In this document: positions 1-64,000 of the stretch, piece after piece
Layout of the letters: each line of letters begins with the position of its first letter
Numbering within the stretch: the stretch's first letter is position 1
DNA from: Treponema primitia ZAS-2
Lineage (GTDB): Bacteria; Spirochaetota; Spirochaetia; Treponematales; Breznakiellaceae
Length of the DNA stretch: 64,000 nt
NCBI RefSeq assembly: GCF_000214375.1
Contig: NC_015578.1
Location: 3,534,001 to 3,598,000, forward strand
Direction: 5' to 3'
Made by a program: the position numbers and the translations under genes
The notes under the pieces: model-generated
Told to the model about the DNA's origin: nothing
Seen by the model: only the letters and a program-made list of their open reading frames with translations
The model's database searches: none

Positions 1-48
1 CCGGAACAGATTAAGGCAAAATTGCAAGAGGGCCTGCAAAAAACCTAG
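1..48 (+). CDS. C-terminal end of an unidentified protein (partial)
   Basis: Only the last 15 codons are inside the window, ending in TAG. The tail is rich in Lys and Gln and ends LQEGLQKT. It is too short to identify. It runs in the same direction as alaS, 138 bases upstream. Calling it coding rests only on the open frame to the window edge. Confidence 0.4.
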   Translation, partial: PEQIKAKLQEGLQKT

Positions 49-105
49 CAAAGAAAAGCCAGAGTAGCTTGTAAGCGGTCTCAGTGCCTAGGAAATTGCC
101 CCCCT

Positions 106-126
106 ATTGCCCCGGCAATATCTTTT
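106..126 (+). terminator. possible weak terminator upstream of alaS
   Basis: A perfect 6-bp inverted repeat (ATTGCC/GGCAAT, 2-base loop) is followed by ATCTTTT. It could end the upstream partial gene. The stem is short, so the call is tentative. No clear alaS promoter is visible in the rest of this gap. Confidence 0.3.
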
Positions 127-186
127 AATTATCCCGTATATGTTGTAAGATACCGATATTTCCATTACCAGCAAACGGAGCAGCTT

Positions 187-1977
187 ATGAACGCCCAGGA
201 ACTTAGGTCCAAATATGTAGAGTTTTTCAAGTCAAAGGCCCATGCCCAGATTCAGGGCAAATCCCTGCTTCCCGACAATGACCCCACGGTGCTTTTTACC
301 ACTGCGGGTATGCACCCCCTGGTGCCCTACCTCCTGGGGGAGCCCCACCCGGCGGGGAACCGTTTAGTGGATTACCAGAAGTGTATTCGCACCGGGGACA
401 TCGATTCCGTGGGGGACCCCAGCCACCTGACCTTTTTTGAGATGCTGGGAAACTGGTCACTGGGGGACTATTTCAAGGACGGGGCCATCAGGATGAGCTT
501 TGAATTCCTCACCTCAGCGGAATGGCTGGGCATACCCGTGGAAAAGCTGGGGGTTACGGTGTTTGAAGGGGACGATACAGTGCCCCGGGACGATGAATCC
601 GCCGCGATCTGGAAAGCCCTGGGGATTCCTGAAAGCCGCATCTCCTACCTGCCCCGGGCGGACAACTGGTGGGGCCCTGCAGGAACCACCGGCCCCTGCG
701 GCCCGGATTCGGAGATGTTCTACGACATCGGGAAGGAGCCCTGCGGCCCGAAATGCGGCCCGGGCTGTTCCTGCGGGAAGTGGCTGGAAATCTGGAACGA
801 CGTGTTCATGCAGTACAATAAGGCCGCCGACGGGAGCTATGAGCCCCTGGCCCGGAAGTGCGTGGATACCGGCATGGGCATTGAACGGACCGTCACCATC
901 CTAAACGGCAAAAAGTCGGTCTACGATACGGAGATCTTTGCCCCCATTATCGCTGCGGTTGAGAAGGTTTCAGGCTATACCTATGGCAGCGACCCTGAAA
1001 AAGACAAGTCGGTACGTATCATCTGCGACCATGTCCGGACCGCCACCTTCATCCTGGGGGACCCCAAGGCGGTGAGCCCCTCCAATGTGGGTGCTGGCTA
1101 TGTGCTGCGCCGTCTCATACGCCGGGCGGTGCGGCACGGGCACAAGCTGGGCATTGAGGATCGGCAGATTCTTTCCCCCATTGCCGCGGTGGTGGTGGAA
1201 AAGTTCAAGGGGCCCTACCCGGAGCTTGAGGAAAACTGGAAGTATATAAAGACGGAGCTCGATAGCGAGGAAGAGAAATTCCTGGAAACCCTCCAGAAGG
1301 GGGAGCATGAATTTGAAAAACTCCTCCCCAACCTCATCAAGGATCCCCGGAAGATCATGTCCGGCCGTATGGCCTTCAAACTCTACGATACCTACGGCTT
1401 CCCTATTGAGCTGACCGACGAGCTTGCCCAGGAGCAGGGCCTCAAGGTGAACCGGGAGGAATTTGACGAGGCCTTCAAGAAGCACCAGGAGCTTTCCCGG
1501 GCCGGGAGCGAGCAGATCTTCAAGGGAGGGCTGGTAGATCAGGGGGAAATTTCCACCAAATACCACACCGCCACCCACCTGCTCCACAAGGCTCTGCGCA
1601 TGATTTTAGGGGATCATGTGGCCCAGAAGGGGTCCAACATCACCGCCGAGCGTATGCGCTTCGACTTTTCCCACGGCTCCCCAATGAGCCCCGAGGAAGT
1701 ACAGAAGGTGCAGGACATTGTGAATGAGCAGATCCAGCGGGACCTGCAGGTTACCATGAAAGTTATGAACCTGGATGATGCCAAGGCTTTAGGCGCCATG
1801 GCACTTTTCGGGGAAAAGTACGAATCCCAGGTCAAGGTCTACAGCATCGGTGATTTTTCCACGGAAGTATGCGGGGGCCCCCATGTGGAGCATACCGGCA
1901 CCATGGGGAAATTCAGGATACAGAAGGAACAATCTTCCTCCGCCGGGGTGCGGCGCATCCGGGCGGTACTTGAATAG
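187..1977 (+). CDS. alaS: alanyl-tRNA synthetase, short form without C-terminal domain
   Basis: Charges tRNA-Ala with alanine in the cytosol. The class II catalytic core is at the N terminus: motif 1 near residues 35-49 (VLFTTAGMHPL), motif 2 near 68-91, and motif 3 near 300-316 (GYVLRRLIRRAVRHG). The editing domain carries HTATH near 460 and CGGPH near 562, its zinc ligands. At 596 residues it stops right after the editing domain and lacks the C-Ala/DHHA1 domain of the usual enzymes of about 870 residues. A cysteine cluster (CGPKCGPGCSC) lies near residues 185-195. ATG 187 has a GGAG about 6 bases upstream. The cognate tRNA-Ala in this window keeps G3-U70. Confidence 0.96.
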   Translation: MNAQELRSKYVEFFKSKAHAQIQGKSLLPDNDPTVLFTTAGMHPLVPYLLGEPHPAGNRLVDYQKCIRTGDIDSVGDPSHLTFFEMLGNWSLGDYFKDGAIRMSFEFLTSAEWLGIPVEKLGVTVFEGDDTVPRDDESAAIWKALGIPESRISYLPRADNWWGPAGTTGPCGPDSEMFYDIGKEPCGPKCGPGCSCGKWLEIWNDVFMQYNKAADGSYEPLARKCVDTGMGIERTVTILNGKKSVYDTEIFAPIIAAVEKVSGYTYGSDPEKDKSVRIICDHVRTATFILGDPKAVSPSNVGAGYVLRRLIRRAVRHGHKLGIEDRQILSPIAAVVVEKFKGPYPELEENWKYIKTELDSEEEKFLETLQKGEHEFEKLLPNLIKDPRKIMSGRMAFKLYDTYGFPIELTDELAQEQGLKVNREEFDEAFKKHQELSRAGSEQIFKGGLVDQGEISTKYHTATHLLHKALRMILGDHVAQKGSNITAERMRFDFSHGSPMSPEEVQKVQDIVNEQIQRDLQVTMKVMNLDDAKALGAMALFGEKYESQVKVYSIGDFSTEVCGGPHVEHTGTMGKFRIQKEQSSSAGVRRIRAVLE

Positions 1978-2040
1978 GAGCGTCCGAATTTCCGCCGGAA
2001 TAGAATAGCCGGGGGATTCAAAAAGGGGTATACTTAAAAG

Positions 2041-3399
2041 ATGGATATGAAAATTTGCAGAAAAATTGTTTTTTTCCTTGCCCTAATAGGTGGCATTGGA
2101 ATTACCCTTCAGTCCTGTAAAGGAAATTCGGAGCCCGTGCAGACTCCCCTCCCTGAGGGGACCCCATTATCGGCGGGGGGCGATGCCCAGAACGCTTCCG
2201 GTTTGACGCCGGATCAGCTGGATTTACAGACCGTGGCCAGGATAAACCTGACCAGGAACGAGTACGTTTTTGTCAAACAGCTCAGGCTGGAAGTGGAGCG
2301 GCGTTCCAAGCTGCAAGAAGTACCTCCTGGGGTGAGTAACCTGGAACTACGGCGCATGGTCCTGGACGCCATGATCAGCGAACGCCTGGTCCTCCAGGCA
2401 GCGGAACGGGAGGGGATCAGTTCACCTAATTCCGAGCTTGAACAGCGGATCCAGATGATCCGGGCCAGCGCCGGCCGGCCGGTAACGGACCAAGAATTTG
2501 CCGAGGGCATTGAAAAGCAGTATGGGTTGAATCTCTCCTCCTTCCAGACCTATCTCCACGAGGACCTCATCAGGCAAAAGTATATAGAACAGTATATAGT
2601 CCAGGAGGCGGAAAAGGCGAAATCCGGAAACTCCATTACCGACCGGGAAATAGAGGAACAGATCCAGCAATTCAAGGACGAGATGGCCTCCCAGGCGGGG
2701 CGGGTGCCCACAGACGAAGAATTTAATGACTTTATCAAACGCCAGGGCATGGACATCACGGCCCTGCGGGGGCAGATCCGCCGGCAGTTGACGGTCCAGA
2801 ACTACCTCATAGGCATAGCCGGGGGGGAACCCACGGAGGAGCAGATCCAGACCATGTACAACCGGAACAAAGCCCGATTTGTCCGGCCCGACACGATTTC
2901 CTTTGACTATATACGCGTCCCCTTCGGCACCGGTGCAGAGGCGCGAACCAGGTCCCGAGCCCGGGCTGATGAATTGGCCAAGAAAATCGGGAGCAGCTCC
3001 GCGGTGTTCAACGAGGAATCCGCCATTGCCGAAACCTCAAATAACTCCGGTTCAGCCCGGTACATTCAGCTTTCCACCGAGGACCCCCGGGTTCAACAGG
3101 TCTTTGGGCTGAATTTTATCGATAAGGCCCTGCCCCTGGAGGAAAACGCCGTTTCCGGGGTCATTGAAGGCCAGCAGGGATTCTTTATCATCAAGGTGAC
3201 CAGAAAATACCGGCAAGCCAACCTTGGCCTGGAGGATATCTACCGCTGGGGCAATGCCGCCACGGTCCGGGATATGATTAAGTCCCAGATGCTCCAGCAA
3301 ACCCTGACCGAAGGCGCCGCCGTGGTAACCAATACCTTAGCTGAAAACCTCCGCAAGGAGGGCGCCGTGGAGATTCATGAACAATTTCTCCTCTGGTAG
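2041..3399 (+). CDS. SurA-like peptidyl-prolyl isomerase lipoprotein
   Basis: Probable periplasmic folding factor anchored by lipid. The N terminus has a hydrophobic segment and a lipobox LQSC with the lipid-accepting Cys at residue 26. Residues of about 60-250 are helical and charged, as in SurA N-terminal domains. About residues 275-400 resemble a PPIC/parvulin region, ending with the segment around GQQGFFIIKVTRK. Two starts are possible (ATG 2041 or the in-frame ATG two codons later); both follow an A/G-rich stretch. It ends 3 bases before nusB, so the genes are probably co-transcribed. The family is inferred from layout; isomerase activity is not shown. Confidence 0.75.
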   Translation: MDMKICRKIVFFLALIGGIGITLQSCKGNSEPVQTPLPEGTPLSAGGDAQNASGLTPDQLDLQTVARINLTRNEYVFVKQLRLEVERRSKLQEVPPGVSNLELRRMVLDAMISERLVLQAAEREGISSPNSELEQRIQMIRASAGRPVTDQEFAEGIEKQYGLNLSSFQTYLHEDLIRQKYIEQYIVQEAEKAKSGNSITDREIEEQIQQFKDEMASQAGRVPTDEEFNDFIKRQGMDITALRGQIRRQLTVQNYLIGIAGGEPTEEQIQTMYNRNKARFVRPDTISFDYIRVPFGTGAEARTRSRARADELAKKIGSSSAVFNEESAIAETSNNSGSARYIQLSTEDPRVQQVFGLNFIDKALPLEENAVSGVIEGQQGFFIIKVTRKYRQANLGLEDIYRWGNAATVRDMIKSQMLQQTLTEGAAVVTNTLAENLRKEGAVEIHEQFLLW

Positions 3400-3402
3400 C
3401 GT

Positions 3403-3909
3403 ATGGCATCACGCAGAAAAGGACGGATCCTGGCGTTTCAGGCACTTTACTCCTGGGAAGCCGCTGAAGGGGTTGTAGGAAAGTCCCCCGCAGCCGGTTC
3501 CGGCCCCTTCATCCCTGAAGGGTTGCTAAATTTTTCCTGGCTGGAAACGGAAAAGCTGGCTACCCTGGATGGGGGTACCGCCGAATTTTCACGGCTCCTC
3601 ATTCAGGGAACCATAGAAAATATCGCCGCAGTGGACGCCATGATCCGCTCCCACCTTAAAAACTGGGACTTTTCCCGGTTAAACCGGGTGGACCTGGCTA
3701 TACTCAGGATGAGTTCCTATACCCTCATGTTTCAGGGAGATGTTTCCCCCTCGATTGTCATTGATGAAGCCATCGGCATATCAAAGGAATTCGGCACCGA
3801 CGATTCTTACCGTTTTATAAACGGTGTCCTGGATAGCATACGCCGAACCCTACAGGAGTCGGAGAATCAGAAACAGCAAACTTTGCAGGACAGGCAAATT
3901 CCTAAATGA
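3403..3909 (+). CDS. nusB: transcription antitermination factor NusB
   Basis: NusB binds NusE/S10 and boxA RNA in antitermination complexes, chiefly on rRNA operons. The 168-residue protein starts with the family signature RKGRILAFQALYSWE and has the C-terminal helices NWDFSRLNRVDLAILRM and SIVIDEAIGISKEFG. Residues of about 25-50 hold a small insertion compared with minimal NusB. The start lies 3 bases after the preceding lipoprotein gene. The last 4 bases overlap the next gene (ATGA), which implies translational coupling. Confidence 0.93.
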   Translation: MASRRKGRILAFQALYSWEAAEGVVGKSPAAGSGPFIPEGLLNFSWLETEKLATLDGGTAEFSRLLIQGTIENIAAVDAMIRSHLKNWDFSRLNRVDLAILRMSSYTLMFQGDVSPSIVIDEAIGISKEFGTDDSYRFINGVLDSIRRTLQESENQKQQTLQDRQIPK

Positions 3910-5639
3910 AGCGGGCCATTGTTATTCCCCCACCGGGGAAACATCTGCCGGATTCTCAGCGTTTCAGACTTCAGCTACTTTGCTTTCTGGGCTTGGCCCT
4001 TGCCCTGGTGGTTCTGGGAACCATACTGTTCCTGACCTTTTATGTTCACCGTCCTGATGCCGCCGGAGGAAGTTTTTCCGGGGAACTGAAAAAAATCGAC
4101 GCCCAGCTCAGTGTTTTCTACGTTGGGGAAACCGCGAATCCCGATCCGGCCCGGTTTAATGCCCTTCTGGATCGGCTGGAAAAGAAGGCTATCGGCGTTG
4201 AATCCCGGCTTTCCATCCTGAAACGCCGTAGAATCCTGGTTCGCTTAAGCGCCGGAGAAAACCGTGACCATTTCCGCGCCGCCTACCGGGAAGCCGCCGC
4301 CCGGGCCGCCGAAGCCTTCCCCTTTTCGGAACCCCTGGCAGCCATAGCCGCGGAGTCCCTGATTTCGGATTTGCCTGATGGGCTTTCTGAAAATAGGCGA
4401 AACAAGCTGGAGCAGTATGCCGGTCTTTTATCGGAAAGCCGTTTCATCACCCTGGCCCTGGACATCCAGGTGCTCCTGGGCGCCCTCTCGGATCCCGAAA
4501 CCGCCCTGTCCCGGGGCGCCGAACTCCTCGCCGCCGGGGCAGCCTCAACCACAGATACTGAACGGGAAAGCTTCCTCATCAACGGCACCCTGTACCGGCT
4601 CCTCCGGGGCGACAAGGAGGGGGCCCTTTCCCAGGTCGTCTCCTTGCTCCAATCCCCAGACGCCGGGGACCAGTCCCTCCGTTTTGGGGCGGAATTTTTC
4701 TACGATATGGACAACCCCATGCGGGCGGCGGAACTCTTTTCCCGGTTTTCAGACACCTCTTCCATGGGCCGCCTGGCTGATTCCCTCTGGCTCGCAGGTT
4801 TCAAGGATGGCGCCGCAGAAATCTGGGCTGCCCTGGTTTCCCCCCCGGTTTTAGTTACCGGGGAAGCTGCCGGATCTCAAGCCCCCGGTGTGGAAACGTC
4901 TCTAAAAATTCGCAGCCTCTACAACCTGGCAAGGGTGAGTAAGGATGAACAGAAACAGGCCGCCTATTTCCACGGATTGTTTTCCGAAGCCCCGGGGCAT
5001 ATTTACGGGGTTATCGGGTACAGCCGCCTCTTTGACGCTTATCGAGCGGAAAACCTGCTCACCGAACTGGATGCCCAGAAAGAACCCCTGCTGGATTTGG
5101 AACTGCTGCGCCGCAGACTGGATAGCTGGGAGATCCGGCGGGTAACGGCGGAAACCTGGCTGCTCCTGGGCCGCCATCCCGATGAAGAAGGTCTCTACCA
5201 ATGGGGAGCCTGGTATTTTGACCGGCAGCGCCAGTACTCGGAAACCGCCCTGCTCCTGCGCCAAGCCCGGCTGAACGGCATGGACGGCCCCTGGCTTGCC
5301 CTGCACGACACCCTTCGCCTTATCCGGGAAGGCCGGCTTGACGAAGCGGCGGAGCTCTTGCAGGAACAGCAGCAAGGCGGCGGCATCTGGCAGATCCCCG
5401 CCAATTTGGGGATCATCATGGAAAGCCGCCGCTCGGTTGCCCCAGCCCTGGACTACTATGAAACCGCCGCTTCCATGGTCAAGGACCCCCGGGACGCCGC
5501 CCGGGTTCAGCTTAAAATCGCCCATTGCCTCCATGTGATGGGCAGGGATCAGGAAAGCCGCCGGGTTCTGGAATATGTTCAGGACCTGGACCCGGACAAC
5601 CTAAGCGCCCGGCTGGAACTCCGCCGGCTCAGCCTGTAG
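3906..5639 (+). CDS. membrane-anchored TPR-repeat protein
   Basis: Unrecognised function. One transmembrane helix lies near residues 22-48, followed by a long outside domain of about 520 residues made of alpha-helical pairs of TPR/Sel1 type. The clearest repeats are near the C terminus (MVKDPRDAARVQLKIAHCLH, then GRDQESRRVLEYVQDLDPDN). Such proteins usually scaffold envelope complexes. It overlaps nusB by 4 bases and is probably the last gene of the run that starts at alaS or the SurA-like gene. It faces a convergent gene 47 bases downstream. Confidence 0.7.
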   Translation: MKRAIVIPPPGKHLPDSQRFRLQLLCFLGLALALVVLGTILFLTFYVHRPDAAGGSFSGELKKIDAQLSVFYVGETANPDPARFNALLDRLEKKAIGVESRLSILKRRRILVRLSAGENRDHFRAAYREAAARAAEAFPFSEPLAAIAAESLISDLPDGLSENRRNKLEQYAGLLSESRFITLALDIQVLLGALSDPETALSRGAELLAAGAASTTDTERESFLINGTLYRLLRGDKEGALSQVVSLLQSPDAGDQSLRFGAEFFYDMDNPMRAAELFSRFSDTSSMGRLADSLWLAGFKDGAAEIWAALVSPPVLVTGEAAGSQAPGVETSLKIRSLYNLARVSKDEQKQAAYFHGLFSEAPGHIYGVIGYSRLFDAYRAENLLTELDAQKEPLLDLELLRRRLDSWEIRRVTAETWLLLGRHPDEEGLYQWGAWYFDRQRQYSETALLLRQARLNGMDGPWLALHDTLRLIREGRLDEAAELLQEQQQGGGIWQIPANLGIIMESRRSVAPALDYYETAASMVKDPRDAARVQLKIAHCLHVMGRDQESRRVLEYVQDLDPDNLSARLELRRLSL

Positions 5640-5686
5640 GACTGGTGCTGAATGTGCGTAGTGTCCTCGTCAGAGGAACGCTCCCA

Positions 5687-6295
5687 TCACCAAGCCCTAA
5701 CCCTGGTTTCCTCAGGCCCAATGACCGTAACCGTATCGCCGGATTGTTCAATTACATAGAGCCCCTGTTTAAGCGCGTAATCTCGTACATTATCAAGAAA
5801 TATGGCCCCCGCAATACCGCCGTAGAGTTTCCGCTTATCCCCATGCAGGTCCGCCCATTGGCGTAATTTTTCCATCCGCTCCACATGGTCGAAAATATCG
5901 TTATTATTAGGCTGGGTCTTAATTTCCACCGCCATCGCACAGTCCCCGTTTTCCAGGAGGACATCAACTTCGGTAAAAATTTGATGGGTACGTCCCTGAA
6001 TAAACAAATTGGTCGAAGATTTTTCAAAGGTATAGCCGAATTGGTGAAATTTTGCGTGCAGGTTGGAGATGAACATGTGTTCAACCACACTGCCGAATTT
6101 CCGCCCCAGATCGCCGACAATTTTTTGGGTCGCCTTCTGGGATTCCTTAATCTCCCGGGCCATTGCCTCTCTGGTTTCCTGAAATTTCCGGTCTGATTCC
6201 TCTCGGGCCTCCTGAAATTTCTGGTCCGATTCCTGAAACATAGCCCAGACCTTTTCAAAGCTTAATTCCGGATCATGTTGATATTGTGATTCCAT
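5687..6295 (-). CDS. coiled-coil protein with PD-(D/E)XK nuclease-like domain (DUF3782-type)
   Basis: A 202-residue protein. Residues of about 15-60 form a highly charged helix with repeated ESDRKFQE-type units, likely a coiled coil. The C-terminal half has the hallmarks of a restriction-endonuclease-like fold: E72 in VVEHMF, D111 in EVDVLL, and E124-x-K126 in AVEIKTQ. The start is set at 6295 because GGAG lies just upstream; an open frame continues to 6376 but has no ribosome site. This family is common and often multicopy in gut treponemes and other anaerobes; its substrate is unknown. It converges on the TPR gene. Confidence 0.7.
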   Translation of the reverse strand: MESQYQHDPELSFEKVWAMFQESDQKFQEAREESDRKFQETREAMAREIKESQKATQKIVGDLGRKFGSVVEHMFISNLHAKFHQFGYTFEKSSTNLFIQGRTHQIFTEVDVLLENGDCAMAVEIKTQPNNNDIFDHVERMEKLRQWADLHGDKRKLYGGIAGAIFLDNVRDYALKQGLYVIEQSGDTVTVIGPEETRVRAW

Positions 6296-6407
6296 CTCCG
6301 CGCTCCTGACAAAAGTATACCACACTGGGGGCCCACGGGCCAACGGCCGGACTTTCCCCTGCACCCTGTATGGCAATAGGCTGAAAAATGCATTAGTTCA
6401 CTGCCTG

Positions 6408-6428
6408 AAACGGTGACAGTCACCGTTT
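6408..6428. repeat. perfect 21-bp palindrome upstream of eno
   Basis: AAACGGTGAC, one central base, then GTCACCGTTT: a 10-bp perfect inverted repeat. It sits 33 bases upstream of the eno -35 box and about 110 bases beyond the start of the divergent gene. It could be an operator or a dispersed palindromic repeat. No U-run follows, so it is not a standard terminator. Confidence 0.6.
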
Positions 6429-6460
6429 AGGGGCGTGCTTAAATTCCGAATCCCCGCCTA

Positions 6461-6489
6461 TTGACCTTGAGCCCATAAAGCCGGACAAT
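6461..6489 (+). promoter_or_regulatory. eno promoter
   Basis: TTGACC, 17-base spacer, GACAAT. The predicted start lies about 30 bases upstream of the eno ATG, which has a strong AAGGAG site. Confidence 0.55.
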
Positions 6490-6527
6490 ACCTATAGAAG
6501 ACCAATTTATTAAGGAGAAAAATCTAT

Positions 6528-7829
6528 ATGAGCATTATTGAATATGTACAGGCCCGTGAAATCCTCGATTCCCGGGGAAACCCCACGGTAGAAGTGGATG
6601 TCATCCTGGAAGACGGCTCCCTTGGCCGGGCAGCGGTTCCATCCGGGGCTTCCACCGGGGATTACGAGGCGGTGGAACTGCGGGACGGTGAAAAAGACCG
6701 GTACCTGGGCAAAGGTGTCCAGCAGGCGGTGGCCAATGTAAATGATATCATCGCCCCGGAAATCCAGGGCTACGATGCCCTGGAACAGGTTGATATTGAC
6801 CGGACCATGATCGAGCTGGACGGCACGGAAAATAAGAGCAAACTCGGGGCCAACGCCATTCTGGGGGTTTCCATGGCAACTGCCCGGGCCGCTGCGGAAC
6901 ACCTTGGGGTTCCCCTCTTTAAGTACCTGGGAACCTTCCACTCCAACCTGCTACCGGTCCCCATGGCCAACATCATCAACGGTGGCAAGCACTCGGACAA
7001 CAAGATTGACTTCCAGGAGTTCATGGTCATGCCCATAGGCGCCGAATCGGTCAGGGAAGCGATCCGCTGGACCGCCGAAGTGTTCCACAACCTGAAAAAA
7101 CTCCTCAGCGATGCAGGAAAAAACACCGCCGTAGGGGATGAAGGCGGCTTTGCCCCGGACATCGGTAATGAGGAAGCCCTGCAATTCATTGTCAAAGCTA
7201 TTGAGAAAGCCGGGTACAAGGCTGACGGCCAGCAATTCGGCATTGCCATGGACTGCGCCAGCTCGGAACTTTTCGGCGAAGGTGACAAAAAGGGCTACAA
7301 GTTCTGGAAATCCAACCCGAGCAAACTCTTTTCCGCCGACGAGATGATAGAAATCTTCACCGGCTGGGTAAACAAGTACCCCATTATCTCCATTGAAGAT
7401 CCCCTGGACCAGGATGACTGGGACGGCTATGTAAAACTCACCAAATCCCTGGGTTCCAAAATACAGATCGTCGGTGACGACTTCTTTGTTACCAATACCA
7501 AGCGGCTTGAGAAAGGCATCGGCCTTGGGGCTTGTAACTCCATTCTGATCAAGGTCAACCAGATCGGTACGGTTACTGAAACCTACGAAGCGGTTGAAAT
7601 GGCCAAACGGGCGGGCTATACCGCCATCATCTCCCACCGCTCCGGTGAAACCGAAGACACCTTCATCGCCGACCTGGTGGTAGGCCTGGAAACCGGGCAG
7701 ATCAAAACCGGTTCCATGAGCCGCACCGACCGGGTGGCCAAGTACAACCAGCTTATCCGCATCGAGGAACAGCTTGAGGGCATTTCCGAATATGCCGGGA
7801 AGAAGGCGTTCTACAACCTTAAGAAGTAG
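6528..7829 (+). CDS. eno: enolase
   Basis: Interconverts 2-phosphoglycerate and phosphoenolpyruvate in glycolysis. The 433-residue length is normal. Visible signatures are the N-terminal substrate loop [15 protein letters not shown], the metal-binding acid segments [13 protein letters not shown] and [11 protein letters not shown], the catalytic lysine in [10 protein letters not shown], and the signature [10 protein letters not shown] strong AAGGAG lies upstream of ATG 6528. It has its own promoter and terminator, so it appears monocistronic. Confidence 0.98.
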
Positions 7830-7852
7830 TATCCCATACCGGGATTAAAAGG

Positions 7853-7879
7853 GCCGCTCCGGATGGGGCGGCTTTTTTT
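7853..7879 (+). terminator. eno intrinsic terminator
   Basis: GCCGCTCC, 4-base loop, GGGGCGGC (one G-U pair), then seven T, starting 23 bases after the eno stop codon. Confidence 0.9.
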
Positions 7880-7910
7880 GTCGGCCCCCGAGGGGACGGC
7901 CGCAGCCCTT

Positions 7911-8099
7911 TTATAAAAGCGAATGAACTTCCCCGGCGCTTTTACAGGAAAGTGCCTTTTGGGCAAGTTTTTTACAAGTAGCTGAATCAAGCTTTCTTAT
8001 TGCCCCTTTAATCAACCCTATCTTTGGAGAGGCAAGGCTCAGTTTGCCGATGCCCAGGCCTATGAGCAGGGGTAGATAGAGCATAAAACCCCTTGACAA
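7911..8099 (-). pseudogene. C-terminal remnant of a PEP-protein phosphotransferase (PtsI) gene
   Basis: The 62-codon frame encodes PLLIGLGIGKLSLASP followed by GLIKGAIRKLD and LAQKALSCKSAGEVHSLL. This matches the last ~55 residues of enzyme I of the phosphotransferase system, where the LLGLGxxxLSxxPxxIxxIKxxIR pattern is typical. The remaining ~500 residues, including the catalytic His and PEP site, are absent. The frame begins at a TTG with no ribosome site, within the promoter of the neighbouring toxin gene. It is best read as a decayed fragment. Identification is by eye only. Confidence 0.6.
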
Positions 8100-8121
8100 T
8101 TTGTATTTTATAAGCTACGAT
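8093..8121 (+). promoter_or_regulatory. promoter of toxin-antitoxin operon, apparently leaderless
   Basis: TTGACA, 17-base spacer, TACGAT. The start ATG at 8127 is only 5 bases beyond the -10 box, so transcription should begin at or next to the ATG. No Shine-Dalgarno can fit. Confidence 0.6.
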
Positions 8122-8126
8122 TCAAT

Positions 8127-8432
8127 ATGAACAAGGTTCGGCACACACGGACTTATAGACTATGGTTTTCCAATTTGGGTGACTTAAAAGCTCGAAGTCG
8201 TATTGATATGCGGATTAAACAACTTGCTTTGGGTAATCCAGGAGATGTTAAACCAGTTGGCGAAGGGATTTCTGAAATACGTATCGACTATGGGCCTGGG
8301 TATCGGATTTATTACAAAGATATAGGGAATGAAATTGTGGTATTGCTCTGTGGAGGTAATAAATCCACCCAAACAGAGGATATTATAAATGCAAAGAAAA
8401 TTGTAAAGGAATTGGAAGATGGAAGTAACTGA
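8127..8432 (+). CDS. RelE/HigB-type toxin (phage-derived Gp49-like addiction module killer)
   Basis: A 101-residue basic protein. The central segment GISEIRIDYGPGYRIYYKDIG and the following VVLLCGGNKSTQTEDI are the hallmark of the addiction module killer family (TIGR02683-like), RelE-fold ribosome-dependent or free mRNases. The order toxin then antitoxin is normal for this family. It overlaps the antitoxin gene by 14 bases. The promoter places the mRNA 5' end at the start codon. The toxin is presumably held inactive by the downstream partner, which usually also represses the promoter. Confidence 0.85.
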   Translation: MNKVRHTRTYRLWFSNLGDLKARSRIDMRIKQLALGNPGDVKPVGEGISEIRIDYGPGYRIYYKDIGNEIVVLLCGGNKSTQTEDIINAKKIVKELEDGSN

Positions 8433-8706
8433 TTGGGACATGGCGGATCATATCAACTCCAAAGAGGAAGTAATCGCTTATCTTGAGGCAGCCCTTGAGG
8501 AAAACGATATGGAGCTTCTTTTATCGACCCTTGGCGATATTGCACGGTCTAAGGGTATGACGCAGATCGCCAATGATCTAAACCTTTCCAGAGAAAGCTT
8601 ATATCGTTCCCTATCCCCTGACGGGAATCCATCATTCAGTACGGTCATGAAAGTTTTGAACACTTTGGGTTTCCATCTTTCCTTGAAACAAAAAGCAACA
8701 GCCTAA
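8419..8706 (+). CDS. antitoxin of the addiction module (HTH, TIGR02684-like)
   Basis: A 95-residue protein of the antidote family that pairs with Gp49-like killers. The N-terminal part MEVTDWDMADHINSKEEVIA is typical. Residues of about 43-80 form a Cro/C1-type helix-turn-helix (KGMTQIANDLNLSRESLYRSLS). It should bind and neutralise the toxin and repress the operon. ATG 8419 lies inside the toxin gene and has GGAATTGGAAG upstream, so translation is coupled. Confidence 0.87.
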   Translation: MEVTDWDMADHINSKEEVIAYLEAALEENDMELLLSTLGDIARSKGMTQIANDLNLSRESLYRSLSPDGNPSFSTVMKVLNTLGFHLSLKQKATA

Positions 8707-8815
8707 CAAAAACCAGCTTTCATGCACAATTATGCCGGTCCGTATACACGTTTCTTTCCGGTACATTCAATAGCCGTTAGAATATTGAGTAAGGTGGTAT
8801 TATAAAGAAAAGTTC

Positions 8816-8985
8816 TGGAGGTGAGGGGAATTGCCTTCGGCCGGTGATCCGTAGCATCCCCCAACGGCCCTACGCATTCGCTTGGGCCTTATGAGGGGCC
8901 GGTCAGGGGTTCAATTCCCCTACGGAGTGAGGTTTTTAAGAACTTTTTCAGGTAATAATGATTGTTTTAAGTTAAAAAAAAGTTC
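8816..8985. repeat. tRNA-Ala tail module 1 (170 bp)
   Basis: Begins with an 18-base direct copy of the 3' end of the downstream tRNA-Ala gene (8816-8833, tRNA positions 9144-9161). A structured middle follows, with stem GGCCC/GGGCC around TACGCATTCGCTT. Next comes a 21-base inverted copy of the tRNA T-arm at 8901-8921, then an AT-rich tail shared almost exactly with module 2. No open reading frame of note is present. Confidence 0.8.
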
Positions 8986-9143
8986 TGGAGGTGAGGGGCT
9001 TTCGGTCCGGGGGACCCTCCGTCGGCCTTACGCATTCGCTTAGGCCTTTGGGAGGGCTGGTCAGGGGTTCAATTCCCCTACGGGTTGAGGTTTTTAAGAA
9101 CTTTTTCAGGTAATAATGATTGTTTTAAGTTAAAAAAAAGTTC
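8986..9143. repeat. tRNA-Ala tail module 2 (158 bp)
   Basis: Same architecture as module 1: a 13-base direct copy of the tRNA 3' end at 8986, a middle with stem GGCCT/AGGCC around the same 13-base loop TACGCATTCGCTT, an inverted T-arm copy at 9059-9079, and a long shared tail ending in AAAAAAAAGTTC. That tail runs straight into the 3' end of the real tRNA gene at 9144. Confidence 0.8.
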
Positions 9144-9217
9144 TGGAGGTGAGGGGAATTGAACCCCTGACCTCGTGAATGCCATTCAGGCGCTCTAGCC
9201 AACTGAGCTACACCCCC
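9144..9217 (-). tRNA. tRNA-Ala (GGC anticodon)
   Basis: A 74-nt cloverleaf read by hand. Acceptor GGGGGTG pairs with CACCTCC and includes the G3-U70 wobble, the main alanine identity element. D-stem GCTC/GAGC, anticodon loop ATGGCAT (anticodon GGC), T-arm AGGGG-TTCAATT-CCCCT, discriminator A73. CCA is not encoded. The anticodon stem has one C-C mismatch at 28-42, which is odd. The upstream promoter is on the same strand. Its 3' end is duplicated twice downstream. Confidence 0.92.
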
Positions 9218-9231
9218 AGAAGAGTTTTTAG

Positions 9232-9261
9232 AATTTACCCTGATCTGGCTCATTGTGTCAA
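9232..9261 (-). promoter_or_regulatory. tRNA-Ala promoter
   Basis: TTGACA (9261-9256), 18-base spacer, TAAATT (9237-9232), about 14 bases upstream of the tRNA 5' end. The tRNA-Gly gene in this window uses the same -35 and -10 hexamers. Confidence 0.65.
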
Positions 9262-9344
9262 GCGGTATTCGCGGATTGCTAGAAAACCCCTATTCTTCAC
9301 TTAATCTTCAAGAAAAACCGCTGCCCTTATGATATAATTTTACG

Positions 9345-9373
9345 TTGACAGCTGTAAAAAAAGCCGATATAAA
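9345..9373 (+). promoter_or_regulatory. promoter of the 561-residue protein gene
   Basis: Consensus TTGACA, 17-base spacer, TATAAA. About 28 bases of leader precede ATG 9408. A second possible -10 (TATAAT near 9333) lacks a good -35. Confidence 0.65.
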
Positions 9374-9407
9374 CAAGGGAGATCCTTCGTTATTAGAAGT
9401 TTAGCTT

Positions 9408-11093
9408 ATGAGCGATAATAATATGTTTCAGGGGGAAATGGACCCGGAGCTGGCTGCTTTATTGGGCACAGCGGGTCCTTCACCTGCCGGCAATAAAACT
9501 CCACCTCCTCCCGATTTTTCCAGCCTTTTTGGTGATGGTACCGGATCTGATGGGCTTGAGGATACTTTGGGGTTTCAGGATATGGATGGGGAAATTGGGG
9601 AACCTGAGGTCGATCTTAGCTCCACCGGCTTCCCGGAAATAACAAAAAAGTTCGCCGATACCCCCCATACGGCTTTTAATGACCCTAATTACTATAAATT
9701 AGCCCTCTCCAATGAAGGGGATATAGCCCAGCGGCTCCATACCCTCCTCCAAAAGTACATCAATGCCAAGGATCCTAAGGACAAAGGGGTCTTTCGGCAA
9801 CAAATGATCACCGTTTATTGGGATTTTTTGCTTGGAGTGGGGAAAAAGGCGCCCGGGAAGCTTTTGGACCCTAAAAAATACCTGCTCCGCTTCGGAATTT
9901 TGCACCCGGGCTTTCTGGGAACCGAGGAAAAGGACCTTTTTTCCAAGTTCGTGGTGACCAACGACTATACCGAACCAGTGTACTACCTGGATGAATGGCT
10001 CAAGGCCGTGGGGACCGGGGTGATCCGGCCTTCTACCACCGATGAGGTGAAGGTCACCAATACCAATGCCTCGGCCAAAATGCGGCAGCTCCTGGATAAG
10101 GCGGAGGGTAAGCGGGATGGAGCCCGGAGCCTCCTCAAGGCTAAGGACGAGGAGCGGATGACCCTGGAAAAAACTTTTCAGGAAAAGGCCGGCCAGATCA
10201 CCGAACACTTCCCCATGGACGATCTGCCGGACGTCCACTCCCTGTATAGCGATTCTCAGAAAAGGACCTTCTATGAAATCCAGGAACTGCTGAAACAACT
10301 GGTCAAGGCGGACCGGGAACTGGATGTGTTTCTCCGGGAATATAAGGGAGCCCTGGAGGATGTTGAAACCTTGAACGACAAGGTCGCCGCAGAAGGAGCC
10401 GCCGGGGTGGATAGCCAGGCAGTGGATACCGAATTCGGTACGATCCGGCAGATGGCCAAAATGACCATAGGCCGCCAGGGGAACCAGTTCCCCATACTGA
10501 CCAAGGAATACTTCCACTGTATGCCCCAGGATGTGGCTTCCCGGGAAAATATCATAACCCAGCTTGCCTGGTTGGAAGGTATTGATCCCCAGGCTTTTTG
10601 CCGGTCTTACAAAAATAAGCTGAACCGCATAGTCCCCTTTGTCATACTTATCCCCAGTTATGGAGATACCGGGTTCTGCTGGGAACCCTTTGACCGGTAT
10701 AACCGGGCCACCAGCCGGGGCCGGATCGCGGTCCCCATGTTCTCCAAGAGCCTGCCCCTGGCGCTCCTCACCGCAGTAGGGGATCTGCGCTGGCAGGTCG
10801 CCAAAGAAAAAGCCTCCTTCTACTGGATGGAAGAAGGACTCACGGGCAATTACTATCAGTGGTTCGCGGCTAGAAAATACAGAGGGGACGTGAAGGAATT
10901 TTTTATCAATGACTATATTCTATGGATGACCAAGGAAGCTGAGGGGACCCAGAAACTGGATAAGGAAGTCCGGGGCATCTTCTGGCGATATATGCCCTTC
11001 CCACAAACCCTCAAGGATAAGCTTAAGGACCGCAGTTACACCTACCAGGATCTGTACCAGAAAGATCTGAACCGCGCAAAATCTGACCTGTAA
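9408..11093 (+). CDS. uncharacterised 561-residue protein
   Basis: Not recognised beyond a likely spirochaete-specific conserved protein. No signal peptide or membrane helix is seen, so it is probably cytosolic. Residues 1-80 are acidic and Pro/Gly-rich, likely disordered. Residues of about 225-345 are strongly helical and charged (DKAEGKRDGARSLLKAKDEE, then KQLVKADRELDVFLREYKGA), consistent with coiled coils. The C-terminal 200 residues are rich in aromatic residues and look like a globular domain. It has its own promoter and converges on the lspA cluster. Confidence 0.7.
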   Translation: MSDNNMFQGEMDPELAALLGTAGPSPAGNKTPPPPDFSSLFGDGTGSDGLEDTLGFQDMDGEIGEPEVDLSSTGFPEITKKFADTPHTAFNDPNYYKLALSNEGDIAQRLHTLLQKYINAKDPKDKGVFRQQMITVYWDFLLGVGKKAPGKLLDPKKYLLRFGILHPGFLGTEEKDLFSKFVVTNDYTEPVYYLDEWLKAVGTGVIRPSTTDEVKVTNTNASAKMRQLLDKAEGKRDGARSLLKAKDEERMTLEKTFQEKAGQITEHFPMDDLPDVHSLYSDSQKRTFYEIQELLKQLVKADRELDVFLREYKGALEDVETLNDKVAAEGAAGVDSQAVDTEFGTIRQMAKMTIGRQGNQFPILTKEYFHCMPQDVASRENIITQLAWLEGIDPQAFCRSYKNKLNRIVPFVILIPSYGDTGFCWEPFDRYNRATSRGRIAVPMFSKSLPLALLTAVGDLRWQVAKEKASFYWMEEGLTGNYYQWFAARKYRGDVKEFFINDYILWMTKEAEGTQKLDKEVRGIFWRYMPFPQTLKDKLKDRSYTYQDLYQKDLNRAKSDL

Positions 11094-11108
11094 CAAGGGC
11101 GCCGGATA

Positions 11109-11381
11109 CTATTTTTTTGATCCCACCAGGGAATCAAAGTACTTCTTCACATCCACCTTTTTCATAAACAGCTTCAACAGTACCTGATAGACAATAAACG
11201 AAGTTGCCAGGGCCACAATAAAAATAACAGCCAGACTGAGGATGATGGAACCGGGAGGCAGCCGGGGCGCCAGAAACCACGAGTAGGGAAGGTAATAGAT
11301 AAAAAAACAGAGCAGGGTTATCACAATATTTACCGCCGTGGCGCCCAGAATGAACAGGAGGGTGTTAGTTTTTCTGTTCAT
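11109..11381 (-). CDS. small membrane protein downstream of lspA
   Basis: Unrecognised 90-residue protein with two predicted membrane helices (about residues 8-29 and 46-68) and a basic C-terminal tail (LLKLFMKKVDVKKYFDSLVG). It starts inside the last 17 bases of lspA with an AGAGGTG ribosome site, so the two are translationally coupled. It may work at the membrane with the lipoprotein pathway, but this is only inference from position. Confidence 0.6.
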   Translation of the reverse strand: MNRKTNTLLFILGATAVNIVITLLCFFIYYLPYSWFLAPRLPPGSIILSLAVIFIVALATSFIVYQVLLKLFMKKVDVKKYFDSLVGSKK

Positions 11382-11931
11382 GGGTCACCTCTTTACCCTG
11401 CCTGGGGGGTATAACAACCGAAAGGAAAAGCAGAATCCCGCAAACAACTACGCTAGAATCGGCAATGTTGAAGGTGGGCCACCGGTCCATCCCCAGGAAA
11501 CCGTAGAATTTAACGCTGATAAAATCCACCACCCCCGCAGGCCGGAAAATGCGGTCAATGATGTTGCCGAAACCGCCCCCAAGTATCCCCGCCAAGGCCC
11601 AGCGCTGCATCCCGGTAATATCATCGGATTTAAGGTAATAACAAACCAGAAAGACCAAAACCACCAGGGGCAGAACAACAAACAAGGCGGGTTTCAAGAA
11701 ATCCGGAAGGCTTTCTCCCAGGCTGAAGGCAATAGCCTTGTTCCGCACATGGATGATCCAGAGGAAGTCATTGCTGAACACATCCTTGATAAATTCCCCG
11801 CCCCCCGGGTTCCGGATGGGCCAGCCTTTTACGATAAATCCCTTTACCAACTGATCCGAAAGGATAACCAAACCGGTCAGCAGAAAGGGCAGCAATTTAT
11901 GTTTATCCGCAATTTTCATGTTCTTCTCCAT
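11365..11931 (-). CDS. lspA: lipoprotein signal peptidase (signal peptidase II)
   Basis: Cleaves the signal peptide of diacylglyceryl-prolipoproteins in the inner membrane. The 188 residues carry the usual four membrane segments. The conserved blocks are VILSDQLVKGF near the N terminus, GGGFGNIIDR and GVVDFISV, and FNIADSSVV; the catalytic aspartates lie in the NIIDR and NIAD blocks. Several lipoproteins in this window would be its substrates. It is the third gene of a minus-strand run (hydrolase-like, Nif3-like, lspA, small membrane protein) and its start abuts the Nif3-like stop. Confidence 0.95.
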   Translation of the reverse strand: MEKNMKIADKHKLLPFLLTGLVILSDQLVKGFIVKGWPIRNPGGGEFIKDVFSNDFLWIIHVRNKAIAFSLGESLPDFLKPALFVVLPLVVLVFLVCYYLKSDDITGMQRWALAGILGGGFGNIIDRIFRPAGVVDFISVKFYGFLGMDRWPTFNIADSSVVVCGILLFLSVVIPPRQGKEVTHEQKN

Positions 11932-12692
11932 TATAACCCAGTGGGGGCATCAATAAATTCAACTTCGATGTTCAATTCTGCAGCGCAGTTTTCCATAACT
12001 CGGCGGACTCCCCACACTTCGGTGGAATAGTGCCCTCCGGCAATCATATTCAGCCGCCCTTCCAGAGCCTGGTGGTATATCTCGTGGGCAGCTTCCCCGG
12101 TAACATAGAGATCCACCTCCTCGTCAATGGCCTGAAGTGCCTCATGGGCAGCGCCCCCGGAAATAACCGCGCAGCTCTGGTTCTCTTTTTTTCCAAAAGG
12201 ATACACCCCCAGGGGGGGCCGATCCTTAAAGCTGATCCGCTTAACCGCTTCTTCAATGGTCAGGGACTTCGCCAGCTTCCCCTTGTACCCTATCTTCCGG
12301 CCGTGGTATTCCCCAAAGGGTTCCGGCGTTTCAATACCCAGAAGCGCCGCCAGGGCCGCATTGTTTCCCAGTGCTGGGTGTTGGTCCAGGGGCAGGTGTA
12401 CCCCGTAGAGGGCCAGGTTATGGTCCAGGAGGAATTTGATACGCCCCCGGTGAACCCCTTCAACACCCAATGGCTTTCCCCAGAACAGCCCGTGGTGCAC
12501 AAAAAGCAAGCCCGCCCCGGCATCGGCGGCCCGCTGGAAACTTTCCAGGGTGGCATCCACCGCAAAGGCGATTTTGCGGATCTCCGCCCCGTCATTATCC
12601 ACCTGCAAGCCGTTCAGGGAAGAATCCACCGGAGCAAACCCACCAATATCCAGGATGCGTCGAAAGTAGGCGTCCAAAATCCGGGTCGTCAT
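11931..12692 (-). CDS. Nif3-like dinuclear metal centre protein
   Basis: Nif3/YqfO family (also annotated GTP cyclohydrolase 1 type 2), a conserved hexameric dimetal protein of uncertain role. Visible signatures are LNGLQVDN near residue 27, LLFVHHGLFWGK with the metal-binding His pair, YGVHLPLDQHPALGNNAALA, and the C-terminal MIAGGHYSTEVWGVRRV. Start 12692 is chosen because it gives an ATGA overlap with the upstream gene; the frame extends 12 codons further but inside that gene. No GTP cyclohydrolase activity should be assumed. Confidence 0.9.
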   Translation of the reverse strand: MTTRILDAYFRRILDIGGFAPVDSSLNGLQVDNDGAEIRKIAFAVDATLESFQRAADAGAGLLFVHHGLFWGKPLGVEGVHRGRIKFLLDHNLALYGVHLPLDQHPALGNNAALAALLGIETPEPFGEYHGRKIGYKGKLAKSLTIEEAVKRISFKDRPPLGVYPFGKKENQSCAVISGGAAHEALQAIDEEVDLYVTGEAAHEIYHQALEGRLNMIAGGHYSTEVWGVRRVMENCAAELNIEVEFIDAPTGL

Positions 12693-14176
12693 AAGCCTAG
12701 TATATACTCCCTGGGGGCCAAATACCAAGCCCTATTGATATCAATATAAATGCTCTCCTCCAGGGGAGTCCGCCGGAGAGAGTCATCCTGAAGAATGGCC
12801 GCGGCGAAGTTGGTGATCAGGGACGCAGTTCCGGGGATATACTCTTCCTGGGACCAGATAGGCTTCAGATCTCCGGGAAAGAGCAGGCTCAGGAGGGGAT
12901 ATTTTTTCGGTACATCCGAATAGTCCAAGGGACCGGCTCCGGGAACCCTCGCCAAGGCTGCCGGGTTATTACCCTTGCGGAAACATTCCAGCACGCTCAT
13001 ATACCGCCTTTCCCGGTACCGGGAATACAGCGCCCGGTCGGAGAGGATGAAGAAGGCCGGAATTTCCGGGGATGGAAGTGCATCAAAGCCGGCGATTTTC
13101 CGGGGGCGCAGGTTGGAGAGCCGGGCTCCGATATCCGCCAAAAGGAAGCGAAGAAATCCTGCCTCCGTCCTGGACAGCCCCGGGGTTTTCAATGGCTCAT
13201 GGCCTAGAGCCGACAGGATAGGACCTTCCAGGGAGATGATGCCCCGGATGGCGGGGTTTTTCCCAGCGAAACCCGGGACGGAGGCCATGGTAGTCAGGGC
13301 TGCCCCGCCGGCGCCGTAAGCGGCGATGAATATACAGCTGCGATCGGCGCTAACAGGCAGGGGGGGGTCCGAATCGCCCCGGTTTCTGATGGAAGCAATC
13401 AGAAATTCCAGGTCCCGCATCCGCTCTTCCTCAATGGCGCGGCCCAGATTGTTTGCCGCTGCCCGCCGGGTTCCCTGAAATATGGCCTGAAACAGCCGTA
13501 TACTCCGAACCGGGGACAGAAGCTGCTTAGCCCCGGTTTCGCGGACCGCCGGGGCGTCCACCCCTTGGCGGGAATAGCTCAGCACCGTAAAACCCCGGCG
13601 GGAAAGATCCTCGCAGAGCCGGTCCACCACTAAAACGGAACCCGCCGCCGGGGGGACAAGCAGCAGCAGAGGCCCCTTCCGTAGAGCCTGGCCGGAGAGC
13701 CCTGGGGCGCCCGGGGTTTCCCGACCCTGATCCGGGGATGGAGCGTAGACCCGCAAGTATAGATTGACATTCCGCACCTGGTCATGGATTACAGAAGTAC
13801 TTACCCCGGACTCTTCAAGGTCCATGTCCAGGGAAGGGGCAAAATAAACCGCCAGCGCAGTAACCGCGATGAGCACCCCCAGGTAAATCCCCGAAGCCAC
13901 CGGCCCCCGGTCCCGGAAATCATCGTTTCGCATCCGCTGAAATACCGAACTAAGGGCAGACAGATGTACCCAATTCAGAAAAATCACGTATAAACCCAGG
14001 GGCAGACATTCCGGCCGTATCCCATAGGCAGGGAAAAGGCCAATAAAGATTCCCAGGGCAAGCAGGGGGAGTAGGGACAGCCCATCCAGTCCCCACAAAT
14101 TCTTAACAAAGGGCCGGATCAGAGGCAAAAAGAGGAAAAAAGCTATTAACAATTCAAGGGTTCTCAGTTCCCACAT
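12689..14176 (-). CDS. membrane protein with alpha/beta-hydrolase-like domain
   Basis: A 495-residue protein. The first ~115 residues hold about four membrane helices. The rest is outside or cytosolic and resembles an alpha/beta hydrolase: a strand GPLLLLVPPA, a segment RRGFTVLSYSRQGVD, and a helix-strand region CIFIAAYGAGGAALTT where a nucleophile elbow would lie. A classical GxSxG is not obvious (AYGAGGA instead), so catalysis is doubtful. The stop overlaps the start of the Nif3-like gene. Function is unknown. Confidence 0.6.
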   Translation of the reverse strand: MWELRTLELLIAFFLFLPLIRPFVKNLWGLDGLSLLPLLALGIFIGLFPAYGIRPECLPLGLYVIFLNWVHLSALSSVFQRMRNDDFRDRGPVASGIYLGVLIAVTALAVYFAPSLDMDLEESGVSTSVIHDQVRNVNLYLRVYAPSPDQGRETPGAPGLSGQALRKGPLLLLVPPAAGSVLVVDRLCEDLSRRGFTVLSYSRQGVDAPAVRETGAKQLLSPVRSIRLFQAIFQGTRRAAANNLGRAIEEERMRDLEFLIASIRNRGDSDPPLPVSADRSCIFIAAYGAGGAALTTMASVPGFAGKNPAIRGIISLEGPILSALGHEPLKTPGLSRTEAGFLRFLLADIGARLSNLRPRKIAGFDALPSPEIPAFFILSDRALYSRYRERRYMSVLECFRKGNNPAALARVPGAGPLDYSDVPKKYPLLSLLFPGDLKPIWSQEEYIPGTASLITNFAAAILQDDSLRRTPLEESIYIDINRAWYLAPREYILGL

Positions 14177-14227
14177 ACCCCGAGTTTACAGGGGATGAAA
14201 TATTTATGAATAGGCCTTAAAAGGTTC

Positions 14228-14256
14228 TTGCGTGAATGAGATATTAGCTATAAAAT
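14228..14256 (+). promoter_or_regulatory. promoter of the HDOD-domain gene
   Basis: TTGCGT, 17-base spacer, TAAAAT; about 32 bases of leader with AAGGAAGAGG before the ATG. Confidence 0.5.
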
Positions 14257-14294
14257 AATATTTTGGGTGTTAGCTCAAGGAAGAGGATAAAACT

Positions 14295-15785
14295 ATGGCG
14301 GAACAGGTATTAACCATTGATGAATCAAAGGTAAAAAAAGCCGTCCAATCCGGCATACCCTTGACCATAACCACCTACACGCTTCCCCATGAAATGGAGG
14401 CGTACATTGAGCAGGTCATAGCCGTCTTCCTCCGGCAGGTTGATAAGGAAGACCTTAAAGATTATATCGTATACTGCGTCCAGGAACTGGCAGGAAACGC
14501 AAAAAAGGCCAATACCAAGCGGGTTTATTTTATGGAACGGGGCCTCGACCTGTCCAACCCCAAGGACTACAAGGATGGAATGGTTTCCTTTAAAGAGGAT
14601 ACCATTACTAACATTGCCCATTTCCTCCAGCTCCAAAAAGAAAAAGGCCTGTATATCAAACTGATCCTCCAGATTAAGAGCAATAGTATCAATATTGAAG
14701 TACGGAATAATGTGGCCATCACCAAAACTGAGTTGATCCGTATCCAGGATAAACTGGCCCGGTCCCAGCAGTTCGACAGCTTGGAAGATGCCATAGGGCA
14801 AGTCCTGGATGATTCCGAAGGGGCCGGACTGGGCCTGGTGATCCTGGTCCTGATGCTCAAAAAAATCGGCCTCAACGAAGAATGTTTTGATATACTCAGC
14901 AACGAAAAAGAGACCGTAGCCCGAATTCTCATCCCCATGGACAAGGTCCGGGTAGAAAACTTGGCTGCCCTGTCCTCTACAATTGTGGAAAACGTCAATT
15001 CCCTGCCCCAGTTTCCGGAAAATATACTCCTGGTACAAAAACTCATCACGGACCCAAAAGCGGAAATGACCGATATAGCCCGAAAAATTTCTATGGATCC
15101 GTCCCTGACGGCGGATCTCCTGAAAATCGTCAATTCCGCCCAGTACATGCTCACCAAAAAGGTAGATGGCATTGCCGAAGCGGTAAAAATGGTGGGCATA
15201 CGGGGCATCAAAAATCTCCTTTATTCCTATGGAACCCAGAAAATCCTGGGGGAGGATTCCGCCGAAAAGAAGGCCCTCTGGGAACACTCCTATAGAACCG
15301 CCTTCTACGCCTTTAACCTGGTCAAAAATTTCCACAAGGATCCGGCCATCCTGGACGATGTCTATGTGGGGGGCATACTCCACGACATGGGCAAGATCGT
15401 CTTTGCCACGGTCCACCCGGATTTGATGGATCGCATCCGGGAATTTTGCAGCGAAAAAGACCTCCCCGCTTCCACCATGGAGGACCTCTCCGCAGGAATG
15501 AACCACTCCGACATAGGCGCCTTGATCGCCGAAAAGTGGAATTTCCCCGAAGCCCTGGTCGCAGTTGTCCGTTACCACCATAACCCCTCCGCGGCTCCTG
15601 AGAAGTACCGTACCATGGTGGAAACCGTCTACCTGGCCAATATGTTCTGTGATTATGAAAAAGGCAACATCACCTTTGAGCAGCTCGATCCGGAAGTCCT
15701 AAAGAGTTTCAGCATCAGCACAAAAAATCAGATTGATAAACTTCTGGAACGGTTTAGCGCAGGGTTCAGGAAAGAAAACCTCTAA
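14295..15785 (+). CDS. HDOD-domain regulator with N-terminal ATPase-like region
   Basis: Signalling protein of 496 residues. Residues of about 45-215 resemble a GHKL/HATPase fold: VYCVQELAGNAKKANTKR like an N-box and DSEGAGLGLVILVLMLKK like a G-box. Residues of about 225-430 are an HDOD domain (ENILLVQKLITDPKAEMTDI, MDPSLTADLLKIVNSA, MVGIRGIKNLLYSYG). Unlike many HDOD proteins it keeps HD-type residues (GGILHDMGKIVFA). HDOD proteins act in signalling linked to motility, c-di-GMP or stress. It is monocistronic with its own promoter. Confidence 0.8.
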   Translation: MAEQVLTIDESKVKKAVQSGIPLTITTYTLPHEMEAYIEQVIAVFLRQVDKEDLKDYIVYCVQELAGNAKKANTKRVYFMERGLDLSNPKDYKDGMVSFKEDTITNIAHFLQLQKEKGLYIKLILQIKSNSINIEVRNNVAITKTELIRIQDKLARSQQFDSLEDAIGQVLDDSEGAGLGLVILVLMLKKIGLNEECFDILSNEKETVARILIPMDKVRVENLAALSSTIVENVNSLPQFPENILLVQKLITDPKAEMTDIARKISMDPSLTADLLKIVNSAQYMLTKKVDGIAEAVKMVGIRGIKNLLYSYGTQKILGEDSAEKKALWEHSYRTAFYAFNLVKNFHKDPAILDDVYVGGILHDMGKIVFATVHPDLMDRIREFCSEKDLPASTMEDLSAGMNHSDIGALIAEKWNFPEALVAVVRYHHNPSAAPEKYRTMVETVYLANMFCDYEKGNITFEQLDPEVLKSFSISTKNQIDKLLERFSAGFRKENL

Positions 15786-15810
15786 GAGCCTGTTGAACTT
15801 AAGCCAAATA

Positions 15811-15832
15811 TTCCCCTGCAAATACAGGGGAA
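15811..15832. terminator. hairpin after the HDOD gene
   Basis: TTCCCCTG, 6-base loop, CAGGGGAA: a perfect 8-bp stem 26 bases after the stop codon. No strong T-run follows on either strand, so it may be a weak terminator or an mRNA-stabilising stem. Confidence 0.4.
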
Positions 15833-15926
15833 CTATGGTGTATTTTATAATAGGTTGGATTTTAACTTTACCGCCACAAAACCTAAAGACCGTGAGGTCC
15901 CATAATTCTGGGGCGGTTAAAGGAGT

Positions 15927-16196
15927 TTACCAGCGGTTTTCCCGGCGGGGTTTGTCCATAGCTTCGTTGACCTTGATGGACCGGCCATCAAGATCCGTGC
16001 TATTGGTACCCCGGATGGCGGCCTGGGCCTCTTCCTCGGTACTCATTTCCACAAAGCCGAAGCCCTTGGAATTGCCCGTATCCCGGTCGGTGATAATTTT
16101 GACCGATTCCACGGTACCGTACTGAGAGAAGAGTGTCCTGAGGTTGTCTTCATAGGTATTGTAGGAAAGATTACCTACATATAATTTTTTAGCCAT
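15927..16196 (-). CDS. RRM RNA-binding protein (paralogue 1)
   Basis: An 89-residue single-RRM protein like the cyanobacterial and spirochaete Rbp proteins. RNP2 is KLYVGNLSY (residues 4-12) and RNP1 is SKGFGFVEM (near 44-52). The C-terminal tail is short and basic (DKPRRENRW). The start is set at 16196 by AAAGGAAG upstream; an open frame extends to 16352 but has no family similarity. The mRNA should have a leader of about 220 bases, with a GC hairpin directly before the ribosome site. A paralogue lies divergently 711 bases away. Confidence 0.93.
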   Translation of the reverse strand: MAKKLYVGNLSYNTYEDNLRTLFSQYGTVESVKIITDRDTGNSKGFGFVEMSTEEEAQAAIRGTNSTDLDGRSIKVNEAMDKPRRENRW

Positions 16197-16209
16197 TTGG
16201 CTTCCTTTG

Positions 16210-16224
16210 CCCGGCCCTGCCGGG
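16210..16224. promoter_or_regulatory. hairpin next to the ribosome site of RRM gene 1
   Basis: CCCGGC, 3-base loop, GCCGGG. On the minus strand it lies directly 5' of the AAAGGAAG site of RRM gene 1. On the plus strand it is followed by TCTTTTTT, so it could also act as a terminator for plus-strand transcripts. Confidence 0.5.
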
Positions 16225-16874
16225 TCTTTTTTAGTCCACTTATCCAGGATAAGCGTAGATACAAGCTGGGAATGGACATTCAGGATTTTCCTTTCAAGGT
16301 TGTAAAAGCAGGGAATCCGGATATTTTGTATTAAACTGAAGAACAGTATCAAAAATAGCAGATTTTCCAGGAGTATTTAGAAAAGAGAATAATAATGTCT
16401 GGGAGTTTCCAACTCTTGCAAGTAGTATAAAGTATACAACAAAAAATGTCAATAGATAAAATTTAATGCTGTCAAGATTTTTAACCAAATTACCGGTAAA
16501 TACAGGTTCATTTTTCGATGGTTGTGAAAAGGTTACAAAAAATTCGCCTAATTTTACATTTTTACCAAAAATAACAACAAAATTTTAAATTTTATCTTGA
16601 CGATTTGACAAAACCGCAGTAACCTAAATTTAGTAGGAATTATTTCTTTGAGTGTTTTGCAGTATGGCGGTCCTGGTAACAGTCTGCCGGTTTCTAAGGG
16701 AACGGTTATTAAGTTTCTTCTCGCCCCTTTTCTTATTCAAATCCCTGTGAACTATATTTGCATCCCTTTATCTTCTGCAAAGAAGATTGGAGTCGTCCCG
16801 TTTAATGGGGCGTGAATACAAGCGTGCCTGGACGCTTGAATCCGGGATTGGCTGGGCTTGGAAGCATGGCTGAT
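16225..16874. other. AT-rich intergenic region between the two RRM genes
   Basis: About 650 bases without a credible gene. It holds the minus-strand promoter of RRM gene 1, its long leader, and an AT-rich core (16480-16640). On the plus strand, a TTGACG/TTGACA cluster near 16597-16612 might be the -35 of RRM gene 2, with a weak -10. A 7-bp hairpin (CAAGCGT/ACGCTTG) lies near 16821-16840. Long leaders on both sides suggest post-transcriptional control. Confidence 0.5.
16424..16452 (-). promoter_or_regulatory. promoter of RRM gene 1
   Basis: TTGACA (16452-16447), 17-base spacer, TATACT (16429-16424). It predicts a leader of about 220 bases before ATG 16196. Confidence 0.65.
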
Positions 16875-16907
16875 CCCTGGTTTAATCCGGGTGAAGGAAT
16901 TTTCTCA

Positions 16908-17206
16908 ATGGCTAAGAAACTGTATGTTGGTAACCTCTCTTACACACCACCGAAGACGGCCTCCGGAATCTGTTCTCAGAATTTGGAAACGTGGCATCCG
17001 CCAAGATCATCTTCGATCGTGAAACCGGTAATTCCAAAGGGTTCGGCTTCATCGAAATGGGCGCTGAGGAAGAGGCGAGCGCGGCAATTGCGGGCACCAA
17101 CGGCCGTGAATTTGAGGGCCGCCAGCTTCGGGTTAACGAGGCAATGGACAAGCCCCGACGGGATCGTGGTTCCGGCGGCGGCGGCGGTTACGGCAATAAC
17201 TGGTAA
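16908..17206 (+). pseudogene. RRM RNA-binding protein (paralogue 2), frameshifted
   Basis: Starts MAKKLYVGNLSYT at ATG 16908 with GAAGGA upstream, exactly like paralogue 1. Between about 16947 and 16957 one base is missing: the frame then reads nonsense, while the next frame continues TEDGLRNLFSEFGNVASAKI, RNP1 SKGFGFIEM and a glycine-rich tail ending GGGGGYGNNW. Restoring one base would give YTTTEDGL, aligned to YNTYEDNL of paralogue 1, and a 99-residue protein. The rest is fully conserved, so a recent mutation, a sequencing error or recoding are all possible. A strong terminator follows. Confidence 0.85.
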
Positions 17207-17268
17207 ACGATACAGAACATCTGAGATATTCGCATCCCAAGCCTCGTTTTAACCGGGTCGAGCTTTTG

Positions 17269-17303
17269 AAAAAAGCGCTGAGGGTAACCCCGGCGCTTTT
17301 TTT
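17269..17303 (+). terminator. terminator of RRM gene 2
   Basis: AAAAAAGCGC, a 14-base loop that can pair GGG/CCC internally, GCGC, then seven T. The A-run upstream also pairs with the T-run, so it may work in both directions for the convergent gene at 17312. Confidence 0.85.
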
Positions 17304-17311
17304 ACAGGTTT

Positions 17312-17680
17312 CTAATCCAGAACCCCTCGGGACAATAAATCCCCCATTAGCTCAGTCAGGGTGTCGATGTTTATTTCCCCCGAAACATCCTCCAGGGTTT
17401 CTCGTATTTCCTGCCAATCCTCTTTGTCCAGGGCCATGGTTTCCTCATCGTAGTCCCCAATAAAAAAAGCGGCCATGGAACCCAGTTTTCTCAGAGCCTC
17501 AGGCCCTTGCCCGGCAATAAGCTCCAAAGTGCGGACCCAGAGATCCTCCGCCCCAGATGCCCCCAGTACCGGGGCGACCAGCCGGGAAAAGTCCTGGCGA
17601 AGCCGGTTCCGGCCTTCGGCGCCCCCGCCGGAATATTCCAAGGCTATAATCTTTGAAAAAAAGTGATCGATAGGCTGCAT
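17312..17680 (-). CDS. uncharacterised 122-residue protein
   Basis: Not recognised. An acidic, helical, soluble protein with no signal peptide (EGRNRLRQDFSRLVAPVLGA near the N terminus, LDKEDWQEIRETLEDVSG near the C terminus). It is the last gene of a minus-strand cluster: NfeD-type protease, FloA, a 193-residue membrane protein, then this gene one base after its upstream neighbour. Tight spacing suggests a role tied to the FloA/NfeD membrane system, by inference only. Confidence 0.6.
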   Translation of the reverse strand: MQPIDHFFSKIIALEYSGGGAEGRNRLRQDFSRLVAPVLGASGAEDLWVRTLELIAGQGPEALRKLGSMAAFFIGDYDEETMALDKEDWQEIRETLEDVSGEINIDTLTELMGDLLSRGVLD

Positions 17681-17681
17681 C

Positions 17682-18263
17682 TTACAGCGCCTTAGGGGGT
17701 CCCAGGATTTCCGCCCACACCATACCCTGTTGCAGGGGCGTCAGGGACTTGATCCGTTTCCCAGGCGCTGAAAGTTCTACGGCCCCGGGTATGGCCGCCG
17801 TAAGAGAAGCCTGGGACCCAGCCTCCACCTCGGGCATTTTCTGAAAAAATGGCCCGGGGGCCGGCTGAGAGAAACTTTTTTGGAAAACCGGGACCGGCTT
17901 CGGATTCGAAACTGGTTTCTGCACGGGTAGCGGGGGCTCATCATCAACCGACAGGCTCCAGGCGGAAAATTCTTCCTCGCCCTTCTGGTCTTTCTTAAGC
18001 GCCGCCGCTGATTTTGCCACAAGCCCCCCCTGCTCCAGGGTAACGGCGCTGCGCGGGGAACTCGCCGACTGAAGTCGGTGTTGCAAGTAGCTTGGCGCGA
18101 GGAACCCTGTCTCGCTCTGCCGGGCCGATCCGCTACGGTCCTGGGGAGCTTGGCGGCTGCCCCGCTTTGCCTTCTGAACCAAGGCGTATATGCGGGTCAC
18201 TGCGATGACGGCCACAATGATAAAGGGGAAAAAAGACCCCAACAAATCAAAAAGGGCGTCCAT
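17682..18263 (-). CDS. uncharacterised single-pass membrane protein carrying an inserted palindromic repeat
   Basis: A 193-residue protein. An N-terminal membrane helix (about residues 7-29) is followed by a basic, Ser/Pro/Gln-rich, probably disordered region, then a short C-terminal helix (KSLTPLQQGMVWAEILG) that is likely the conserved part. Residues of about 58-71 (YLQHRLQSASSPRS) are encoded by a repeat also found in the UvrD-like gene at 30.5 kb. It starts immediately after floA stops and is one base from the next gene, so it is part of the floA operon. Function unknown. Confidence 0.6.
   Translation of the reverse strand: MDALFDLLGSFFPFIIVAVIAVTRIYALVQKAKRGSRQAPQDRSGSARQSETGFLAPSYLQHRLQSASSPRSAVTLEQGGLVAKSAAALKKDQKGEEEFSAWSLSVDDEPPLPVQKPVSNPKPVPVFQKSFSQPAPGPFFQKMPEVEAGSQASLTAAIPGAVELSAPGKRIKSLTPLQQGMVWAEILGPPKAL
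18051..18091. repeat. palindromic repeat copy inside a coding sequence
   Basis: A 41-base sequence matching, in reverse orientation and with a few changes, the two tandem copies at 30487-30566. The core is CCGACT-GA-AGTCGG, flanked by GCGCGGGGAACT and TTGCAAGTAGC. It keeps the reading frame of the 193-residue protein. Confidence 0.75.
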
Positions 18264-19268
18264 CTATTTCTCGCTGGGAACGGAGCCTATGGAAGAGCGC
18301 ATATCCGTGTCGGCCTGGATGTTCTTGAGCCGGTAGTAGTCCATAATACCCAGGTTGCCCTTCCTAAAGGCCTCCGCAATGGCCAGGGGTATTTCAGCTT
18401 CCGCCAGGACCACCTTGGCCCGATTTTCCTGGACCAGGGCGATCATTTCCTGTTCATTGGCCTGGGCAATGGCCCGGCGTTTTTCAGCCTCTGCCTGGAA
18501 GCGGCGCTTGTCTGCCTCGGCCTGGTCCGCCTGGAGCTTGGCCCCCACGTTTTCACCCACATCAATGTCGGCTATATCAATGGAAAGAATTTCAAAGGCG
18601 GTTCCCGCATCCAGGCCTTTTTCCAGAACCCGCTTGGAAATGGTATCCGGGTTTTCCAGCACCGTTTTGTAGGATTCCGAAGAGCCGATAGTGGTAACGA
18701 TACCCTCCCCTACCCGGGCGATAATGGTTTCCTCCGTGGCGCCACCGACCAGGCGTTCGATGTTCGCCCGGACTGTTACCCGGGCCTTAACCTGGAGTTG
18801 GATGCCGTCCTTGGCCACCGCATCAATGGTATGCTTCCCCTTGGTCGTATCCGGGCAGTCGATAACCTTGGGGTTAACGCTGGTACGCACCGCCTCCAGC
18901 ACATCCCGGCCCGCCAGATCGATGGCAGCGGCCCGCTGGAAGGGCAGAGGTATATTGGCCTTGTTAGCCGCCACCAGGGCGCGGCCCACTTTTACCACAT
19001 CCCCCCGGGCCAGAAAGTGGGTTTCCAGCATATCCGAATCCACCTCGATCCCCGCCTTGGAAAGCATGATCCGGGTATCCACGATAATTCCGGAATTTAC
19101 ATGCCGCAGCCACATACCTATCAGTTTTCCCAGCCCCACATAGGCCCCGGAAAGAAGAGCCCGGAACCAGAGACTGAAAAACCGAAAAAACAGCATGAGA
19201 AAGCCCAGGACAAAGAGCCCCAGGATCACCAAAACAATAATAACACCTATATTAATACCCATATTCAT
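18264..19268 (-). CDS. floA: flotillin-like protein FloA
   Basis: A membrane scaffold of the YqfA/FloA family, thought to organise functional membrane microdomains. The 334 residues are of usual length. The N-terminal hydrophobic segment (residues about 7-33) and the signature [20 protein letters not shown] are typical. The C-terminal half holds the alanine/glutamate-rich repeat region ([20 protein letters not shown]) that forms a coiled coil. It lies between an NfeD-type protease gene and a small membrane protein gene; floA next to nfeD is a widespread arrangement. Confidence 0.95.
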
Positions 19269-19325
19269 CCCATCCTCACTTACACAAATTTTTTAACAGT
19301 AACACTGTTTACAGCCTGATAACCA

Positions 19326-20960
19326 TCAGCCCTGTCCCTCTTGGGGGTTTGATTTTTCCACAACAACCCTGTTCCCCAGAACCCGGATAACCCTGATGGG
19401 CTCGCCGGATTCAATATAGACCCCCTCGGTTTCCACCGCATACGCCCGGCCCTCGATTTCCGCCTTCCCCGAGGGCCTGAGAGTGGAGACGGCTTTGCCG
19501 GTTTTGCCGGTCAGGGATGCGTAGCCCTGGTCCCCGGCTTCCGGCAGAACCGGTTCGGCTATCCTCCGCCGGGACCGCTTTCTGTTCTCCGACGGCGGGG
19601 GCTCATCATCCTGAACCGGCCCTCCCGCAGTCCCGGTAATACGGGTGTGCAGGGTCAGGCCATCGAAAATGCGGAGCCGAGGGCCCAAAAGGGCGATCAG
19701 GGCTATCCCGGCGACTGCGGCGATAATGCCGATGCAGACCACCAGGGCGTTCCGGCCCAACACATCCCATTCCAGGTCGCTGTGGGGAATGATAAAATCC
19801 TGCATGGACAGGATCAGGGACAGACCGATACAGACAAAGCCCGAAATGCCCACGATGCCGAAACCGGGGATGATGAATATCTCCGCCGCCAGGAGCCCCA
19901 GCCCCGCCAGAAAGAGGATCAGCTCTAGGGAACCCACCTGGCCCTGCAAGGCGCCGGCGCCGAAGACTGCGGCAAAGCAGAGTATTGCTACCAGGCCGGG
20001 AATGCCGAAGCCCGGAGTATTTATCTCCAGAAAGATCATCACCAGGCCCAGGATGATCAGAATGGCCTGGACCGGGGCGGCACCGAGCAGGGAAAGGATC
20101 GTATCGATCATGCCCGGCTCGCTTTCCTCAAGCACCGCATGGGCGCCCAGGCTTTCCAGCAGGGCTTCCTGGGTATCGACGATCCCAGCCAGCAGCCCGT
20201 AGCGAAGGGCGTCGCCGCTGGTCAGGGAGAGGAGTTTCCCCGGGGGGGAAATGACGGCAACCCTGGTGAGCTTAACCCCCTCCCGCTCAAGCCGCTGTAA
20301 TTCCGTCAGGGTCAGCGCCCGGGGGCTGCCGTTCACCGTCACTTCCCAAAGCTCCACATCGTAGTCCACCATTGCCAGGGCTATGCCCACGGGATACCCG
20401 TTCCGCTCAGCCAGGGCGGCCATCTGGGAACGCACCGCCGCCACGGACTTTTCCCCCGCGCCCTGGGCCTCGCCCCCGGGCACCACGGTTACCGGGGCTG
20501 CCGCCCCCACGGATGTTCCCGGGGCCATGTAAATACTGGAACAGGAAAGGGCGATCAAGGCGCCCGCGGACCAGCTTATGCCCATGGACTTGGAACTGGC
20601 GCTCACCCAGGCCACAGTGCGGGCTTCTTTTACGGACATGATAACCGAGCTGATCTGCAAGGCCGAATCCACCCGCCCCCCCAGGGTGTCGATCTCAAAA
20701 ATGAGAAAGGCCGCCCCCTGGTCCAATGCCCGCTTGGTTTCCCTGCGGACAAAGCTAACCATGGAAGGGGCGATATCGCCCCGGATGGTGATGATCCACG
20801 CATCCCCCTGGGGAGAAGCGGGTTCCGGAGCCGCCGCAGCAGTCTGGGCGAAAAGGCCCGTGGGAAAAAGGCCCTGAGCAGACAGTGCAAGGAAGAAAAA
20901 CAGGATGCACCGGAAAAGCCCCTGGCAAAAATATTGCCGTTTAGTTTTTGTTTTCATCAA
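19326..20960 (-). CDS. NfeD-family membrane-bound serine protease (NfeD1b/ClpP-class)
   Basis: A 544-residue protein with signal peptide (about residues 1-38), a ClpP/crotonase-fold protease domain (about 50-260), about four to five membrane helices (about 285-430) and a C-terminal soluble OB-fold NfeD domain (about 475-540: GKAVSTLRPSGKAEIEGRAY). The nucleophile serine should lie in SWSAGALIALSCSSIYM, and the segment MAPGTSVGAAAPV is typical. Family members cleave stomatin or flotillin-like partners; floA is the next gene downstream. Confidence 0.9.
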   Translation of the reverse strand: MMKTKTKRQYFCQGLFRCILFFFLALSAQGLFPTGLFAQTAAAAPEPASPQGDAWIITIRGDIAPSMVSFVRRETKRALDQGAAFLIFEIDTLGGRVDSALQISSVIMSVKEARTVAWVSASSKSMGISWSAGALIALSCSSIYMAPGTSVGAAAPVTVVPGGEAQGAGEKSVAAVRSQMAALAERNGYPVGIALAMVDYDVELWEVTVNGSPRALTLTELQRLEREGVKLTRVAVISPPGKLLSLTSGDALRYGLLAGIVDTQEALLESLGAHAVLEESEPGMIDTILSLLGAAPVQAILIILGLVMIFLEINTPGFGIPGLVAILCFAAVFGAGALQGQVGSLELILFLAGLGLLAAEIFIIPGFGIVGISGFVCIGLSLILSMQDFIIPHSDLEWDVLGRNALVVCIGIIAAVAGIALIALLGPRLRIFDGLTLHTRITGTAGGPVQDDEPPPSENRKRSRRRIAEPVLPEAGDQGYASLTGKTGKAVSTLRPSGKAEIEGRAYAVETEGVYIESGEPIRVIRVLGNRVVVEKSNPQEGQG

Positions 20961-21022
20961 TACAAACGACTATACCCTATTTGCGGGGTATGAACAAGTT
21001 TCAATTCTCCAGTATCAGCATT

Positions 21023-22060
21023 TCAATGGCGATAATGGGGGACCGTGTTGTAGGCCAGGTCCCGCATGACCTCATAGTTGGCCAGCGGCGTAGCGCCGGG
21101 GATGCTGCACCCCCCCATGAGCGCATAGGGAACCCCTTGGACCTGCTCAAAAATTTCGAGGTACGCCTTCCGTACCATTTCTTCGTCACCCTCCATGATG
21201 ATCCCCACAGGGTCCGCATTACCGGCGATAACAAGCTTGTCACCCAGCGTTTCCGCCGCAGTTTTCATGCTCACCTTGTAGTCCAGGGACAGAACGTGGG
21301 TCCCGGTTTCGGGAATCAGGTCAAGCCGGTTGGTGATATCCCCGCAGATGTGCAGAGTAGTGATCAGCTTCTTTGCGCGGTACCAGTCGTACACTTTTTT
21401 CAAATAGGGCAGGGCAAATTCCTCAAAGACCTTTCGGGAAATCATATCCCCCGAGGCGGTAGGCTCCGCAAGCCCCCCCATGCCCATACCCAGGCCGATG
21501 GTTTCCTCATTACAAACCTTGATAAGCTCAACGCAAAAATCAAGCAGCGCCCGTACCGCCTCCTTGTCCCGGAGACACTTCCGCATCAGTTGTTCTACGC
21601 CGATGAGCAGCCCCGCCAGGGTAAAGGGGCCCCAGAAAAGGGTAGAGACCAGGTACTCATCCCCCATCAGGGCTACTATGCGCCTGGACACCTCAAGGGA
21701 ACGCTGGTAATGGAAGTCATCTTTAACCCGGTCCAGGTTTATCTTGTCAAGCTCCGCAATATCCGTAATCAGGGGCTCCAGCACATCTGTGGAACCTTTT
21801 GCCCGGAACTTGACCTTGCCCCCCAGGGCTTTCACCGACAGGGTGCCGCTCAGCCCGGCCAGCACAATATCGCCGCCATACTGACGGATTATGTCCACCG
21901 CAAACCCGGCCTGCTCCTCCGGGGGCCGCTGGTAAAACTGTTCCATCACCATGCCCCGCTGCCTGCGGATAATGCCATGGGCGGAAATAAAAAAAGGAAT
22001 CCTGTCAGGTTCCCGGAAATTGACCGCCGCCTGTATAACTTCCCTGGGACTCATGCTCAT
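21023..22060 (-). CDS. UroD/MtaA-family methyltransferase (corrinoid system)
   Basis: A 345-residue TIM-barrel protein of the uroporphyrinogen decarboxylase superfamily, in the branch of MtaA/CmuA-like methyltransferases. The zinc motif is present: H-x-C in ITTLHICGDITNR, and the later Cys in ALMGGCSIPG. The N terminus PREVIQAAVNFREPDRIPFF is typical. It overlaps the upstream corrinoid protein gene by 4 bases, so it probably moves a methyl group to or from that protein. True UroD is unlikely because no other haem genes are nearby. Substrate unknown. Confidence 0.85.
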   Translation of the reverse strand: MSMSPREVIQAAVNFREPDRIPFFISAHGIIRRQRGMVMEQFYQRPPEEQAGFAVDIIRQYGGDIVLAGLSGTLSVKALGGKVKFRAKGSTDVLEPLITDIAELDKINLDRVKDDFHYQRSLEVSRRIVALMGDEYLVSTLFWGPFTLAGLLIGVEQLMRKCLRDKEAVRALLDFCVELIKVCNEETIGLGMGMGGLAEPTASGDMISRKVFEEFALPYLKKVYDWYRAKKLITTLHICGDITNRLDLIPETGTHVLSLDYKVSMKTAAETLGDKLVIAGNADPVGIIMEGDEEMVRKAYLEIFEQVQGVPYALMGGCSIPGATPLANYEVMRDLAYNTVPHYRH

Positions 22061-22752
22061 GGCAGAATCACTGTTTCTGTGAGCCCCGCCGCCTCCGGGG
22101 CCTGGCCAATGCCCAGCAGTTTTTTGTTGAACCCCACCGCTTCCGCCGCATTGGAAGCGTAGCCATCGGCGCCTATTTTCCGCGCATAAGAGGCCGATAC
22201 CGGACCGCCTCCGACAACAACCTTGAACTGATCCCGCAAGCCCTGTTCGTTCAAAATATGGATCACCTTCTCCATACCCTCCATGGTGGTGGTCATCAGG
22301 GTGGAGATGCAGATCAATGCCGCCCGCTCCCGCTTGGCGGCCTCCACAAATTCCAGGGGCGGCACATCCCGGCCCAGGTCGATAATGTCAAAACTTCCGG
22401 CCTCCATCATGATCTTCACCAGGTTTTTGCCAATGTCGTGGGTGTCCCCTTCGATAACCCCGATGACCACCTTGGGCTTGACCGCCACGGAATCCGTCCT
22501 GATATGGGGCTTGAGTACCTCCAGTCCCCGGTACATGGCGTCCGAACAGAGAACCAGTTCGGGAACAAAATAGTCGCCCTGCTCAAACAGTTTTCCTGCC
22601 CGGTCCATGCCCTTGGCAAGCCCCTGTTCAATCGCCTGGTACGCGTCGTACCCCGATTGGACTACTTCGACGGCAAGCTTCTCCGCCTCATCATCTTCCA
22701 TATTAAAGACCGCATCCGAAAGCTCCGCGTATAGCTCCGTTTCTTTCGACAT
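22057..22752 (-). CDS. corrinoid (cobalamin-binding) methyltransferase protein
   Basis: The methyl-carrying corrinoid subunit, MtaC/MtbC type, about 231 residues. An N-terminal helical cap domain (ELYAELSDAVFNMEDDEAEK, FVPELVLCSDAMYRGLEVL) precedes the B12-binding Rossmann domain with the signature GDTHDIGKNLV, whose His is the lower axial cobalt ligand, and VVGGGPVSASYARKIGADGY. The start is set at 22752, with AGGAGGG upstream. It lies between a DUF2284 gene and a UroD-like methyltransferase and should shuttle a methyl group between two methyltransferases. Confidence 0.93.
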   Translation of the reverse strand: MSKETELYAELSDAVFNMEDDEAEKLAVEVVQSGYDAYQAIEQGLAKGMDRAGKLFEQGDYFVPELVLCSDAMYRGLEVLKPHIRTDSVAVKPKVVIGVIEGDTHDIGKNLVKIMMEAGSFDIIDLGRDVPPLEFVEAAKRERAALICISTLMTTTMEGMEKVIHILNEQGLRDQFKVVVGGGPVSASYARKIGADGYASNAAEAVGFNKKLLGIGQAPEAAGLTETVILP

Positions 22753-22785
22753 ATCCGCCCTCCTCATGCCCTTTATCCCCAGCCC

Positions 22786-23361
22786 CTAATTATGCAGCAG
22801 GGCGCCAAAAAAAGTAATAGTCAAATCCCCATTGTCATAACGTAGCCCCGCCTGGCGGGCAAGTTTGAATACGTAGATCCCGTAGCCCTCCAGGGCGGCG
22901 TGGAACTTTTCGGGAAACCGGCAAGGACTATCCGGGTAGGTACAAACTTCGCAGGTATCGCAGCCCTCGTTGGCCAGGAGCAGAAAATCTGACCAGTGAT
23001 CCCGGGCCGCGGCCCCCACATTCCGGGCCACCCGCCTGAAATCGACCATCCCGCTGTGCATAGCCTTATAATCAAAGGGCCGGGCAATATCGTACTTGCC
23101 GGAAAATACCAGCATTGTTTTATAGCAAAGGCAGCGCAGGCGGCATTCCTCTACGGTCCCAACTGCGGGGGGACAAGCCCAGGTTTTCCCGTAGAGCCCG
23201 CACTTGTTCGCCTTGCAAAGCTCCCGCACCTCCTGGGTAAATTCTATGTCCCCAGGGGAAACTTCGCCGTATTCGTACACCCCGGCCTCCCGTAATTGCG
23301 CTTCAAATGGCGTCGGCATACCCGTACCCCCCTCCTCAACAACAAAACTAAGCGAAGGCAT
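22786..23361 (-). CDS. cysteine-rich DUF2284 metal-binding protein
   Basis: A 191-residue protein of the DUF2284 family. It has many clustered cysteines: CKANKCGLYGKTWACPP near residues 50-66, EECRLRCLCYK near 73-83, and GCDTCEVCTYPDSPC near 132-146. This suggests an iron-sulfur or other metal site. DUF2284 genes often accompany corrinoid methyltransferase operons; a redox or activation role is plausible but unproven. The start abuts the stop of the upstream methyltransferase gene, with GGAAGGG as ribosome site. Confidence 0.85.
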   Translation of the reverse strand: MPSLSFVVEEGGTGMPTPFEAQLREAGVYEYGEVSPGDIEFTQEVRELCKANKCGLYGKTWACPPAVGTVEECRLRCLCYKTMLVFSGKYDIARPFDYKAMHSGMVDFRRVARNVGAAARDHWSDFLLLANEGCDTCEVCTYPDSPCRFPEKFHAALEGYGIYVFKLARQAGLRYDNGDLTITFFGALLHN

Positions 23362-24390
23362 TTATTTCCCTTCCGTCACTGCCCGCGTCAGGGCCTGAAT
23401 ATTGCCCAGGGGAGTAGACGTGCTGAGCCCGCAGGCTGGGGCGATAATATCAATGCCCTGTTCCACCAGATATCGGGTCGATTTGGCAATCACTTCTTCT
23501 GCGCCGGATTCCAGGAGGTAGGTACTAATATTACCCATGGCAATGAGCCCTGAATTTTCCTGTTTCAACGCCGAAAGGTTCACCATGGCGTCCACGCTCA
23601 GGGCATCCCCCCGGAGTTCCCCCAGATAAGGTTTCACCGCCCCCAGATCCCCGCAGATATGGATAATCACCGGGACCCCCAGGGCGCGGATAGCGTCAGC
23701 AAGGGTGTTCAGGTAAAACAGGGCGTACTCTTTGAAAAACCGGGGCCCCAGAATCTCCCCTGTAGCCGTAGGGTCCGCAATGGTTATGATGCTTACCCCG
23801 TTTTCAACCATCAGTCCCGCATATTCGATCAAGTGGGCGCACACATATGCTACCAGCCGATGGGCGTCCGCAGGGTTCTTACGCAACTGCTTGAGGAAGG
23901 TCATGGGATCAACCAGGGAAGCTGCGGCGCTCAAGGGCCCGGTGAGGCTGCCGATCACGGGGATATCGGGATTTTTTTTGGAAAGCTCCGCAATGGACTG
24001 CACCACGGTTCCTACCCGCTTGTTTTTTTCCATGGTCCCCGGGGGTAGGAACTGAACCGCCTCCACCGAAGGAAAGGCTTCCTTCGCAATTTTCGGCTCA
24101 CACCCAAGGGTCCCGTAGTTAATCTCGCTACCTAGGGCCTCCGCTTCCACGGTCAAGCAAAAGGGGGCGCCGATATTTTCAAACCCCGTAAGCCGGTGGA
24201 CATCCTCAGCAAGGGCGCTCATCAGGTTCCAGTCATGATGCGCCGCCGGCAAGGTATGGCCGGTGACGTTCATCACTTCCACAATAGCGGAATTCATCAT
24301 CCCGCCCGGACAAATAACCGGCGGCCGCTCGGTTTCCTTTTTTTCAAGGGTCCGTATCAGCCGTTCCTTGGGAGAAAAAACGTCAGCCAT
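23362..24390 (-). CDS. UroD/MtaA-family methyltransferase, second copy
   Basis: First gene of the operon, about 342 residues. Same superfamily as the last gene but diverged. The zinc motif is kept: H-x-C in VPVIIHICGDLG and the distal Cys in IIAPACGLSTSTPLGN. The N terminus SPKERLIRTLEKKETERPPV is typical. Start 24390 is chosen for GGAGGG just upstream; the frame extends 13 codons further without a site. Two such enzymes around one corrinoid protein suggest one methylates the corrinoid from a substrate and the other transfers the methyl onward. Confidence 0.87.
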   Translation of the reverse strand: MADVFSPKERLIRTLEKKETERPPVICPGGMMNSAIVEVMNVTGHTLPAAHHDWNLMSALAEDVHRLTGFENIGAPFCLTVEAEALGSEINYGTLGCEPKIAKEAFPSVEAVQFLPPGTMEKNKRVGTVVQSIAELSKKNPDIPVIGSLTGPLSAAASLVDPMTFLKQLRKNPADAHRLVAYVCAHLIEYAGLMVENGVSIITIADPTATGEILGPRFFKEYALFYLNTLADAIRALGVPVIIHICGDLGAVKPYLGELRGDALSVDAMVNLSALKQENSGLIAMGNISTYLLESGAEEVIAKSTRYLVEQGIDIIAPACGLSTSTPLGNIQALTRAVTEGK

Positions 24391-24417
24391 AGTCCCTCCT
24401 ACGATTCTTTTTTTGAA

Positions 24418-24446
24418 AGTATGGGACATTATGGGCTGAAAGGCAA
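24418..24446 (-). promoter_or_regulatory. possible promoter of the corrinoid methyltransferase operon
   Basis: TTGCCT (24446-24441), 17-base spacer, CATACT (24423-24418), about 28 bases before ATG 24390. Moderate match only. Confidence 0.4.
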
Positions 24447-24705
24447 TGCGTTCATGGCCAAGGGCCGGCAGGGTCAGGGCTTGGGTAAGGGAAAGCCGCC
24501 ATGTCCGGGCCTTGCCTGCCTGTGTCCGGGCTTCGGCCCACCCACAGCTTCACCATGGCCGGCTCCCAGCGGGGAAAGTGGCTCTCCGCCTCCTGCCAAT
24601 GGCAATCCGGCGCCAGCGAACAAGGCGCCCCCTCCCCCATAGAGTCCACCATCATCCCGTAAAAAGGGAGCGCCCGCCCCGGGTTATCCGATGGATACCG
24701 CGCTG
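24447..24705. other. GC-rich intergenic region
   Basis: About 260 bases between the methyltransferase operon and the next promoter. A 67-codon minus-strand frame (24452-24655) is open but has no ribosome site and no recognisable family. I see no convincing gene, RNA or repeat here; it could be a decayed gene. Confidence 0.4.
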
Positions 24706-24734
24706 TTTACATACACCTATGCATTCGTTATAAT
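24706..24734 (+). promoter_or_regulatory. promoter of the beta-helix lipoprotein gene
   Basis: TTTACA, 17-base spacer, perfect TATAAT. A leader of about 84 bases ends in AAAGGAG before ATG 24825. Confidence 0.75.
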
Positions 24735-24824
24735 AGAGAGAATTAAGGCCCAAAACGCTCAATTGCCTCCTCGTAGGGGGCCGCACCAACAGAAAGGCCA
24801 ACACCCAAATTAAAGGAGAACCCT

Positions 24825-27737
24825 ATGAGAAAAAGTTTTTTGGCGAGAGCCATGGTCAGTACATTGGCAGTATTCCTGATGTTCATGGGCTGCGACAGCC
24901 CGGAATCTTCGGATACCGTTATTCCGTCGTTCATTGTTATCAATAATACCGACACCAGTTCCGGTCACTATTATGTGGACCTGATTCCCAGCGACGATAT
25001 TCCTATCATTGAGGATCCTACTGACGGGACCAGTGGGTCAGACCGTGCCCTTGCGGAAGCGTTTAACAAATTCGACGCAGTGTACTATGTCGGTTCAGGG
25101 CCCGTTACGATACCGCCGGGAAAAACCCTCTATGCCGCACCGGGAAGCACCATAACCCGGTTCGACGTAGCCTCGAAAGTCAAGTCCGGCGCCAGCCGTG
25201 TGGGAATTGATCTCGAAGCGGAGGATGACGGTACCCTGGTGGTTTTAAATGGCGCAACCTTGAAACTCAGCGGCACCAGCGCGCTGAACGGTGTACTGCA
25301 CGTTAACCGGGGCGGGTATATTGCAAATGACACCGATGCTGCCATTACCGGTACCGGCACTATTGAAGTGCTTGGAAGTATTGCGGTAAAAACTATCAAC
25401 ATTTCAGGGGACTTGAATATCGCCCGGGGCAACGGCCAACTGGTCCCTGCTCCCTACGGTATTGTGAAAGCCGATGCGATCTATACCACCTATCTGGATG
25501 CCAAGGGCAACGTGAACGTAGACGGTACGGTATACGTTGGCGCGGATGGTATAACTGCGGGGGGTGATGTGTTCGTGAGCGCTCCTGGCAGCGGTTACTG
25601 GCTTAGTTCCGCCCCCGGCAATGGCTATGTTAAGGGCAATATTTTCGCCAACCGCGCAGTAACGGTATACGGCTTTGTAGATGGCAATATTACTACCGGC
25701 ACCTACATTCTTGACCCTGAGTGGGGTGATATTGCCATAGGTATCGGTGGCGATGCAGTGGTAAATGGCAACATCGATGCTGACCGGGACGTGATTGTGG
25801 GAGACATGGGACATGTGGGGGGGAGCACCGGAACTTACTATACCGTCCAGGCTAAAAGGAATGTAACGATAGCGAACCAATTTGCTTCTGTATATGGTGA
25901 TGTCATAGCCGATGGATTTGTGACCGTAGACGTGGAGGGATCCGTGGAGCGGGATGTTACTTCCACGGGCAGGTTTGTGATAATAACCGGGCGTGTAGGC
26001 CATAATGTCACCGCCGATCAATATGTGGAAGTGGTAGGATCTGTACTCAATAATGTCACCTCTACGAATAGCTATGTGACCGTAACCGGATACGTAGGCA
26101 ATGATATTGACGCCAACGGGTATGTTACCGTAGCGGCGAATGGATCTGTAGGCCGTAATATAAATACTTATCATGGTGAACCGAATAGTGCAAACTATGT
26201 GAATATATTTGGACATGTGGGCCATAACGTTACTGCTGCAGGAAACTTTACGGTGAGCGAAGCTTCCTTTTATTCCAACTCAGAATACGACTATGGCTTC
26301 ACCAACGGCTTCGTGGGCGGTTTAGTGGATGTGTACGGATCCACCGGTACCATAAGCGGCGTGGTGCATGGGGGGCTAAAAGTAGAGCCGGGCGCATCTG
26401 TTACCATCGGGCAAAGTGGCGTTGACGCAAGCCACCCTGAAACACTGGTCAAAGGCGCTGTTTTTGGCCCGGTTACGGTTCTTTACAGCGGTAACGGTAG
26501 CGCTGGAGCTCTTAACGTTCAGGGCTATGTAGAAAGCAGTTCCATAACAGTTTATCAGAATGCTACTCTCAACATTAGAGGTACCGCGGAAATTGCCATT
26601 GGTGATATAGACGATATTGTATATAATCATAATGGTACTTCAGGTACTGCTGCTACCTCCGGTGATGTGGAGTATATTACTACACAGTCCGGTACTCCCC
26701 GTCAATTAGTGTCCGGCATCTATGTGGATTCCGGCGCCAAGTTGTATACCGATACCCCGCTTGTGGCTACCACAACATACTTCACAACCCTTGCCAGATC
26801 GACCTTTATCCACACCAATGTTACAGATGCAGGCAACCAGAAAACCACCTTTGTCGGCGGATTAACCGTAGAGAAAGATAATACAGCTTATTTATCGGCC
26901 GTAGTAACCAACTTTGGTGGGAATCTTATAGTTAACGGTAGGCTCATTACAACACAACCCACCGGCCCCGCTTTTGATGTGAAAAATGGATATAACATCA
27001 CCATCGGAGCAGGCGGCGAAGTCATACTCGGCGGCGGAAACTACGTGCTTACGAATACCAACACCAGCGGTACCGCTCTTTTCCCTGCTTCCGGTGGTGA
27101 TGTGACCTTTGAGTTTAACAGAATAGCCGTGAAGGGTGGTACTTTGCTCACCGTAGGATCTCTATCACTTAACGCATCAGGGGGAACAGGGTACTACACC
27201 TTTGAACCGGTGGATGGTTATTCGTCCGGTAGGATTCACTTCAATAAAAAGGGCGCCTATCTTTCTGATCACGACCCCCTGTACATCCTTCTTGACGCCG
27301 GCAAGAGTACAATCACTCTGCCGGGAATTGATAGTGGCACCCAGGGTAGTAAGCTCACCTTGTCGCAATACGCCAACCTCACATTGGGCAGCGGTTCCAT
27401 TGTTCTGGGAAGAGGCAGTAGTTATGGCTATCATGGGACATTGGCCTTCGACAACGGCGCCAGGCTGAGTGGACTGGGTGGATTCCTGCCAGTTTCTAAT
27501 GGCTACACTTATGACTGGGTCTTTGGGGTAGGTACCGCATCCAATTATGCCGGATTAGGAGCATCGTATTATAAAGGTTCAACTACTGCGAGCCCATTCG
27601 CCCCTGGTACAAATGCGTCTGGTACAAATGCGTCTGGTACAAATGCGTCTGGTACAAATACGCTGAGCGCTTATAATGGTAATGGCAGTGGTGACATAAC
27701 CATTAACAGTGCTTCACGGGTGCTCTACAACAATTAG
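24825..27737 (+). CDS. large repeat-rich lipoprotein, probable beta-helix surface protein
   Basis: A 970-residue protein. Signal peptide with lipobox FMGC (Cys near residue 25). Nearly all of the rest is made of short Gly/Val/Asn-rich units such as NVTADQYVEVVGSVLNNVT and NDIDANGYVTVAANGSVGRN, spaced about 20 residues apart, as expected for a right-handed beta-helix or bactofilin-like stack. Few Cys, Trp or Lys are present, typical of secreted structural proteins. Near the C terminus the pentapeptide GTNAS is repeated. Likely outer-surface or periplasmic; adhesin or structural roles are guesses. A strong promoter and a terminator flank it. Confidence 0.8.
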   Translation: MRKSFLARAMVSTLAVFLMFMGCDSPESSDTVIPSFIVINNTDTSSGHYYVDLIPSDDIPIIEDPTDGTSGSDRALAEAFNKFDAVYYVGSGPVTIPPGKTLYAAPGSTITRFDVASKVKSGASRVGIDLEAEDDGTLVVLNGATLKLSGTSALNGVLHVNRGGYIANDTDAAITGTGTIEVLGSIAVKTINISGDLNIARGNGQLVPAPYGIVKADAIYTTYLDAKGNVNVDGTVYVGADGITAGGDVFVSAPGSGYWLSSAPGNGYVKGNIFANRAVTVYGFVDGNITTGTYILDPEWGDIAIGIGGDAVVNGNIDADRDVIVGDMGHVGGSTGTYYTVQAKRNVTIANQFASVYGDVIADGFVTVDVEGSVERDVTSTGRFVIITGRVGHNVTADQYVEVVGSVLNNVTSTNSYVTVTGYVGNDIDANGYVTVAANGSVGRNINTYHGEPNSANYVNIFGHVGHNVTAAGNFTVSEASFYSNSEYDYGFTNGFVGGLVDVYGSTGTISGVVHGGLKVEPGASVTIGQSGVDASHPETLVKGAVFGPVTVLYSGNGSAGALNVQGYVESSSITVYQNATLNIRGTAEIAIGDIDDIVYNHNGTSGTAATSGDVEYITTQSGTPRQLVSGIYVDSGAKLYTDTPLVATTTYFTTLARSTFIHTNVTDAGNQKTTFVGGLTVEKDNTAYLSAVVTNFGGNLIVNGRLITTQPTGPAFDVKNGYNITIGAGGEVILGGGNYVLTNTNTSGTALFPASGGDVTFEFNRIAVKGGTLLTVGSLSLNASGGTGYYTFEPVDGYSSGRIHFNKKGAYLSDHDPLYILLDAGKSTITLPGIDSGTQGSKLTLSQYANLTLGSGSIVLGRGSSYGYHGTLAFDNGARLSGLGGFLPVSNGYTYDWVFGVGTASNYAGLGASYYKGSTTASPFAPGTNASGTNASGTNASGTNTLSAYNGNGSGDITINSASRVLYNN
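27606..27665 (+). repeat. 15-bp tandem repeat, four units, in frame
   Basis: Three identical units GGTACAAATGCGTCT and a fourth diverged unit encode GTNAS repeats near the C terminus of the lipoprotein. Length change by slippage would keep the frame. Confidence 0.9.
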
Positions 27738-27763
27738 TAACAGCCTGGCTTAGCAAAAAATCG

Positions 27764-27798
27764 GGGCTGCCGGAGATATTTCCGGCAGCCCTTTTTTT
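27764..27798 (+). terminator. terminator of the beta-helix lipoprotein gene
   Basis: GGGCTGCCGGA, short loop, TCCGGCAGCCC, then seven T: a perfect 11-bp stem 26 bases after the stop codon. Confidence 0.95.
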
Positions 27799-27837
27799 GG
27801 GCTTGTGCGCTTATTTTTGTCCTCCTATACTTGCCCC

Positions 27838-30800
27838 ATGCGCATCATCGCGGACCTCCACATCCATTCCCCCTATTCCCGGGCCACCAGCAGGCGGAAT
27901 TCCCCGGCAATCCTGGACCGCTGGGCCCGGATCAAGGGCATAGGCCTGGCAGGTACCGGGGACTGCACCCATCCCCAGTGGCTGTCGGATCTCCGGGAAT
28001 CCCTGGTCGAAGTAGGGGAAGGGTTTTATGCGCTGAAAGAGGATCTGCGCCGGGATTTTGACCGGGTGACGGGGCCGGAAGCGGGGCTCCCAAATCCGGG
28101 ATCACCGCCGGGTGATATGGCCGACTCTGGCCGGGTCCGCTTTGTCCTGACCGGGGAAATCAGCACCATCTATAGCCGGGACGGAAAAACCCGGAAGGTC
28201 CACCACCTGGTAGTGCTCCCGGACTTTGAAGCCGCCGCGGCTTTTCAGGGTCGGCTGGAAAAGGCCGGCAATATCCGTTCCGACGGCAGACCCATCCTGG
28301 GCCTAGATTCCCGGGACCTGCTGGAAATGCTCCTGGAATCGGACCGGCGGTCCATGCTCATCCCCGCCCATATCTGGACCCCCTGGTTTTCCGCCCTAGG
28401 CCGCTCGGGCTTTGATTCCATTGATGAATGTTACCGGGATTTGGCCCCCCATATTCACGCCATAGAAACCGGACTTTCCTCCAACCCTCCCATGAACTGG
28501 GCCCTCAGTTCCCTGGACCGTTTCGCCATCATTTCCAATTCCGATGCCCATTCCCCGGACAAGCTGGGCCGGGAAGCCACGGTCCTGTCCATGGAACCTT
28601 CCTACCCCGGCCTGGCAGCGGCCCTTTCCGGCGCCTCCGGAACCGGTATTCTGGAAACGGTAGAATTCTTTCCTCAAGAGGGAAAGTACCATTACGATGG
28701 TCACCGGGTCTGCGACGTCTCCCTGGACAGCGAATCCGCCGCCGCCGCTAAGGGCCTCTGCCCGGTCTGCGGCAAGGCCCTCACCCCCGGGGTCCTGAGC
28801 CGGGTCCGGGAGCTGGCGGACCGCCCGGTCAGCGAAACTGCCCCCTGCCCGGCTGATTCCCAGGGAACCAACCGCCGCCCCTACCGTTCCCTGATACCCC
28901 TGGTAGAAATCCTGGGGGAACTCCTCAGCGTTGGAGCCGCCTCAAAAAAGGTAAGCCGGGCCTACGGTCCGCTCATTGAAAAGGGCGGCGGCGAATTTTC
29001 CATCCTCATGGACAAAAGCATAGGGGAGCTTGAAAAACTGAACTGTCCCGGAATCAGCGGAGAACTCCTGGCCGCCGCCATCGACCATATGCGCCGGGGC
29101 GAAGTTTTTATTACCCCAGGCTACGATGGCCTGTACGGGGTCATCCGGGCTTTCCCGCCGGGAAAAGTCCCGGGATATACCGGGCCGGATCTGTTCGGAG
29201 ATGAGGGAAAATCATCGGCAACAGAAACGCTGCCATCAGGGACCATGTTTCCAGTAACAGCATTGCTGCCATCAGGGACTGCGGCTCTGACGGCGGACAA
29301 CAGCGCGAAGGGCGATGGAAATCAGGAAACAGCAATGCTGCCATCAGAGACCACGTCTTTGTCGGCGGACAACGGGGCGAAGAGCGGCGAGAGGCCAAGG
29401 GAAAACAGCGTAAAGCAGACAGAGCCCTGGGCGCCGGCCAAAACCAAAATGGCAAACCAGACGCCAGATGCCCTAAGTCCCGCCTCATCTACCGGACCCA
29501 GGCCGGCAGCAAAACCAGCGTCGCTTACCCTAAGCCCCGCCCCGCCGGCCTTTACCCCGGACCAGGACCAAGAGCGAGCCATCCATCACAGCGGCGGCCC
29601 CGCCCTGATAATAGCCGGCCCGGGAACCGGGAAGACCTCCGTCCTAGCCCGGCGCATCACCAGGCTCATGGAACACAATCCCGGCACAGAAGAGCCGCGA
29701 ATCTTGGCCCTGAGTTTCACCGTCAAGGCCGCAGAAGAACTGCGGGACCGCATAGTCCGGACCACCGGAAAAGGGGCCGACGGTCTGACCGTAGGAACCT
29801 TCCATTCCCTGGGCAGGTCTATCCTCAAGGCTGAAGCGGCAGCGGCCGGTATCAGGGAAGACTTTGGCATATTGGACGAAGAAGGTAAAACAGCATTACT
29901 GCGGGATATCACAACAGGGAAAAAACCGGCGGTCTCTCCGGAAAAACTCGGTTCATATATCGAAGAACGGAAACGCTTCCTCCTCCTGCCCGGCGAAACC
30001 ATCCCGCGCCTTAGCCCGCCAACAGAAATACTGCTGGATGGGGCATTGCGGGAAACGGCGATCCCGCCCCTGAAAGACGGCCCGGACCTGCTCTATAGAG
30101 AATACCGGGATGCCCTGAAACTCCGGAACGCCCTGGACTTCGACGATCTCCTAGCCGGGACCGTCCGCCTCCTTGTCGCCAGGCCGGAGCTGCTTAAAAA
30201 ACACCGGGACCGTTTTACCCACATCTTCGCCGATGAGTACCAGGACATCAACTTTGCCCAGTACGCCCTTCTCCGGCTCCTGGGCCGGAAAGAACTCTGG
30301 GTCATCGGGGACCCAAACCAGGCAATTTACGGATTCCGGGGTGCCTCCAACAAATACATGGACCGTTTCCTGAGCGATTATCCCGGTGCGGCAATCTACC
30401 GCTTAACAAAAAGTTTTCGCTGTGCCGATCCTATCATCCAGGCAGCGAATGCCCTTACCGGAGCCGAGCTCAGAGGCGCCGATAGCGCTACTTGCAACGC
30501 CGACTTTAGTCGGCAAGTTCCCCGCGCCACTTGCAACGCCGACTTTAGTCGGCAAGTTCCCCGCGCAGTAACCCTGTACCGCACTCCCTGCCCCACCGAC
30601 CGGGCCGAGGCCGAAGGCATAGCCCGACGTATTAGCGCCCTCATCGGGGGAACCGGCTTCTTCGCCATCGATAGCGGCATAGCCAACAGCAGCGCTGCGG
30701 AAGACTCAGGGGAAAGCGGCGAAAATGGCCTCACCAGCCTGGGGCAATGCGCCATCCTGATCAGGGCCGCAGCTCTGGCGGCTCCTTTTGAAGAGGCCCT

Positions 30801-31197
30801 GCAAAACCACGGCATCCCCTACCGGCTCATGGGTGAAAACCTGGAAGACCTCAAGTGGTCCACCGAGGAAGTAGCCCTCATGACCATCCACGCTTCCAAA
30901 GGCCTAGAGTTTGACCATGTCTTTGTGACCGGCCTTGAGGAGGGCATACTTCCCTTCACCCTCTTTGGCGAAAGCAACAACGAAAATATCGATGAAGAAA
31001 AGCGGCTCCTATACGTTGCCATGACCCGGGCCCGGTACGGCCTCCACCTGTCCTGGGCCGCATCGCGGATATTCAGGGGCAGAAAACTTACCCAGCCGCC
31101 CAGCAGATTTCTTAGCAGCCTGGAAGCGCTGATCCCGGAACTGAAGCCAAGCTGTCCCAGAAGGGAAAAGAACCCGCAGTTAAACCTATTTGACTAA
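27838..31197 (+). CDS. fusion of PHP-domain phosphoesterase and UvrD/Rep-type helicase
   Basis: About 1119 residues. Residues 1 to ~240 are a PHP metallo-phosphoesterase (DLHIHSPYSR, GTGDCTHPQW, IPAHIWTPWF, ISNSDAHSPDKLG). A Cys pair (CPVCGK) and a helix-hairpin-helix-like part follow. A low-complexity linker with imperfect repeats (LPSGT...ADN) spans about 455-560. The rest is a superfamily 1A helicase: Walker A GPGTGKTS, motif II DEYQDINFAQ, motif III GDPNQAIYGFRG, motif IV KSFRC, motif V TIHASKGLEFDHVF, motif VI LLYVAMTRAR. Probably DNA repair. ATG 27838 is chosen because homology starts there; a GTG at 27805 is possible. No strong ribosome site is seen. Confidence 0.88.
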   Translation: MRIIADLHIHSPYSRATSRRNSPAILDRWARIKGIGLAGTGDCTHPQWLSDLRESLVEVGEGFYALKEDLRRDFDRVTGPEAGLPNPGSPPGDMADSGRVRFVLTGEISTIYSRDGKTRKVHHLVVLPDFEAAAAFQGRLEKAGNIRSDGRPILGLDSRDLLEMLLESDRRSMLIPAHIWTPWFSALGRSGFDSIDECYRDLAPHIHAIETGLSSNPPMNWALSSLDRFAIISNSDAHSPDKLGREATVLSMEPSYPGLAAALSGASGTGILETVEFFPQEGKYHYDGHRVCDVSLDSESAAAAKGLCPVCGKALTPGVLSRVRELADRPVSETAPCPADSQGTNRRPYRSLIPLVEILGELLSVGAASKKVSRAYGPLIEKGGGEFSILMDKSIGELEKLNCPGISGELLAAAIDHMRRGEVFITPGYDGLYGVIRAFPPGKVPGYTGPDLFGDEGKSSATETLPSGTMFPVTALLPSGTAALTADNSAKGDGNQETAMLPSETTSLSADNGAKSGERPRENSVKQTEPWAPAKTKMANQTPDALSPASSTGPRPAAKPASLTLSPAPPAFTPDQDQERAIHHSGGPALIIAGPGTGKTSVLARRITRLMEHNPGTEEPRILALSFTVKAAEELRDRIVRTTGKGADGLTVGTFHSLGRSILKAEAAAAGIREDFGILDEEGKTALLRDITTGKKPAVSPEKLGSYIEERKRFLLLPGETIPRLSPPTEILLDGALRETAIPPLKDGPDLLYREYRDALKLRNALDFDDLLAGTVRLLVARPELLKKHRDRFTHIFADEYQDINFAQYALLRLLGRKELWVIGDPNQAIYGFRGASNKYMDRFLSDYPGAAIYRLTKSFRCADPIIQAANALTGAELRGADSATCNADFSRQVPRATCNADFSRQVPRAVTLYRTPCPTDRAEAEGIARRISALIGGTGFFAIDSGIANSSAAEDSGESGENGLTSLGQCAILIRAAALAAPFEEALQNHGIPYRLMGENLEDLKWSTEEVALMTIHASKGLEFDHVFVTGLEEGILPFTLFGESNNENIDEEKRLLYVAMTRARYGLHLSWAASRIFRGRKLTQPPSRFLSSLEALIPELKPSCPRREKNPQLNLFD
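30487..30566. repeat. two tandem palindromic repeat copies inside the helicase gene
   Basis: Two copies with a 39-base period encode ATCNADFSRQVPR twice, in frame, between helicase motif IV and the next conserved part. Each has the core GCCGACT-TT-AGTCGGC, flanked by ACTTG and CAAGT that can extend the hairpin. A third, inverted copy is at 18051-18091 in an unrelated gene and is read in another frame. Confidence 0.88.
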
Positions 31198-31215
31198 TCC
31201 TGAAAAACAGTAATA

Positions 31216-32082
31216 CTAATCCGTATCTGTGCCAAGAAAAAATTCAGCCCAGACCGGAAAATGATCGCTCACGTGCCGGGGCTGTATGGTCAGCGCTGAA
31301 AAATCGTAGAGTTCATCAAAGCGGATTACCCCGCAGTTACCCGCATAATCTTCAAAGGCAGAAGCGGTAACAATAATACGGTCGTAAGTATTATCACTTT
31401 CCGCAACGGTGGTGTCAAAGTCATTGGTAATGATAATTTTATACCCATACTCAGGGAATATACCTGCCAGTGTCCCCTCATTGAAATAGCCGCCATCTGC
31501 GTTAAAATCTCCAACTATGACCACATCCCTTTCGTCCCAGAGCTCCTGAAAATACTTTACAGCCAGGGGCAGGGCGGCAATTTCACTGACCGCATTAGAA
31601 GGCTGAATATGGTTATCTATCAAAATAAAATCAAACGCATCCTTAGTCTGAAAATACACACCCAGGGGATTCCGTTCAAAAATATCATCAGGATCGGCCC
31701 AGGTGTTTTCCCCCGCAATCCGCATCTTTGTGGTGTCATAGATCACCCAGTACTGTTCCTTTGAACTTGTCCTGCCCTCCCTCGGTCCCAGCACATAACC
31801 GTATTTTAGCGGAAGCAACTGCATAAACTGTACCACCGGCGCAATATCCTGGGACCGTACTTCCTGGATGGCAACCAGATCCGCTTTAGAAATAATATCA
31901 GTCAGTATTGCCACCACCTCAGGTTTGTTCATCTTTGAAACGCCGAATATTTGAATATTAAAGGAAAAAATTCTGATTGTTTCGCCGTTTTCTGCTAACA
32001 GGGATTGCGCCCCGGCAGTAAATTGATTTATGAATAGCGATACTGACAGTGTAACAATAAATATTTTGCGGCTCTTATCCAT
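31216..32082 (-). CDS. secreted endonuclease/exonuclease/phosphatase family protein (DNase I-like)
   Basis: A 288-residue protein with an N-terminal signal peptide (about residues 1-26, ending near TAGAQS). The DNase I-like fold is indicated by IRIFSFNIQIFG (first strand with the Asn), ADLVAIQEVRS with the metal-binding Glu, VVIVGDFNADGGY with the catalytic Asp/Asn, and the final SDHFPVWAEF with the Asp-His pair. All catalytic motifs look intact. It could be an exported nuclease for scavenging DNA. It lies 12 bases downstream of the giant DUF445 gene, on the same strand. Confidence 0.88.
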   Translation of the reverse strand: MDKSRKIFIVTLSVSLFINQFTAGAQSLLAENGETIRIFSFNIQIFGVSKMNKPEVVAILTDIISKADLVAIQEVRSQDIAPVVQFMQLLPLKYGYVLGPREGRTSSKEQYWVIYDTTKMRIAGENTWADPDDIFERNPLGVYFQTKDAFDFILIDNHIQPSNAVSEIAALPLAVKYFQELWDERDVVIVGDFNADGGYFNEGTLAGIFPEYGYKIIITNDFDTTVAESDNTYDRIIVTASAFEDYAGNCGVIRFDELYDFSALTIQPRHVSDHFPVWAEFFLGTDTD

Positions 32083-32094
32083 CGGAGCTTTCCT

Positions 32095-35000
32095 CTACTT
32101 CCAAAAAAACGTAATCAGCCTTACTATACCATAACTTAAAAGGCCTCCAAACACGCCTATCCAGCCATAAAAAATGATCTTGGTAAAATATTTTCCCGCA
32201 AACCGGTAAAACATCCTCTCAATGCTCCGGGGATGCATTTCGTTAACTTCCCGTTCAACCACCTTCTGTATGTCTATTGCCCCGATTATATCCCCAAAAA
32301 GTTTTTCCCCGGCGTCCAGAACCGCCGTGATAAGGTATTCGGTACAAAGGGCGTCCTTGGTTTCCCCGGAAACAGCGGTGTTCAATCCTGCAAAGAACTC
32401 TCTCAGGCCCTGTTCAAGCGCCGGTTTTAAAGCAGGCCAGTCATTCAGAAGCTGTGCTGAGATAAAACCGCCAATATCTCTCTGCAATATCCGACCATCG
32501 TAAAACTTCTTGTCCCCGGCAATCTTACGGATCATTTTTTCCAGCGTCAGACCCATGGTTCGCATAAATTCGTCATCTTTTAGCAAGGTGGATAAAACTG
32601 CCCTGAGTTCTGTTTCAACATCAATACTATGCAACAATGACTCTACGCTTATTGTTTTTGCTGTCTTAATCATTATTTCTTTAGTGCATTTACCAACAAT
32701 AATTCTAGCATCATATTCTGACAAATTAGTCACCAGATCGGTACAGCATCTTTCAAGAAGAGGCCTAATACAATTTACCAAACCCTGAATATCAGTAATA
32801 TTGATAATTTGCAGCACCGACTTTATAGAAATATCCGCGTATTTCTTTACCGGAGGGACAAAAAACCGGGAAAGGCTGCCCTTAACGAGCGGGGAATTCA
32901 AGACCCCAATAAACGCCGATTCAAGGGCTTTTCTGTCCAGGGAATTTTGGCTAAACCCAAGGCTTGAAAGGGGGTTATCAAGTAGGGCGCCAGCAATAGC
33001 TGCCAAACGTTGTTTCTTTTTATTGAGGAATTCGGGCAGGTCCTCATCGAGCAGCATATCAACAATGGTATTGACGTGTTTTTCGGTAACAGCCTCTTTC
33101 ACCTCTCCCAAAAAACCGGTTCCTATATTCGCCATTATTTCACGCTTAATATTTTCCCGTTCATTTCCTATTCCTCTTAAAATCAGTTCAATAAAGTGAA
33201 AAGTACTTTTTTCAAAATAATCCACCATGGCGCCATGAAAAATATCCTGTATCTTTGTATTAGGGTCTAATTCTTGTTTCAGCAGATAATCAATGCCCCG
33301 GCTTATTCTCCCTTCAAGAAAAGTGCCGACAAACCCATAAACACCAGAACCCATAGTATCAACAGGATTCTTCCCGATGAGATCGCTAAAACTGTTCCGG
33401 GAAACATAATCCATAAACTGATCGTTTTTCGAAAGTATAAACTTTTCCGCTTTCTCCAAGGTTATGCCGGACAGTATCCATGCAACAATAGTATCCAGCC
33501 GGGCATCCGCAAAGGCGGATATAATTTTCTTATAATGCCCCAGGTCCCTTCCCGCAATTTTCTTTTGTATATACCCGCTCAATGCCGGCGCAAAATCATG
33601 AGCCTTTATATTTTTGACCAGCCGTTCACTCAAGACGGGGACAAAATCATCGATCTTCCCCGATTCCGCATATTCCTCCAACAAGCCTATAATGGATTCA
33701 GCAATACTCCCGCTGTTGTTTGAAATGTATGTTTTTATATGGCTAAGGATAAATTCATTTATACTGTCAATTCTTTCCTTGTCCTCAAGCAGGGCATCAA
33801 TAAACGCATAATCGGAATCGGAGAACAGTTTCCCGATGTTTTCCTTCACAACCCCCTTACTTTCGTCAAAATAGCGGCCGATGGATTCATCGCTCATGGC
33901 ATTATTTTTGACAAATCTTGAAAGGCTTTTTGCTAATTGGGGTTTTCGCAGGGCCGTTATCCCCACAAAAATAGGAATATTGAGCTGTTTGATAATGGGT
34001 TTATAGGGACGAAAGAGCATCTTGATGGCAATCCAGTTGGTCCCGATCCCCACCAGGGCAAAGATAATCCCATTACACAAAAGCTGAATCCCCCAGTGTA
34101 GATTCGCCCAGGCCGCCACGCGGGAGGTGGCGACAATAAAAAGCAACCCCACCAAGGCGCCGAGAAAAGCGCCCAGGGCATTGAGGGGCTTAAGCTCCCT
34201 GCCCATAAAGCCCTGAACCAGGGTATTGACCCTGGGGGCATCCAGTTTGCCCAATTCCTTGCCGACCAGGCTTGTAACATTACCGCTTAAAATCCTGTCA
34301 AGGTTCTGATTGACCAACTCCAGAACACCCCGGGATATGGTTTCATACACCGATCCCTTTTGCGCGGCGGTATAAACCTGGTTAAGTTCCCTGGATTTGT
34401 TTTTATTCCAGAGCGCCGAGTAATTAATTTTTCCGTCCTTAAAAGGATCATCCAGTATCCGATCTATCCCATCCCCCGCTATGGTTTCATAAATACTGAA
34501 CATCCTATCTTTTACCGAATCCTCAGTAAGGTTCAGGGAAACATCGTTCATATTAAATATTTCAGTACCATCGCTATCTGCAAAATCCTTTGCTTTTCCC
34601 GAGATCCATAAGGCGATAGTATCCTTGAAGCGCCCGGTAAAAATGAAACCTTTTTTTAAATTCTCAAAAAGCCCCGACGCCAGTTTTGTTTTTACAATAG
34701 AAAGGTCAATGCCTGCAATACACTCTCCAATAGGTTTATTCATAACAGTCCTGAGGCTGTCATAATCTTTGATTGAAATATCCCGCATCTTCCGGTTAAT
34801 AACACCGACAATATTTTCGACGCTTACAATTTTATTCAATTGAAGCATAGCAATACTATCGCCGATAGTATTATTTTCAATATAATCCATGAACTGATCG
34901 GCGAGCATTTTTCCTGCTTTGCTCTCATAAGCCAGTATCTTATTGCAAATAATATCAACAACATTGTATTTTGCCGCCAAATCACCGATGGATATATCCT

Positions 35001-36063
35001 TGATAACCCTTAAAAACAGCCCGCCGGGGCTGGCAGCCAAGTCCCGGTCTATCGTATCGTTTACCATCCCCTCTAATTCAAATTTACTTTCCCTGATAAA
35101 ATCAGCTATCCTGCCGATGATGCCGGGAAGTTTTTCATTGATGAACCGCACAACCCCGGTTTTCAAGGATAGATCCAGTACATCCGATATTTTTAAATCT
35201 ATCTTCTTAGCTTCAGTAAGAAGCTGCTCTGCGATATCCTTGAGAAATTTTTCCTCCTCAGGGGTATCCGTAAAATCAACGACCTTGCTTAAAAAATCCT
35301 GAAAAACACCTTCGGGATTTTTGATAAAATCCGTAAACCGCATATTTCCCAGGGTCTCTTCCAGGGACGAAATAATATGGTCCATATCCAGGGCCCCGAT
35401 CAATTCGTCGTGAAAATTGTCGAAATCTCCCTCAAAGCGGGAAAAGTCAGTGTCCCGGATACTATCATTTGTATTCTTCGCGATTTGCGATATAGCCTGT
35501 TCTGAAATAAATCCTTTCAGATCCTTGCCGGTAAAAAAGTCCCGGAGAGTTTTTTTTATTTCACCTTCGTTATCTTTAAAAACGGATAGTATCCCTGCTG
35601 CATGGCGATCAACAAAGTATCTGTACTGTTCTTCTGAAACCAGGGATTTAAATTCATGGCGGGATAAAACCTGAAAACAGCTATGTAAAATTTCAGGCTC
35701 TATGGAACGTATCAGCGCTATAAGCTGGTCAACACTCTGCTCAATGCCCGGTATTTCCTCCAGCCGAACGGCGCCTGATTTTTCAGGCAGCTCCTTCTTT
35801 AAAACATCTTCTATCCAGGTACGCAGCAGAGCCTTAAATTTATCGGAATTGAATTCGGACAGCAGGGTATTGGAATTAACCAGCTCATCCTCCACGAGCT
35901 GGGACATATTTTCTATAAATTCTTTATAATTATCTTCGATAACCCCGCCCCACCTTCCAAGGAACTTCCTGAAAAGCATATTTACGGCGATGGAATTGGT
36001 GATATAGCCTATGGCCGCGCCGCCGAGGATGGACATGGGGTACTCAAAAAACAGCGGGTTCAT
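32095..36063 (-). CDS. giant membrane protein with two DUF445 units
   Basis: A 1322-residue protein. The N terminus has a membrane segment with the DUF445 signature ILGGAAIGYITNSIAVNMLF. A second such block lies near residues 630-695 (GALVGLLFIVATSRVAAWAN, then ALVGIGTNWIAIKMLFRPYK). Each is followed by hundreds of helical residues with repeated patterns, and a last membrane helix is near the C terminus (GWIGVFGGLLSYGIVRLITF). DUF445 proteins (YheB-like) are usually 350-450 residues, so this is an internal duplication or fusion about three times the normal size. Function unknown; probably an envelope-spanning helical protein. Confidence 0.8.
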   Translation of the reverse strand: MNPLFFEYPMSILGGAAIGYITNSIAVNMLFRKFLGRWGGVIEDNYKEFIENMSQLVEDELVNSNTLLSEFNSDKFKALLRTWIEDVLKKELPEKSGAVRLEEIPGIEQSVDQLIALIRSIEPEILHSCFQVLSRHEFKSLVSEEQYRYFVDRHAAGILSVFKDNEGEIKKTLRDFFTGKDLKGFISEQAISQIAKNTNDSIRDTDFSRFEGDFDNFHDELIGALDMDHIISSLEETLGNMRFTDFIKNPEGVFQDFLSKVVDFTDTPEEEKFLKDIAEQLLTEAKKIDLKISDVLDLSLKTGVVRFINEKLPGIIGRIADFIRESKFELEGMVNDTIDRDLAASPGGLFLRVIKDISIGDLAAKYNVVDIICNKILAYESKAGKMLADQFMDYIENNTIGDSIAMLQLNKIVSVENIVGVINRKMRDISIKDYDSLRTVMNKPIGECIAGIDLSIVKTKLASGLFENLKKGFIFTGRFKDTIALWISGKAKDFADSDGTEIFNMNDVSLNLTEDSVKDRMFSIYETIAGDGIDRILDDPFKDGKINYSALWNKNKSRELNQVYTAAQKGSVYETISRGVLELVNQNLDRILSGNVTSLVGKELGKLDAPRVNTLVQGFMGRELKPLNALGAFLGALVGLLFIVATSRVAAWANLHWGIQLLCNGIIFALVGIGTNWIAIKMLFRPYKPIIKQLNIPIFVGITALRKPQLAKSLSRFVKNNAMSDESIGRYFDESKGVVKENIGKLFSDSDYAFIDALLEDKERIDSINEFILSHIKTYISNNSGSIAESIIGLLEEYAESGKIDDFVPVLSERLVKNIKAHDFAPALSGYIQKKIAGRDLGHYKKIISAFADARLDTIVAWILSGITLEKAEKFILSKNDQFMDYVSRNSFSDLIGKNPVDTMGSGVYGFVGTFLEGRISRGIDYLLKQELDPNTKIQDIFHGAMVDYFEKSTFHFIELILRGIGNERENIKREIMANIGTGFLGEVKEAVTEKHVNTIVDMLLDEDLPEFLNKKKQRLAAIAGALLDNPLSSLGFSQNSLDRKALESAFIGVLNSPLVKGSLSRFFVPPVKKYADISIKSVLQIINITDIQGLVNCIRPLLERCCTDLVTNLSEYDARIIVGKCTKEIMIKTAKTISVESLLHSIDVETELRAVLSTLLKDDEFMRTMGLTLEKMIRKIAGDKKFYDGRILQRDIGGFISAQLLNDWPALKPALEQGLREFFAGLNTAVSGETKDALCTEYLITAVLDAGEKLFGDIIGAIDIQKVVEREVNEMHPRSIERMFYRFAGKYFTKIIFYGWIGVFGGLLSYGIVRLITFFWK

Positions 36064-36176
36064 GGGAGTTTCCTTAAAATCCCATGAACAGGGAGCGGCT
36101 TTCTCATGTAAGTATTATATACTTATTGCATATTGATCAGCAAGGGTTCCCCGGAAAATTTGAACCCTGTATGTAG

Positions 36177-36791
36177 CTACATATAATCTGTCTTGATTTT
36201 ATCCGCCCTCAATTCCCGTGTTTTTAGCGGCTTCTCAGGATAGCCCAGGGCAATACCAAGAAGCGGCGAAAAACCTTCCGGAAAATTTAGCAGATATGAA
36301 TTATCCAATTCAGGTATTTCACGCATGGACTCAAGTATATGCCACATAAAAACACTCCCCAGCCCGAGATCCGTCGCAGCCAGATGCATGGAAAGCACAA
36401 TGCACGCAACGTTTGAAAATTCAATCCCCGGCTGAACATCCTGGTTTCTGTGGGATACAAAAATCACCGTCGGAGCGCTGTAAAAAGGGCTATGGGGTTT
36501 CGCTGGTGTTTCAATATCAGTGGACATGTCCGACATGTCATCAAGTTTGACATCCCCGGATATTTGCTTCATTCGTTTTTTATCTTCAGACCGTTTAACA
36601 GCCGCTTCCGACAGCTTGTTGAGTATTTCTTTGTTTTGGACCACCGTCAAATGTATATCCTTATACAAATTGCTGCCCACCGGGGCGCTATTAGCAGCAA
36701 GAAGTATGTCGGATAGTTCTTTTTCTGTTATCTGCTTCTCTGTAAACTTCCTGGTTGAAGCCCTGCTTTTCAACAGTTCTAAATAGTTCAT
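36177..36791 (-). CDS. nitroreductase-family flavoprotein
   Basis: A 204-residue FMN-dependent nitroreductase-like protein. The N terminus MNYLELLKSRASTRKFTEKQ carries the typical SRxSxRKF FMN-phosphate motif. Later blocks are LLAANSAPVGSNLYKD and MHLAATDLGLGSVFMWHILE, and near the C terminus LLGIALGYPEK, a hallmark of the family. It lies downstream of a ferredoxin-like gene and an Rrf2-type regulator, which suggests a redox role. An AAGGA lies about 10 bases before ATG 36791. Confidence 0.9.
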   Translation of the reverse strand: MNYLELLKSRASTRKFTEKQITEKELSDILLAANSAPVGSNLYKDIHLTVVQNKEILNKLSEAAVKRSEDKKRMKQISGDVKLDDMSDMSTDIETPAKPHSPFYSAPTVIFVSHRNQDVQPGIEFSNVACIVLSMHLAATDLGLGSVFMWHILESMREIPELDNSYLLNFPEGFSPLLGIALGYPEKPLKTRELRADKIKTDYM

Positions 36792-36943
36792 AAACGTCCC
36801 ATCCTTTTAATTTTATGCTTGCAATACTAATATTGTCCGCAATACACCGGAAGTCAAGCAGGCACCTTTTTATTATATAGGAACCTTTTAGTAACCAATG
36901 GAGGATAATGGCGTTTACAAAAGCAGAGCCTTCTTTGGGCAAT

Positions 36944-37783
36944 TCAGGCAACCGGAATTTTATATTCGCAAGGCACATTAGTCTGGCATAATCCGCACCC
37001 GGAACCGTTTTTTAGATCTCCCCCATAGGATACCGCAAGTTTTCGTGAGTCTTCCCCATAAACATACTGCAAACATTTTAGTTTGTCATGCCCCTTTTCA
37101 GTTATCGCATTTACCGGGCACCTGCCTATGCAGATACCGCATTTATTCTTGCTGTAAAAAAGACAGTTTTCGTGATGATTTTTTGCAGCCTGTTTATCCG
37201 GTTTCACCACCAAATCTGTTACCGCAGAAATAAGGCGGACAGCCATCCCTTTTTCTGAAATAAATCCATCGTTCAAACTAAAAGTGCCAAGCCCTGCAGC
37301 ATAGGCAATATGCCGTTCAGACCAGATAGAAGCCGGCCCTGTGGACGACGCAAAGGTTTTAAACCAACCGGCTGTGTATGGCGCAACCGCCTTATACCCC
37401 ATACCGGCCAATAGTTCTTCCAGGTGTTTCCCCGTTTTCTTAATCAGGATCCCGTCCCCGAATGTCCGGTTCAGCGCCCATTCTTTAGACGGCCAGTCTT
37501 TTTGCTTTCTGTTGCTTTCCCTGATTTTTTCATTCAGGGGCAGCACAACGCTGATAACCGTTCCTTTTTGAAACGTCCCCTCCCCAAACTCCGTTTCAAA
37601 AGCTTCCTTTGGCGTTAAATGCTCTTTCCCAATGATACTTTTGTAATCAGCAAACAATGTATTGTCTGCCGAAGCAAATTGTACGATCGGCTCGTCAAAA
37701 AAGCGGTCATTCGTCAAATCAAACCAATTCTGCTTGTCATTGAGAACAAATTCCTTGATCTCAGTAATGATTTTAGTTTTCAT
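36944..37783 (-). CDS. 4Fe-4S protein related to epoxyqueuosine reductase
   Basis: A 279-residue protein. The C-terminal half has a ferredoxin-like cysteine cluster (CLFYSKNKCGICIGRCPVNA) and a final CGLCQTNVPC, giving one or two iron-sulfur clusters. The region SERHIAYAAGLGTFSLNDGF matches the QueG-like AGLGxxG segment. It is shorter than QueG (about 350-380 residues) and lacks the HEAT-like tail, so it may be a reductase of other function. Its promoter carries inverted repeats and it is divergent from an Rrf2-type regulator gene. The nitroreductase gene follows in the same direction after about 150 bases. Confidence 0.8.
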   Translation of the reverse strand: MKTKIITEIKEFVLNDKQNWFDLTNDRFFDEPIVQFASADNTLFADYKSIIGKEHLTPKEAFETEFGEGTFQKGTVISVVLPLNEKIRESNRKQKDWPSKEWALNRTFGDGILIKKTGKHLEELLAGMGYKAVAPYTAGWFKTFASSTGPASIWSERHIAYAAGLGTFSLNDGFISEKGMAVRLISAVTDLVVKPDKQAAKNHHENCLFYSKNKCGICIGRCPVNAITEKGHDKLKCLQYVYGEDSRKLAVSYGGDLKNGSGCGLCQTNVPCEYKIPVA

Positions 37784-37841
37784 GGACCCACCCCTCTCTG
37801 AAACTATTGGCTTTTGTCGTTTCCATCATCACACTCCTTGT

Positions 37842-37862
37842 ATGTAGGAATAAAACCTACAT
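37842..37862. promoter_or_regulatory. inverted repeat, likely operator of the redox divergon
   Basis: ATGTAGG, 7-base spacer, CCTACAT. It covers the predicted transcription start of the minus-strand promoter, just downstream of its -10 box. It is a good candidate site for the adjacent Rrf2-type regulator. Confidence 0.6.
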
Positions 37863-37864
37863 TA

Positions 37865-37893
37865 AATATATCCCATATTGTTTGTAGTGTCAA
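37865..37893 (-). promoter_or_regulatory. promoter of the 4Fe-4S protein gene
   Basis: TTGACA (37893-37888), 17-base spacer, TATATT (37870-37865). A further inverted repeat, AGTGT-N8-ACACT, overlaps the -35 box (37885-37902). Confidence 0.7.
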
Positions 37894-37910
37894 TAGTTAC
37901 ACTGGCATTA

Positions 37911-37939
37911 TTGATTTTTTTTTTCAAAAACGATAAAAT
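37911..37939 (+). promoter_or_regulatory. promoter of the Rrf2-type regulator
   Basis: TTGATT, 17-base spacer, TAAAAT; a leader of about 34 bases leads to a TTG start at 37979. Confidence 0.55.
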
Positions 37940-37978
37940 CTGATTATAGAAACCAGCTCAAAAAAGGCGGCGATCGAT

Positions 37979-38464
37979 TTGCGTATAAATACAAAATGTT
38001 CAACGGCAATCCATATACTTCTGATGATTTACGTAGTAGCCCCCCACCGGAAAGTAACCAGCGACTACCTTGCCGCCAGCGTAGGGCGCAACCCGGTGGA
38101 AATCCGAAAAATATTTGGGGGCCTGAAAGAGGCCGGGCTCATTGACGTTCTGCGGGGCAACGGCGGGGTTGCGCTGAAACGAGAACTGAAGGACATCACC
38201 CTTTTGGATATATACGCTGCGGTGGATAATTCGGCGCTTAATGAACTACTGGGGGTCCATACCAATGTTTCTCAAAAATGCCCGGTAGGCAGAAATATTC
38301 ACACCCTTCTTATGGAGCCCCGGGAAAAAATCGGGGATGCGGTCAAACAGACTATGTCAACAATCACCCTCGAAGATCTGTTAAATAGGCTTTATGAAAT
38401 AGACCCGGCGGCCTGGGAATTTACGCCGTCGGGCGCCGGGGTTTCACTGGGAAGAAAAGCGTAA
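37979..38464 (+). CDS. Rrf2-family transcriptional regulator
   Basis: A 161-residue winged-helix regulator. The N terminus MRINTKCSTAIHILLMIYVV and the helix-turn-helix VTSDYLAASVGRNPVEIRKI followed by GGLKEAGLIDVLRGNGGVAL are typical of Rrf2/YwnA. Only two cysteines are present (residue 7 and in QKCPVG) instead of the three used by iron-sulfur members such as IscR, so a thiol-based or other signal is more likely. The start is an unusual TTG, chosen because homology begins there and AAGGCGG lies upstream. It is divergent from the 4Fe-4S and nitroreductase genes, which it probably controls. Confidence 0.87.
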   Translation: MRINTKCSTAIHILLMIYVVAPHRKVTSDYLAASVGRNPVEIRKIFGGLKEAGLIDVLRGNGGVALKRELKDITLLDIYAAVDNSALNELLGVHTNVSQKCPVGRNIHTLLMEPREKIGDAVKQTMSTITLEDLLNRLYEIDPAAWEFTPSGAGVSLGRKA

Positions 38465-38499
38465 GCTGTGTAGTGGGCAGAATGGGTCAAAAATTATGA

Positions 38500-38528
38500 T
38501 TGACAATAGCCTTTTTGTAATATATTCT
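38500..38528 (+). promoter_or_regulatory. promoter of the nucleotidyltransferase gene, apparently leaderless
   Basis: Consensus TTGACA, 17-base spacer, TATTCT. The +1 position calculated from the -10 box (38535) is exactly the A of the ATG. Confidence 0.65.
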
Positions 38529-38534
38529 ATTAAT

Positions 38535-38831
38535 ATGGAGCTTAATAAAATATCGGCAAAATATCGTGAAGATATAGAAATGGCAACAACATTACTCAAG
38601 AACGAAGGCTGCAAATCTGTTTTTTTGTTTGGTTCCCTGGTAACAGGAAATATTCATGAAAATTCAGATATAGATCTTGGCATAACCGGACTGCCGGCTA
38701 ATAAATTTTTCAGAGTATATTCAATGTTAGACAGGAAGCTGTCAAATAAAGTTGATCTTGTGGATTTTGATGATAATACAAAGTTTTACACCCTTTTAAA
38801 TTCTTTAGGAGAGCTGGTAAAACTTGGATAA
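38535..38831 (+). CDS. MNT-type minimal nucleotidyltransferase
   Basis: A 98-residue protein with the nucleotidyltransferase motif FLFGSLVTG followed by SDIDLGI (GSx10DxD). Such MntA-like proteins act as antitoxins that AMPylate HEPN toxins, or pair with HEPN proteins of unknown role. No HEPN gene is adjacent here. ATG 38535 is preferred over an in-frame ATG at 38496 because the latter would lie upstream of the promoter. The next gene is an antitoxin-like protein 45 bases on. Confidence 0.82.
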   Translation: MELNKISAKYREDIEMATTLLKNEGCKSVFLFGSLVTGNIHENSDIDLGITGLPANKFFRVYSMLDRKLSNKVDLVDFDDNTKFYTLLNSLGELVKLG

Positions 38832-38876
38832 AAACATTTCTGCAAAAATAATTATAATGTATATGCGAGGATATAC

Positions 38877-39077
38877 ATGAGAACAAATATCGTTTTAAAT
38901 GATGGATTAATAGAAGAAGCCATTAAATTTTCTCATATTTCAACAAAAAAAGAGTTGATTGAAACTGCCTTACAGGAATATGTAAATAATAGAAAAAGAC
39001 AAAATTTGAAGGAATTAAAAGGAATAATAAAATTTTCCGAGGACTATGATTATAAGAAAATGAGAGAAACACAATAA
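38877..39077 (+). CDS. VapB-like antitoxin without an adjacent toxin
   Basis: A 66-residue protein. The N terminus MRTNIVLNDGLIEEAIKFSH and TKKELIETALQEYVN match the ribbon-helix-helix antitoxins of VapBC systems (DUF2191/VapB type). The basic C-terminal tail (YDYKKMRETQ) would be the toxin-wrapping part. A VapC PIN-domain gene normally follows at once but is missing. GCGAGG serves as ribosome site, and a TATAAT near 38853 could be its -10 box. Confidence 0.75.
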   Translation: MRTNIVLNDGLIEEAIKFSHISTKKELIETALQEYVNNRKRQNLKELKGIIKFSEDYDYKKMRETQ

Positions 39078-39122
39078 TTCTTTTTATCATAACTTCGTTA
39101 TGTGCAATGTTTTTGAAAATAA

Positions 39123-39150
39123 TTGACAAAATATAAAAAACGTGTAAAAT
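39123..39150 (+). promoter_or_regulatory. promoter of the DUF1905 gene
   Basis: TTGACA, 16-base spacer, TAAAAT. The predicted start leaves a leader of about 8 bases and no ribosome site. Confidence 0.5.
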
Positions 39151-39164
39151 AAGCCGCAGAAATT

Positions 39165-39452
39165 ATGAACAACAAAACGTACGAATTTATAGCTGAAATA
39201 AAGAAAGTTCCTGATATTGACGGGGCCTATATCGAATTTCCTTATGATATAAAACAGGAATTCGGGAAAGGCAGGGTAAAGGTGTCCGCTACATTCAATG
39301 GTGAATCATATAATGGAAGTTTAGTAAATATGGGCCTGAAAAATGAAGATGGCTCTATTTGCTATATAATTGGGATTCGTAAAGATATAAGGCAAAAAAT
39401 AAACAAGCAGGTTGGAGAGAAAATAAAAGTAACAATAAAAGAGCGGGAATGA
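39165..39452 (+). CDS. DUF1905-domain protein
   Basis: A 95-residue beta-rich protein. Matches the DUF1905 pattern: IAEIKKVPDIDGAYIEFPYD, then GRVKVSATFNGESYNGSL, and the end YIIGIRKDIRQKINKQVGEK. The family is small, widespread and of unknown function, sometimes fused to YdeI-type domains. It lies alone among accessory genes with near-leaderless initiation. The 75 bases downstream carry no clear gene. Confidence 0.8.
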   Translation: MNNKTYEFIAEIKKVPDIDGAYIEFPYDIKQEFGKGRVKVSATFNGESYNGSLVNMGLKNEDGSICYIIGIRKDIRQKINKQVGEKIKVTIKERE

Positions 39453-39527
39453 GGTATACAGTGAACGAAGAGTTTCCTCAATTGAGCAATTTAAGCTTGT
39501 ATTTGGTCAGAGAACTTTTATAAGGAA

Positions 39528-40283
39528 CTATTTTGGTCGAATTGACCATTTTGTTTGATCGCCCATATTACCAACACTGTATCCATTAACATTTTCAATA
39601 TAAATATATCGAATATACCCGTCAACATCAGGAACCAAGAAAGTTATACGACCTGAATAAGGTCGTATATAATCATATAAGTCTTCAATTGTGTAGTAAG
39701 GACTAAAAATGCCATCAAAGTTTATGCTTTCAAGATATGACACGATTTCTAATTCCGGTTTATTTATTTTGAATACTGCCAAATTATCAGAGTTTGTACC
39801 AGTATTTACTGCCGCAGTAACTTCAAATCCTGTTGTAAAATAAATATCTGTTCCCAACTTTGTAATATGCATAGTGTTTACCGCAAAATACCAGTCATTT
39901 TCCAATATTGTATTTAGAACAAGATTATATGTCCTGTTATACAAAATTGGATATTCCTTGGTCATATTTTTATATGTAGCCTTTACAATAAAAGAATCAG
40001 AAACTTCATCCAGGCCAAAGGATAAATAATTCCCAATCATTTTTGTAGTAACACCTGCACCTATAGAGTAAGGACTTGTCTTTCCACCAGTTATAGACCA
40101 AGCTGCGTTAACAACCTTTCCATCATATTTAGCGGTATAAGTTAAATAATCAGATGTTGTTATAGTAAATTTATTTGTATCATAATCATTTGAATCTTCA
40201 ATGTCATCATTTGTTGGTAGTTGACAACTATCAGTAAGAATAGAGAATACCGCTATTAAATATATTAATAGAAACTTTTTCAT
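39528..40283 (-). CDS. uncharacterised lipoprotein, 251 residues
   Basis: The signal peptide MKKFLLIYLIAVFSILTDSC ends in a lipobox-like TDSC. The body is beta-rich, with aromatic and Asn-rich segments and no recognised domain. Start 40283 is used because TTGGAGGAAAAT just before it is the ribosome site (the longer frame from a TTG at 40295 would begin inside that site). It is AT-rich compared with the housekeeping genes. A second small lipoprotein gene lies upstream on the same strand. Confidence 0.7.
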   Translation of the reverse strand: MKKFLLIYLIAVFSILTDSCQLPTNDDIEDSNDYDTNKFTITTSDYLTYTAKYDGKVVNAAWSITGGKTSPYSIGAGVTTKMIGNYLSFGLDEVSDSFIVKATYKNMTKEYPILYNRTYNLVLNTILENDWYFAVNTMHITKLGTDIYFTTGFEVTAAVNTGTNSDNLAVFKINKPELEIVSYLESINFDGIFSPYYTIEDLYDYIRPYSGRITFLVPDVDGYIRYIYIENVNGYSVGNMGDQTKWSIRPK

Positions 40284-40348
40284 ATTTTCCTCCAAGATGG
40301 TAATATTGGATAATAGATCTTATCCACTTGATTACTGAGTATTAGAAA

Positions 40349-40747
40349 CTATTCTTTTACTATATAAATGTATATATGTTCACCAGTTATTGAGATACCT
40401 TCACCAAAAAAAGCGCCACGCGTATCTAATAAATGTAAGTAAATAGCTTTATCTGCTGCTATAACCGGATTACTATCGAATGTTTCTATAACCTCTTCTC
40501 TGGTTACTCCCGAATCACTTGTTCTATAAATATCAGGATATACTGGATATTTTACCATATACGCATATGCTTCTTGTGGCGTATTACAAACATCTCTAAA
40601 GTTTGAAGCCCGCGTTGATATGCTCCCCGTTACAAAAAAATAAGTTGGAGCAGAAATCGGGGGTGGGTCAGGTATATCTATTGAACAGCCGTTAAACAGA
40701 GTAGATAGTATCATCATAAGAACAGATAAAACAAAAAACTTTTTCAT
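40349..40747 (-). CDS. small uncharacterised lipoprotein, 132 residues
   Basis: Signal peptide with lipobox FNGC (Cys near residue 21), followed by Pro-rich SIDIPDPPPIS. The mature part is about 110 residues with no recognised domain. AAGGAG lies before ATG 40747. With the next gene downstream (39528-40283) it forms a pair of small surface or periplasmic lipoproteins. The insertion sequence lies 81 bases upstream and may have separated it from its promoter. Confidence 0.7.
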   Translation of the reverse strand: MKKFFVLSVLMMILSTLFNGCSIDIPDPPPISAPTYFFVTGSISTRASNFRDVCNTPQEAYAYMVKYPVYPDIYRTSDSGVTREEVIETFDSNPVIAADKAIYLHLLDTRGAFFGEGISITGEHIYIYIVKE

Positions 40748-40821
40748 ACAAAACTCCTTATAAAACTTATGCCGATTAATAAAACTTAATAAATGTCAGT
40801 TAAGAGTCGTTCATGCGGATG

Positions 40822-41999
40822 ATTTATATGTACTAGCCAAGACATGGTCTGACACTTAAAGAAATCCATTAGGACTGACCGTCAGATTCATAATAGCCAA
40901 TGAGTTTTTCTTTGGCTAATGGAATTGAATCAACGAACGTTTGCATTGGCGTCTTCCCGTAGCAATACTTGCCGCTGTGAGTTCGCTCGTAGTTATATTG
41001 CCGTATCCACTCGGTAAGGTCAAGTTGTATCTCGTCGATGGTGTGGTACACTTTTTTACGGAAGGCAACCGAGTAGAACTCTTCCTTGCAGGTCTTGTTG
41101 AATCGTTCACAAATGCCGTTCGTTTGAGGATGGCGGGTTTTTGTCCGGGTATGCTCAATGTTTTCAAGATCCAGGTATAACACATATTCGTGATGCTCCC
41201 GGTTCCCGCAGTATTCACTCCCCCGGTCCGTGAGGATCCGTAGCAGGGGAATGTCTTGGGAATCGAAAAAGGGAATCACCACATCGTTCAGCATATCGGC
41301 GGCTACCAAGGCATTCTTGCGGTCGTACACCTTGCAGAAAGCGACCTTGGAATACGTGTCGATAAAAGTTTGCTGGTAAATATGCCCGACACCCTTGATG
41401 TTTCCCACATAGTAGGTGTCCTGAGCCCCCAAATATCCCGGATGCTCGGTCTCTATTTCCCCGTGAGCCTCTTTGTCTTCCTGGGCTCGCTCCATGGCCG
41501 CCAATTGGCTCTCCGTGAGGATGAGATGCTCCTGGGCCATCTTCGCTTCCAGCGCCTTCAGCCGTGCCTTAAATGTAGCCAGGTCATGGCGAAGCCAGAT
41601 GCTGCGAATCCCACCGGGGGAGACCAACATGCCCCGTTTCTTCAGCTCATTGCTGACCCGCAATTGCCCATAGGCCGGTTGCTCATACGCAAAGTCCACC
41701 ACCGCCTTCTCCACCTCAGGATCCACCCGGTTCTTTTCGTTGGGTTTTTGCTTGCTGATTTCCTGCAACGCCAGTTCGCCCCCGGTCTCATACAGGGTCT
41801 TAAACCGGTAGAAACTGTCCCGGGAATACCCCATGACCTTGCATGCTTGCGACACATTCCCAAGCTGCTTTGCCAGCTCAAGTATCCCGACCTTCGTTTT
41901 GATGATTTTTTGTTGGTTCGTCATCTTCCGCTCCTTGCTGATTAGTATATCATATTTTTCAACAAGTGTCAGATATTATCTTGACTAGTACAATTTATA
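40822..41999 (-). mobile_element. complete IS481-type insertion sequence with target duplication
   Basis: The element spans 40829-41992 (1164 bp). Its ends are 29-bp imperfect inverted repeats with 24 matches, both starting TGTACTAG and ending TCTGACACTT. A 7-bp direct repeat ATTTATA flanks it (40822-40828 and 41993-41999), which is the target duplication. One intact transposase gene fills it. Ends of TGT...ACA fit the IS481 family. The clean duplication and intact gene point to a fairly recent insertion. Confidence 0.93.
40869..41924 (-). CDS. IS481-family transposase
   Basis: A 351-residue DDE transposase. The N terminus has a helix-turn-helix (LAKQLGNVSQACKVMGYSRD). The rve/DDE catalytic core shows QQTFIDTYSKVAFC (first Asp), LRILTDRGSEYCG (second Asp) and QTNGICERFNKTCKEEF (Glu). 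The length is normal and no frameshift is seen, so it is probably active. It lies between inverted repeats with a 7-bp target duplication. Confidence 0.95.
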   Translation of the reverse strand: MTNQQKIIKTKVGILELAKQLGNVSQACKVMGYSRDSFYRFKTLYETGGELALQEISKQKPNEKNRVDPEVEKAVVDFAYEQPAYGQLRVSNELKKRGMLVSPGGIRSIWLRHDLATFKARLKALEAKMAQEHLILTESQLAAMERAQEDKEAHGEIETEHPGYLGAQDTYYVGNIKGVGHIYQQTFIDTYSKVAFCKVYDRKNALVAADMLNDVVIPFFDSQDIPLLRILTDRGSEYCGNREHHEYVLYLDLENIEHTRTKTRHPQTNGICERFNKTCKEEFYSVAFRKKVYHTIDEIQLDLTEWIRQYNYERTHSGKYCYGKTPMQTFVDSIPLAKEKLIGYYESDGQS

Positions 42000-42079
42000 G
42001 AACAGAGCCATATTTATATTTTGCTGTTACAGCAAAATATAATGGCCTAACCTGATTTATCCACACTCCTTTTCCTCGC

Positions 42080-42268
42080 CTACTTTTCCACCAAAACCTG
42101 CGCCGACTCGGATACCTTCGTCCTTTCGCCATATTCCCTCATCGCCGCTTCAACCAGAAACTCAATCTCAGCGCTGATGCTCCGCTTATGCAGCAATGCA
42201 AGCTCCGAAACAGCGGCATCCATCCATAGGGGGATCTGAATTGTCCGGGGCTTCTTCCGTTCTTTCAT
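42080..42268 (-). CDS. ribbon-helix-helix-type small DNA-binding protein
   Basis: A 62-residue protein, starting MKERKKPRTIQIPLWMDAAV then ISAEIEFLVEAAMREYG: a basic strand and two helices, as in Arc/CopG-type repressors or antitoxins. No toxin gene is next to it. Start 42268 is chosen because the promoter -10 box ends 7 bases upstream, making the mRNA leaderless or nearly so. A perfect palindrome inside its promoter suggests autoregulation. It is divergent from another small gene. Confidence 0.68.
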   Translation of the reverse strand: MKERKKPRTIQIPLWMDAAVSELALLHKRSISAEIEFLVEAAMREYGERTKVSESAQVLVEK

Positions 42269-42275
42269 GTGGCCC

Positions 42276-42305
42276 AATATAGTCCCAAAATGGGACTATT
42301 GTCAA
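42276..42305 (-). promoter_or_regulatory. promoter with embedded palindromic operator
   Basis: TTGACA (42305-42300), 18-base spacer, TATATT (42281-42276). The spacer holds ATAGTCCCA-N3-TGGGACTAT, a perfect 9-bp inverted repeat at 42279-42299 that overlaps the -10 box. A dimeric ribbon-helix-helix protein could bind it. Confidence 0.7.
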
Positions 42306-42322
42306 CATAAAATTTGGGTAAA

Positions 42323-42351
42323 TTGAAATTTATGCAAATTTATTCGATAAT
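42323..42351 (+). promoter_or_regulatory. promoter of the 69-residue protein gene, apparently leaderless
   Basis: TTGAAA, 17-base spacer, GATAAT. The calculated +1 (42358) is the A of the ATG. Confidence 0.6.
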
Positions 42352-42357
42352 AAGATC

Positions 42358-42567
42358 ATGAAAAAGGTTCAGCACAATGTCAGATGGGAAGGGTGGCTTT
42401 CAAACGCCATAGACGAATGGGGGAAGGAACACGGCGACAAGAGCTTTTCCGATTCGGTGAACTATCTGCTCGCCTGTGAATTGGATCGGCTTGGCTATAA
42501 GCGGGAAGCCTATGAGCCGGGTATTTATGAAAAAACTAAAGCCGAACCCGCCGTAAAGAAGCCATAA
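42358..42567 (+). CDS. small uncharacterised protein, possible ribbon-helix-helix type
   Basis: A 69-residue protein: MKKVQHNVRWEGWLSNAIDE, then KSFSDSVNYLLACELDRLGY. The strand-helix-helix layout resembles a ribbon-helix-helix fold, and the C-terminal tail is Lys/Pro-rich. No ribosome site can exist because the promoter abuts the ATG. It is divergent from another ribbon-helix-helix gene 90 bases away, so they may regulate each other. Function unknown. Confidence 0.6.
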   Translation: MKKVQHNVRWEGWLSNAIDEWGKEHGDKSFSDSVNYLLACELDRLGYKREAYEPGIYEKTKAEPAVKKP

Positions 42568-42606
42568 GAGGCCCCTTCGCGGTTCTTCATTCTTTTCCCC
42601 GCTTAA

Positions 42607-42636
42607 TTGACCCGCCCTTACTCCCTTCTATATAAT
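42607..42636 (+). promoter_or_regulatory. glyS promoter
   Basis: TTGACC, 18-base spacer, TATAAT; a leader of about 65 bases leads to ATG 42708. Confidence 0.65.
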
Positions 42637-42707
42637 AAACTCATGTCCGGAGCAGCCCCTAACCATTGGCGCCAGCGGTCGGACCATCAAATTTTTTGGA
42701 GTTTTCC

Positions 42708-44096
42708 ATGTCAGAAGAACTTACCGAGTATCAAGGCCCTGCTACTATGGAGAAAATCACGTCCCTCGCCAAGAGACGGGGTTTTGTGTTTCAGTCGTCG
42801 GAGATTTACGGGGGCCAGAGCGGCGCCTGGGATTATGGGCCCCTGGGGATTGAGCTGAAAAACCGGATTTCCCGGAACTGGTGGAAGGAAATGACCCAGC
42901 TTCACGACAATATCGTGGGCTTGGATGCGGCTATCCTGATGCACCCCCGGACCTGGGAGGCCTCGGGGCACGTAGAAAACTTTACCGATCCCCTGGTGGA
43001 CTGTAAGAAGTGCAAAACCCGGTTCCGGGCGGACCAGATTGATCCGAAAAACCTGGCGGAAAAGAAGTGTCCCGACTGCGGCGGGGAGCTGACCGATACC
43101 AGGAAGTTCAACCTCATGTTCAAGACCCATATCGGCCCGGTGGAATCGGCGGCCGGAGAGGTGGACAACAACCTTATCTACCTGCGGCCGGAAACCGCCC
43201 AGGGGATCTACGTGAACTACAAGAATATCATCCAGTCCAACCGGATGAAGATACCCTTTGGGATTGCCCAAATCGGCAAGGCCTTCCGGAACGAGATTGT
43301 CACGAAAAACTTCATCTTCCGGACCTGCGAATTTGAGCAAATGGAAATGCAGTACTTTGTCAAACCGGGCACGGATGTGGATACCTTCAACGAATGGAAA
43401 AAACAACGCTGGGCCTACTACGAAAAGCTGGGGGTCAAGATGGACCACCTGCGCTGGCACCAGCACGGGCCGGATGAGCTGGCCCACTATGCCAAGGATG
43501 CCTACGATATTGAGTACCTTTTCCCCATGGGCTGGAAGGAGCTTGAGGGTGTCCACAACAGGTCCAACTACGACCTGACCCGGCACACCGAATACTCAGG
43601 CAAGGACCTTCAGTACATCGACCAGGAGAATAACAATGAGCGGTACATCCCCTTCATCATCGAAACTTCTGCGGGCCTTACCCGGACTTTGCTGATGATC
43701 CTCTGCGACGCCTACGACGAAGAAAAAGTGGCGGACAAGGGCAACGACGACGATTGGCGGACTGTGCTCCGCTTCCACCCCACGGTAGCGCCCATCACCG
43801 TAGCGATTCTACCGCTGATGAAGAAGGACGGCCTGGCGGAACTGGCCCAGGATATCCGTAATGAGCTGAAGGAAGATTTCTCCACCGATTATGATCAGGG
43901 CGGGGCTATTGGTCGGCGTTACCGCCGGCAGGACGAGGCAGGGACCCCCTTCTGCGTCACCATCGACTATGAGTCCAAGGACAACGGCACAGTAACCCTG
44001 CGCTTCCGGGATTCCATGGAACAGGTGCGGGTGCCCCGGACGGAACTGGCCGAACGGCTGCGGAAGGAAATCAAGGAATACAAGCGGATAAAGTAA
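42708..44096 (+). CDS. glyS: glycyl-tRNA synthetase, single-chain (eukaryote-like) type
   Basis: Charges tRNA-Gly. About 462 residues, the alpha2 form (GlyQS) rather than the bacterial alpha-beta form. Visible are the N-terminal GFVFQSSEIYGGQSGAWDYG, a zinc-type pair CKKCKTRF and CPDCGG near residues 100-130, motif 2 IGKAFRNEI and RTCEFEQMEMQYF, and motif 3 IIETSAGLTRTLLMI. The C-terminal anticodon-binding domain starts near LRFHPTVAPITVAILPL. Start 42708 follows GGAG; the frame is open upstream. A tRNA-Gly gene lies 2 kb downstream. Confidence 0.97.
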   Translation: MSEELTEYQGPATMEKITSLAKRRGFVFQSSEIYGGQSGAWDYGPLGIELKNRISRNWWKEMTQLHDNIVGLDAAILMHPRTWEASGHVENFTDPLVDCKKCKTRFRADQIDPKNLAEKKCPDCGGELTDTRKFNLMFKTHIGPVESAAGEVDNNLIYLRPETAQGIYVNYKNIIQSNRMKIPFGIAQIGKAFRNEIVTKNFIFRTCEFEQMEMQYFVKPGTDVDTFNEWKKQRWAYYEKLGVKMDHLRWHQHGPDELAHYAKDAYDIEYLFPMGWKELEGVHNRSNYDLTRHTEYSGKDLQYIDQENNNERYIPFIIETSAGLTRTLLMILCDAYDEEKVADKGNDDDWRTVLRFHPTVAPITVAILPLMKKDGLAELAQDIRNELKEDFSTDYDQGGAIGRRYRRQDEAGTPFCVTIDYESKDNGTVTLRFRDSMEQVRVPRTELAERLRKEIKEYKRIK

Positions 44097-44108
44097 GGGC
44101 CTGATCGC

Positions 44109-44405
44109 ATGGCCGATCAGAAAAACATGCGGGATAACGGCGCCTTTTTCGCCCAGGTCCGGGGACGGGTCCAGGGCGTGGGGTTCCGTTATTCTGCTTA
44201 CCACGAGGCAAGCCGCCTGGGACTGACCGGCTGGGTGCGGAATACCTATGACGGCGAAGTAGAGGTCTGGGCAGAAGGGCCCCAGGAAAGCCTGGACACC
44301 CTGATCCAATGGCTCTACCAGGGGCCGCCCAGAGCGAGGGTGGATGAGGTGGATGCGGAAACAAAGAGCCCCACCGGGGCGTATAGGGTGTTTTCAATTG
44401 AGTAA
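44109..44405 (+). CDS. acyP: acylphosphatase
   Basis: A 98-residue enzyme that hydrolyses acyl phosphates. The signature GRVQGVGFRYSAYHEASRLG includes the catalytic Arg, and the catalytic Asn is in GWVRNTYDGEVEVWAEG. It is cytosolic. It follows glyS by 12 bases and precedes the MATE gene by 3, so all three may be co-transcribed. Confidence 0.95.
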   Translation: MADQKNMRDNGAFFAQVRGRVQGVGFRYSAYHEASRLGLTGWVRNTYDGEVEVWAEGPQESLDTLIQWLYQGPPRARVDEVDAETKSPTGAYRVFSIE

Positions 44406-44408
44406 CCA

Positions 44409-45758
44409 ATGACGATGCGAAATTCATGGAATAACCATGCGCTGTTTTATCTCCTCTGGCCTCTGATGGTTGAACAGATCCTTACTATTACTGTTGGTAT
44501 ACTTGACACAGTAATGGTGTCGGTTGTTGGCCAGCACGCTGTCTCCGGAGTTTCCCTGGTTGATTCGATTACCATCCTGCTTATTATTGCCTTCGGGGCC
44601 CTGTCCACCGGTGGTTCCGTGGTGGTCAGCCAGTATATAGGCCGCAGGGATTTTAAAAAATCAAGCCTGGCTTCTAAGCAGCTTATTTACACCAGCGTTG
44701 TTGTAGCTGCGATTATCACGGCATTGTCCCTCTTGTGTTACCGTCCCATGCTGCAGATTATTTACGGTAAGATAGAAGCGGATGTCATGGGCGCCGCCGA
44801 AACCTATTTCTGGATAACCCTTTTAAGCTATCCCTTCCTGGCGGTCAATAATGCCGCAGCATCCCTATTCCGTAGTGTCGGTAACAGCGCTATCCCCATG
44901 AAAATCAGTATTCTGGTAAACCTGATTAATTTTGCCGGCAACGCCATTTTGATATATGGGTTCCACATGGGTGTGACCGGCGCTGCCATAGCAACCCTTA
45001 CCAGCCGGGCCGTCGCTGCCATTGTGTTATTACTGCTGCTTAGATCCCGCGCGCCCGAATCCATATCAATCTCAGGTTTGTCCAAGATTAGGCTGGAGTT
45101 CCCTATGATCCGCAGTATTCTTAACATAGGAATCCCCAGCGCCCTGGAAAATTCCATGTTCCAAATCGGCAAAATCATGGTCTCCCGGATCTTTACCTTT
45201 TTTGGTACCGGTGCCATAGCGGCCAATGCCATTGCCGGAATCTTTAGTACCTTTATGGTTATGCCAGGACAGGCAGCTTCTCTGGCCATGCTTACCATTG
45301 TGGGCCAGTGCGTAGGCGCCAGGGCTTACGAAGACGCCCGGTATTTTGCCGCTAAGTTGATAAAATTAACCTACGCCGGCCATCTTATTTTATGTACTTT
45401 GTGCATCATCTTTATGGACCCCTTAACCGGTATGTTTGGGCTGACCGCAGAAGCCCAGGATCTGGCAAAAAAATACCTATTAGTTCATACCATTTTTACC
45501 CCTATCACCTGGCCCCTAAGCTTCGTCCTGCCCAACGCCCTCCGTGCCGCCGGAGATGTCCGGTATAGCATGATCGTTGCCATCATTTCCATGTGGACTA
45601 TCCGGGTAAGCGTCTCCTATCTACTATCTTACACCCTTGGTTTCGGCTCCATGGGGGTGTGGTACGCCATGGTGGTGGACTGGGCAGTTCGGGGGACTTT
45701 TTACCTTATTCGGTGGAAGGGCAACAAGTGGCAGAACAAGGCAGTGATTAAATCTTAG
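44409..45758 (+). CDS. MATE-family efflux transporter
   Basis: A 449-residue membrane protein with about 12 predicted helices in two related halves, the MATE layout. Examples of typical segments are LMVEQILTITVGILDTVMVS near the N terminus and GIPSALENSMFQIGKIMVSR at the start of the second half. It probably exports a cationic or organic compound using an ion gradient; the substrate is unknown. It begins 3 bases after acyP, suggesting one operon with glyS and acyP. Confidence 0.93.
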   Translation: MTMRNSWNNHALFYLLWPLMVEQILTITVGILDTVMVSVVGQHAVSGVSLVDSITILLIIAFGALSTGGSVVVSQYIGRRDFKKSSLASKQLIYTSVVVAAIITALSLLCYRPMLQIIYGKIEADVMGAAETYFWITLLSYPFLAVNNAAASLFRSVGNSAIPMKISILVNLINFAGNAILIYGFHMGVTGAAIATLTSRAVAAIVLLLLLRSRAPESISISGLSKIRLEFPMIRSILNIGIPSALENSMFQIGKIMVSRIFTFFGTGAIAANAIAGIFSTFMVMPGQAASLAMLTIVGQCVGARAYEDARYFAAKLIKLTYAGHLILCTLCIIFMDPLTGMFGLTAEAQDLAKKYLLVHTIFTPITWPLSFVLPNALRAAGDVRYSMIVAIISMWTIRVSVSYLLSYTLGFGSMGVWYAMVVDWAVRGTFYLIRWKGNKWQNKAVIKS

Positions 45759-45770
45759 AGGGTTTAAATA

Positions 45771-45849
45771 CAAGGCTTTCGCCTTGACCGTATTGAAAGG
45801 CGCTCCGGTTCGACTCCACATAGGGTCGGTAAAGTAGCATTATTTTATT
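45771..45849. repeat. 79-bp direct repeat, copy 1 (tRNA-Gly tail module)
   Basis: Identical to 46048-46126. Contains the hairpin CAAGGC-TTTC-GCCTTG, the 11-base inverted T-arm copy GGTTCGACTCC at 45807-45817, and an AT-rich tail GTAGCATTATTTTATT. It begins 12 bases after the MATE gene. Confidence 0.9.
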
Positions 45850-46047
45850 CATGTTGAGGGGTATTAAACCCCGAATACAAATACCTTATGAGAACAACAT
45901 ACCTCGTCCCTTTAGGGCGAGGTTGTTGATTGGCATGCTAAATCTAGCGGACGACGGGAGTCGCCTTACGGAGTCCGGCCTCCTGCCGTCCTCCTCCAGG
46001 CCGCCTACGCGCCCCGCCGCACGTCCTGTGCGGCGCACTACTTTTCA
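45850..46047. other. structured spacer in the tRNA-Gly tail region
   Basis: No gene. It contains hairpin-forming sequences: GGGG-TATTAAA-CCCC near 45858, ACCTCG/CGAGGT around 45901-45922, and GCCGCAC-GTCCT-GTGCGGC near 46016-46034. At 45929-45963 lies a 35-base direct copy of the tRNA-Gly 3' end and its downstream flank (tRNA copy 46124-46158). Confidence 0.75.
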
Positions 46048-46126
46048 CAAGGCTTTCGCCTTGACCGTATTGAAAGGCGCTCCGGTTCGACTCCACATAG
46101 GGTCGGTAAAGTAGCATTATTTTATT
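46048..46126. repeat. 79-bp direct repeat, copy 2 (tRNA-Gly tail module)
   Basis: Identical to copy 1 at 45771-45849, 277 bases apart. Its inverted T-arm copy is at 46084-46094. It runs directly into the flank and 3' end of the functional tRNA-Gly gene. Confidence 0.9.
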
Positions 46127-46140
46127 GGCATGCTAAATCT

Positions 46141-46211
46141 AGCGGACGACGGGAGTCGAACCCGCGTCACAAGCTTGGGAAGCTTGGATAATACCGTTAT
46201 ATGACGTCCGC
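46141..46211 (-). tRNA. tRNA-Gly (CCC anticodon)
   Basis: A 71-nt cloverleaf read by hand. Acceptor GCGGACG pairs with CGTCCGC, anticodon stem CAAGC/GCTTG around TTCCCAA (anticodon CCC), T-arm GCGGG-TTCGACT-CCCGT with one G-U pair, discriminator T73. CCA is not encoded. Its 3' end and flank are duplicated about 195 bases downstream. It should read GGG codons. Confidence 0.92.
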
Positions 46212-46223
46212 GTAAGGAATTTT

Positions 46224-46252
46224 AATTTACCCGAAAAAACCGTATCTGTCAA
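46224..46252 (-). promoter_or_regulatory. tRNA-Gly promoter
   Basis: TTGACA (46252-46247), 17-base spacer, TAAATT (46229-46224). The -35 box overlaps the stop codon of sbcC. The same hexamers precede tRNA-Ala. Confidence 0.7.
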
Positions 46253-49200
46253 TCGGGTAAATTGGCGCCTACTACAATCCTTGATCCGGACCCGGTTTTG
46301 ATCACTTCAATGCGGCTGGGGATGCGGGAGCGCATTTCCCCCACGTGGGAGATAAGGCCTACCATGCGGTGCTCCCGGAGTTCGTCCAGCACGATCATGG
46401 CCTTGTCCAGGGTACCCTCATCCAAGCTGCCGAAGCCTTCGTCGATGAAAACCGCATCCAGTCGGATGCCGCCGGAACGAGCCTGGATGGAGTCGGCCAG
46501 GCCCAGGGCCAGGCTGATGGAGGCCATGAAGCTTTCGCCCCCGGAAAGGGTGGCGCAGGGCCGGGTCTTACCGGTGGCGGAGTCGAAAACCGCCAGGTCC
46601 AGGCCGGCCAGGGCGTTGCCTGCGACCCGTTCGCTGTTCAGGATCAGGGAGTACCGGGACTCGCTCATCCGGTAAAGCCGCTTGGTGGCAAAGGCGGCTA
46701 CCTCCTTCAGGTAGAGACCCAGGAGCCAAGCGTCGAAGGGCTTCCGTTTGGGATTGTTCCCCCCAAGATCCGCCGCCAGGGCGCTTAAGCGCCCTGAGCT
46801 TTGGGCCAGCTCCTCCCGGCGTTTCCCCGCTTCTTTCAGCCGGGCCGCATCTTGTTCTAGGGCGGAAAGCTCCATGCCGACCCGCTCCCGCCCGGTTTCG
46901 GCTTTTTCCCGGTCTGTAGCCAGGGTTTTCAGGGCGGCCTGAATTTCCTCCGGCTCTGCGGGGGACGGTCCCAGGGGAATGCGGGCGGTCCGGATTTCTT
47001 CCAGGCTCCGTTCCAGTTCTTCCCCCTGGGTTTTCAGGCGGGACCGTTCGACCTTCCACTGATCAATACCAGCTTCCAGGGCGGATTCGGCGTCCCGGCC
47101 CAGGATGGCGGCTCGGAGGGATTCGGCATTGGAAAAGGACGATGAGGCCAGGGCTTCTTTCAGCGCGGCGGCGGCTTCCCGATGCTGCTTTTCCGCTTCG
47201 CTGCGGTTCGCGGCGCTTCCCTCCTCCCGGGCCCTGGCTGCGGCGGCTTCCCGGCCTGCGGCGTCCAGGTTTTCCCGCCTTTCCCGGATACGCCGCTCCA
47301 GATCACCGATGGATCTGTCCAGAGCTTCCAGGGCTTCGGCTGCATTGGAAAGCTTCCCTTCCTCAAGAAGTCCCCGGTGTTTATCCCGCATTTCCACAAC
47401 GCTTTTCTCCAGGCCCCGGAATTGTTCCTCCAGCGCCGAGACGTTCTTTTCCATTTCCATTTGTTTGGCTAAAAGCCCTTCCCGCTCCCGGTAGAGGATT
47501 GCCATGTTGTCCCCGGCGGTCCGGGCTTCCTTCTGCCGGGCAGCCAGGGCGGTAAGTTCCCGAGACTTCGCCTCCAAAAGCCGACCCAGTTCTGCCGCTG
47601 TCGGAAAAGGCTTATCAAGGACGAGCCCCCTCCTTACCTGATCCGATTCCACCGCAGGCAGCAGCGGCTTATCAGAACCAGTGTCGAGGGAAACCATGCC
47701 AGCCCGCAGCTTGTCCAGTTTCCGTTGGGTCTGGGCAAGTTCCTGTTTTGCGGATTCCAGTTCCGTAGATCGGGCGGTGAGGTCCCGCTCAGCGTCCTTG
47801 AGTGAGCCGCGAAGGGATTCTATCCGCTCCTGGATACCGAAGGATCGCGGGTGGGCGGCGGCAGATAGGGGGTGGTCACGGGAGCCGCAGACCGGACAGG
47901 GTTCCCCAGGTTTCAGCTCCACCGCAAGGTGGGCGGCCATATCAGCCCGTTCACCCGTCTCCTTCTCCGTCTCCACCAGACGAAGCTCTTCTCTGAGTAC
48001 CGGTACCCGTTTTTCCAGTTCCCCTTTTTTGGCTTCCAGTCCCCGGGCCCGGTCAGTGGCGGTATCCAGGGCCGCCCCCAATTCCTCCGCTTCGACTGCG
48101 GCCTGGCGCAGCGCAAGCAGCCGGTCTTTCAGGTCCCGCTCCTGGTCCAGGCTTTCATTGATAGCCGCCGCCTGATCTGCCAGGCTCCGGCGCTCCGCGA
48201 TAAGCCGGTCTTTCTCTTCCAGACTTTTTTTCAACGCCCCGATATTCCGGCGGCCTTCCTCCGCAATTTTTGTAATCTGATCAAGTTCCCGTTGTTTTTG
48301 CTCCAACAGCTTCTCTTCGCCTGCCATCTCCACAAGGCCCGGGTGTTTTTCCCGGCTGCCGGCCAGTTCCTTTTCCAGAGCCGGAAGTTCCCCAGCCGCC
48401 GTTTCCGCCTCATGGAGCTTCCGCTCCGCCTGGGTCAAATCCTGGCGGACCTTCTCCAGTTCCACCAGGGCTACCCCCAGGATTTCCCGTTTTTCCGTTT
48501 CCAGGATAAGGTGATGGGCCAGGGGCTGGGCTTTCCGGGACAGGGCAAGCCGGGATTCCTTCTCCGCGATAGAAGACGCCTTTGCATCCAGGGCGGCGGC
48601 CTCTTCCCCGGTTTGGGCTTGCCGTAGTTCCAGGGCTTTGCGGTTTTCCTCCAGGGTAAGGATGCGGTCAAGCCGGGTATTTTCCTGCTCCAGGCGGCGG
48701 GCTTCCTCACGGGCTTTTTGCAGAGCTTCCTCCGCCTTGGCATGAAGCTCGGGGTAGGTTTCATATGAAACCCGCCGGGAAATTTCCATAAGGGACCGTT
48801 CCGCTTCACGGGAAAGGGTTTCAGCTTCCCGGGCCTTTTTCTGGGCGAGTTCCCGGACCCGTACCGCAAAATCCACCGGGAACAGTTTAAGTAGCACATC
48901 CCGCCGTTGGTTGGTATTTTGCCTGAGAAACTCAGCGAATTCACCCTGGGGCAGGAGAACTATTTTGAAAAATTCCTCCGGCGACAGGCCGATCAGATCC
49001 TGAATCAACTTATCTGCATCGGCTTTTTTGGAACTCAGGCTTTTTTTAGTTACCCCGCCCTGCTCCCCGGGGAGGATTGCATAGATCACCGCGTTTTCAT
49101 TATCCCCGGTGGTGCCGAAACCCCGCTTTTTAGGCCGTTCGTGCTTGGGGTTCCGGTCAACCTGGTACTGCTTCTCCCCTATGGCAAATTCCAGGGAAAC

Positions 49201-49431
49201 CAAACACTCCTGGTATTCCTCCGCATAGTCACTCCGCAGCCGATTTATGTGGCCCTGGCGGCTTCCGGGAACGGTCCCGTAAAGGGCATAACAGATGGCG
49301 TCAAAAATGGTGGTCTTGCCCGCGCCGGTTTTCCCGGTGATGAGAAAGATATCGTCCAGATCGGTAAAGTCTATTTCCGTGGTCCCAACAAAGGGACCGA
49401 AGTTTACCATGGTTAATTTGAGGGGTCTCAT
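46249..49431 (-). CDS. sbcC: exonuclease SbcC subunit
   Basis: Rad50-like ATPase of the SbcCD nuclease, which opens DNA hairpins and processes double-strand breaks. 1060 residues. Walker A GKTGAGKTTIFDAICY is near residue 35. Long coiled coils flank the zinc hook GEPCPVCGS near residue 512. The C-terminal lobe has the signature ATLSGGESFMASISLALGLA and Walker B LDAVFIDEGFGSLDEG. ATG overlaps the sbcD stop (ATGA), and CAGGAGG lies inside sbcD. The tRNA-Gly promoter overlaps its 3' end. Confidence 0.97.
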   Translation of the reverse strand: MRPLKLTMVNFGPFVGTTEIDFTDLDDIFLITGKTGAGKTTIFDAICYALYGTVPGSRQGHINRLRSDYAEEYQECLVSLEFAIGEKQYQVDRNPKHERPKKRGFGTTGDNENAVIYAILPGEQGGVTKKSLSSKKADADKLIQDLIGLSPEEFFKIVLLPQGEFAEFLRQNTNQRRDVLLKLFPVDFAVRVRELAQKKAREAETLSREAERSLMEISRRVSYETYPELHAKAEEALQKAREEARRLEQENTRLDRILTLEENRKALELRQAQTGEEAAALDAKASSIAEKESRLALSRKAQPLAHHLILETEKREILGVALVELEKVRQDLTQAERKLHEAETAAGELPALEKELAGSREKHPGLVEMAGEEKLLEQKQRELDQITKIAEEGRRNIGALKKSLEEKDRLIAERRSLADQAAAINESLDQERDLKDRLLALRQAAVEAEELGAALDTATDRARGLEAKKGELEKRVPVLREELRLVETEKETGERADMAAHLAVELKPGEPCPVCGSRDHPLSAAAHPRSFGIQERIESLRGSLKDAERDLTARSTELESAKQELAQTQRKLDKLRAGMVSLDTGSDKPLLPAVESDQVRRGLVLDKPFPTAAELGRLLEAKSRELTALAARQKEARTAGDNMAILYREREGLLAKQMEMEKNVSALEEQFRGLEKSVVEMRDKHRGLLEEGKLSNAAEALEALDRSIGDLERRIRERRENLDAAGREAAAARAREEGSAANRSEAEKQHREAAAALKEALASSSFSNAESLRAAILGRDAESALEAGIDQWKVERSRLKTQGEELERSLEEIRTARIPLGPSPAEPEEIQAALKTLATDREKAETGRERVGMELSALEQDAARLKEAGKRREELAQSSGRLSALAADLGGNNPKRKPFDAWLLGLYLKEVAAFATKRLYRMSESRYSLILNSERVAGNALAGLDLAVFDSATGKTRPCATLSGGESFMASISLALGLADSIQARSGGIRLDAVFIDEGFGSLDEGTLDKAMIVLDELREHRMVGLISHVGEMRSRIPSRIEVIKTGSGSRIVVGANLPD

Positions 49432-50693
49432 CGATCATCCTCCTGAGTTTCCCCGGGCAGTTCCGCTAAAAGCTCCCGGAACAGGGACAGTTTTTCCGGG
49501 TCCGCCTCTCCATAGAGCACAGTAAGAAACTCGGCAAAGTCCTCATCGGGACTCCGCCGCTTTCCAGAAAGATCCGCTTCCCTGGGGATATCGGCATCCG
49601 CAGCGGCAAGGCGTTCAACTGCCTCTCCCTGTTTAATAGAAAGAAGCCGGGGAAAGCGGGGCCGGAGCAGGCCCAGGGGATTTTCGACCAGGTCCTCGTC
49701 ACTGAGGGAAATTTCCAGGAAGTCCCCTTCAGCGTCCCGTATTTCCGGGTCCTGGGCGGATTCCTGAAAGAAAAATTTGAAGGAACCCTGAAGACGGCGA
49801 ACCCTGTGCAGGAGCTTTACCGGGATGGGGGTCACCATGGGATCGGAACCGGCACTCAATTCTATCGAAAGAAACACTTTTTCCTGATCCGGACCTACTG
49901 CGTCCGCCGGACCTACCGTACCCGGAGTGGAACCTCGACTTTTGGTCTCGGCGGAGGATTCCGCCGCCTCGTCAAAGGAATAGGCCAGGGGGCTCCCGGA
50001 ATACCAGCCTTTGGAAAGGGCTTTCTGGAAACGGTGGAGGTGCCCCAGGGCGATATAGTCAAAGCCCTGAAAAAGCGTCCCATCCACCTGTTCTGCGGTT
50101 CCCAGGAATATCCGCTCCGACTCGGACTCCTTCCCCCCCCGGGTAAAGAGGTGGGCCCCCAAAACAGACAGGGAAGCCCCGGCCTCCATCGCCCGAACCC
50201 GGGTGCTCTCTAAACGGGCGGCGGCTATTTCGGCAAGCCTGCCCTGGGAACGTACCGGTTCCCCATCCTCAGAAAGGCAGCCGGGGTACAGAAATGGCAG
50301 GAGGAAAAAAGCGCAAGTTTCGCCCCCTTGCTTAAGCACCACCGGTTGAAAGGGTTGGTCAGGTTCGGGGGCAATATGGATGCCCAGCCCGGCGAGGAGT
50401 TCCCTGCCAAAGCCCAGCCGGGGCGCGGAATCGTGGTTTCCCGGCAGAATGAGGATAGCCAGATCCGGCCGGGAAGCATGGAGCCTTTCCAGAAAGGCGC
50501 TGAAGAGGGTCACCGCTTCCGGGGAGGGATTAGAACGGTCATAGACATCCCCGGCTATGAGCAGAGCGGCATAAGACTCATCCTTCAGGATTCCCCCGAG
50601 TTGTTCCAGCATGGCCGCCTGATCCTCAATCAGGGAATATTCGTGAAAAACCTTGCCTAGATGCAGATCCGCAGTGTGGAGAAATTTGATCAT
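49428..50693 (-). CDS. sbcD: exonuclease SbcD subunit
   Basis: Mre11-like nuclease subunit, 421 residues. The calcineurin-type phosphoesterase motifs are all present: HTADLHLGKV, LIAGDVYDRSNPS, ILPGNHDSAPRLG, LGAHLFTRG and YIALGHLHRF, providing the two-metal site. It overlaps sbcC by 4 bases. No clear ribosome site precedes ATG 50693. Upstream, AT-rich DNA with three AGTAC boxes at 8-bp spacing could be the control region. Confidence 0.96.
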   Translation of the reverse strand: MIKFLHTADLHLGKVFHEYSLIEDQAAMLEQLGGILKDESYAALLIAGDVYDRSNPSPEAVTLFSAFLERLHASRPDLAILILPGNHDSAPRLGFGRELLAGLGIHIAPEPDQPFQPVVLKQGGETCAFFLLPFLYPGCLSEDGEPVRSQGRLAEIAAARLESTRVRAMEAGASLSVLGAHLFTRGGKESESERIFLGTAEQVDGTLFQGFDYIALGHLHRFQKALSKGWYSGSPLAYSFDEAAESSAETKSRGSTPGTVGPADAVGPDQEKVFLSIELSAGSDPMVTPIPVKLLHRVRRLQGSFKFFFQESAQDPEIRDAEGDFLEISLSDEDLVENPLGLLRPRFPRLLSIKQGEAVERLAAADADIPREADLSGKRRSPDEDFAEFLTVLYGEADPEKLSLFRELLAELPGETQEDDR

Positions 50694-50734
50694 TTCTATA
50701 AATATACTATATTATAGAAAAAAGTATCTATATT

Positions 50735-50756
50735 AGTACTTTAGTACTTTAGTACC
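50735..50756. repeat. three AGTAC boxes at 8-bp spacing between sbcD and mglB
   Basis: AGTACTTT repeated so that the AGTAC boxes recur every 8 bases. AGTACT is itself a palindrome. It lies in the divergent control region and may be an operator for sbcD or mglB. Confidence 0.5.
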
Positions 50757-50785
50757 TTTCCATTTTGAGAGTTCTGGTTTATACT
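50757..50785 (+). promoter_or_regulatory. possible mgl promoter
   Basis: TTTCCA, 17-base spacer, TATACT, then a 34-base region to ATG 50819. A nearby TATAAT (50785-50790) lacks a good -35 box. Confidence 0.4.
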
Positions 50786-50818
50786 ATAATCAATATTTTA
50801 TACTCTGGAGGAGTAACT

Positions 50819-51832
50819 ATGAAGAAAGCAGGAATTGCATTGTTAGTATTGGCTTTGTCGGCTAACGCGGTATTCGCGGGCGGTGGTCAGCAGGGGGGAA
50901 GCGGCGGACAGCCAACCATTGGGGTTGCCATCTATAAGTTTGACGACACCTTTATGTCCTATACCCGGAATGCTATTGAAAACAACGCCAAGGGAAAAGC
51001 GGTGGTGACCACCGTGGACTCCCAGAACGCCCAGCCCACCCAGAACGATCAGGTGGATCAGTTCATCTCTAAAAAGCTGAACTCCATTGCCATTAACCCG
51101 GTAGACCGGACTGCGGCTGGCGCCATTATCGACAAAGCCAAAGCCGGCAATGTCCCGGTGGTGTTCTTTAACCGCGAACCCTTTGCCGAGGATATGGCCA
51201 AATGGGACAAGGTCTACTATGTGGGCGCCAAAGCGGAAGAATCCGGAACCATGCAAGGTGAAATTGTGGCTGAGTACTTCAAGGCCAATCCCGGCGCCGA
51301 CAAGAATGGCGACGGCGTTATCCAGTACATCATGCTGAAGGGCGAACCTGGCCACCAGGATGCGGAGCTCAGGACCGAATTCTCGGTTAAAGCGATCATC
51401 GCCGCAGGGCTCAAGGTTCAGTTACTGGCCGAAGATACCGCCATGTGGGACCGCCCCAGGGCAGTAGAGAAGATGGACGCCTTCTATGCCCGGTTCGGGG
51501 ATCAGATCGAAGTGGTACTCTGTAATAACGACGACATGGCTCTGGGGGTTGTCGAATCCCTCCGGAACGCCGGCTTCTTCACCGGCGGGAAATACCTCCC
51601 CGTAGTCGGGGTTGACGCCACCGCCCCGGCGCTCCAGGCCCTCTCTGAAGGGACCCTCCTGGGGACCGTGCTGAACGATGCCCAGAACCAGGGAAAAGCC
51701 ACCTTTGATGTGGCCTATGCCCTGGCCACCGGCGCCGCAGTCAGCAGCACCAGTTGGACCCTTACCAATGGCAAATACATTTGGGTGCCCTATCAGAAAG
51801 TGACCAAAGACAACTACAAGAATTTCCAGTAA
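50819..51832 (+). CDS. mglB: galactose/glucose-type ABC transporter substrate-binding protein
   Basis: Periplasmic binding protein of the MglBAC importer, about 337 residues. Cleavable signal peptide MKKAGIALLVLALSANAVFA; no lipobox. The fold is type I periplasmic binding: IGVAIYKFDDTFMSYTRNAI, SIAINPVDRTAAGAIIDKAK, VVFFNREPF, YVGAKAEESGTMQGE and VLCNNDDMALGVVESLRNAG are typical of MglB. Start 50819 follows GGAGGAG; the frame is open further upstream. mglA and mglC follow. Confidence 0.93.
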   Translation: MKKAGIALLVLALSANAVFAGGGQQGGSGGQPTIGVAIYKFDDTFMSYTRNAIENNAKGKAVVTTVDSQNAQPTQNDQVDQFISKKLNSIAINPVDRTAAGAIIDKAKAGNVPVVFFNREPFAEDMAKWDKVYYVGAKAEESGTMQGEIVAEYFKANPGADKNGDGVIQYIMLKGEPGHQDAELRTEFSVKAIIAAGLKVQLLAEDTAMWDRPRAVEKMDAFYARFGDQIEVVLCNNDDMALGVVESLRNAGFFTGGKYLPVVGVDATAPALQALSEGTLLGTVLNDAQNQGKATFDVAYALATGAAVSSTSWTLTNGKYIWVPYQKVTKDNYKNFQ

Positions 51833-51855
51833 ACTGAGCTTAGGCTAATCACTAT

Positions 51856-51897
51856 AGGTACCTTGGGAAAAGCTTAAGCCCAAGGTACCTGTTTTTT
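51856..51897 (+). terminator. intercistronic hairpin between mglB and mglA
   Basis: AGGTACCTTGGG, 11-base loop, CCCAAGGTACCT, then GTTTTTT: a perfect 12-bp stem 23 bases after mglB. It looks like a partial terminator or 3' stabiliser, which would raise mglB over mglA and mglC. Confidence 0.85.
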
Positions 51898-51908
51898 GAG
51901 GGGTCGCA

Positions 51909-53423
51909 ATGGAAAACGCCAATTATGTTCTACAAGTAAATGAACTGTCCAAATCCTTTCCTGGGGTACGAGCCCTGGATAAGGTTTCCATCAATGTCCG
52001 TCCCGGCTCGGTCCATGCCCTGATGGGGGAAAATGGCGCCGGCAAATCAACCCTCATGAAGTGCCTGTTTGGCATTTACGAACCCGATTCGGGGGAGATT
52101 GTTCTGGAGGGTAAAAGCGTCCATTTTGACGATTCCCGCCAGGCCCTGGATGCGGGTATTTCCATGATTCATCAGGAACTCCTGCCCGTGCCTTTCCGCA
52201 GCGTCATGGAAAACCTGTGGCTCGGGCGCTATCCGCAGCATTCAGTCGGCTTCATTAAATTGGTGGATCACAAAAAGATGTATCAGGATACGGTGGACCT
52301 TTTTAAAGATCTTAACATGGAGATCGATCCAAAAATATGGGTCCGGGAACTATCGGTATCCAAAGTCCAGTCCCTGGAAATAGCCAAGGCCGTGTCCTGG
52401 CATTCCAAGGTTATTATCATGGATGAACCAACCTCGTCCCTTACGGAAAATGAGGTTGAACAGCTTTTTGCCATTATCCGGCGCCTTCGAAACGAAGGGG
52501 TCGCCATTATCTATATATCCCATAAAATAGAAGAAATACTGACCATCTCCGATGATGTCTCCATCATGCGGGACGGCAAACACATAGGAACCTACAGCTC
52601 CGGGGAACTAACCACGGACAAAATTATAAAATACATGGTAGGCCGGGACCTGAGCAACCGTTTCCCCCCAAAGGACAATACCCCCGGAGAACTTATCATG
52701 GAGGTGAAAAACCTCACTTCTGCGATAGATCACTCTTTTAAGGATGTCAGTTTTAGTGTGCGCCGGGGGGAAATTCTCGGCATAGGCGGTCTGGTGGGCG
52801 CCCAGCGGACCGAGCTGGTAGAATCACTCTTTGGGCTGCGTACCATTGAGGGGGGTCAGGTTTTTATCAACGGCAGTGAAGTGTCCATTAAAAGCCCCAC
52901 CCAGGCCAAGGGGCACAAACTGGCCCTACTCACCGAAGAACGGCGGGCCACCGGGATAGTTCCCATGCTTTCTGTGAAGGACAACATGATCCTGGCCAAC
53001 CTGAAAAGTTATGTGGGTTCCACCTTGCTTATCAACGACAAACAGGGCGAAACGGATGCGACTGAAAACATCAAAGCCCTGAATATTAAAACCCCGGGCA
53101 GCAAGACCTTAATCAGGGATCTTTCTGGGGGTAATCAGCAGAAGGTCCTCTTTGCCCGGTGGCTGCTCACGGAACCGGATATCCTCATCCTGGACGAACC
53201 AACCCGGGGTATTGACGTAAGTGCAAAATATGAAATCTACAGCATCATCCTGGGCCTGGCAAAACAGGGAAAAAGCATCATCATGATATCTTCTGAAATG
53301 CCCGAACTTCTGGGCATCTCGGACCGGATCATGGTCATGTGTGCAGGACGGGTAACGGGCATCCTTGACCGGAAAGACGCTACCCAGGAAGAGATCATGC
53401 GACTGGCAACAAAATTCATGTAA
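51909..53423 (+). CDS. mglA: galactose/glucose-type ABC transporter ATPase
   Basis: A 504-residue protein with two fused nucleotide-binding domains, as usual for sugar importers. First domain: Walker A GENGAGKSTLMKCLFG (near residue 40), Walker B VIIMDEPTSSL. Second domain: degenerate Walker A region GLVGAQRTELVESLFGL, signature LSGGNQQKVLFARWL and Walker B LILDEPTRGIDV. It follows the mglB hairpin and its stop codon abuts mglC (TAATG). Confidence 0.95.
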   Translation: MENANYVLQVNELSKSFPGVRALDKVSINVRPGSVHALMGENGAGKSTLMKCLFGIYEPDSGEIVLEGKSVHFDDSRQALDAGISMIHQELLPVPFRSVMENLWLGRYPQHSVGFIKLVDHKKMYQDTVDLFKDLNMEIDPKIWVRELSVSKVQSLEIAKAVSWHSKVIIMDEPTSSLTENEVEQLFAIIRRLRNEGVAIIYISHKIEEILTISDDVSIMRDGKHIGTYSSGELTTDKIIKYMVGRDLSNRFPPKDNTPGELIMEVKNLTSAIDHSFKDVSFSVRRGEILGIGGLVGAQRTELVESLFGLRTIEGGQVFINGSEVSIKSPTQAKGHKLALLTEERRATGIVPMLSVKDNMILANLKSYVGSTLLINDKQGETDATENIKALNIKTPGSKTLIRDLSGGNQQKVLFARWLLTEPDILILDEPTRGIDVSAKYEIYSIILGLAKQGKSIIMISSEMPELLGISDRIMVMCAGRVTGILDRKDATQEEIMRLATKFM

Positions 53424-53437
53424 TGGGAGAAAACACT

Positions 53438-54478
53438 ATGGCAGCAAAAGCACAAGAGCAGAGTCCGAATAGACTGAAGAAGGCCCAGGATTTTGGCGTT
53501 CAATACGCCATCTATCTGGTATTCGTGGTACTGATACTGGTTATCGCCGTAAAGGAACCCGCCTTTCTATCCCTGAACAATTTCCGTAACATCCTTACCA
53601 TGTCGGCAACCCGGATCATCATCGCCATGGGCATGGGGGCCATCCTCATAACCGGCGGAGTGGATCTTTCTGCGGGGCGGCAGGTCGGCCTGGCGGCGGT
53701 ACTTTCCGCCTCCATGCTGCAAAACCTGGATTACCCCCGCCGAATGTACCCCGATATGCCCATACTGCCCCTACTGATACCAATACTGGTGGCTATGCTG
53801 GCCTGCGGCATCTTCGGTTTTCTGAACGGCTTCTTTATTGCCAAGCTGAAGCTCCCGGCCTTCATCGCCACCCTGGGTTCCATGGTTGCAGTATATGGGG
53901 TCAACTCCCTCTATTTCGACCGGCCCCCTTACGGCGCCCAGCCCATAGGCGGCCTTGACCGGCGTTTTTCTACCCTCGGGTCGGGGTACATTGGAGTCAA
54001 CGGGCTCTATTCAATCCCCTACATAGTTATTATCGCGGTGGTGATTACCCTCATCACCTATGTGCTGTTCAATAAAACTACCTACGGAAAGAATATCTAC
54101 GCCATAGGGGGCAACGCCGAAGCCGCAAAAGTCTCGGGGGTCAATGTAAACAGGACCCTGATCCTGGTTTATACGATTGCAGGGGTTCTCTTCGGGCTGG
54201 GGGGAACCCTGGAAGCGGCCCGGACCGGGGGGGCTACCAACAACTACGGTAACGGCTACGAGCTTGACGCCATCGCCGCCTGCGTGGTTGGCGGGGTATC
54301 GAACCTGGGCGGTATAGGAACCGTGCCGGGTATAGTCATCGGGGTACTAATTTTTTCGGTAATCAACTACGGCCTTACCTTTATTAACATGTCCCCCTAC
54401 TGGCAGCAGATAGTCAAAGGGGCCATCATTATTGCTGCGGTGGCTTTGGACATACGGAAATACCTGAAAAAACGGTAG
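53438..54478 (+). CDS. mglC: galactose/glucose-type ABC transporter permease
   Basis: A 346-residue membrane permease of the BPD_transp_2 (RbsC/MglC) family with 8-10 helices. The signature GAILITGGVDLSAGRQVGLA and AIGGNAEAAKVSGVNVNRT are typical. Start 53438 is preferred because GGAG lies 8 bases upstream; an ATG at 53423 overlaps the mglA stop but has no ribosome site. With MglA and MglB it imports galactose, glucose or a related sugar. Confidence 0.94.
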   Translation: MAAKAQEQSPNRLKKAQDFGVQYAIYLVFVVLILVIAVKEPAFLSLNNFRNILTMSATRIIIAMGMGAILITGGVDLSAGRQVGLAAVLSASMLQNLDYPRRMYPDMPILPLLIPILVAMLACGIFGFLNGFFIAKLKLPAFIATLGSMVAVYGVNSLYFDRPPYGAQPIGGLDRRFSTLGSGYIGVNGLYSIPYIVIIAVVITLITYVLFNKTTYGKNIYAIGGNAEAAKVSGVNVNRTLILVYTIAGVLFGLGGTLEAARTGGATNNYGNGYELDAIAACVVGGVSNLGGIGTVPGIVIGVLIFSVINYGLTFINMSPYWQQIVKGAIIIAAVALDIRKYLKKR

Positions 54479-54481
54479 GGC

Positions 54482-54509
54482 ATCTCTAAAAACTTCAGTT
54501 TTTAGAGAT
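54482..54509. terminator. convergent-gene hairpin 1
   Basis: ATCTCTAAAAAC, 4-base loop, GTTTTTAGAGAT: perfect 12-bp stem just after mglC. A/T tracts inside the stem can serve as a U-run in either direction. Confidence 0.65.
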
Positions 54510-54554
54510 TTACCGCTTAAAAAAGCATTCGCAGTCTTTAGCTGAGCAAATGCA

Positions 54555-54593
54555 GGGTATTTCTAAAAACAAACAGGGTTTTTAGAAATGCCC
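54555..54593. terminator. convergent-gene hairpin 2
   Basis: GGGTATTTCTAAAAAC, 7-base loop, GTTTTTAGAAATGCCC: a 16-bp stem with one G-T pair, overlapping the end of the ABC exporter gene. It shares the core TCTAAAAAC/GTTTTTAGA with hairpin 1. Confidence 0.65.
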
Positions 54594-56372
54594 CTCCAGC
54601 TTTGATGTTTCAAACTGGGCTGCGTACAATTCCGCATAGAGCCCGCCTTTTTCCAGCAGGGTCTCGTGGGTTCCCTGCTGCTGTATGCCGTCGTCGGAGA
54701 TCACCACGATGGAGTCAGCGCCCCGGATGGTGGAAAGACGGTGGGCTATAACCATGGTGGTGCGGCCCCGGGAAAGTTCCTCCAGGGCGCGTTGTATCTT
54801 TACTTCCGTGGCAGTATCCAGGGCGGATGTAGCTTCGTCCAGGATCAGGATGGGTGGGTTCTTGAGAAAGATCCTGGCTATACTGACCCGCTGTTTCTGG
54901 CCCCCGGACAGTTTTACTCCCCGCTCACCCACCAGGCTGTCGTAGGCTTCAGGAAGCTTCATGATATCATCGTGAATTTCCGCTCGTTTAGCGGCTTCGA
55001 TCATCTCTTCGTCGGAAGTGTCTATTCTCCCGTATTTGATATTGTCCCGGATGGTCCCGGCGAAGAGGAACACATCCTGCTGGACTATACCGATATTCCG
55101 TCGCAGGGATTCCAGGGTTACATCCCGGATATCCTTACCGTCCACAGTAATACTACCCTCCCTGATTTCGTAGAACCGAGGAAGGAGATGGCAGAGGGTG
55201 GTTTTGCCGCCCCCGGAAGGGCCCACCAGAGCCACGGTGTTTCCCGCGGGAACCTCCAGGTTAATATGCTCCAGGACCGTCACATCGTTGTTGTAGGAAA
55301 AACTCACATCCCTGAACCTGATATCACCCCGCACCTTGTCCAGGGCCACAGCATCCTTTTTGTCCACAATATCCGACTTAAGCCGCATGATCTCCACAAA
55401 GCGGCCGAACCCGGCCATGCCGGTGGTGAAAAGTTCCACAAAATTCTGAAGCCGCCTGATAGGCTGGAGGAAGGCAGCCACAAAGAGATTGCAGGTAATA
55501 AGTTCCGCCAGGGTCATGCGGTTTTTCATGATCAAGAACCCACCTACGGCGATTACTACCACATTGAGCATATGGAGGATAAACTCCAGGCGGCTCTGGA
55601 AGTAGGCCATGGAACGGTAGTAAGCTTTTCGTGCAGTTTTGTAGTTTTCATTTCCCCCATGGAACTTGTCGGTCTCATAGGACTCGTTAGTAAAAGCCTT
55701 GGCAATACGGACTCCGGAAATGCTGGATTCCAGGGCGGCGTTTATTTCAGCGGTCCGCTCCTTCACCTTCCGGGCAGTTTTTAACATAAGGGAACGGGAC
55801 CTGAGTATGTGGAATAGCATGAAGGGCACAATGATCAAAAGCACCAGGGCCATTTCCCAGCGTATGGTGAACACCAGTATTACAGAACCGATGAGGGTGA
55901 TCAGGGAGATGAACAGATCCTCCGGGCCGTGGTGGGAAAGCTCTGTAACATCAAAAAGATCCGTGGTTACCCGGGACATGATTTGACCGGTGCGGTGATT
56001 ATCGTAAAAGGAAAAGGGAAGCTGCTGCAGGTGACTGAAAAGGTCCCGCCGCATATCCGCCTCAAGGTATACCCCCACGGTATGTCCCCAGTAGGTGATA
56101 AAATAGGTAAAGGCCATGCGGAGCAGGTACATGATACCCATAGCAGCGATCATGATAAAGAAGAATTGATACATCCCATTGGGGAGGAAACGTTCTATGG
56201 TATATTTGGTCATCATGGGGAAAGCCAGGTCCACAGCGGCAATGAGGGTAGCGGCAAACATATCCGCTACGAAAAGTTTCCAATGGGGCCGGTAGTAGGA
56301 GGCGAAAATCCTCAGGGGCGATTTTTCTATCAGGGGCCGGGGGTCGGCATTTCGGCGGCTGTTCATATTCAT
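54582..56372 (-). CDS. ABC exporter, MsbA/BmrA-type half transporter
   Basis: A 596-residue protein with an N-terminal six-helix membrane domain (about residues 35-330) and a C-terminal ATPase: Walker A ALVGPSGGGKTTLCHL near residue 390, signature [15 protein letters not shown] and Walker B PILILDEATSALD. It works as a homodimer, exporting lipids, drugs or peptides; the substrate is unknown. It is alone on its strand and converges on mglC, with paired hairpins between. Confidence 0.94.
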   Translation of the reverse strand: MNMNSRRNADPRPLIEKSPLRIFASYYRPHWKLFVADMFAATLIAAVDLAFPMMTKYTIERFLPNGMYQFFFIMIAAMGIMYLLRMAFTYFITYWGHTVGVYLEADMRRDLFSHLQQLPFSFYDNHRTGQIMSRVTTDLFDVTELSHHGPEDLFISLITLIGSVILVFTIRWEMALVLLIIVPFMLFHILRSRSLMLKTARKVKERTAEINAALESSISGVRIAKAFTNESYETDKFHGGNENYKTARKAYYRSMAYFQSRLEFILHMLNVVVIAVGGFLIMKNRMTLAELITCNLFVAAFLQPIRRLQNFVELFTTGMAGFGRFVEIMRLKSDIVDKKDAVALDKVRGDIRFRDVSFSYNNDVTVLEHINLEVPAGNTVALVGPSGGGKTTLCHLLPRFYEIREGSITVDGKDIRDVTLESLRRNIGIVQQDVFLFAGTIRDNIKYGRIDTSDEEMIEAAKRAEIHDDIMKLPEAYDSLVGERGVKLSGGQKQRVSIARIFLKNPPILILDEATSALDTATEVKIQRALEELSRGRTTMVIAHRLSTIRGADSIVVISDDGIQQQGTHETLLEKGGLYAELYAAQFETSKLEGHF

Positions 56373-56473
56373 GGCTTGATTATGTCAAATTTCTCGGTTA
56401 CATTAAATAGGTCCATGATGGCATTCAATATCATGTTTCTCATTTACTGTTAAAAAACCCAAAGGAGCCCACT

Positions 56474-56953
56474 ATGAAAACCCTGGTTATCTACTATTCC
56501 TACGAAGGCAACAGCGCCCTGGCAGCTGAGGAAATCAAAAAAGCCGCCGGAGCGGATCTTCTGGAGCTTAAAACCGAAGATGACACCCGGCGGACCGGCC
56601 TGGCGAAGTACTTCTGGGGCGGCAAGCAGGTCGTTACCCACCAGTCCCCCAAGCTCAAACCCTATACAGTGAATCCCGGCGACTACGAGCTCATCATCAT
56701 TGGCGGCCCGGTTTGGGCGGGCTCCCCTGCGCCGGCCTTACAGAGTTTCCTCGGAGAAACGAAGATTACCGGCAAGCGCATCGCCCTCTTCGTCACCCAC
56801 GCCGGCGGCAAGGGAAAGGCCCTGGACAAACTCAAGGCACTACTCCCGGGGAACACCATTGCCGGAGAAATCGACCTGGTCAATCCCGGCAAGCAGGAAC
56901 GGGCCGCCGTGTCCAAGCAGATTGGGGACTGGGTCAAGGCTATTCAAGCTTAG
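56474..56953 (+). CDS. flavodoxin
   Basis: A 159-residue FMN-binding electron carrier. The phosphate loop near the N terminus (VIYYSYEGNSALAAEEI) has S-x-E-G-N-S in place of the usual TxTGNT. Next come the flavin-edge segments ELIIIGGPVWAGSPAPAL and ALFVTHAGGKGKALDKL. The family is flavodoxin_4-like, common in anaerobes. AAAGGAGCC precedes the ATG. It is monocistronic between the exporter and the amino-acid importer. Confidence 0.9.
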   Translation: MKTLVIYYSYEGNSALAAEEIKKAAGADLLELKTEDDTRRTGLAKYFWGGKQVVTHQSPKLKPYTVNPGDYELIIIGGPVWAGSPAPALQSFLGETKITGKRIALFVTHAGGKGKALDKLKALLPGNTIAGEIDLVNPGKQERAAVSKQIGDWVKAIQA

Positions 56954-57056
56954 AGGGATTGCAAGGGATATCAGTTTGGCTATTTGTTTTTGCCTCTTCC
57001 CTCTGTGCTATCCGCGATAAATCTTCTCCATCCGTGTGATCTATGGTTAATTTTTT

Positions 57057-57812
57057 TTAATGGAGTACTTTGGATAAAAATTCCAGGGTCCTGGGGTTTT
57101 TGGGGCTTCCGAATATAAGTTCCGGGGGACCCTCTTCGGCGATGACCCCGTCATCCATAAAGACGATACGATCCGCTACATTACGGACAAAACCCATTTC
57201 ATGAGAGACGATGACCATGGTCATGCCGCTTTCCACAAGTCCCTTGATAACATCCAGAACCTCGCCGACCATTTCAGGGTCCAGGGCGGAGGTTGGTTCA
57301 TCGAAAAGCATAACATCCGGGTGCATGGCCAGGGCGCGGACTATGGCGATTCTCTGTTTCTGTCCCCCGGAAAGTTGGGAAGGATAGGCGCCCGCCTTTT
57401 CCAGGAGCCCTACCCGTTCAAGCAGTCTTCTTGCATCCGCTTCCGCAGCTTCAGTGGTAAGTTTCTTAACCAAAATCGGAGCAAGGGTAATGTTGTTCAT
57501 CACGTTAAGGTTATTGAACAGATTAAACTGCTGAAAAACCATACCCATGTGTTCACGAAAATGGTTGATTTCAAACCTACTTGCGTGGGCCACGCTTTCC
57601 CCTTTAAAAAGGATCTGTCCGCTTGTGGGGGTTTCCAGCCGGTTGAGACAGCGAAGGAAGGTAGATTTACCAGCCCCGGAGGCGCCTATTATGGCAGTAA
57701 CTTCCCCCTGCCTGATATCCATGGATACGCCTTTAAGCACATGCAGCTTGCCGAACTTCAGTTTTAAATCCGATGCATGGATGATCACATCTTTATTGTT
57801 AATCTCCGGCAT
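57057..57812 (-). CDS. polar amino-acid ABC transporter ATPase
   Basis: A 251-residue GlnQ/HisP-like ATPase. Walker [16 protein letters not shown] is near residue 40, then the Q-loop [11 protein letters not shown], signature [15 protein letters not shown] and Walker [20 protein letters not shown]. It is the last gene of the importer, overlapping the permease gene by 14 bases. Its operon partners are catabolic enzymes, so the solute may be an amino-acid-like compound that they degrade. Confidence 0.95.
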
Positions 57813-58488
57813 GCATTCTCCTTTCCATGATCCCCAGGAGTCTGGAAGTTGTAAAAGTCATAATGAAGTAGATAATGGCACAAATTATCAGGGATTCAAA
57901 GTAACGGAAAGAATTACCGTACACCGTTGCTGTTCGGAACATCAGTTCACCGACGCCGATGACTGAAACGATTGAAGACTCTTTAATGATAGTAACAAAC
58001 TCATTCCCCAAGGCGGGTAATATGTTTTTAAAAGCCTGGGGAAGTATTATCTTGCCCATGGCCTGCATCTGGGTCATGCCCAGGGAGCGGGCTGCTTCCA
58101 CTTGTCCCTTGTCCACAGCCTGTATTCCGGCCCGGATTATCTCCGCCACATAGGCCCCGGAATTCAGGGAAAGGGCGATTACCCCGGATACGTATCGGGG
58201 AAAATCGCCTCCGAACAGAGGAACCTCAGGAATACGAATTCCCATCTGAGGCAGGGCGTAGAAAATAAAACATATCTGTACCAGCATAGGAGTACCCCGG
58301 ATCACTTCGATATACGCCTGGGCGGGGTAGCGTAAGAGCCTATTCCCACTCAGGCGCAGAAGCGCTATCAGCACGCCTATGAGGGTACCAAAAAAAACGG
58401 TAAAAAAGGACAGAATAAGGGTGTTCGCAGCGCCGTTGACAAAAAGAAACCAGTATTTCTGCAAAAAGTGAAAATTCAGTTTATACAA
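57799..58488 (-). CDS. polar amino-acid ABC transporter permease
   Basis: A 229-residue HisM/GlnP-type permease with five helices. The EAA loop [20 protein letters not shown] and the motif [14 protein letters not shown] are typical. It overlaps the ATPase gene and lies 20 bases downstream of the binding-protein gene. It probably forms a homodimer with the ATPase below it. Confidence 0.95.
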
Positions 58489-58508
58489 GCGCTGCCTCCC
58501 CCTTTACC

Positions 58509-59330
58509 CTATTCTTCCGTCGCTTCAAGGATCTGGTCAATGGCAGCCTTGATGTTCTTGTCGTACAACCTGTCCACCGTACCGTCATTGACGCTTTTAG
58601 TAATAAATTTATCCAGTTCAGCAACAAGATCTTCCTGGCCTTTTGCCACCACAAAAGCAATACCATTGTTCGCACCAGGGATCCTGACGGCTGACTTCTC
58701 AATCAAATCAGGATAAGCGGCGCCATAGGTATCAGCCACCGAAAAATCCATCACAATACCATCAATATTCTTGTTTACCAGTTCCTGGATAAGGGCGGTT
58801 ACCTTGGGAAGGCTCAGGCCATCCTGAATACCAATTTCTTTAATGACATTTTCCTGTACCGAACCTTTTTGTGCGCCCAGACGTTTCCCCAGAAATGACT
58901 CCGCGGTTGGATAGAGATTGTATTCCCCTTTCCTGATAATGATATTGTGCTCACTGTGGTAGTAATTGGCGGTGAAATCAATGACCAGAGCCCGCTCGTC
59001 AGTCGGGGTAAAGGTACCGCCAATATCGGCGGTACCAGCCTGAACCGCAGGAATGATGGAATCAAAGGCCATCTCGTTGGTCATAAATTGTACGCCGATA
59101 GATTGGGTGAATGCCTTTAAGATATCAACATCAAGCCCGGCGTTTATGGTCTTGCCGTTTTCAACAATGAAGTACTGGAAAGGCGGGTAGGTTGATTCGG
59201 TTGCCAGAACCAAGGTACCCTTCTGCTTGATCCGTTCAAGCCCGGTTAGTGTTTTCTTCTGGCATCCCGCCAGAACCATCAGACACATGAGCGCCCCACA
59301 TGCCACAGTAACAACTTTTTTCATTTTCAT
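58509..59330 (-). CDS. substrate-binding lipoprotein of the amino-acid-type importer
   Basis: A 273-residue SBP_bac_3 protein. Signal peptide with lipobox LAGC (Cys near residue 23). Mature motifs: KGTLVLATESTYPPFQYF at the start, AGLDVDILKAFTQSIG, AGTADIGGTFTPTDERALV, and GAQKGSVQENVIKE. The usual Arg/Asp pair that binds the alpha-amino and carboxyl groups is not clearly recognisable, so the ligand may not be a standard amino acid. Two ATGs are possible, two codons apart. It follows the amidohydrolase-like gene by 43 bases. Confidence 0.92.
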   Translation of the reverse strand: MKMKKVVTVACGALMCLMVLAGCQKKTLTGLERIKQKGTLVLATESTYPPFQYFIVENGKTINAGLDVDILKAFTQSIGVQFMTNEMAFDSIIPAVQAGTADIGGTFTPTDERALVIDFTANYYHSEHNIIIRKGEYNLYPTAESFLGKRLGAQKGSVQENVIKEIGIQDGLSLPKVTALIQELVNKNIDGIVMDFSVADTYGAAYPDLIEKSAVRIPGANNGIAFVVAKGQEDLVAELDKFITKSVNDGTVDRLYDKNIKAAIDQILEATEE

Positions 59331-59373
59331 TGTATTCCTCCTCTTGAAAACAAAAATCAGATATAAATCAGAC

Positions 59374-60570
59374 CTATAAAATAGATCGAATCGCCTCTTC
59401 CCACACTATCTTTATCCCTTTTATGGCCTTTGCTTTTGACTGTTCCAGTATTCCTGCAATATCCGGCGAGGATTTAAAATCTTTTTTCAGTGCCTTGCCG
59501 GAAATGGCCACATGGCGAACATCCGCAGCAGAAGCTCCGTACAGATACTGGATAAAAGGATAACTAAGGGGCTGGAACCGGCTAAGGTCAACCACAGAAA
59601 CATTCCCTGCCATGCCTATTTCAATCCGCCCCAGCTCGCTGTTCCTGCCCAGGGCCCTGGCGCCGGCCACAGTAGCAGCGTAGAGCGCATCGTTAGCCTT
59701 GTAGCGCCCGGGGTCAGCTTCCGCCTGTTTTGCTGCCAGGGCGGCGGTGCGCATTTCGGCGATCATGCAATTACCATAATTCCCGGTTCCCAGGGGGGTA
59801 TTAACGCCACACCGAAGAAAGTCTACCCCGGGGTATTGCTTCCCTTCCTGGGCGCAGCCCAAGGCGCTTATGGCAGCCGCAGTCCCGGTGTATGCCATAA
59901 GTTCCCGCTCCCCCTTATCCGCCAGGGTGCACTGGCAGAGTGTAGTGCCGGGCCCTAAAAAGCCCAGGTCCGAAAGGGTAGTTATGGTGCGATCCTCCTG
60001 GGAAGAAAAAGCGGCATATACAGCTTTAAGGCCCCCGGCGGCCCGGTTTTCCCGAACCATAGCTTCGGCGGTGCATCCCCGGGGGAAATCGTAGCGTACA
60101 GCCGACGGGTACAGGGGCAATCCCAGCTGCTCCCCCGCATCCTGAACCAGAGGGATAAACTCAGGCAGACACAGTTCAACTACCGTAGTGGTGCCACCGG
60201 AGACGCCTTCCCAGAGGCCTGTGAAGGCTATGGCGGAAAGCTGATCCCGGCCCAGCATTTTTTGAGCCAGGGTAAGCATGGGTAACACCCGCGAATGTAA
60301 CCAGCCGCCGCCCTGGGGTGCAGCGTTTCTGTCGGCCATAAGCCCCGCAAGCAGCCGGGAGGCGATGGAAGCGGAAGACATGTTTATCATGCCCGGCAGC
60401 ACCATGCAGCCCTCGGCGTCCAGGGTCTCGCATTTAGCATTTATATCCGTATCGATTCTGCGTATCACCCCGGATTCAATCAGAATATCCGCATGGCGCA
60501 GTTTTTGTGCATTATAGCCTTCGTAGATAAAGGTATACACCAGCCCGTTTTTTATAAGCAGATCAGCCAT
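59374..60570 (-). CDS. amidohydrolase-family protein lacking metal ligands
   Basis: A 398-residue protein with the TrzN/SsnA-type amidohydrolase layout: MADLLIKNGLVYTF start, the EGCMVLPGMIN turn into the barrel, GVNTPLGTGNYGN and a final composite beta domain. But each metal site is changed: the HxH after PGMIN is NMSSA; the strand-5 His region reads TLCQCTLADKGE; the next reads AAISALGCA; and the strand-8 Asp (LGTD) is LGTG. It therefore cannot bind metal in the usual way and may be a pseudoenzyme, a binding protein or a new enzyme. It overlaps the AKR gene by 8 bases. Confidence 0.82.
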   Translation of the reverse strand: MADLLIKNGLVYTFIYEGYNAQKLRHADILIESGVIRRIDTDINAKCETLDAEGCMVLPGMINMSSASIASRLLAGLMADRNAAPQGGGWLHSRVLPMLTLAQKMLGRDQLSAIAFTGLWEGVSGGTTTVVELCLPEFIPLVQDAGEQLGLPLYPSAVRYDFPRGCTAEAMVRENRAAGGLKAVYAAFSSQEDRTITTLSDLGFLGPGTTLCQCTLADKGERELMAYTGTAAAISALGCAQEGKQYPGVDFLRCGVNTPLGTGNYGNCMIAEMRTAALAAKQAEADPGRYKANDALYAATVAGARALGRNSELGRIEIGMAGNVSVVDLSRFQPLSYPFIQYLYGASAADVRHVAISGKALKKDFKSSPDIAGILEQSKAKAIKGIKIVWEEAIRSIL

Positions 60571-61330
60571 TGGTCAACCCGTCAAAGTATTCATTGACAA
60601 CAGCCAGATCTTCCCGCAGTTCCGAAAGGCTCGCCACACCGATATTGTACACATCAATAAAATCGTGGTGATCCAGAACCCAGCGCAGGGATCCCCTGAT
60701 ATCATGGATCAAATCACCGGCCCCCAGGGTTTTGATCACATATACCCCCTTGGCATATTTATGCCGGGCATCCTGCAAAGCCTTTACCATGCTGTCCATA
60801 GTCCCTTCATCGATCCTCGTCCCCTGCCGGTTAAGGGGCGCGCAGAGTATCTCTATTTCGGGAATGGCTGACGCAGCAGTAATAATACCGGTGCAGTGGC
60901 TTGAAAGGCCCACCGCCCGGATAACTCCCTTTTTCTTTGCCTGAACCAGCACCTCTAAGGCGGGCATGAGGGAAGGCAAAACGCCTTCGGGAACCTGGTG
61001 AAGCAGGAAAAGGTCGATGTAGTCCGTATCCAATTCAACCAAAGAACGCTCCAAATCCGCCGCCGCTTCTTCTGCGGAAGTTCCGTAGGTTTTAGAACTG
61101 ATAACCACATCATGGCGGTTTACCAGCTTGAGTCCCGCAGCGACCTGGGTAATGCTGCCATAGGAATTGTCGGTATCCCAAAAATTCACCCCGTGCAGCT
61201 TAGCTGCTTCGGCAAGTATGGCCCCACCGAATTCAGGGGAAGCGCAGTTAATGTGTTCAGTACCGAAACAAACCTGGGATACCTCTATCCCTGCCAGGGA
61301 AGAGCGCCGGGATATTAAGGGCGTATTCAT
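60563..61330 (-). CDS. aldo/keto reductase
   Basis: A 255-residue NAD(P)H-dependent reductase. The catalytic tetrad is intact: Asp and Tyr in NFWDTDNSYGS, Lys in VVISSKTYG, His in DLFLLHQVPEG. It is shorter than typical AKRs (about 300+). The start is set at ATG 61330, which shares its A with the creatininase stop codon (TAATG); a TTG upstream gives a longer frame but lies inside that gene. It lies between the creatininase-family and amidohydrolase-like genes and probably reduces or oxidises an intermediate. Confidence 0.9.
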   Translation of the reverse strand: MNTPLISRRSSLAGIEVSQVCFGTEHINCASPEFGGAILAEAAKLHGVNFWDTDNSYGSITQVAAGLKLVNRHDVVISSKTYGTSAEEAAADLERSLVELDTDYIDLFLLHQVPEGVLPSLMPALEVLVQAKKKGVIRAVGLSSHCTGIITAASAIPEIEILCAPLNRQGTRIDEGTMDSMVKALQDARHKYAKGVYVIKTLGAGDLIHDIRGSLRWVLDHHDFIDVYNIGVASLSELREDLAVVNEYFDGLTNG

Positions 61331-62142
61331 TATTTTTTCCAATACTTACAAACCGCATCGGCAATCCAATCCGCATAAAGGTCATAACAGATTTCGCCGG
61401 CCTTTGCATCCGCATCCGAAGGATCCCCCACAAACCCGGGAGTCTTATCCGCCCCTATAGGGGTATAGATGCCCAGGGCGCCGCCGTAATAATGCAGCCC
61501 TGCGGATTTTACCGGATTGGTATCCTCCGGGGGATGATAGGAACCACTATTGGAAATATCCACCAAATGGGGAGTAACTGCCATGACACAGGCGGTTTCA
61601 TCCTCTCCCCCGTGGCCCTGGTGGGCGGCATTTTTAAGGAATTTCGGCCATTCATCGTTCATAGGGGGGATCCAGTTGACCACTATCACCGGAACATCAT
61701 GCTCATCCCCCAGGTCCTTTGCCGCCACATGCATGGCTGCGAGATTTTCCGTATGGCTGACACAGAAAACCAGCCGCTTGAAACCGTTTTTAACCAGGGA
61801 AAGGGAAAGCTCGGTGACCATTTGAATAAAGGTTTTTTGGGACAAGGACACATTACCCAGGGTATTCTGCCGTTCAAAACGGTTGGTTTCCACCCCATAG
61901 GGCACACAAAAGGCCGGTAAGGCGGGGAGTCCCTTTTCTGTCAGCTTCTCTGCGGCCCTTTTAATGAGTTCCGTACCCTGCAGGGTATCCGCCGACAGGG
62001 GCAGATGGGTGGAGTGGTTCTCCACGGACCCAAAGGCAAGCACGGCAATGGGCGCCCGCTTAACCGCTTCGCCGAATTCAGCGGCGGTCATTTCCAGTAT
62101 GGTTTTCGGCCCCCGCACTTCATACAGTAGTTCACCCTTCAT
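61330..62142 (-). CDS. creatininase-family amidohydrolase
   Basis: First gene of the operon, 270 residues. The family opens cyclic amides such as creatinine or acts as a formamide hydrolase. The metal-site motif is present as GSVENHSTHLPLSADTLQG (Glu, His and Asp ligands). A second block is CVSHTENLAAMH, where other members have NGHGGN, and the last is HQGHGGEDETACVM with the final Glu. The changed NGHGGN block suggests a specific substrate, not creatinine itself. AAAAGGAATTG precedes the ATG. It is coupled to the AKR gene. Confidence 0.9.
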   Translation of the reverse strand: MKGELLYEVRGPKTILEMTAAEFGEAVKRAPIAVLAFGSVENHSTHLPLSADTLQGTELIKRAAEKLTEKGLPALPAFCVPYGVETNRFERQNTLGNVSLSQKTFIQMVTELSLSLVKNGFKRLVFCVSHTENLAAMHVAAKDLGDEHDVPVIVVNWIPPMNDEWPKFLKNAAHQGHGGEDETACVMAVTPHLVDISNSGSYHPPEDTNPVKSAGLHYYGGALGIYTPIGADKTPGFVGDPSDADAKAGEICYDLYADWIADAVCKYWKK

Positions 62143-62205
62143 ATCAATTCCTTTTCAACCAGTTCCGGTCAGGTACGTTTTTATGGGGCGTAGACCCGTT
62201 GTTCA

Positions 62206-62234
62206 TGATAATAAAATAAGCGGATGGCTGTCAA
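62206..62234 (-). promoter_or_regulatory. possible promoter of the creatininase operon
   Basis: TTGACA (62234-62229), then an AT-rich stretch with TTATCA at a 17-base spacing. A leader of about 65 bases leads to ATG 62142. The -10 match is imperfect. Confidence 0.4.
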
Positions 62235-62364
62235 TGAAGCGGCATTTTTATCAGCAATCTCAGTTTAACCAAGGGTGGCTCATTCTCAGGGAGCTCGGGG
62301 GAAGGCGAACTCTTGACATACCCCTCTGAATAGGCAATCTTAAAGAAGCTGAAGGAGAAATACT

Positions 62365-64000
62365 ATGAAAATAACCCTTGACAAGTTAATGGGTAATACA
62401 GTGCCAGGCCTTCCCCCAGTAGGCTTACCAGGATATAAAAAACCGGAACTTTTCGGACAATCTGCTCCACGAGGAAAGCACGCCCTTTTCCCCCTGCTGG
62501 CCGTGACAATAGCCCTGGCGCTTACTGCCTGCGGTGATCCCGATGGGGGCCCCACCAATCTCCCCATTGGCGGCACTACCCCCACGGTTAGCACCGTGAC
62601 CGTAAGCCCCGCCGACCCCAGCATTGCCAAGGGTGCAACCCAGGCCTTTACCGCCGTAGTTGACGGGACCAACGATCCCGCCCAAACCGTTACCTGGTCT
62701 GTTGCGGGGAACGCTAGAATCGCAACTGCCTTTAACGGGGCAACCCTCACCGTAGCTAACGATGAAATCGTAACAAGCCTCACCGTACGGGCCACATCCA
62801 CGCTTGACCCCACCAAATTCGGCACAACCACCGTTACGCTGGTACCCTTCGGCACCCCGACCGTTACGTTAGTAACCGTAGACCCCGCCGACCCCAGCAT
62901 TGCCAAGGGCGGAACCCAAGCCTTTACCGCTGTGGTTACCGGGTCGAACGATCCCACTCAAACCGTTACCTGGTCTGTTACGGGGCGCACTAACCCCGCA
63001 ACCACCTTTGTCGGGACAACCCTCATCGTAGCCACCGATGAAACCGCAACAAGCCTCACCGTGCGGGCCACATCCACGTTTGACCCCACCAAATCCGGAA
63101 TAACGACCGTTACGGTAGTAGCCGCCGGCACACCGACCGTTTCGTCAGTAACCGTAAGCCCCGCCAGCCCCAACATTGCCAAAGGCGGAACCCAAGCCTT
63201 TACCGCTACAGTTTCCGGGTTGAACAGTCCTGCCCAAACCGTTACCTGGTCTGTTACAGGGGGCGTGACCGGCACTGGTTTTAGTGGGACAACCCTCACC
63301 GTAGCCTCTAATGAAACCGCAACAAGCCTCACCGTGCGGGCCACATCCACGGTTGATCCCACCAAATCCGGCACCGCAACCGTTACAGTAACCGGGGCAA
63401 CGCCGCCACCGACGCCGCCATCGTCAACGGTCCACTTTGTTGCCGCCGGTTATTGGTTCCGCTCTTCTCTCCCTTACGGCCCTTACGGCTTTGCCACCTC
63501 AAGCGACGGCAAAACCTGGACCTTGCAGACAAGCAGCTTCGGCTCCTCCTACATTCGCGACGTGGCCCATGGCAAGGACGGCAATGGCAACGGCCTCTGG
63601 GTCGCTGTAGGCGGGGGTAGCTTCAGTGATTACGGCAACGGCAATGGCGGCAAAATTGCTACCTCAAGCGACGGTGTAACCTGGACCCAGCAGAGCCACT
63701 CCTTCGGCAGCACCAACGTCGACGGCATTAACGGCGTGGCCTACGGCAAGGACAGCATTGGTAACGGCCTCTGGATCGCCGTGGGTAATAACGGCAAAAT
63801 TGCTACCTCAAACGACGGTATAAACTGGGCCGTGCGTGCAACCAGCTTTGGCAGCACCGACGTTAACAGTGTGGCCTACGGCAAGTACGCCACCGGCAAC
63901 AACGTCTGGGTCGCCGTGGGTGATGACGGCAAAATTGCTACCTCAGATAACGGCACAAACTGGTACCCGCTGAAAACTGACAGCTTCGACACCGCCTCTA
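62365..64000 (+). CDS. large lipoprotein with Ig-like repeats and propeller-like domain (partial)
   Basis: Runs off the window after about 545 codons, still open. GAAGGAG precedes ATG 62365. A lipobox ALTAC puts the Cys at residue 56, after an unusually long N region of about 40 residues. Residues 74-350 hold three Big_2-like Ig domains of exactly 92 residues each in period (each with SIAKGGTQAFTA or a close variant and LTVRATSTxDPTK). A Pro/Thr linker follows. From about 355 comes a BNR/propeller-like region with repeats of about 60 residues (KIATSSDGVTWTQQS, LWIAVGNNGKIATSN). Likely a surface protein. Confidence 0.85.
   Translation, partial: MKITLDKLMGNTVPGLPPVGLPGYKKPELFGQSAPRGKHALFPLLAVTIALALTACGDPDGGPTNLPIGGTTPTVSTVTVSPADPSIAKGATQAFTAVVDGTNDPAQTVTWSVAGNARIATAFNGATLTVANDEIVTSLTVRATSTLDPTKFGTTTVTLVPFGTPTVTLVTVDPADPSIAKGGTQAFTAVVTGSNDPTQTVTWSVTGRTNPATTFVGTTLIVATDETATSLTVRATSTFDPTKSGITTVTVVAAGTPTVSSVTVSPASPNIAKGGTQAFTATVSGLNSPAQTVTWSVTGGVTGTGFSGTTLTVASNETATSLTVRATSTVDPTKSGTATVTVTGATPPPTPPSSTVHFVAAGYWFRSSLPYGPYGFATSSDGKTWTLQTSSFGSSYIRDVAHGKDGNGNGLWVAVGGGSFSDYGNGNGGKIATSSDGVTWTQQSHSFGSTNVDGINGVAYGKDSIGNGLWIAVGNNGKIATSNDGINWAVRATSFGSTDVNSVAYGKYATGNNVWVAVGDDGKIATSDNGTNWYPLKTDSFDTAS
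62584..63411 (+). repeat. three 276-bp tandem repeats encoding Ig-like domains
   Basis: Units begin at 62584, 62860 and 63136, an exact 276-base (92-codon) period. The DNA is highly similar between units, so they may recombine. Frames are kept. They encode the Big_2-like domains of the large lipoprotein. Confidence 0.88.

Follow-up and report, generated by a model that had tools for sequence, protein, structure and literature searches.

What are the two modules that follow the tRNA-Ala gene of Treponema primitia in the window (the whole 64-kb stretch of DNA analysed here), each built partly from pieces of that gene? The initial annotation had offered three answers: a small mobile element using tRNA 3′ ends, an integrase-site array, or a tRNA-linked structured RNA. 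An ARAGORN call together with a repeat search confirmed the two modules, here called units U1 and U2, and placed the features of the locus as follows.

9143 to 9218, minus strand: host gene, tRNA-Ala(GGC), called by ARAGORN and matched by Rfam RF00005 at 62.7 bits.
8986 to 9142, minus strand: proximal unit U2, from repeats D1/D2, scoring 92.7 bits with model R1, which was itself built from U1, U2 and two further units.
8816 to 8985, minus strand: distal unit U1, built as U2, from repeats D1/D2, scoring 89.4 bits with the same model that it helped to build.
9059 to 9079, plus strand: U2 inverted copy of the tRNA-Ala T-arm plus GGTC, 21 nt, 100% identical.
8901 to 8921, plus strand: U1 inverted copy of the tRNA-Ala T-arm plus GGTC, 21 nt, 100% identical.
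9012 to 9058, no strand assigned: U2 hairpin core, from compensatory changes relative to U1 and the tmRNA-linked units.
8854 to 8900, no strand assigned: U1 hairpin core, from compensatory changes as for U2.
8986 to 8998, minus strand: U2 direct copy of the tRNA 3′ half, 13 nt, CCCCTCACCTCCA.
8816 to 8833, minus strand: U1 direct copy of the tRNA 3′ half, 18 nt, CAATTCCCCTCACCTCCA, exactly C56 to N73.
8932 to 8985, no strand assigned: U1 AT-rich trailer, nearly identical to the U2 trailer at 9090 to 9142.

Read outward from tRNA-Ala, U2 consists of a trailer, the inverted T-arm copy, the hairpin core and the direct copy of the tRNA 3′ half, and the C56-N73 half of tRNA-Ala is the source of the copied ends in both units. 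The direct copies at 8816 and 8986 form repeat family D2 with spacings of 170 and 158 bp, in agreement with the module lengths first reported, while what looks like a third copy, at 9131-9161, is the end of the tRNA itself. The two 21-base inverted copies are, as described, exact, and are the only exact inverted T-arm copies in the 64 kb. The near identity noted for the AT-rich tail extends further, the units agreeing at 89% across 151 nt, tail included; the U1 trailer also holds a AAAAAGTTCT/AGAACTTTTT inverted repeat. Neither unit is overlapped by an ORF of 60 aa or longer, in keeping with the reported lack of a protein gene. On the plus strand the U2 core reads CCCTCC-GGCCT-TACGCATTCGCTT-AGGCC-GGAGGG. 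The GC-rich middle of the initial annotation is present, but it is less variable than was claimed: it is a hairpin with the loop TACGCNNNNGCTT, and its stem changes by compensatory pairs. The folding energy of the window units is by itself unexceptional (z from -1.7 to +0.4), so the case for structure is a comparative one. Weak Rfam tmRNA matches on the plus strand of the units lie below the cut-off and reflect the T-arm copy. Adjoining the array, at 8127-8706, is a probable toxin-antitoxin pair, comprising a Gp49-like protein (below cut-off) and the addiction module antidote PF21716.

The array is one of many in this genome, which is a single contig of 4,059,867 bp. With ARAGORN applied to all tRNA flanks, units were found behind roughly 18 of the 50 or so tRNA genes and behind tmRNA; they number one to several in tandem, with varying copy number, and each is marked by a direct copy of its gene's own 3′ half. 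The comparison of tRNA 3′ flanks and the covariance-model search that had been proposed as checks thus both returned similar units, at other tRNAs and in relatives, and units stand at many tRNA genes in many genomes. Their cores fall into at least four types in this genome.

Core type A: Arg, Gln, Glu, Gly-CCC, Met, Pro-TGG, Ser and Trp genes.
Core type B: Ala and tmRNA.
Core type C: Pro-CGG.
Core type D: Gly-GCC.

Several type-C units with full inverted T-arm copies lie behind tRNA-Pro(CGG) at L075:4140-4700. A loose pattern scan attempted on the same genome gave only the known units and chance-level matches.

Type B, to which the window units belong, was extended by similarity search to two more units in the same genome, behind the tmRNA gene; among relatives, a DNA similarity search gave only short tRNA-end matches. 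The inverted T-arm copy beside tmRNA is that of tmRNA and not that of tRNA-Ala, and the copies are therefore derived from the host gene. One unit of the tmRNA array has Ala-type ends (GGAGGTGAGGGGAATCGAAC) and, from its sequence, looks as if it were derived from a tRNA-Ala-like gene. R1, a covariance model of these four cores (two Ala units and two tmRNA units), found matches behind the tmRNA of three relatives: G210 has seven, and G209 and G004 have one each. The T-arm copies of these units match the tmRNA of the same genome fully or nearly. Across 13 type-B units 96.5% of cells are paired, a percentage that no shuffle reaches, and 9 of 16 pairs have changed on both sides; the inverted copy spans the whole T-arm. 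The type is rare, with strong matches in 4 of 200 genomes, so that the evidence for mobility comes mostly from type A and the mobile reading of the window units is partly by analogy of build. In G210 the seven type-B units stand in tandem (L069:5270-6300), with TATAAT-like boxes on the antisense strand at some unit joints.

Type A is a branched hairpin whose fold is conserved. In seven aligned cores from this genome 98.2% of cells are paired, compared with less than 52% in slid controls, and 20 of 32 pairs have changed on both sides, which none of 500 shuffles equals. Across 108 units 93.9% are paired, with 756 two-sided cells (the A6 alignment was fitted to the structure, which inflates the percentage paired and does not disfavour G-T). 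The sense strand carries symmetrical GA/GA and GGA/GGA internal loops. The distribution is wide. Model R2 matches at 20 places in the T. primitia genome and in 242 of 394 sampled Treponematales genomes, from 66 of 92 genera, the models being built from few sequences, with rough E-values, and most of the relatives being MAGs. Type-A units also occur in Deltaproteobacteria and Omnitrophota (by a pattern scan of GTDB contigs followed by R2), where several lie 32-69 nt behind a tRNA with the core between inverted and direct copies; single MAG contigs may be misbinned, and the Omnitrophota cases come from several independent genomes. A phage or plasmid origin found no support: one type-A query matched nothing in phage and plasmid records, and the sole pattern match in a viral contig was not unit-like.

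The ends of the units are specific to their hosts. Of the 108 type-A units, 99 lie behind a tRNA on the same strand with ends matching that tRNA. The copies average 16.7 nt (direct) and 12.2 nt (inverted), compared with 5.2 and 5.5 nt for swapped tRNAs. In 64 of 90 units C56 is the first base of the direct copy, and the discriminator base N73 is the commonest last one. Together the copies form a closing stem with 1119 Watson-Crick pairs, 19 G-T pairs and 36 mismatches; in 81 units the pairing starts exactly at C56, opposite a core that begins with two unpaired bases. First units lie 17-95 nt behind the tRNA.

Such a fold could in principle be that of a tRNA-linked structured RNA, transcribed onward from the tRNA, cut back to N73 and serving tRNA maturation or a small-RNA function; a role of this kind has been suggested for the E. 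coli RtT, whose RttR is annotated as ncRNA. The same-strand placement of the first units at so short a distance agrees with this, as do the conserved fold, the very low folding energy and the direct copy mostly ending at the mature 3′ end, and the purine loops (GA/GA, GGA/GGA) are on the tRNA-sense strand, as an RNA reading predicts. In stems selected as RNA, however, G-U pairs are common. In the core stems G-T accounts for 40 of 3152 standard pairs (1.3%), no commoner than A-C (35), whereas in the tRNAs from these loci the figure is 205 of 2670 (7.7%); Fisher's test of this deficit gives p of about 1e-35, a value that is only indicative since pair cells are not independent. Pair changes are almost all two-sided, the 756 cells vastly outnumbering the one-sided ones. 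Of 38 loci whose spacer is at least 45 nt long, 15 have a terminator-like hairpin and T run separating the tRNA from the unit, and the presence of units varies among congeners, both of which count against the RNA reading. Strict Watson-Crick pairing in DNA, or arm-to-arm copying, would give such a pairing pattern; ordinary RNA selection would not. We therefore regard the structured RNA as unlikely: of that part of the initial annotation the conserved fold stands, but the lack of a G-U excess argues for its being kept as DNA rather than RNA. A CsrA-binding sRNA, which the loop GGA had brought to mind, was rejected, the GGA/GA tracts forming symmetrical internal loops and RNA-type wobble being lacking.

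A second alternative, that the units are by-products of tyrosine recombinases, namely arrays of att sites, or what integrases cutting in the T-loop have left behind, appears improbable, although several observations lean its way. The T-loop junction and the direct 3′-half copies resemble attL and attR and, as in islands and prophages integrated at tRNA genes, the insert lies between direct repeats of the tRNA 3′ half, the copy standing at its far end and the tRNA being intact. T. primitia itself has a 44-kb island with a phage integrase and ParA-/ParB-like genes in tRNA-Leu (G000:C1 about 3415100-3459080; L214:2106-3314, L213:11345-11580), which pushed a type-A unit to its far end; a clear terminator precedes the displaced unit. 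Recombinase-like ORFs at L185:1702-2640, L164:646-1416 and L174:620-1036 start right after a unit's tRNA-Tyr-end copy and are accompanied by an arm-like repeat, TAATTCCTTAC..GTAAGGAATTA. G196 and G131 hold such an ORF and repeat behind a unit's tRNA copy, the G196 ORF having a weak XerC-like match only (E 0.006). These sequences suggest that unit copies, rather than the tRNA itself, may serve as landing sites for islands. In contrast to islands, the units have no integrase and no genes, measure about 95-260 bp, and possess an inverted target copy and a conserved fold; attL and attR would leave that inverted copy and the branched core unexplained, and the copy boundaries C56 and N73 are constant across unrelated hosts. 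The integrase-site array of the initial annotation thus keeps a small place, yet with no integrase linked to the units.

Several findings speak for movement. Different tRNAs in different genomes are followed by cores with up to 93% identity; the T. primitia tRNA-Arg core and the G082 tRNA-His core, for example, agree at 92%. Nearest-neighbour cores share an isoacceptor above chance (22 of 99, against a null of 4), so that the distribution is partly vertical or specific to tRNA type; same-genome neighbours are enriched too. Occupied, empty and scarred sites are seen side by side at the tRNA-Trp-secE-nusG site of one genus (the names secE and nusG come from reading the ORFs), where G174, G178, G187 and G171 have a unit, G177, G183 and G189 have remnants, and most genomes have none. 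In G174 the tRNA 3′ half and 61 bp of trailer are duplicated exactly, flanking the inverted copy and core. Searches for a near-identical strain pair with clean filled and empty sites found none, and no insertion was caught happening. Congeners of T. primitia have no units behind tRNA-Arg(TCG). The contrary reading, that there is no element and that tandem duplication and template-switch (quasi-palindrome) copying beside a tRNA gene made the units, is very improbable: slippage and fold-back do naturally yield direct and inverted copies of a palindromic T-arm, and array copy number does vary, but a single core follows tRNAs of at least 15 amino-acid specificities, across several phyla and 66 of the 92 sampled genera, which slippage cannot have brought about, and for type-A cores the reading is already contradicted.

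Two side observations belong to these sites. The T-stem of tRNA-Arg(TCG) differs strongly among congeners (L416, L417, L418 and L419 compared with L127), the 3′ halves reading CCCTCC, CGTGTC and CCTGCC, as though insertions had replaced them. At the tRNA-Trp locus of G178 (L288), the type-A unit has its inner hairpin swapped for a much longer hairpin pair.

We suggest that the units are non-coding mobile DNA elements inserting at the T-loop and that the window modules are a tandem pair of them, a reading to which we give somewhat better than even credence; of the three answers first offered, the small mobile element using tRNA 3′ ends is the best supported. The broader proposal, that there exists a multi-phylum class of non-coding mobile DNA in which a folded core travels and writes its ends, one direct and one inverted, by copying its target, is more tentative and falls just short of an even chance.

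Insertion by such an element would take place in the T-loop of tRNA or tmRNA genes, at the junction T55|C56, and the traveller would be the folded core only, the sites having the core alone in common and both junctions falling at C56. We infer that the core, folded, moves as single-stranded DNA or else persists as a DNA cruciform. Once attached at C56 to the target strand, the core would fold back and copy 10-19 nt of that strand, and this fold-back synthesis would create the inverted stretch, which begins at C56 on the near side; joining within the trailer would then leave a duplicated 3′ half (C56-N73) on the far side. The direct and inverted copies would close the core as a stem while the tRNA stays intact, and arrays might grow or shrink by recombination between the repeated ends.

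The enzyme would be supplied elsewhere, in trans, possibly as a host recombinase or a mobiliser; no mobilising gene linked to units was found. RVT_1 had no match in the T. primitia genome or in the complete type-A carriers G050, G236, G242, G311, G318, G260 and G224, and target-primed reverse transcription is rejected as a general mechanism for that reason; a group II intron or other retroelement would likewise find no such enzyme in these hosts. A Y1 transposase is present in T. primitia and had no match in the type-A carriers G050, G020, G011, G214 and G165, so mobilisation by Y1/RAYT is not required; the complete genome of G050 has units with neither a reverse transcriptase nor a Y1 transposase. 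REP/BIME sequences with their RAYT (IS200-like Y1) are likewise short non-coding DNA hairpins dispersed in trans. The present units differ from them in having ends copied from the target tRNA and in occurring in G050 without that transposase. Integron attC arrays, too, are arrays of folded single-strand sites resembling the units, but the units have no cassette genes, and no linked integron integrase was seen.

The closest known relative in build is RtT (RF00391, rttR) of E. coli tyrT/tyrV. There, too, units of about 178 bp that contain no gene follow a tRNA in tandem, and each ends in a copy of the tRNA-Tyr 3′ end, ATCCTTCCCCCACCACCA, and carries an inverted stretch, GGGGAAGGAT; the units described here are also in tandem and end in the host tRNA 3′ end. 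RtT differs in having another core and a copy that starts near position 58-59 and not at C56, and it is known at one tRNA locus only, whereas the present units stand at many. The RF00391 covariance model, with E-values up to 1-5, had no match in the window or at type-A loci. An Rfam search with type A, at E up to 1, returned only tRNAs and chance matches, and in that run the positive control, E. coli RtT, was found strongly (133-138 bits). The units thus match no known family, and the first statement that they belong to no named one is true of the libraries searched; RtT qualifies it by having the same build around another core. Literature searches, with subscription papers mostly outside their scope, found no description of such units. 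We rate the class as new in kind because RtT is confined, as far as is known, to a single locus and has no explanation of its own; the class may be the general form of which RtT is one case, and the element could also explain the long-known tyrT repeats of E. coli.

Should this reading be true, the tRNA genes of hundreds of bacterial species carry an overlooked type of mobile element, one that escapes annotation because it contains no gene, lacks an Rfam entry and has ends of ordinary tRNA sequence. We know of no precedent among bacterial elements for ends copied from the target; they would point to a new insertion chemistry, and ends made from the target would let one element use almost any tRNA gene undamaged. 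The units would also supply spare tRNA 3′ ends where islands can land, and the type-A core alone is a searchable model for a large new family. A different arrangement in the same genome (L118; G000:C1 about 1311400-1313700) comprises tRNA-Leu(GAG) in three near-identical copies, spaced by about 1.1 kb and separated by inserts that differ.

What the first reader, a model, noticed from the sequence alone, without database searches (positions are those of the whole stretch)
8870..9045. Compensatory base change in a conserved stem-loop of the tRNA-Ala modules
Seen: both modules share the 13-base loop TACGCATTCGCTT, but the flanking stem is GGCCC/GGGCC in module 1 and GGCCT/AGGCC in module 2. A C-G pair is replaced by T-A with pairing kept. 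A further outer stem (CCCTCC/GGAGGG in module 2) is possible. Covariation suggests the structure is selected, as a folded RNA or single-stranded DNA recombination site. It rests on two copies only.
Basis: partly seen in the sequence, partly recalled or inferred. Interest (0 to 1): 0.7.

Follow-up and report, generated by a model that had tools for sequence, protein, structure and literature searches.

The report
Structured mobile inserts in tRNA genes
The hairpin is one arm of a small, protein-less, strongly folded DNA insert that has spread through spirochaete genomes by landing at one exact spot in tRNA and tmRNA genes, and each insert carries a short inverted copy of the very tRNA gene it sits in; how it moves and picks its target is unknown.

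Summary
In detail: hairpins 8866-8888 and 9024-9046 share the loop TACGCATTCGCTT and differ by a compensatory C-G to T-A change. The genome has two more copies beside tmRNA, and relatives give 22 distinct hairpins whose stems covary completely around the loop. The hairpin is one arm of a larger ORF-less folded insert (core about 100-150 nt), absent from Rfam and found in 129/195 family genomes and across Spirochaetota. Of 108 distinct units, 100 lie just 3' of a tRNA/tmRNA gene. The junction is between T55 and C56 of the T-loop, with direct repeats of at least 18 bp (C56 to the 3' end), and empty sites exist in relatives. The outermost stem is a 9-nt inverted copy of the host's own T-arm: exact in 80/100 units versus 2.8 when shuffled, over some 17 kinds of tRNA/tmRNA. 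Near-identical cores occur at different tRNAs in different genera, so the elements move and retarget. A second unit lies at the window's other tRNA gene (45954-46098, tRNA-Gly). Mobility and site-specificity are well supported; mechanism and enzyme are open.

The parts
8816..8833 (+). Direct-repeat copy of the tRNA-Ala 3' end (antisense, C56 to N73, 18 nt), left flank of unit M1
   Evidence: TGGAGGTGAGGGGAATTG, identical to 9144-9161 in the intact gene
8834..8900 (+). M1 folded core (short form)
   Evidence: CM R2 hit 8824-8922, E 3.8e-4; RNA fold
8866..8888 (+). Reported hairpin of M1: GGCCC - TACGCATTCGCTT - GGGCC
   Evidence: CM R1 E 6e-9; covariation in relatives
8901..8921 (+). Inverted copy of the host tRNA-Ala T-arm (21 nt) in M1
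   Evidence: 100% inverted repeat of 9152-9172 (I4)
8986..8998 (+). Partial direct repeat of the tRNA-Ala 3' end, left flank of M2
   Evidence: TGGAGGTGAGGGG
8999..9058 (+). M2 core
   Evidence: tandem repeat of M1; fold
9024..9046 (+). Reported hairpin of M2: GGCCT - TACGCATTCGCTT - AGGCC; outer stem 9015-9020/9051-9056
   Evidence: CM R1 E 8.4e-8
9059..9079 (+). Inverted copy of the host T-arm in M2
   Evidence: I5
9144..9217 (-). tRNA-Ala(GGC), the intact target gene; junction between T55 and C56 falls at 9161/9162
   Evidence: Rfam tRNA 62.7 bits, ARAGORN
45773..45849 (+). Duplicated right end of an older unit at the tRNA-Gly locus
   Evidence: same sequence as the right end of the unit ending 46098 and its spacer
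45929..45963 (+). 35-bp direct repeat including the tRNA-Gly 3' end, left flank of the tRNA-Gly unit
   Evidence: identical to 46124-46158
45954..46098 (+). Second unit of the family (long form) at tRNA-Gly(CCC)
   Evidence: CM R2 50.3 bits, E 1.5e-15; inverted copy TTCGACTCC at 46086-46094
46141..46211 (-). tRNA-Gly(CCC), target of the second unit

Best explanation
The modules are copies of a non-coding, site-specific mobile element. Shown: a conserved multi-branched fold with the reported hairpin as one arm; insertion between T55 and C56 of tRNA/tmRNA genes in fixed orientation; direct repeats from C56 to at least the tRNA 3' end, so the tRNA gene stays whole; a spacer often carrying a terminator-like hairpin; a closing stem made of an inverted copy (9 nt, up to the whole T-arm) of the host T-arm; local tandem amplification; spread between tRNA genes and genera. 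Inferred: the element is recognised as a folded single strand, like an integron attC site, by a site-specific recombinase supplied in trans; the T-arm-matching stem rebuilds a double-stranded half of the target and sets where strand exchange happens; insertion brings a replacement tRNA 3' end and terminator.
For: Filled and empty tRNA-His/tRNA-Arg sites in one genus. 100/108 units directly beside a tRNA/tmRNA gene; 9-mer equals the host T-arm in 80/100, shuffled mean 2.8, max 9. Covariation in all helices. Cores 80-91% identical at different tRNAs; among such pairs the 9-mer differs at 31% of sites, the core at 14.5%. Spacers terminator-like in 28/68 against 8.7 shuffled. No conserved second end, as expected for one recombination site per circle. 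T-loop insertion with 20-bp tmRNA repeats is known for ssrA islands (PMC3146451), and a changed attP core redirects Ms6 among tRNA-Ala T-loops (PMC1762012).
Against: No recombinase with a unit beside it was found; integron-integrase-like proteins occur in 186/195 genomes, and their stronger matches are only weakly associated with units (p 0.019 on hand-transcribed counts). No cargo and no autonomous form found. Cassette exchange does not by itself explain how repeat and inverted copy both change when the element moves to another tRNA. Long repeats that include the local trailer or terminator (35-42 bp) look more like target-site duplication. Non-tRNA dispersed copies of the same hairpin exist (G008, G094, G133).
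Confidence: 0.5

Rival explanations
1. RNA-guided insertion: the unit is transcribed as a structured guide RNA (perhaps as the 3' trailer of its own tRNA), and the 9-nt T-arm segment base-pairs with the target to choose the site; a protein acting in trans inserts the element next to the pairing.
For: A fixed 8-9 nt segment directly abutting the junction matches the target in 91/100 at 8 or more of 9; it diverges twice as fast as the core, like a reprogrammable guide; size and fold resemble IS110 bridge RNAs of 150-250 nt.
Against: No partner protein found; no RNA data. IS110 elements encode their recombinase and no such gene is in the units. In M1, M2, L080 and L343 the copy is the entire T-arm, not 9 nt.
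Confidence: 0.2
2. Target copying: the element inserts at a staggered T-loop break and the inverted 9-mer is copied from the flank during insertion (snap-back, target-primed synthesis), so it follows the target automatically.
For: One precise junction and one variable end; variable direct repeats of 18 to about 60 bp, in places including the local terminator; close cores at different tRNAs carry the new target's 9-mer.
Against: The copy usually ends at position 64 rather than anywhere; reverse transcriptases (PF00078) show no association with units (38/129 against 21/66, p 0.74) and none is found in the window's own complete genome.
Confidence: 0.2
3. Not mobile now: a fixed tRNA-linked regulatory RNA or terminator duplicated with tRNA genes.
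For: Terminator-like spacers; strong RNA-like covariation.
Against: Filled/empty polymorphism within a genus; same-genus tRNA-Ala loci empty; near-identical cores at different isotypes and genera.
Confidence: 0.08

Closest known systems
tRNA/tmRNA-directed integrative elements (class II T-loop sites; Dehalococcoides ssrA islands; mycobacteriophage Ms6)
   Same: Insertion in the T-loop, direct repeats of about 20 bp of the tRNA/tmRNA 3' end, tandem copies downstream of ssrA, gene kept whole (PMC3146451, PMC1762012)
   Different: About 100-150 nt structured core, no integrase or cargo, one family on some 17 kinds of tRNA/tmRNA, with an inverted T-arm copy that follows the host
Integron attC sites / gene cassettes
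   Same: Conserved structure with variable sequence, stem closed by a strand in the neighbouring DNA, tandem units (from general knowledge)
   Different: No GTTRRRY/RYYYAAC boxes, multi-branched fold, target is a tRNA gene, no cassette genes, no integron integrase beside them
IS110 bridge RNA
   Same: 150-250 nt non-coding structure with short target-matching segments (PMC11208160)
   Different: No recombinase gene in the element; long direct repeats; target segment is a stem strand, not two loop guides
Casposons / Cas1-type integration
   Same: Insertion at tRNA 3' ends with target duplication (PMC6977970)
   Different: 14-15 bp duplications, terminal inverted repeats and encoded Cas1; here 18 bp or more, no terminal repeats, no gene
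MITEs / REP elements
   Same: Small, non-coding, palindromic, multicopy
   Different: Single fixed site in tRNA T-loops; terminal stem is target sequence, not element sequence

Membership tests
tRNA T-loop site-specific integrative element | Insertion at a fixed T-loop position with direct repeats of the gene's 3' end | tested here: met
   T55/C56 junction, repeats from C56 on
tRNA T-loop site-specific integrative element | Element-encoded integrase | tested here: not met
   Units are too short to code for one (83-133 nt cores); no unit beside the integrases examined
Integron cassette / attC | GTTRRRY and RYYYAAC core boxes | tested here: not met
   Junction sequences are C-R-A-N-N-C-C with variable flanks; read directly
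Integron cassette / attC | Folded single-strand structure conserved over sequence | tested here: met
Integron cassette / attC | Recombination by an integron integrase | not testable with these tools
   over-cutoff integron integrase in only 5/195 genomes
Rfam families | Match above gathering score | tested here: not met
   Only tRNA, tmRNA and SRP neighbours match
Non-LTR-type retroelement | Reverse transcriptase in carriers | tested here: not met
   no association, none in own genome
IS110 / bridge RNA | DEDD recombinase encoded in the element | tested here: not met
   no room for such a gene in units; trans-acting IS110 not tested
Casposon | Terminal inverted repeats and 14-15 bp duplication | tested here: not met
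   no shared ends; repeats mostly 18 bp or more
MITE | Related autonomous transposon with the same ends | tested here: inconclusive
   none found among the loci read; genome-wide search for long forms not possible

The most novel reading that the evidence does not exclude
A protein-less element whose folded strand carries its own programmable 9-nt address, read as RNA or ssDNA against tRNA T-arms and rewritten or selected at each move, mobilised by an unknown enzyme: a new class of self-addressing, tRNA-seeking mobile nucleic acid in spirochaetes.
Probability: 0.3. Interest if true: 0.93.

Novelty: new variant of a known kind. Interest (0 to 1): 0.82.

Why it matters
It would be a phylum-wide family of tRNA-seeking elements, unlisted in Rfam and not described in the papers I could search, whose address segment follows the target. 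That makes concrete questions testable: what enzyme moves ORF-less elements, how target choice is re-specified, and whether a compact folded strand can direct integration into any tRNA gene. tRNA 3' ends are common integration sites for genomic islands, and a small programmable T-loop inserter could become a tool.

Tried and rejected
tmRNA-like reading: weak Rfam tmRNA matches to M1, M2 and M4 come from the copied T-arm; the loop reads Y-A-x-A like a tmRNA tag, taken as coincidence because other family members have unrelated loops. Integron integrase as neighbour: no unit beside those examined. RT-driven retrotransposition: no association. Vehicles: no match in plasmids; the phage hits listed are tRNA genes; one viral-contig pattern scan empty. 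Autonomous or cargo-bearing forms: none in 4-kb scans; four of the five units without an annotated tRNA that I followed also show a tRNA-like direct repeat nearby. Literature searches found no description. The loop pattern alone is uninformative, which is why covariance models were used.

Full report
OBSERVATION. They sit in two tandem modules spaced 158 bp apart, directly 3' of tRNA-Ala(GGC) on the minus strand. Alone, two copies would not establish selection: such short hairpins are common in the window (98 perfect 5-bp/13-loop cases) and the modules fold only about one SD better than shuffles.

MORE COPIES. The same genome (4.06 Mb; I infer Treponema primitia from its size, not confirmed) holds two further modules, M3 and M4, just 3' of ssrA, with stems GGCCC/GGGCC and GGTCC/GGACC; M4 has a perfect 15-bp stem. 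A 27-nt covariance model R1 finds exactly these four in the genome, and further copies in relatives, often in tandem arrays beside tRNA or tmRNA genes. In the 22 distinct hairpins all seven stem pairs show double changes, 44 such cells against 16 in shuffles, and sliding the partner by one column destroys the pairing. The loop TACGCNNNNGCTT is kept by this subset. Caveat: A5 was aligned to the model.

THE WHOLE ELEMENT. Reading the relatives shows that the hairpin is one arm of a larger fold. In the long form: a closing stem; a first branch CCT...AGG with an inner hairpin; then an outer stem (CTTTTTTGC/GCAAAAAAG, or GGGTTCAGCC/GGGCTGAACCC) enclosing two hairpins, the second of which is the reported one. 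On 26 units aligned by MAFFT (A6), 37 of 55 pairs have double changes, 252 cells against 76 shuffled; RNAalifold on its own predicts essentially the same fold with 30 of 41 pairs showing double changes. In those 26 the closing stem was a search criterion, so its covariation there is not independent; the inner helices are. With 107 distinct CM hits (A7, aligned to the model) the result is the same (1438 cells against 447). The modules of the window are a short form: M1 is found by the long-form model at E 3.8e-4, and M1/M2 share repeats, inverted T-arm copy and hairpin loop with the long form, M1 also the exact junction. Nothing in Rfam matches the core.

SITE AND FLANKS. In one genus (39 genomes) the tRNA-His/tRNA-Arg gap is empty in some genomes and filled in others. 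The insert lies between T55 and C56 of the T-loop. It is flanked by a direct repeat that starts at C56 and runs at least to the tRNA 3' end, so the tRNA stays intact. In 65 loci the repeat most often ends at or a few bases beyond the 3' end, with a tail to 40 bp and more that sometimes includes the local terminator, and about ten eroded or shorter cases (part of the tail is tandem arrays). The spacer between tRNA and element is AT-rich (65%) and resembles an intrinsic terminator in 28/68 cases against 8.7 in shuffles.

THE TARGET-FOLLOWING STEM. The strand that closes the fold is an inverted copy of the host T-arm, positions 56-64, sometimes the whole T-arm (M1, M2, L080, L343). Among 108 distinct units found by the covariance model, 100 have an annotated tRNA or tmRNA immediately downstream in antisense orientation; the 9-mer equals that gene's own T-arm exactly in 80 and at 8 or more positions in 91, against a shuffled mean of 2.8 and maximum of 9 exact matches. 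The model rewards pairing in that stem, so stem pairing is partly built in, and the units that trained it were picked for that pairing; but no step required a match to the neighbouring intact tRNA gene. In the tRNA-His loci found by plain DNA similarity the copy is also present, with one mismatch in one of them. Targets include His, Arg, Thr, Gly, Ser, Ala, Trp, Asn, Met, Cys, Gln, Val, Pro, Tyr, Leu, Glu and tmRNA.

MOBILITY. Cores 85-91% identical occur at different tRNA genes in different genera, e.g. the window's genome at tRNA-Arg and G199 at tRNA-Tyr. Among 94 pairs of loci with cores at least 80% identical, 90 have different 9-mers; the 9-mer differs at 31% of sites, the core at 14.5%. 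Units occur in 129/195 family genomes and 71/392 sampled over the phylum, were not detected by the model in four same-genus relatives (all drafts), and number 18 long forms (E at most 1.1e-4) plus M1-M4 in the window's genome. One of these long forms lies in this window at its only other tRNA gene, tRNA-Gly.

MECHANISM. Shown: site, orientation, repeats, fold, target-following stem, spread. Not shown: the enzyme, the acting nucleic acid, and whether the 9-mer selects the target or is copied from it. I favour recombination of a folded single strand (attC-like topology) by a recombinase in trans, with the tRNA T-arm as the chromosomal site, because T-loop insertion with 20-bp 3'-end repeats is an established integrase habit (PMC3146451, PMC1762012), because there is one defined junction and no second conserved end, and because the spacer often supplies a terminator. 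Against it: no adjacent recombinase, and retargeting is not explained without a further step. RNA guidance and target copying remain open; reverse transcriptases show no association, and integron-integrase-like proteins only a weak one.

LIMITS. Most relatives are unnamed draft genomes; ARAGORN missed some tRNA-like genes; the literature library is partial; long autonomous forms could not be searched genome-wide. Dispersed non-tRNA copies of the hairpin in G008, G094 and G133 show that tRNA targeting is not universal for this hairpin.

Noticed in passing
window 8127-8706: Type II toxin-antitoxin pair (RelE/ParE-family toxin TIGR02683 and antidote TIGR02684) immediately left of module 1.
   Followed up: partly
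window 45850-45928: A different short repeat (GAGGGGTATTAAACCCC...CCTCGTCCCTTTAGGGCGAGGTTGTTGAT) sits between the old right end and the tRNA-Gly unit; a similar one lies between tRNA-His and tRNA-Arg in L172.
   Followed up: no
L030-L041 (G008): Relative G008 has about 21 dispersed hits of the hairpin with loop TACGCACCTGCTT, none at a tRNA among those read, flanked by an inverted repeat GTGCGGTTTA/TAAACCGCAC that does not follow a target.
   Followed up: partly
L086, L087, L091-L093 (G094, G133, G116): Another non-tRNA, partly tandem setting of the same hairpin (CGCCC-TACGC....GCTT-GGGCG and similar) in GC-rich repeats.
   Followed up: no
L348 (own genome 2171213-2171286): A long-form unit cut short by sequence that looks like the start of a transposase gene (IS256-like by eye).
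   Followed up: no
L167: About 300-bp insertion with terminal inverted repeats TCAGAAACATATG/CATATGTTTCTGA between the element and tRNA-Arg.
   Followed up: no
L206-L230 and own genome 2031585-2032385: Widespread tyrosine recombinases of about 400 aa that match the integron-integrase model in two parts (about 120 bits, below cut-off).
   Followed up: partly
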